In this document: one piece after another, positions 1 to 14,012 of the stretch
Position numbering within the stretch: position 1 is the stretch's first letter
Layout of the letters: each line of letters begins with the position of its first letter
Assembly: GCA_029942265.1 (NCBI GenBank)
Contig: JAOZTO010000018.1
Location: forward strand, 1 to 14,012
DNA length: 14,012 nucleotides
Direction of reading: 5' to 3'
Origin: Desulfocapsa sp.
GTDB lineage: Bacteria; Desulfobacterota; Desulfobulbia; Desulfobulbales; Desulfocapsaceae
Notes under the pieces: model-generated
Seen by the model: the letters and a program-made list of their open reading frames with translations, nothing else
The model's database searches: none
Told to the model about the DNA's origin: nothing
Made by a program: the position numbers and the translations under genes

Positions 1-426
1 AACTATCGCCGCACCTACCTGTGCCTCGCCACCCTGCATTACTTTGGCAAAAATTCCCTCTTTAGGCATTATGCAATCACCAGTAGCCTTTTTGATAACA
101 CAACCATCATTATGACATTCTTTCCCGATTTGAGTGATCTCAAGGATAATATCAGTACCTATTTGAAGCGTATCACCCACTGTTACCGAAGAAAGATCAA
201 GACCTCTGGTAATAATATTTTCAGCAAATGCCCCATCTTTTAGTGATGGAAGCTTCAACTTTACAGTATCAATGCTTTCACCAGCCAGTAAAGAAACCTG
301 CCGGTGCCATTTTCCACCATGGGCATCGCCCTCTATTCCGAATCCTTCCAGGAATGAAGCCTTTTCAACTGGTTTTTTAACCATGCCTTTCTTTTTACTT
401 ATACAGATTGCTTCAACGGTTGCCAT
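1..426 (-). CDS. MOSC-domain protein (3' end beyond the window)
   Basis: The reading frame starts at an ATG at 426-424 and stays open for 142 codons to the window edge, so the C-terminus is missing. The translation has the hallmarks of a MOSC domain: GIEGDAHGGKWHRQVSLL (residues 30-47), the FAENI segment (67-71), and a C-terminal block with GKECH (101-105), a nearby Cys109, and GDCIMPKEGIFAKV (116-129). MOSC proteins handle molybdenum-cofactor sulfur or deliver sulfur to metallo-clusters; many anaerobes carry stand-alone MOSC proteins or MOSC-MogA fusions, and the missing end would tell which this is. GAGG lies 9 bases before the ATG, supporting this start. A large palindrome (474-553) separates it from pyrF, so it may be a separate transcript. 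No signal peptide, so cytosolic. The family call is secure; the exact role is not. Confidence 0.88.
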   Translation of the reverse strand, partial: MATVEAICISKKKGMVKKPVEKASFLEGFGIEGDAHGGKWHRQVSLLAGESIDTVKLKLPSLKDGAFAENIITRGLDLSSVTVGDTLQIGTDIILEITQIGKECHNDGCVIKKATGDCIMPKEGIFAKVMQGGEAQVGAAIV

Positions 427-473
427 GTTTATGTTCCTCAATTATGGTGATAAAATTCGTAAATATTCGGCTA

Positions 474-553
474 GCCCCCCATCTTCGTTCGATCCGGCTT
501 GCTCACATATGAACCAATATAGTTCACAAGCCGGATCAAACGAACCTGGGGGC
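474..553. repeat. ~80-bp imperfect palindrome between pyrF and the MOSC gene
   Basis: The outer arms GCCCCCC (474-480) and GGGGGC (548-553) pair. Next, GTTC (487-490) pairs with GAAC (542-545), and then a perfect 11-bp stem GATCCGGCTTG (491-501) pairs with CAAGCCGGATC (527-537), leaving a small AAA bulge on the right arm. The centre is itself a dyad, TGAAC-N7-GTTCA (510-526). On the minus strand it lies 107 bases after the pyrF stop and 47 bases before the MOSC start, so it could end the hydrogenase-pyrF transcript or attenuate entry into the MOSC gene. No T-run follows it, so it is not a classical intrinsic terminator; a REP- or MITE-like repeat is equally possible. Confidence 0.65.
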
Positions 554-659
554 ACTATCCAAACATTTACAATTCAGTGGTCTGGGCTGTTTTGAGCTCA
601 ACCCGAATGTTTACTAAAATTCAGTGTCTGCCAATGAAAATCGTTACAGCACCAAATGC

Positions 660-1382
660 CTACAAGGGATTACTCATCGCAGCAATAATATTTTGCTGCA
701 TTGTTTCTATAACTCCTGCCGGATCTTCTGCTTTTGTGATTGGCCGTCCCACTACAACATGATCAGCGCCAGTGGCAATTGCGCGTCCTGCTGTCATAAT
801 TCGTTTCTGGTCATCTGTTCCATCACTAACATTGCTTCCCGGTCTGATACCTGGGGTCACAATCAACAGCTTATCGCCTAAATCTTTTCGGAGTCGTTCT
901 GCCTCAAGCCCGGAGGAAACCACACCATCACAACCAAGTTTCAATGCTCGTCTGGCACGAAAGAGAACAAGATCTTCCACGGATTGCGTCATTCCCATTG
1001 CTCGAAGATCCTCTTCCCCGAAGCTGGTGAGTACTGTCACAGCAAGAAGCTGCAAATCTCCTCGTGCCTCCATTGCTGCACGAATAATTGCATCGTTTCC
1101 ATGGATGGTCGCAAGAGATACGCCTCTGCTGTTCACCTGCTGAACCGCAAGCTTTACTGTTTCAGGAATATCGAAAAACTTCAGATCCAGCATCACCTTG
1201 TGGCCACGATCAATAATCCAATCCACCACTTCAAAGTAACTAGCCATAAACAACTGTAATCCCACCTTAAAATAGCGGGTTTGGGATTCACAGCGTTTCA
1301 CCATCTCCTTTGCAGCTTCAGGGTTGTCCACATCAAGTGCGACAATAATCCTTTCCTGTATATCAATTGTTTTTGTATTCAT
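660..1382 (-). CDS. pyrF: Orotidine 5'-phosphate decarboxylase
   Basis: Decarboxylates OMP to UMP, the last step of de novo pyrimidine synthesis, in the cytosol. At 240 aa it has normal family length. The start of the TIM barrel reads IIVALDVDNPEAA; the catalytic signature MLDLKFFDIPETV holds the Asp-Lys-x-x-Asp tetrad residues; IHGND, VTPGIRPG and the phosphate-binding end TGADHVVVGRPIT are all present, so it should be active. It lies last in the minus-strand hydrogenase operon, 23 bp after the FabI-like gene, with a purine-rich AAGAGAA before its ATG. No further gene follows on this transcript before the 474-553 palindrome. Placement of pyrF downstream of a hydrogenase has no obvious pathway logic; it may simply be a housekeeping gene carried along in the transcript. 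Confidence 0.97.
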   Translation of the reverse strand: MNTKTIDIQERIIVALDVDNPEAAKEMVKRCESQTRYFKVGLQLFMASYFEVVDWIIDRGHKVMLDLKFFDIPETVKLAVQQVNSRGVSLATIHGNDAIIRAAMEARGDLQLLAVTVLTSFGEEDLRAMGMTQSVEDLVLFRARRALKLGCDGVVSSGLEAERLRKDLGDKLLIVTPGIRPGSNVSDGTDDQKRIMTAGRAIATGADHVVVGRPITKAEDPAGVIETMQQNIIAAMSNPL

Positions 1383-1405
1383 TGTGTTTCTCTTATGGGT
1401 GCTAG

Positions 1406-2221
1406 TCAGCCAACCGCTCCCTTGACAATTTCAGAATCAAAATAGTTCACCGACATACCGGCATCCACCACAACTGTTTGTGCCGTAATCCCGGAAGATC
1501 TTGGGGAAAGTAAATACGCAGCAAGATCAGCCGCCTCAGAAGTTTTAAGAGCTTTTTTTCGTAAAATTGCTTTTTCGGCATAAAGATAACTATCCACATA
1601 CCCTGGGATTCCAGCAGATGCAGACGTTTTCAGTAAACTTGGTGCCACCGCATTAAAGCGTACATCTGAAAATGACGAAAATGATTTGGCAAGAAAACAG
1701 ATCGAAGAATTCAACGCTGCTTTAATTGGTGCCATATATCCATAATTCTCAGCAGCCATACTTGTTGTAGAGATTGAAATAGTAACAACGGAGGCATCGT
1801 TTGCTAACAGCTCACGAAAATGGTTACAAATGGAAATAAAGGAAAAGCAGGATATGTTAAACGCCTGAAGAAAATCCTGTTTCAAGGTGCCATGAAACGG
1901 CTTTAACCCTTCTGAATAATTTGCATACGCAATGGAGTGAACAAGGCCATCGATACGTCCACTTTCTGATTCACTCACAAGGGCTGCAATTTCATCACGA
2001 ACACTAATAATATTTGCCTCATCTTCTACATCACAAAGAAAGACAGCCGATTCTGGAAAGAGATTTCGTGCCGCTTCAGCACGTTCTTCAGACCGAACAA
2101 CATGAATAACAGTAGCACCTTCTTCAACAAGTACCTTGGCAATGGCTGCGGCTACTGACTTTTTATTGGCAAGTCCAAACAGCAAAAACGTCTTACCTTC
2201 AATTTTTAAAAAACCCATCAT
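1406..2221 (-). CDS. Enoyl-ACP reductase (FabI)-like short-chain dehydrogenase, divergent
   Basis: A 271-aa Rossmann-fold protein of the FabI branch of the SDR superfamily. FabI reduces trans-2-enoyl-ACP with NAD(P)H in fatty-acid elongation. FabI marks seen: the cofactor loop GLANKKSVA (residues 16-24) in place of the classical GxxxGIG, CDVEDE (63-68), VHSIAYA (94-100), and Tyr160-x6-Lys167, the FabI spacing rather than the classical Tyr-x3-Lys. Odd point: aligned to E. coli FabI (Tyr146, Tyr156, Lys163), the position of Tyr146 is Ile150, inside a Ser/Thr-rich stretch. The enzyme may therefore use a different substrate. The start overlaps the cyclase stop as ATGA; a second ATG follows at once, so the exact first residue (1 or 2) is open. 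The overlap implies translational coupling to the diguanylate cyclase. Confidence 0.8.
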   Translation of the reverse strand: MMGFLKIEGKTFLLFGLANKKSVAAAIAKVLVEEGATVIHVVRSEERAEAARNLFPESAVFLCDVEDEANIISVRDEIAALVSESESGRIDGLVHSIAYANYSEGLKPFHGTLKQDFLQAFNISCFSFISICNHFRELLANDASVVTISISTTSMAAENYGYMAPIKAALNSSICFLAKSFSSFSDVRFNAVAPSLLKTSASAGIPGYVDSYLYAEKAILRKKALKTSEAADLAAYLLSPRSSGITAQTVVVDAGMSVNYFDSEIVKGAVG

Positions 2222-2937
2222 TTTCTCTCAGGAGCATATACTTCTATACGATTACGCCCGTTTTTCTTAGCCATATACAAAGCTTTATCAGCATGTTGAA
2301 CCAGGCTACTATGATCGAGCAATTTATTTGGAATAATTGTTGCGATGCCAATACTAATAGTAATATAAGAGGCTACAGCGGATTGTTCATGGGGTATTTG
2401 AAGCTGTGCAATTTCAATCCTGGCATTTTCGGCAACGGAATACGCAGAGTGTCTGTCACTTTCAGGAAGAACATATACAAACTCTTCACCACCATACCGT
2501 GCCACAGTATCTGCGGCGCGATGTATAACCATCTGCAATGTTTCAGCGACTCTTTGCAAACAACGATCTCCCGCAGGATGTCCATAGCAATCGTTGAACA
2601 ACTTAAAGTAGTCAATATCAACCATAATAACTGATAGAGGTTGCCTACTGCGACGGCAACGTCGCCATTCCTGTTCCAGAATTCCATCATGAAAGCGACG
2701 ATTGGGAATACCAGTTAAGCCATCGAGCGTGGAAATTTTCTGTAAAACAGTATTGGCTTCCCCGAGACTACGGTTGATTTTCTCCATTCTGACAAACTGC
2801 TCAACCACCAAGTCTGCTGTGATTGATGCTGCTTTTCTCGATGCCAGCACTTCTTTATATAAAAGAGCATTTTCACCAAGCAACTCTTCCCTGCTTTTTA
2901 GAGAAGATGCTTTATCAGGGAACCAATTTTTAGCCAT
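2218..2937 (-). CDS. Diguanylate cyclase (GGDEF domain, N-terminal coiled coil, no sensor domain)
   Basis: Predicted to make cyclic di-GMP from two GTP. This 239-aa protein has a ~70-residue charged helical N-terminus, likely a coiled coil, then one GGDEF domain: DGLTGIPNRR (72-81), the metal-binding MVDIDYFKLFND (105-116), and GGEEF (149-153), an active variant of the signature. RxxD (Arg140-Asp143) sits five residues before it, the position of the product-inhibition I-site. There is no PAS, GAF, receiver or transmembrane segment, so the input must come from a partner protein. It overlaps the hydrogenase protease gene by 8 bp and the FabI-like gene by 4 bp; GGAGG lies 6 bases before its ATG, inside the protease gene. 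That context makes the [NiFe] hydrogenase the likely partner. Domain call is firm; coupling to hydrogenase is inference. Confidence 0.93.
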   Translation of the reverse strand: MAKNWFPDKASSLKSREELLGENALLYKEVLASRKAASITADLVVEQFVRMEKINRSLGEANTVLQKISTLDGLTGIPNRRFHDGILEQEWRRCRRSRQPLSVIMVDIDYFKLFNDCYGHPAGDRCLQRVAETLQMVIHRAADTVARYGGEEFVYVLPESDRHSAYSVAENARIEIAQLQIPHEQSAVASYITISIGIATIIPNKLLDHSSLVQHADKALYMAKKNGRNRIEVYAPERK

Positions 2938-3346
2938 TCAATGCCTCCAAAGCCATCCGGGCACCAGATGCAATTGCTGTCGAATCGGCCAAGCCATCCA
3001 TTCCAACAAGAATCACCTCGACTTGAGGAGTAATACCAAGTGCAGGGAGACACAATAAAAGATACTGTAATCCTTCCGAATGCCCATACTCAACCATGTT
3101 GCATTGAATAAATTCATCCCATAGCAATGTGTGGACTTTGTCAGGTTCTCCAAAACCATGGATACGATCAACAACCACAACCCGATTGGCCGTTTCAAAA
3201 TGATGCAGTAAATCAATACCGGCAAGTCCTCCATCAATCACTTCCACATCAGATGGAAGAGATTTCATGAGGAGATGGTCATATACCAGTGGCCCAAAAG
3301 AGTCATCAGGGCAATAACGATTTCCAGCACAAAGTATTTTGTTCAT
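2930..3346 (-). CDS. Hydrogenase maturation protease (peptidase M52 family)
   Basis: A 138-aa endopeptidase of the HyaD/HybD/HupD family. These enzymes bind the nickel of a loaded large subunit and clip its C-terminal tail, closing the active site. The N-terminal GNRYCPDDSFGPLV (8-21) matches the family motif GNxxxxDDGxG. By position, Asp15, Asp60 (in VVVVD) and His89 would be the nickel-contacting residues corresponding to Glu16, Asp62 and His93 of E. coli HybD; the Glu-to-Asp change is conservative. Its ATG shares one base with the stop of the large-subunit gene (TAATG), and its own end overlaps the cyclase start. A dedicated protease fits the 17-residue tail on the adjacent large subunit, and argues that this hydrogenase is processed, unlike the H2 sensors of the HupUV/HoxBC type, which lack the tail. 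Confidence 0.92.
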   Translation of the reverse strand: MNKILCAGNRYCPDDSFGPLVYDHLLMKSLPSDVEVIDGGLAGIDLLHHFETANRVVVVDRIHGFGEPDKVHTLLWDEFIQCNMVEYGHSEGLQYLLLCLPALGITPQVEVILVGMDGLADSTAIASGARMALEALNG

Positions 3347-4860
3347 TAACTAGCACCAAAACGAACACGTCCGAGGCTCTTACCATTCTTGCTAACAGCA
3401 TGCACAGAACACACCATACACAGATCAAAGCTGCGTACTACATGGCCTACTTCTACGGGGTTGGTGGAATCCATCACCTCTGTTCCAATCAGTGCTTCTT
3501 CAATGGCTCCACGGTTACCTGAATCATCACGGGGAGACGCATTCCAAGTTGTGGGAGCAATAATCTGATAATGTTCGATACGACCATGCGACAGATGCAA
3601 CCAGTGGCCAAGAAACCCGCGAGGTGCCTGCACACTGCCAAAACCATATCCATCAACAATTTCTCCAGTCGAAGTATAAAAAGGAGCTGTCAGATCGATA
3701 TCGCCAAACCAGCCATCCATCAATGGCAGCAGACGAGCCGGTCTTGTCAGACGTGCCAGCTCACGTGTAAGAGCAGAGGTGCCTGATTGTGACGTCAGCG
3801 ATTGAAAGAGATTGTCTTCATTCACCATAAGCTCAGCAAGTGGGCCTGTTTCAACTGCTTGATCAGCGTAACGTGGCGCTTTACACCAGGAATACTTCTC
3901 CGAATCTTCACGAATAACAGGTTGAGCTTCACTGTCCATGGGATGGAAGCTTTTATCGGCACCCAAATACTGCGAAAACCGGATATGTTCAGAAATTTCT
4001 TTCTCAAAGAATTCCTTGTGATTCCCCTCGGTAATAACACCTCCGGTTACAGCACCTCCAGATGCAACGCCTGGGAGACCATGTTCCGGTACAGCAAGAA
4101 AAGAGTCGTATCCCTTGCCCATAAAATCCAACCCAAATTCACGGCCACATCGAATCAGAAATCCGAGATCGCCTTCAGAGTGCTCCTGTTCTTCCTCTAA
4201 CCATAAATCCAGCTGTCCTTCACTCTGCACCTGTTGCCATCTTTCAATGGAACAGCCGAGAATTGACTTCTCATACCAGCGACGAAATTCACCGAGAATC
4301 ATTTGACACTGACGCAAATCAGCCCCACTTGGTTCTGAAGTAAGTCCACCCGGCACAATAAACGACGAGTGTGGCCACTGTCCACCAAGGATGGCAATAA
4401 TTTCAGGTATCTTCTTGCTTGCCTGGATCACCTTAATAACTGATGTGCCCCTGAATGGCTCAAATCGTCTAACAGCTTCTTCGTGCAGGCTTGTTCCCTT
4501 ATATTTTTTATTTGTTAAATCAGCGGCAAACATCAACGCAACATGACGCACATCGTTTTGTAATTTTTCAGCAGCAAGCACAAGATGTCTGATAAGTTGA
4601 CCGTTATAGGGAGCTATCGCACCGGAAAGATTCTCAAGAGCCCTCGCTGCTGCCAGCAAATGGCTTGTACTGCATATACCACAAACCCTGGGAGTTATAA
4701 CAAGGCTGTCCATGGCAGCACGTCCCACCATCATCTTCTCAATTCCACGGTACATGGTGCCTATCATCCAGGCATCCGTCACAACACCATTATCAACAAT
4801 AACCTTTACTTCTAGGTCACCTTCAACACGATTTAATGCCATTTGTATTGTTTTTGCCAT
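3346..4860 (-). CDS. [NiFe] hydrogenase large (catalytic) subunit, group-2-like
   Basis: Carries the NiFe(CN)2CO active site that splits or senses H2. The 504-aa protein has the L1 motif RVCGICSTSH (Cys60, Cys63) and the L2 motif DLCMVCSVH (Cys481, Cys484, His487), giving the four nickel-ligating cysteines. L2 normally starts Asp-Pro-Cys; here Pro is Leu480. After His487 comes a 17-residue tail, presumably removed by the protease encoded next. The N-terminal block (LNRVEGDLEVKV, 9-20) and the CMVC form of L2 are reminiscent of group 2 (uptake/sensory, cytosolic) enzymes more than periplasmic group 1; this subgrouping is by eye. AAGGAT stands 8 bases before the ATG, 38 bp after the small-subunit gene. 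No hyp maturation genes or cytochrome b partner lie in the window. Confidence 0.96.
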   Translation of the reverse strand: MAKTIQMALNRVEGDLEVKVIVDNGVVTDAWMIGTMYRGIEKMMVGRAAMDSLVITPRVCGICSTSHLLAAARALENLSGAIAPYNGQLIRHLVLAAEKLQNDVRHVALMFAADLTNKKYKGTSLHEEAVRRFEPFRGTSVIKVIQASKKIPEIIAILGGQWPHSSFIVPGGLTSEPSGADLRQCQMILGEFRRWYEKSILGCSIERWQQVQSEGQLDLWLEEEQEHSEGDLGFLIRCGREFGLDFMGKGYDSFLAVPEHGLPGVASGGAVTGGVITEGNHKEFFEKEISEHIRFSQYLGADKSFHPMDSEAQPVIREDSEKYSWCKAPRYADQAVETGPLAELMVNEDNLFQSLTSQSGTSALTRELARLTRPARLLPLMDGWFGDIDLTAPFYTSTGEIVDGYGFGSVQAPRGFLGHWLHLSHGRIEHYQIIAPTTWNASPRDDSGNRGAIEEALIGTEVMDSTNPVEVGHVVRSFDLCMVCSVHAVSKNGKSLGRVRFGAS

Positions 4861-4898
4861 TGCTATTTATCCTTTGGGTGCCTTTAGTTTTCAATTAC

Positions 4899-5834
4899 TT
4901 ACACTCTGTTCTTCCTGCTAGTCAGTCGTTCAGGAGCGGCAGCGGCGGCCATTCCTTTGTAGGCAAGATAATGGGCACGACTCACACCTTTGGGGAGTTC
5001 GAGTGGAACATCAACAATATTGGGAGTATGAAAGAAAGCATGTTCCTTTGGAAAATCAGGTTGTGTACAACCAAAACAGGGAACGCCTGCATTGGTTTTT
5101 GAATTACGCTGATTCCAAAGCACCTTATTGCAAGGGCCGTAACTGAGAGGGCCTTGGCAGCCAAGATGGAAAAACATACATCCCCGTCCGCCAAAATCGT
5201 CCTCTTCCACACGATACTCATGGTATTCGTTTCGGGTACACCCTTGATGGACGAGCATACTGTACCACTCCTCAGGGCATTGTAGCTCGTTGAGTATGGG
5301 CATTTTTCCTTCACTGATCATGCAAAGGACATCTTTTAAAATTGCAGGGTGAACAGGACACCCCGGAAGATTGATAACAGGTCGATCTCTTCTTGAACGA
5401 AAGCTCTTTCCTAAAACTCCGCCACATTCATCCTTAAGAAATTGTAGACCATTGGCTCCTGTTTCTCCAATATTGCCTATACCACCAAAACTAGCACAAG
5501 TTCCCACCGCAATAATAACAGCAGCACGATGTGCCAGATCTTTAACAAGAGCCAGCTTCGGTTCTCCCATATAGGTATCATACAAACCAGAACCATCAGG
5601 CCCTGTGGTTACAAAACCCTCGACTATCAGAATATCCAGTGTTTTCCTACCGCTTCGCAGGGTGTTAATCAATTCTTCCTGCTCCAGTAAATCCCCACTG
5701 CTAAACGATGGGTGCCAAAGCATTTCCAGATTATGCTCTCGAAATAGTTCTAACATATCCGGAGTTTCCATTCCCAGAAAACTCATGGTGTCACCGCCGC
5801 AGGAACCACATTGTAGCCAATAAACCGTTCGCAT
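4899..5834 (-). CDS. [NiFe] hydrogenase small subunit, cytosolic group-2-like, with Asp at a proximal-cluster ligand position
   Basis: Electron-transfer subunit with three Fe-S clusters. I start it at the ATG at 5834-5832 (MRTVYWLQ), 311 aa: GGAG lies 6 bases upstream. The frame is open further upstream to 5897, but that extension looks hydrophobic and non-homologous. There is no twin-arginine signal and no C-terminal anchor, so it is a soluble cytosolic protein. Proximal cluster candidates: Cys12, Cys113 (GTCASFGG) and Cys159 (NLPGCP); the expected second Cys of CxxC is Asp15, and an extra Cys9 is present. Distal cluster: His196, Cys199 (HxxCxR), Cys219, Cys226. Medial cluster: Cys235, Cys253, Cys256. 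The closest pattern I know is cyanobacterial HupS, where Asn stands at the Asp15 position. First gene of the operon; no convincing promoter was seen. Confidence 0.95.
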   Translation of the reverse strand: MRTVYWLQCGSCGGDTMSFLGMETPDMLELFREHNLEMLWHPSFSSGDLLEQEELINTLRSGRKTLDILIVEGFVTTGPDGSGLYDTYMGEPKLALVKDLAHRAAVIIAVGTCASFGGIGNIGETGANGLQFLKDECGGVLGKSFRSRRDRPVINLPGCPVHPAILKDVLCMISEGKMPILNELQCPEEWYSMLVHQGCTRNEYHEYRVEEDDFGGRGCMFFHLGCQGPLSYGPCNKVLWNQRNSKTNAGVPCFGCTQPDFPKEHAFFHTPNIVDVPLELPKGVSRAHYLAYKGMAAAAAPERLTSRKNRV

Positions 5835-5875
5835 CTTTTTCTCCATTTGGGCAAAGTATGCCAATACTAAAACAT

Positions 5876-5960
5876 GATCAAATCGTAAAAAGATCAAATT
5901 TGAGATGGCTAAATAGAAAATGTAGCAACGAAGCAGATGGAGAGTTTTTACAACGCCATC
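5876..5960 (-). repeat. Shortened copy of a palindromic, MITE-like repeat
   Basis: Read on the minus strand, 5960-5922 matches 36 of 39 bases of 7095-7133 on the plus strand, including the shared block CTCCATCTGCTTCGTTGCT. The other end (from 5876, GATCAAATCGTAAAAAGATC) resembles the terminal repeat in inverted form, so this looks like an internally deleted copy of about 85 bp. The internal stem and central dyad of the longer copy are absent. It sits directly upstream of the hydrogenase genes and may have brought in or disrupted promoter elements. No transposase is present in the window. Exact left boundary is uncertain. Confidence 0.6.
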
Positions 5961-5975
5961 ATCTATACGATAGTA

Positions 5976-5998
5976 TAAAAATAGGATTTATTAATCCT
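5976..5998 (-). terminator. Weak intrinsic-terminator-like hairpin
   Basis: AGGATT (5983-5988) and AATCCT (5993-5998) form a 6-bp stem with a TATT loop. The minus strand continues into ATTTTTAT (5982-5975), so it could end a transcript of the DUF1566-type gene before the hydrogenase operon. The plus strand also has a T-run after the stem. The stem is short and AT-rich, so efficiency would be low. Confidence 0.35.
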
Positions 5999-6023
5999 TT
6001 TTATTGAATAATAATAATGGGTG

Positions 6024-6154
6024 CCTTGAATAATTAGCATTTTTGTTCCAAATCGAGGGATGAAACAAACTTTAACGCAGACATATAGCTGATATTACGA
6101 GGATAGAGTTATTCTCGTAACAAAGAGTTGGGACGAAAAGGCAATTATTCAAGG
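6024..6154. repeat. 131-bp nested palindromic element
   Basis: Arms of about 30 bases pair: CCTTGAATAATT (6024-6035) is the exact inverse of AATTATTCAAGG (6143-6154). Pairing continues inward, from ATTTTTGTTCCAAATC (6039-6054) to GAGTTGGGACGAAAA (6125-6139), through two T-G wobbles and one A-G mismatch. A second hairpin sits in the centre: TTACGAGGATA (6095-6105) with TATTCTCGTAA (6110-6120), 11-bp arms with one G-T wobble around a four-base loop. Wobble-compatible differences suggest a folded RNA or single-stranded DNA form. It lies just downstream of the DUF1566-type gene. No similar copy was noticed in this window. Confidence 0.6.
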
Positions 6155-6187
6155 TAACCTATTGTTCAGTGTCCATACCGGCCAACG

Positions 6188-6694
6188 TCAGATCACTTTT
6201 TTGTGGTAATGCTGTCGTGGCCGAACTGCCATGGCCCGAAATCGCCTAGATATCGTTTTAAATGTTCGAAATGTATTGCCAGGAACAAAATTAAATCCGA
6301 GTACTTCTGCATCATTAATAGTTTCTTTACTCCAAAAATCCCCTGGTGTCCTTTCAAATAAAGGACTTAATAAATCAGCAGCTTTATTTCGTTTATAAAG
6401 CCCATTGAGATCTTTGATACTGGGTAACTGCCACCCACCACCATTTATTTTTACACTCGTTGCCCAAGCCGACGCATCCATCCAGCTGATATCGTCATCA
6501 GTGTTGCAGAGCCACTCCTGACCAGCATAACAGTCACATATAATTCCATTATCGTACAATGCATATCGACCATCTCTTTGTACAATCCTTGGTTTTTTCA
6601 AGTGTATCACCTTGCCATTCCGATGAAAATCACGTGGTTGATAATTTCCCATTAATTGTTCCACAGCATGTAATTCACTTATACTCTGATTCAT
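6188..6694 (-). CDS. DUF1566 (Lcl C-terminal-like) domain protein
   Basis: 168 aa, resembling the DUF1566/Lcl C-terminal family, a C-type-lectin-like fold found in bacterial surface and unknown proteins. Family-like segments: ALYDNGIICDCYAGQEWLC (45-63, cf. the D-NGTVTD-x-TGL-W block), GGWQLPSIKDLNGLY (cf. WRLPTIKEL) and the end FWSKETIN...FRAMAVRPR (cf. YWSS...VRcVR). No signal peptide or membrane segment, so probably cytosolic, unlike many relatives. The start is uncertain: the first ATG has only a weak ribosome site, and Met15 (MGNYQPRDF) is possible. It stands alone, with gene-free stretches of about 350 and 630 bp on its two sides and palindromic repeats nearby, which suggests an acquired or orphan gene. 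Function unknown. Confidence 0.72.
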   Translation of the reverse strand: MNQSISELHAVEQLMGNYQPRDFHRNGKVIHLKKPRIVQRDGRYALYDNGIICDCYAGQEWLCNTDDDISWMDASAWATSVKINGGGWQLPSIKDLNGLYKRNKAADLLSPLFERTPGDFWSKETINDAEVLGFNFVPGNTFRTFKTISRRFRAMAVRPRQHYHKKVI

Positions 6695-6932
6695 ATTTTC
6701 ACAATTGTAGTGGCCTCTCCAAGCCTTTTATAAAATGATCAAAATCGGATGATGTGTATAAATTTTGAAACGACAACAGCGCAGAAAAAACTACACATCC
6801 TGACAGTACGTTAGCGTCATGTTTTATCCCTAATATCAAATTCTTCGGCATATTTTACAAAAACAAATAGTATTTTTTTGTATTTTGACCTTTTGTGACT
6901 ATTCAGCGAGTACCCGATAATTGGCATAACAT

Positions 6933-6970
6933 TGAACTGTTGTTGTTCAGATGTAGTTCATATTTGTTCA
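6933..6970. promoter_or_regulatory. Possible operator: four phased TGAAC/GTTCA half-sites
   Basis: TGAAC (6933-6937) and GTTCA (6945-6949) form a 17-bp dyad TGAAC-N7-GTTCA; two further GTTCA copies follow at 6956 and 6966. The half-sites start 12, 11 and 10 bases apart, close to one helical turn, as expected for side-by-side protein binding. The same dyad occurs at the centre of the 474-553 palindrome. Which gene it would control is unclear; it is over 230 bp from either neighbour. Confidence 0.3.
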
Positions 6971-7094
6971 TTTGGATATTTGAAGCATACTATTGCTCTG
7001 CGGGACACCGCTAACGACCATCATTGATATGGATTACCGTGAAACTGTTTTTTACGCATTGACTCAAGAGTGTTTTTAGTGGATAATAATTACT

Positions 7095-7221
7095 GATGGC
7101 GTCGTGAAAACTCTCCATCTGCTTCGTTGCTGCAAATTTCCAATCATTACGATGTACTTTAGTACGCCGAGATAATTGAAAATTTCCGTGCCTCGAATAT
7201 GAAGTTTTTTACAAATCCATC
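7095..7221. repeat. 127-bp palindromic MITE-like repeat
   Basis: The left end GATGGCGTCGTGAAAACT and the inverse of the right end (GATGGATTTGTAAAAAACT) match as imperfect terminal inverted repeats. Internal arms also pair: AAATTTCCAATCATTA (7134-7149) with TAATTGAAAATTT (7173-7185). The centre is the dyad GTACT-TT-AGTAC (7154-7165). The whole unit folds into one long hairpin. A related shortened copy lies at 5876-5960 in the opposite orientation. There is no transposase, so it would be a non-autonomous element. The ends fall 101 bp before the ppk2 start, close to its promoter region. Confidence 0.7.
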
Positions 7222-7274
7222 CAAAATTCAGACTTTTTACGAGTCTGTCATTTATATAATATTCAGGTTGGGTT

Positions 7275-7312
7275 TATAATAGGCCAAACCACTAAATTGT
7301 AAGATCAGGAGG
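7275..7312 (+). promoter_or_regulatory. ppk2 -10-like hexamer and strong ribosome binding site
   Basis: AGGAGG (7307-7312) lies 9 bases before the ATG at 7322 and is followed by a second GAGGAG (7314-7319), a notably strong translation signal. TATAAT hexamers occur at 7255-7260 and 7275-7280, but neither has a convincing -35 at 16-18 bp, so the promoter assignment is weak. The ribosome site is solid. Confidence 0.45.
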
Positions 7313-7321
7313 AGAGGAGTT

Positions 7322-8422
7322 ATGGCAACAAAAAAAACAAAACCAACAGTAAAAAAACCTGCGGTACCAAAGGCAACAACTAGCAAACCAGTTCAAAAAG
7401 TGCCTGTAAAAACAGCAGCCAAAGCACAAAACAAACCTTCTGCCAATGTACAAAAACCACCTGTAAAAAAGAAAAAACTTAAGGTTTCTAAGGCAAAAAT
7501 AAAAATACCTGTACCAAAAACAAAAAACCCCAAGATTATTCGCCTTAAAAAGAAAGGTATTATCCTGAAAGATCTGCTGGAGGAATACGGGGAACTACAA
7601 AAAGGTGGCCCACGTCTCAATAAATTTCAGAAAAAAGCCTTACGCCGTTTTCACAGAGAAGAGGCGCTTAAGCCCTATCAGGCCGAATTAATCAGAATGC
7701 AAAAATGCCTGGAAAATAACAACCGCAGAATGATTATTTTATTTGAGGGTCGTGATGCAGCTGGAAAAGGCGGTACCATCCGCCGGGTAACACGTTACAT
7801 GAACGAAAAACATTACCGGGTTGTGGCCATGGCAAAACCAAATGATGCAGAAAAATCTCAATGGTTTTTCCAAAAATACACAGCTCAGCTCCCTCGTGGT
7901 GGTGAGGTTGTTCTCTTTGATCGAAGTTGGTACAATCGTGCTGTTGTAGAGCCGGTTTTTGGATTTTGCACACCTGAAGAATATAAAAATTTCATGCGGG
8001 GTGTGGTTGGTTTTGAAAAAGACCTGGTTCGCCAGGAAACTATACTTGTGAAGCTCTACTTCTCGGTCACTAAAGAAGAACAGGCCAAACGTTTCAGCAG
8101 GCGAAAAACAGATCCGCTAAGGCAATGGAAACTCTCTGAAATTGATGTTCAGGCACAGGATAGATGGGACGATTTCACCAACCAGAAATATGAAATGCTG
8201 AAAAAAACCCATACGAACATTGCTCCATGGACAATTATTCGCTCCAACAATAAACATGAAGCACGTCTTAACGCCATGAAAACAATCCTGAATGCTGTTC
8301 CCTATGATCGTGGCAATGAAGATCTCGACTTTGTTCCAAATTCCGATGTGGTTATTTCAGGTTCTCGTGAAAAAGAAATCATGGATGCTCAGCGGATCAA
8401 ACTTGGGAGTTTTGTGGGGTAA
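7322..8422 (+). CDS. ppk2: Polyphosphate kinase 2 (PPK2) with lysine-rich N-terminal tail
   Basis: PPK2 enzymes transfer phosphate between polyphosphate and nucleoside di- or monophosphates in the cytosol. The catalytic part (about residues 83-350) has the Walker A GRDAAGKGG (143-151), Walker B VVLFDRSWYNR (Asp200), and the lid-region FSRRKTDPLRQWKLS. The DRSWYNRAVVEPVFGFCT segment resembles class I PPK2, which acts mainly on ADP/GDP. At 366 aa it is longer than the usual ~270-300 because of an ~80-residue tail of Lys, Pro, Ala, Val and Thr with 26 lysines and no Asp or Glu before Asp84. This resembles histone H1-type tails and may bind DNA, RNA or polyphosphate. The tail is built on A-runs (up to A8), prone to slippage. 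It is the only plus-strand gene here. Family call secure; class and tail role inferred. Confidence 0.95.
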   Translation: MATKKTKPTVKKPAVPKATTSKPVQKVPVKTAAKAQNKPSANVQKPPVKKKKLKVSKAKIKIPVPKTKNPKIIRLKKKGIILKDLLEEYGELQKGGPRLNKFQKKALRRFHREEALKPYQAELIRMQKCLENNNRRMIILFEGRDAAGKGGTIRRVTRYMNEKHYRVVAMAKPNDAEKSQWFFQKYTAQLPRGGEVVLFDRSWYNRAVVEPVFGFCTPEEYKNFMRGVVGFEKDLVRQETILVKLYFSVTKEEQAKRFSRRKTDPLRQWKLSEIDVQAQDRWDDFTNQKYEMLKKTHTNIAPWTIIRSNNKHEARLNAMKTILNAVPYDRGNEDLDFVPNSDVVISGSREKEIMDAQRIKLGSFVG

Positions 8423-8431
8423 TAACCGGAA

Positions 8432-8460
8432 GGGTGAAGGAAAAAATACTTCCATCACCC
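8432..8460. terminator. Hairpin between convergent ppk2 and yqaA-like genes
   Basis: GGGTGAAGGAA (8432-8442) pairs with TTCCATCACCC (8450-8460) with one mismatch, around a short loop, 10 bases after the ppk2 stop and 40 bases past the yqaA-like stop. Its position between converging genes fits a shared terminator. It has no proper T-run on either side, so it may work only as a structural stop or 3'-end protector. Confidence 0.45.
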
Positions 8461-8500
8461 ACTATACTTTCGCCCCCACATCTTACATTGAACGGGGAAA

Positions 8501-8947
8501 TCACATATACACACCTGTGGCCATGGCAATAAAAACATACCGTGCCAATTTACCAAGAGAAACAAGAAGAAGGAAAAGCAGTGGCTGTAGACGCAGGATG
8601 CCTGCAGCCAGACACAAGGGATCTCCAATGATTGGAAGCCAAGCAAAAAGAAGTGACACAGCACCATAACGCTGATACATCTTCATTGCTCTGGCTGTTT
8701 GCTTTGGATCTATTCGTAAGAGTTTTTCCATGAAAAACCCTGATCCCCACACTCCAATTCCGTAGGTAATACAGGCTCCAAGGACATTGCCAAGGGTTGC
8801 AACAAGAACCAGCTCTGTTGGTGAAGAACCTCCCTTAACAATAAGGGCAACCAAGAGCCATTCCGATCCAAGAGGAACCAGGGTTGCGGCCAGCAAACTT
8901 AGAAAAAAAAGAGCTGGAAGCCCATGGCTAAGGAGAAAATTCTCCAT
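8501..8947 (-). CDS. YqaA/DedA-like (VTT-domain) inner-membrane protein
   Basis: A 148-aa very hydrophobic protein. It shows the small YqaA branch of the DedA/SNARE-associated (VTT) family: an N-terminal membrane segment (ALFFLSLLAATLVPLGSEWL, with Pro and the acidic Glu typical of the re-entrant loop), a GNVLGACITYGIGVWG segment with the conserved Gly-Asn and Gly-rich helix, a cytosolic stretch around residues 75-90, then FAWLPIIGDPLCLAAGILR (GDP motif) and a last helix. VTT-fold proteins are linked to lipid flipping and membrane homeostasis in the inner membrane. It starts 19 bp after the pldA stop on the same strand, so the two likely form an operon concerned with envelope lipids. The ribosome site is weak. 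Substrate unknown. Confidence 0.85.
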   Translation of the reverse strand: MENFLLSHGLPALFFLSLLAATLVPLGSEWLLVALIVKGGSSPTELVLVATLGNVLGACITYGIGVWGSGFFMEKLLRIDPKQTARAMKMYQRYGAVSLLFAWLPIIGDPLCLAAGILRLQPLLFLLLVSLGKLARYVFIAMATGVYM

Positions 8948-8966
8948 GTGATTTCTTACCGGGCTC

Positions 8967-10019
8967 TTACAACCAATCAGTTAGGGAAATACCAACACCG
9001 ATGGTATTTGAATAGTTGTTATAATCAATCAAATCACGTCCATAACCGGTGAAATACTGAACATATCCTTTAAGATATGGCCAATCACCAAGTGGGATGC
9101 TCCAACTAAGTTCAAGGGCACCTTTTTCAAAACCTGATTCAAGATTATTTCGTGACATTATGCTGAACACATGCTCTTTCCATTTATAGCTGGCATATAG
9201 CTCAAAATGTCCCAAATAGTCTGTAATATCAGGATTATCGTCATCACTGCTGTTTTCCGGTATTCGGTACCATGGTCTGAAACTAAGAGCTAAGTCTTCA
9301 CGCTCAACAGTGAACCAGGCAAACACACGGTTCCAGCTACGTTCAAGCGTTCCACCACGCCCATTGGACTGGTGAACAAGACCGATAGAATTCGATGCGT
9401 TCCGAAATCCAAATAATTCCCAGTCCGGGGTGAATTGTACCCAAACTTCCGGCTCATAATTATTTTCACGAAACTGAGCCGAACCGCTGGAATGATACAC
9501 CTGCCAGAACGCACGTTGCGTGTAAGCGGCATAAATATCCATGGTATCATTGAATAAATCAACTAACAGGGGAAATTTGATACTTAGTTGAAACTGGACT
9601 TCCGTATCTCCCCAGCTCAAATCCGGTTCATTAAAAGCCGCCCTGAACGGTTCTGAGTTAAAACCGGCACTGTTATTAACCGCACCAAGCAAATAATTCG
9701 GCCTGTGTGCCATTAATGTAAATGGTTGTAGTACATGCTCTCTATCTTCCTGAATACGGGCAGTGACTACCGGTACTTCCTTGCCATCTTTTGCAATGGT
9801 GAAGGACGTGAGCTGCTTTTCACACTGTAGTTGCAAATCTGCTATGGTTGTGTCACGTTCTGCTGTTTTTAATCCTCGTACCATGCAATCCTGCAAAGGA
9901 TCTGCAACAGCATATTGCGGCAGTGCGCACAGCGCAAGAGCACAAAAGGACATACTGAAGCGCAACGATTTCAACCATTTTGCATTCTTAGGTGTGTTTT
10001 GGTTCAAGGACATCTCCAT
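8967..10019 (-). CDS. pldA: Outer-membrane phospholipase A (OMPLA)
   Basis: Hydrolyses phospholipids that reach the outer leaflet of the outer membrane, as a calcium-dependent beta-barrel dimer. 350 aa. An N-terminal signal peptide (hydrophobic core ~residues 20-38, likely cut AVA-Asp at 39/40) is followed by a ~60-residue soluble stretch and a beta-barrel domain from NYLLGAVNN (108) to the C-terminal GISLTDWL. The catalytic signature GLVHQSNGRGG...SRSWNR-like block gives His216, Ser218 and Asn230, with the same spacings (2 and 12) as His142/Ser144/Asn156 of E. coli PldA, so activity is expected. Cys45 and Cys66 in the mature N-terminus could form a disulfide, as in related longer PldA proteins. 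GGGAG lies 7 bases before the chosen ATG; the alternative Met3 has no spacing for one. Confidence 0.94.
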   Translation of the reverse strand: MEMSLNQNTPKNAKWLKSLRFSMSFCALALCALPQYAVADPLQDCMVRGLKTAERDTTIADLQLQCEKQLTSFTIAKDGKEVPVVTARIQEDREHVLQPFTLMAHRPNYLLGAVNNSAGFNSEPFRAAFNEPDLSWGDTEVQFQLSIKFPLLVDLFNDTMDIYAAYTQRAFWQVYHSSGSAQFRENNYEPEVWVQFTPDWELFGFRNASNSIGLVHQSNGRGGTLERSWNRVFAWFTVEREDLALSFRPWYRIPENSSDDDNPDITDYLGHFELYASYKWKEHVFSIMSRNNLESGFEKGALELSWSIPLGDWPYLKGYVQYFTGYGRDLIDYNNYSNTIGVGISLTDWL

Positions 10020-10180
10020 GGAGTTTCTCCCGTTTTAATAGTGTCTGACGTTAATATTATGCCGAATCTGTTAATATCTAGGATATTGTCCGAGAATAGG
10101 CATTTTGTTCGAAATTGAAGAATTTTCTAAAAATAAATGCTACCATCGAAACTAAAGTTTCAATAAAAAAAGTGGGCGTC

Positions 10181-10510
10181 TTATAGTTGGTCAAGGATTT
10201 TCTGGATTTCATTCTTTTGGATATTGCTTTGTTTTGCTTTGGCATACATCGTTAGTAAGATAATTTCTTTATTTTCTAAGATCGTATAGTAAATAAGTCT
10301 AAAGCCCCTACTTTTCCCTTTTTGTTGATCAGAAGAGGGGACACGAACCTTATAGATTTCGTTATCAAATCCAGAAATTGGATATCCTATAAATTGACCT
10401 GCCTCGAGTTCTTCCAGGAACGGTAAAAAATCTTTTTTAATACGACGGTATTTTTTTGAGAGTTTCTTGATATTTTTGATAAAAACATCTGTTGTTTTGA
10501 CGTTGTACAT
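10181..10510 (-). CDS. RelE/ParE-superfamily (HigB-like) toxin
   Basis: 109 aa, likely an mRNA-cleaving type II toxin. The fold is suggested by a basic helical N-terminal half (residues 8-35), then IYKVRVPSSDQQKGKSRGFRLIYY (53-76), where KVRV, the K-G-K-S-R-G-x-R loop and the following strand match the RelE/HigB-2 pattern, and LLTMYAKAKQSNI near the end. The ATG lies 5 bases after the antitoxin stop and has no ribosome site of its own, so its translation is probably coupled to the antitoxin. The antitoxin-first order is the usual one for RelBE and ParDE, not for HigBA. The biochemical target (ribosome-dependent RNase versus gyrase) cannot be decided by eye. Confidence 0.85.
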   Translation of the reverse strand: MYNVKTTDVFIKNIKKLSKKYRRIKKDFLPFLEELEAGQFIGYPISGFDNEIYKVRVPSSDQQKGKSRGFRLIYYTILENKEIILLTMYAKAKQSNIQKNEIQKILDQL

Positions 10511-10515
10511 TGAGG

Positions 10516-10773
10516 TTAATCGTTAAGACTAGAAAGAACGTCTCGGGCAGAGTGGAGTTCTTGCTTTCCGTTTTTGTAATTTCCAACCTCTCTCAAAGCT
10601 TCAACGATTGAACTAGTTACATCTTCCATGTCGTATTCATTGTTGAGAGAATCGTCATTCAGTTTTTCCAATACGTAATCGCGCATAGAAATCCCTCGAA
10701 GCAGAGCTTTTGCTTTGATTGCTTGGTGTTGTGATTCAGACATTTCGACAACAAGTCTTTTTGCAGCTGGCAT
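10516..10773 (-). CDS. Ribbon-helix-helix-type antitoxin
   Basis: 85 aa from the ATG at 10773 (MPAAKRLVVEM). I prefer this to an in-frame ATG five codons upstream because GGAGG lies 8 bases before it and overlaps that upstream ATG. The N-terminus RLVVEMSESQHQAIKAKALLRGISMRDYVLEKL is a strand-helix-helix typical of Arc/CopG repressors: it would form the DNA-binding dimer. The acidic rest (~45-85) would wrap and neutralise the toxin. Together with the toxin it should repress its own promoter, which has the consensus hexamers at 10796-10823. Function as antitoxin is inferred from domain type and gene order. Confidence 0.82.
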   Translation of the reverse strand: MPAAKRLVVEMSESQHQAIKAKALLRGISMRDYVLEKLNDDSLNNEYDMEDVTSSIVEALREVGNYKNGKQELHSARDVLSSLND

Positions 10774-10795
10774 ATTTAGAACCTCCATATCTCAG

Positions 10796-10823
10796 ATTAT
10801 AGCCACAATGTATATTTTGTCAA
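10796..10823 (-). promoter_or_regulatory. Consensus sigma-70 promoter of the toxin-antitoxin pair
   Basis: On the minus strand TTGACA (10823-10818) and TATAAT (10801-10796) are both perfect consensus hexamers, 16 bp apart, ending 23 bases before the antitoxin ATG. This is the strongest promoter visible in the window and implies a need for tight repression. Confidence 0.85.
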
Positions 10824-10836
10824 ATGTAAAAATGTA
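10807..10836 (+). promoter_or_regulatory. AATGTA repeats overlapping the toxin-antitoxin promoter
   Basis: AATGTA occurs at 10807-10812, 10823-10828 and 10831-10836, offset by 16 and 8 bases. They cover the spacer and the -35 edge of the promoter. RHH repressors bind short repeats like these, so this is the probable autoregulatory operator; spacing in multiples of 8 fits neighbouring RHH dimers. Confidence 0.5.
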
Positions 10837-10855
10837 CATCTCGTGTTAACCAACT

Positions 10856-10881
10856 AAAAGGGGGCCTGTGGAAGAACCCCC
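10856..10881 (-). terminator. Intrinsic terminator of the TctA-flavoprotein-ferredoxin operon
   Basis: On the minus strand GGGGG (10881-10877) and CCCCC (10864-10860) enclose a 12-base loop and are followed by TTTT (10859-10856). It lies 69 bases after the ferredoxin stop, and separates that operon from the toxin-antitoxin promoter. Confidence 0.6.
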
Positions 10882-10950
10882 AAAACATAAATGACCACTA
10901 CCAGACGAAAACTTTTCTGCTCATATCAGACTACTTACTATTTATCGGCA

Positions 10951-11193
10951 TCAACTGATCAAATATGGAAGATCATTCATTGTTATGGCTTTTCGTGAAC
11001 AGAAGAAAGTACACACATCGCAATACCAGCAATCATCCCTGTACTTCATATACGGATATCCTTTGCTATCCATGGCCAGAACATCCATGGGGCAGTATTC
11101 TGCGCAGATACCGCATTTATTACACCGATCAGGGTCAACGGTAATCCACTCGTAATTTGATTTTTCTATCGCATTCATATTAAAAGGGCTCAT
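10951..11193 (-). CDS. Two-cluster [4Fe-4S] ferredoxin (AprB-like) partner of the flavoprotein
   Basis: 80 aa. It binds two [4Fe-4S] clusters: CNKCGICAEYCP (Cys24, 27, 30, 34) and CWYCDVCTFFCS (Cys55, 58, 61, 65). In the second motif the usual Pro after the last Cys is Ser66, and Trp56 follows the first Cys. It would carry electrons to or from the AprA-like flavoprotein, whose stop codon it follows with no gap; AAGGAG lies 6 bases before its ATG, inside the flavoprotein gene. It is about half the length of AprB of sulfate reducers (~150 aa), lacking the long C-terminal tail that wraps AprA. Hence the pair is a relative of adenylylsulfate reductase, not that enzyme itself. Cytosolic; substrate chemistry unknown. 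Confidence 0.92.
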   Translation of the reverse strand: MSPFNMNAIEKSNYEWITVDPDRCNKCGICAEYCPMDVLAMDSKGYPYMKYRDDCWYCDVCTFFCSRKAITMNDLPYLIS

Positions 11194-13056
11194 TTATTTC
11201 TCCTTACCTGGCATAAATCTTCTGGGTGTTTCCATACCTTGCTTTGCAAGCGTGTCACTCATCCATTTGTCCTCTTTTGGGTTCACCCAATTTGCTTCTT
11301 TCTTGAATGGCGTTCCAACATCAAAAGATACCTCTGGGTATTTGTATTCCATCTTAGTTGGGTAATCCCATTGCAACTCAGGTACCTTCCTTTTGGAGAG
11401 TACCATGGAATCCCCTTCCTTCTTAATCACCACCCATTGTCCATCCCATTCCGGTTTGTTTTCTGGAATATCGATACGCCAATGCTGAAATCCCCACCTG
11501 CTTTCAGTACGAAAGAGGCTTGAACGAGCCATCATTTCACCAACAGTCAAGATACACTTGATTTCATAGGTTTTCAAAAGATCATGGTAATCAACAGCTT
11601 TGATACGCGGCATATCCTCTTTTTTGATTCTCTCCATCCACCACTGGGCGATATTTAGAAATTCTGGGTTTTTAGGCGGCTTCATATAATACTGAACTCG
11701 TGTCCTTGCCTTGTATTCAACCTGATCAGTTGGAAGCCCGTTATCCCTTCTAAGAGGCTCTTCGAAGGTATTGATTTCATCACTTATCCATTTGTGCAGC
11801 CCTTTATACTCCGCATTTTCGTCACAATTACGGGCATATTCAACCGCATTTTCACCAATCAGCCCTCCCATGACCAATGCACCACCGAGATACGAATGAG
11901 GTAAACCACCATCAACATCACCAGCAACGTAAAGCCCCTTAACGCTTGACGCACCGTTTTTGTCTGCCAGTACACCAGACGAGCTATGTCCTCCGCAAAC
12001 GCCAATCTCTTCAGAAAAAGCAAGCTCGATAGCATCACCATCCCGATAGTCCTGGCCTCTGTTCTGATGGAATATTTTCCTGCTGGTTCGTTCGTTACCC
12101 CATAGGATTTTTTCAATAACTTTGATCGAGTCTTCAGGAAGATGACTCATTTTCAGATGTGTGGGACCTCGTCCTTCTGCAAAGGCTTTCCATGCACCCA
12201 TTTTACTGTCACCGGATGAATAACCATGCGACCATGTGGAATCACCGTTTCTGTCTGTTCCATATGCACCTCTTGGCACTGCAACATACCCACAACCTGG
12301 CCCCTGATGATCTTTAATAAGAGAGTTTGCCTGGAAACATTCCATATTCACAAGTTCAGCTCCAGCTTGATAGGCCATATAATAACCATCACCAGCATTT
12401 CCTGGAAATTCATAGCACCCGACAAGATACCCTGAACTGGCAAGTCCCATACGTGAAGCACAACCAGTGGTCAGACAGACACTTTGTGTTTTGAAATAGT
12501 AATATTCTCCATTGCGGTGATTGAACGCAAAAACTCCTTTTACCGCATTATTTTCACTAATTATCTGTAAGGCAGCTGTACGATTATAAATTGTAGCTCC
12601 AGTATCCCGCACAGCTTTTGCCAATGCCCGCTTCATCTCTTCGCCATCCATAGGCAACAGAAGTGGTTTTTGAATAGGATGCAGATAAAACAGCTGATAA
12701 TTCCCATCTTCATCCACAGGAAAAAGACTGCCTTTTTCTCTATCCATGATTTTTTCAAGATCCTTTAGCAGTTGTGGACAGCGTTTTCCAAACTCATAAG
12801 AAACACTCTGGTCAAGAATGCCTTCGGTCACTTTTGTCGTGTGTTCTACAACGTCTTCCGGATAACTGTAAGGGGGGACAGACATGGTGTTGAGTGCATC
12901 CATACCCCGTCCGGCGCCGCCACTGGTATCCATGATACTTTTATCAAGCACAGTGATTTTTATATTTGCGTCTGCTTCCCGTGCTTTGATCGCCGCCATT
13001 GTTCCAGCAGCACCTGCGCCGATTACAACAACATCTGTTTCAATTATATGGTACAT
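11194..13056 (-). CDS. AprA-like FAD-dependent oxidoreductase (fumarate reductase/adenylylsulfate reductase flavoprotein superfamily)
   Basis: 620 aa from the ATG at 13056 (MYHIIETDVVVIG), with AAGGAG 7 bases upstream; an earlier in-frame ATG at 13095 overlaps tctA and lacks support. FAD-binding parts: GAGAAG (13-18), SGGAGRGMDALNT (45-57), NAGDGYYMAYQAGAEL (220-235), and VKGLYVAGDVDGG...GGLIGENAVEYA (372-408). The GRGPTHLKMSHLPE block and the middle region resemble AprA and its homologues more than FrdA/SdhA: the fumarate-reductase HGANRLGGNSL motif is replaced by HSYLGGALV. Its role would be a two-electron oxidation or reduction of a substrate, with electrons passed to the adjoining ferredoxin. 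The coding region lies 4 bp after tctA, so the substrate may be what that transporter imports, perhaps a carboxylate. Not a canonical AprA; reaction unknown. Confidence 0.88.
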   Translation of the reverse strand: MYHIIETDVVVIGAGAAGTMAAIKAREADANIKITVLDKSIMDTSGGAGRGMDALNTMSVPPYSYPEDVVEHTTKVTEGILDQSVSYEFGKRCPQLLKDLEKIMDREKGSLFPVDEDGNYQLFYLHPIQKPLLLPMDGEEMKRALAKAVRDTGATIYNRTAALQIISENNAVKGVFAFNHRNGEYYYFKTQSVCLTTGCASRMGLASSGYLVGCYEFPGNAGDGYYMAYQAGAELVNMECFQANSLIKDHQGPGCGYVAVPRGAYGTDRNGDSTWSHGYSSGDSKMGAWKAFAEGRGPTHLKMSHLPEDSIKVIEKILWGNERTSRKIFHQNRGQDYRDGDAIELAFSEEIGVCGGHSSSGVLADKNGASSVKGLYVAGDVDGGLPHSYLGGALVMGGLIGENAVEYARNCDENAEYKGLHKWISDEINTFEEPLRRDNGLPTDQVEYKARTRVQYYMKPPKNPEFLNIAQWWMERIKKEDMPRIKAVDYHDLLKTYEIKCILTVGEMMARSSLFRTESRWGFQHWRIDIPENKPEWDGQWVVIKKEGDSMVLSKRKVPELQWDYPTKMEYKYPEVSFDVGTPFKKEANWVNPKEDKWMSDTLAKQGMETPRRFMPGKEK

Positions 13057-13060
13057 AAAT

Positions 13061-14012
13061 TTACTCCTTCGTAGTGATATTTCTATTTTTAACATTCTTG
13101 TATATGGACCATGAGATTGCAGCTATGGTCAGTAAAAAGAAAAAACCGGCAATCGGTTTCGTCACAAAAACTGTTGGATCTCCGCCTGATATTTTTAACG
13201 CCTGACGAAGATACACTTCTATCATCGGCCCTAAAATGAATGCTATCAGAAGAGACGCTGGACTAAGCCCCCATTTTTTCAGGAAATAGCCAACTATTCC
13301 AAACAACACCATCACCTTAACCTCAAACAGACTCTGATGTGTGCCATAAGCACCAATACTGCACAGAACAAGAATAATGGGAAACAGGTACGAACGTGGA
13401 ATTGAAATAACCCACTGGCCTATCTTCATCAACGGCAAGGGAATAAAGAGCATGAAAAAATCAGAAACGATTAAAATCATGAACAATCCATAAATAGTGG
13501 CAGGGTTTTCCTGCATAAGCATAGGCCCTGGCGACAGGCCATGGATCATAAACGCACCCATAATAACAGCTGCTGATAATGCTCCTGGAATTCCAAGTGT
13601 AATGAGCGGAATAAGACTGGTTCCACACACTGCATTGTTGGCAGCTTCCGGTGCAGCGATTCCTTGTAACGATCCTTTACCGAATTCATCAGGGTTTTTG
13701 GAGAATTTTTTGGCCTGATCGTATCCGATAAATGCCGCAGTAACACTGCCAACGCCCGGCAGAGCGCCACAAAAGGAACCAAGACAACTTGATTTGAAAA
13801 TTGTACCAATACAACTCTTATATTCTTTCCAAGATACCCGCTGGTCAGCCGGATCTTTAGATTGCTTCAACCCTCTGCCCTTAACATCCTTCCAGCCCTC
13901 TTCCATCTGAAGCAGGACTTCACTCATAACAAGTAGCCCGATGAGCATAGCCAGCAGACCAATCCCTGCATCAAGCTCTAGCGATCCGAAAGTGAATCTG
14001 CGTTGAGTCGTT
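13061..14012 (-). CDS. TctA-family permease of a tripartite tricarboxylate transporter (5' end beyond the window)
   Basis: The large membrane subunit of a TTT (TctABC) carrier, which with a periplasmic binding protein imports carboxylates using an ion gradient. The frame is open from the window edge (…RRFTFGSLELDAGIGLLA) for 316 codons; the family is ~500 aa, so about the last 60% is here. Family blocks: GALPGVGSVTAAFIGYDQA, FGKG...GIAAPEAANNA, LITLGIPGALSAAVIMGAFM and HGLSPGPMLM, followed by several membrane helices and a final one ending IYKNVKNRNITTKE. The small subunit TctB and binding protein TctC would be expected upstream, outside the window. The flavoprotein gene follows after 4 bp, so transporter and redox pair form one operon. 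Confidence 0.95.
   Translation of the reverse strand, partial: TTQRRFTFGSLELDAGIGLLAMLIGLLVMSEVLLQMEEGWKDVKGRGLKQSKDPADQRVSWKEYKSCIGTIFKSSCLGSFCGALPGVGSVTAAFIGYDQAKKFSKNPDEFGKGSLQGIAAPEAANNAVCGTSLIPLITLGIPGALSAAVIMGAFMIHGLSPGPMLMQENPATIYGLFMILIVSDFFMLFIPLPLMKIGQWVISIPRSYLFPIILVLCSIGAYGTHQSLFEVKVMVLFGIVGYFLKKWGLSPASLLIAFILGPMIEVYLRQALKISGGDPTVFVTKPIAGFFFLLTIAAISWSIYKNVKNRNITTKE

What the first reader, a model, noticed from the sequence alone, without database searches (positions are those of the whole stretch)
2218..5834. Cytosolic [NiFe] hydrogenase translationally coupled to a sensorless diguanylate cyclase: candidate H2-to-c-di-GMP module
Seen: small subunit, large subunit, maturation protease and a GGDEF cyclase in one direction, with gaps of 38, -1 and -8 bp. 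The cyclase has intact GGEEF and an I-site but only a short coiled coil for input; the hydrogenase has no Tat signal, no membrane anchor and no electron-acceptor subunit. Known: sensory [NiFe] hydrogenases (HupUV/HoxBC) signal through a histidine kinase, and from memory the HydDB scheme includes a group 2c of putative sensory enzymes near cyclases. Inferred: H2 oxidation by this enzyme gates the cyclase by direct contact. The retained C-terminal tail plus own protease sets it apart from HupUV/HoxBC.
Basis: partly seen in the sequence, partly recalled or inferred. Interest (0 to 1): 0.82.

Follow-up and report, generated by a model that had tools for sequence, protein, structure and literature searches.

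The report
H2-sensing hydrogenase wired to c-di-GMP cyclase
This stretch of DNA encodes what looks like a hydrogen sensor that passes its signal straight to an enzyme making the messenger c-di-GMP, through a short helix that related bacteria use to connect the same kind of sensor to other signalling enzymes.

Summary
In detail: hydrogenase small subunit, large subunit, maturation protease and GGDEF cyclase, spacings 38, -1, -8 bases. But the cyclase is not sensorless. Residues 14-66 form a ~50-residue helical module (I call it the adapter) that also opens the histidine kinases behind related hydrogenases. A kinase-only profile finds 7 of 7 cyclases, a cyclase-only profile 44 of 44 kinase-type ORFs; reversed decoys stay below 9 bits. 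In 257 genomes of the order there are 41 strong matches: 40 directly behind such a hydrogenase, one at a contig edge; in a phylum sample, 10 of 10 new matches too. In the large-subunit tree the cyclase type is one clade (100/100) within a signalling-linked clade sister to 2a and apart from 2b. HydDB already lists a putative diguanylate cyclase-linked class, 2c, where the window most likely belongs. The adapter, and its joining to GGDEF without kinase or receiver, I did not see described in my searches. Likely mechanism: the hydrogenase's H2/redox state changes its contact with the adapter and thereby cyclase dimer geometry. Contact, H2 dependence and sign are inferred. New variant of a known, putative kind.

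The parts
4902..5834 (-). HupS, [NiFe]-hydrogenase small subunit (311 aa), no signal peptide seen; Fe-S ligand positions filled, with Asp15 at the fourth proximal-cluster position
   Evidence: Pfam PF01058, PF14720; nearest PDB chain Huc small subunit 7uur, E 1.2e-74; ligand columns (which columns are ligands is recalled)
3349..4860 (-). HupL, [NiFe]-hydrogenase large subunit (504 aa), all four Cys of the Ni site, C-terminal tail after His487
   Evidence: Pfam PF00374; nearest PDB Huc 7uus/7utd, E 3e-113; motifs and tail
2933..3346 (-). hydrogenase maturation protease (138 aa)
   Evidence: Pfam PF01750; TIGR00072 57.1 bits against cut-off 47.45
2740..2898 (-). adapter module (cyclase residues 14-66): helical segment shared with hydrogenase-linked histidine kinases
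   Evidence: 83.6 bits, E 2.5e-23 against profile A1, the only match in the own genome; kinase-only profile gives 55.3 bits; no Pfam family covers it
2221..2937 (-). diguanylate cyclase: adapter + stalk + GGDEF domain (residues 70-230), GGEEF and I-site RAAD intact, no REC or PAS match
   Evidence: Pfam PF00990 181.6 bits, the only family matched; model helix 16-75 then GGDEF; nearest solved protein WspR 3bre by sequence and fold
1409..2221 (-). SDR / enoyl-ACP reductase-like gene overlapping the cyclase stop by 4 bases; perhaps co-transcribed, not part of the conserved module
   Evidence: Pfam PF13561; in L062 the ORF next to the cyclase is a 169-aa one on the other strand

Best explanation
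A cytosolic H2-sensing (not energy-conserving) [NiFe] hydrogenase docks onto the N-terminal adapter helix of the cyclase encoded behind it. H2 turnover or the redox state of the hydrogenase changes that contact; the helix runs into the stalk and shifts the GGDEF dimer between inactive and active geometry, so that c-di-GMP reports H2 or reducing pressure. In relatives the same adapter feeds a hybrid histidine kinase, in one large clade followed by a REC-GGDEF protein. Here kinase, receiver and phosphotransfer are absent and the adapter is joined directly to GGDEF. Shown: gene order, intact catalytic motifs, homology of the adapter between kinases and cyclases, its tie to this hydrogenase clade, single clade of the cyclase type. 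Inferred: physical contact, H2 dependence, absence of electron transfer to the cyclase, kinase ancestry. Sign of the response: unknown.
For: Adapter homology both ways: kinase-only profile (18 rows) finds 7 of 7 cyclases at 35-58 bits; cyclase-only profile (6 rows) finds 44 of 44 kinase-type ORFs at 24-55 bits; best reversed decoy 8.4 bits in 5328 ORFs and their reversals, one unrelated ORF at 22.7 bits with the kinase-only profile. By Pfam 42 of the 44 have HisKA and HATPase_c, the other two (L103, L133) are short fragments; 7 of 7 cyclases have GGDEF alone. Tie to the hydrogenase: 41 matches at 63-90 bits in 257 genomes, 40 directly downstream of HupL, 1 at a contig edge; 10 of 10 new matches in a phylum sample of 395 genomes also behind HupL. 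Own genome: 42 HATPase_c and 12 GGDEF matches but one adapter. c-di-GMP theme: in 16 of the 18 long-kinase loci a REC-GGDEF gene follows (Pfam on all 16; the other 2 contigs end inside the kinase), also in L126; GGDEF-EAL in two sister loci. Tree: signalling-linked clade 100/99, cyclase type 100/100. The adapter core is better conserved among 10 cyclases than GGDEF (0.78 against 0.61) and its conservation has an alpha-helical period (p 0.0004 at 100 degrees; 9 angles tried). No PAS match in 7 of 7 cyclases and 18 of 42 adapter kinases (same calls). Precedent: SiaC binds the stalk helix of SiaD and activates it (PMC8457831, passages).
Against: No interaction, activity or H2 response was measured for any member here. 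The adapter could be a self-dimerising stalk only. Single-chain models cannot show docking; the cyclase model is poor at the hinge (blocks 61-70 and 71-80 average 54 and 46 pLDDT) and the kinase model has pTM 0.40. The adapter clade has only moderate support (83/80), and in the first tree L099, which lacks the adapter, fell inside it. The 24-row profile was built from loci already known to sit behind hydrogenases, so recall within the order is partly circular. Hydrogenases without the adapter in the same wider clade (L099, L158, L159) and outside it (L100, L106) also neighbour signalling genes, so the adapter is not needed for such linkage in general.
Confidence: 0.7

Rival explanations
1. Ordinary uptake hydrogenase: it oxidises H2 for metabolism and the cyclase is only co-transcribed.
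For: Fe-S ligand positions, tail and protease of a catalytic enzyme are kept; nearest solved relative is Huc, a group 2a uptake enzyme (the group label is recalled).
Against: In the tree's 39-row clade the gene behind HupL(-protease) is a kinase, cyclase, GGDEF-EAL protein or SpoIIE phosphatase in 39 of 39 rows; the adapter occurs only behind this hydrogenase in the genomes searched, one contig-edge case aside; the clade is apart from 2a.
Confidence: 0.1
2. The adapter is just a dimerising stalk; the signal reaches the output by another route, for example via the protease or a diffusible redox carrier.
For: It is a predicted continuous helix running into the output, and coiled-coil stalks are usual in cyclases (recalled). 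24 of 42 adapter kinases also have a PAS match, a possible second input.
Against: It is sequence-specific: E17, A24, T28, V32, Q35 (profile numbering) invariant in 24 rows; the only other match in 257 genomes at E <= 0.01 is a 19.6-bit CpxP/LTXXQ-type protein. No protease lies between HupL and the adapter gene in L125, L127, L128, L130, L131, L132, so a protease contact is not general.
Confidence: 0.12
3. The sensor reads cellular reducing pressure rather than H2, the hydrogenase working in the H2-evolving direction or idle.
For: The genome has hydrogenase large-subunit matches on four other contigs, so internal H2 turnover is plausible; nothing in the sequence fixes direction.
Against: The related group 2b regulatory hydrogenase of R. 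eutropha responds to H2 (PMC5665086, passages).
Confidence: 0.08

Closest known systems
HydDB [NiFe] group 2c, diguanylate cyclase-linked (putative) (PMC5037454 Table 1, passage)
   Same: Group 2 hydrogenase next to c-di-GMP enzymes, apart from 2a and 2b; [quoted passage not shown]
   Different: Two gammaproteobacterial loci in the sister clade (L158, L159) carry PAS-GGDEF-EAL without the adapter; the window has adapter-GGDEF alone
Regulatory hydrogenases HoxBC/HupUV with kinase HoxJ/HupT (group 2b)
   Same: Cytosolic HupSL-type sensor plus signalling partner
   Different: Window keeps the C-terminal tail, an own protease and His in RVCGICSTSH, and has Asp where five of five 2b rows have Cys; no kinase here
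Huc, M. smegmatis group 2a (7utd, 7uus)
   Same: Best sequence match among solved structures
   Different: Asp instead of Asn at HupS position 15; other clade than the 2a rows; signalling neighbour
SiaD with partner SiaC (7e6g, PMC8457831)
   Same: Small stalk-GGDEF protein whose stalk is bound and activated by a partner protein
   Different: Partner is unrelated (DUF1987); homology of the stalk motifs was not tested; NCBIfam SiaD model matched at 162 bits, under its cut-off of 290
WspR / PleD REC-GGDEF
   Same: GGDEF domain closest to WspR by sequence and fold
   Different: No receiver domain matched

Membership tests
HydDB group 2c | HydDB classifier call or reference-set tree | not testable with these tools
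   Classifier and reference set are not held; Greening et al. 2016 not held
HydDB group 2c | Linked to diguanylate cyclase | tested here: met
   8-base overlap with a GGDEF gene; same overlap in L062 and L063, 14 bases in L064
HydDB group 2c | L2 motif SFDxCLVCTVH (consensus quoted in PMC4853749) | tested here: inconclusive
   Window SFDLCMVCSVH differs at two positions
HydDB group 2c | Phylogenetically apart from 2a and 2b | tested here: met
   39-row signalling-linked clade 100/99, sister to six 2a rows, 2b outside; no row is a named HydDB 2c reference, and the 2a/2b labels are mine
Group 2b regulatory hydrogenase | No C-terminal tail on the large subunit | tested here: not met
   17-residue tail; the two 2b rows examined for it (L026, L027) end at the last His; that this defines 2b is recalled
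Group 2b regulatory hydrogenase | Gln in place of a His conserved in other [NiFe] hydrogenases (PMC5665086, passage) | tested here: not met
   Window RVCGICSTSH; that the Gln is this position is recalled (L026 and L027 fail the H pattern)
Group 2b regulatory hydrogenase | Histidine kinase partner next to it | tested here: not met
   GGDEF protein without HisKA or HATPase_c match
Group 2a uptake hydrogenase | Falls in the 2a clade | tested here: not met
   Six 2a rows form their own clade 100/100 without the window
Active diguanylate cyclase | GGDEF domain with intact GG(D/E)EF | tested here: met
   PF00990 181.6 bits; RYGGEEF invariant in 10 rows; activity not tested
Response-regulator cyclase (WspR, PleD) | N-terminal receiver domain | tested here: not met
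   No PF00072 match

The most novel reading that the evidence does not exclude
A previously unnamed ~50-residue helix is a dedicated docking adapter of one hydrogenase clade. Evolution has plugged different outputs (hybrid kinases, phosphorelay kinases, a bare cyclase) onto it, and in the window's lineage it lets a metalloenzyme control second-messenger synthesis directly, by allostery, with no phosphorelay, PAS domain or cofactor between gas and c-di-GMP.
Probability: 0.55. Interest if true: 0.8.

Novelty: new variant of a known kind. Interest (0 to 1): 0.63.

Why it matters
Group 2c hydrogenases were listed in 2016 as putative H2 sensors acting through c-di-GMP, with undetermined role. The adapter gives a concrete, small piece to test, and the window's version is a very short form of the pathway: sensor, helix, cyclase. 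If it works it links H2, a currency of syntrophy and sulfur metabolism, directly to a messenger known for controlling attachment and motility, and would give a compact design principle for an H2 biosensor.

Tried and rejected
Rejected: lone, one-genome coincidence (six genomes plus one contig-edge case). Rejected: generic coiled coil (reversed decoys and the own genome's other kinases and cyclases do not match). Rejected: adapter shared with 2b kinases; A1 gave no match in 20 of 20 loci L138-L157 of the gammaproteobacterial class search (1.5 kb flanks, so some downstream genes are cut; not all of them are 2b), none in L026 and L135, and 4-6 bits in other genes of L027, L136, L160. The weak match G127:C1:2303204 (19.6 bits) is an LTXXQ/CpxP-type protein. 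Led nowhere: literature searches found no paper; promoter-like sites equal the shuffles (13 against 12.8); terminator-like sites 14 against 4.7 expected, not followed.

The second (53 rows) dropped 14 further rows to save time, including the outgroup L001, and added six. Both agree on the cyclase and long-kinase clades. They differ on L099: inside the adapter clade next to L132 on a long branch, with L158/L159 outside it. I rely, which has L099's nearer relatives and no long-branch warning.

Full report
What is there. The minus strand of 2218-5834 holds a four-gene unit as described: HupS, HupL, maturation protease and a 239-residue GGDEF protein. Spacings are 38, -1 and -8 bases. Both NiFe-site CxxC motifs are intact, the large subunit ends in a 17-residue tail behind the last His, and the small subunit has the Fe-S ligand positions filled. 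The cyclase has GGEEF and an RxxD I-site. The gene row goes on: the cyclase stop overlaps a FabI-like SDR gene, then pyrF.

The organism. The closest named relative of HupL in the species collection is in a 'Desulfocapsa sp.' MAG (73%, L009). Its contig has the length (4818) of the matching contig of G105, which the tool calls same genus, so the window's genome probably lies near Desulfocapsa (inference). Four other contigs have hydrogenase large-subunit matches; there are 12 GGDEF, 42 HATPase_c and 5 PilZ matches, so candidate c-di-GMP receptors exist.

Neighbourhoods. HupL matched (E <= 1e-60) at 49 places in 45 of 257 genomes of the order. I read longer stretches of all: the window, 40. Three arrangements recur among those with the adapter. 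(i) S-L-(P)-cyclase: window, L062-L066 and, cut by a contig edge so that the hydrogenase is not seen, L102; L065 has no protease in the unit. (ii) S-L-P-kinase of ~945 residues (PAS-HisKA-HATPase_c-two REC-Hpt) then REC-GGDEF: 18 loci; REC and GGDEF are matched in the second gene of 16, and the other two contigs (L090, L098) end inside the kinase. (iii) S-L-(P)-shorter kinase, most with one REC.

The adapter. phmmer with the window's cyclase matched those kinases not in a GGDEF domain but over its residues 14-61 or so, at the start of the kinase (best E 4.5e-10, L071). An alignment of 24 such segments has five invariant positions, E17, A24, T28, V32, Q35 in profile numbering. To guard against a generic coiled coil I built profiles from each output class separately: the kinase-only profile (18 rows) scores 7 of 7 cyclases at 35-58 bits, the cyclase-only profile (6 rows) scores 44 of 44 kinase-type ORFs at 24-55 bits; the best reversed decoy has 8.4 bits and one unrelated LTXXQ-type protein 22.7 bits with the kinase-only profile. 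Pfam finds HisKA and HATPase_c in 42 of the 44; L103 and L133 are short fragments. It finds only GGDEF in 7 of 7 cyclases, and no family over the adapter in the window's protein.

Specificity. In 257 genomes profile A1 gives 42 matches at E <= 0.01: 41 at 63-90 bits, one at 19.6. Of the 41, 40 lie on the same strand directly behind HupL or HupL-protease, and one (G038) has an ORF starting 164 bases from its contig end and cannot be judged. The profile was trained on loci of this order, so a separate test matters: in 395 genomes of the phylum there are 12 matches in 11 genomes, 2 already known; the 10 new ones, in 9 genomes, all lie directly behind HupL or, in L133, a HupL piece. In the own genome 42 HATPase_c and 12 GGDEF matches go with one adapter. 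The adapter was not found in three genomes with 2a-type hydrogenase searched whole, nor in 20 loci of a gammaproteobacterial class search or in the 2b-type loci looked at.

Tree. With 53 large subunits, 2b rows lie outside, six 2a rows form a clade, and its sister (100/99) is a clade of 39 rows, each followed by a signalling gene by Pfam: 36 with the adapter (83/80, moderate), and three without, namely two gammaproteobacterial loci with PAS-GGDEF-EAL (L158, L159) and L099 with PAS-SpoIIE. Cyclase type 100/100, long-kinase type 99/93. The output labels need six changes, the fewest possible. As the other adapter branches carry kinases, a kinase ancestor for the cyclase type is the simplest reading, but the forks around it are not resolved. 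An earlier tree (61 rows) agrees on these two clades but puts L099 inside the adapter clade on a long branch. My labels 2a and 2b rest on the tail, on annotation (HupU in L135, L136) and on recall.

A marker in HupS. The fourth proximal-cluster position (window residue 15) is Asp in 46 of 46 adapter loci, 3 of 3 loci L099, L158, L159 and 3 of 3 loci L100, L101, L106; Cys in 5 of 5 2b and Asn in 6 of 6 2a rows. That this position is a ligand is recalled.

Mechanism. 7 of 7 cyclases have no PAS or REC match, and 18 of 42 adapter kinases have no PAS match (24 have one). So the adapter seems a sufficient input in those 25 proteins, and it has no invariant Cys or His to hold a cofactor. This points to contact-driven allostery rather than electron transfer (inference). 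The single-chain models show the adapter as part of one helix, 16-75 in the cyclase (weak around 61-80) and 10-106 in kinase P0143 (pTM 0.40). Among 10 cyclases the adapter core is better conserved than the GGDEF domain (0.78 against 0.61), and its conservation follows a helical period. A close mechanical precedent is SiaD, a stalk-GGDEF protein whose stalk is bound by SiaC, turning an inactive pentamer into an active dimer (PMC8457831, abstract and passages); SiaD-SiaC is rank 16 among the structural matches, WspR first.

Known or new. HydDB names class 2c as diguanylate cyclase-linked, role undetermined (PMC5037454, passages). [quoted passage not shown] So an H2-to-c-di-GMP hydrogenase class is already proposed. 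In my ten searches of the open library no title or abstract start describes the adapter, the kinase-linked relatives or a phosphorelay-free version. I opened seven papers (six by passages, one by a section), so a mention inside an unopened paper is possible; subscription papers and Greening et al. 2016 could not be read.

Noticed in passing
window 1409-2221 and 663-1382: FabI-like SDR gene overlapping the cyclase stop by 4 bases, then pyrF; in L062 the ORF next to the cyclase is on the other strand.
   Followed up: partly
L099:9754-11163: [NiFe] hydrogenase unit followed by a PAS-SpoIIE phosphatase, a pairing that resembles the phosphatase-linked [FeFe] class C3 of HydDB.
   Followed up: partly
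L158:7858-10659, L159:5342-8458: Gammaproteobacterial S-L-P units followed by PAS-GGDEF-EAL proteins without the adapter; possibly the classic 2c form.
   Followed up: partly
L069, L074, L096, L104 downstream of the kinase: A small sulfite-reductase-like protein (NIR_SIR) is the next ORF behind the short hydrogenase-linked kinase in 4 of the 10 loci whose downstream gene was scanned.
   Followed up: no
L071:11615-13360: A GAF-HD domain (HD_5) protein lies two ORFs behind the adapter kinase, again a possible c-di-GMP output; the 130-aa ORF between has no Pfam match.
   Followed up: partly
window 4902-5834, HupS His205, His223, His288: His in 45, 42 and 43 of 46 adapter loci. Outside: 205 is His in 3 of 3 loci L099/L158/L159 but in no 2a or 2b row; 223 is His in 3 of 5 2b rows; 288 in 1 of the 3 loci L099/L158/L159. 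Candidates for a clade-specific ligand or interface.
   Followed up: no
L101, L106, L107, L108, L111, L112: Tail-less HupL with His in RICGICSGSH; HupS is of Asp type in the two checked (L101, L106) and Pfam on L106 shows a PAS-HK-REC partner next door. Neither 2b nor 2c by these marks.
   Followed up: partly
L103:971-2297: Second, broken hydrogenase unit (HupL C-terminal piece, protease, adapter-PAS fragment) in the same genome as L065.
   Followed up: no
window 10954-13948: Ferredoxin and fumarate/APS-reductase-like flavoprotein genes beside a TctA-type transporter gene.
   Followed up: no
window 10181-10788: Two adjacent small ORFs that look like a RelE-type toxin and its antitoxin (by eye, not tested).
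   Followed up: no
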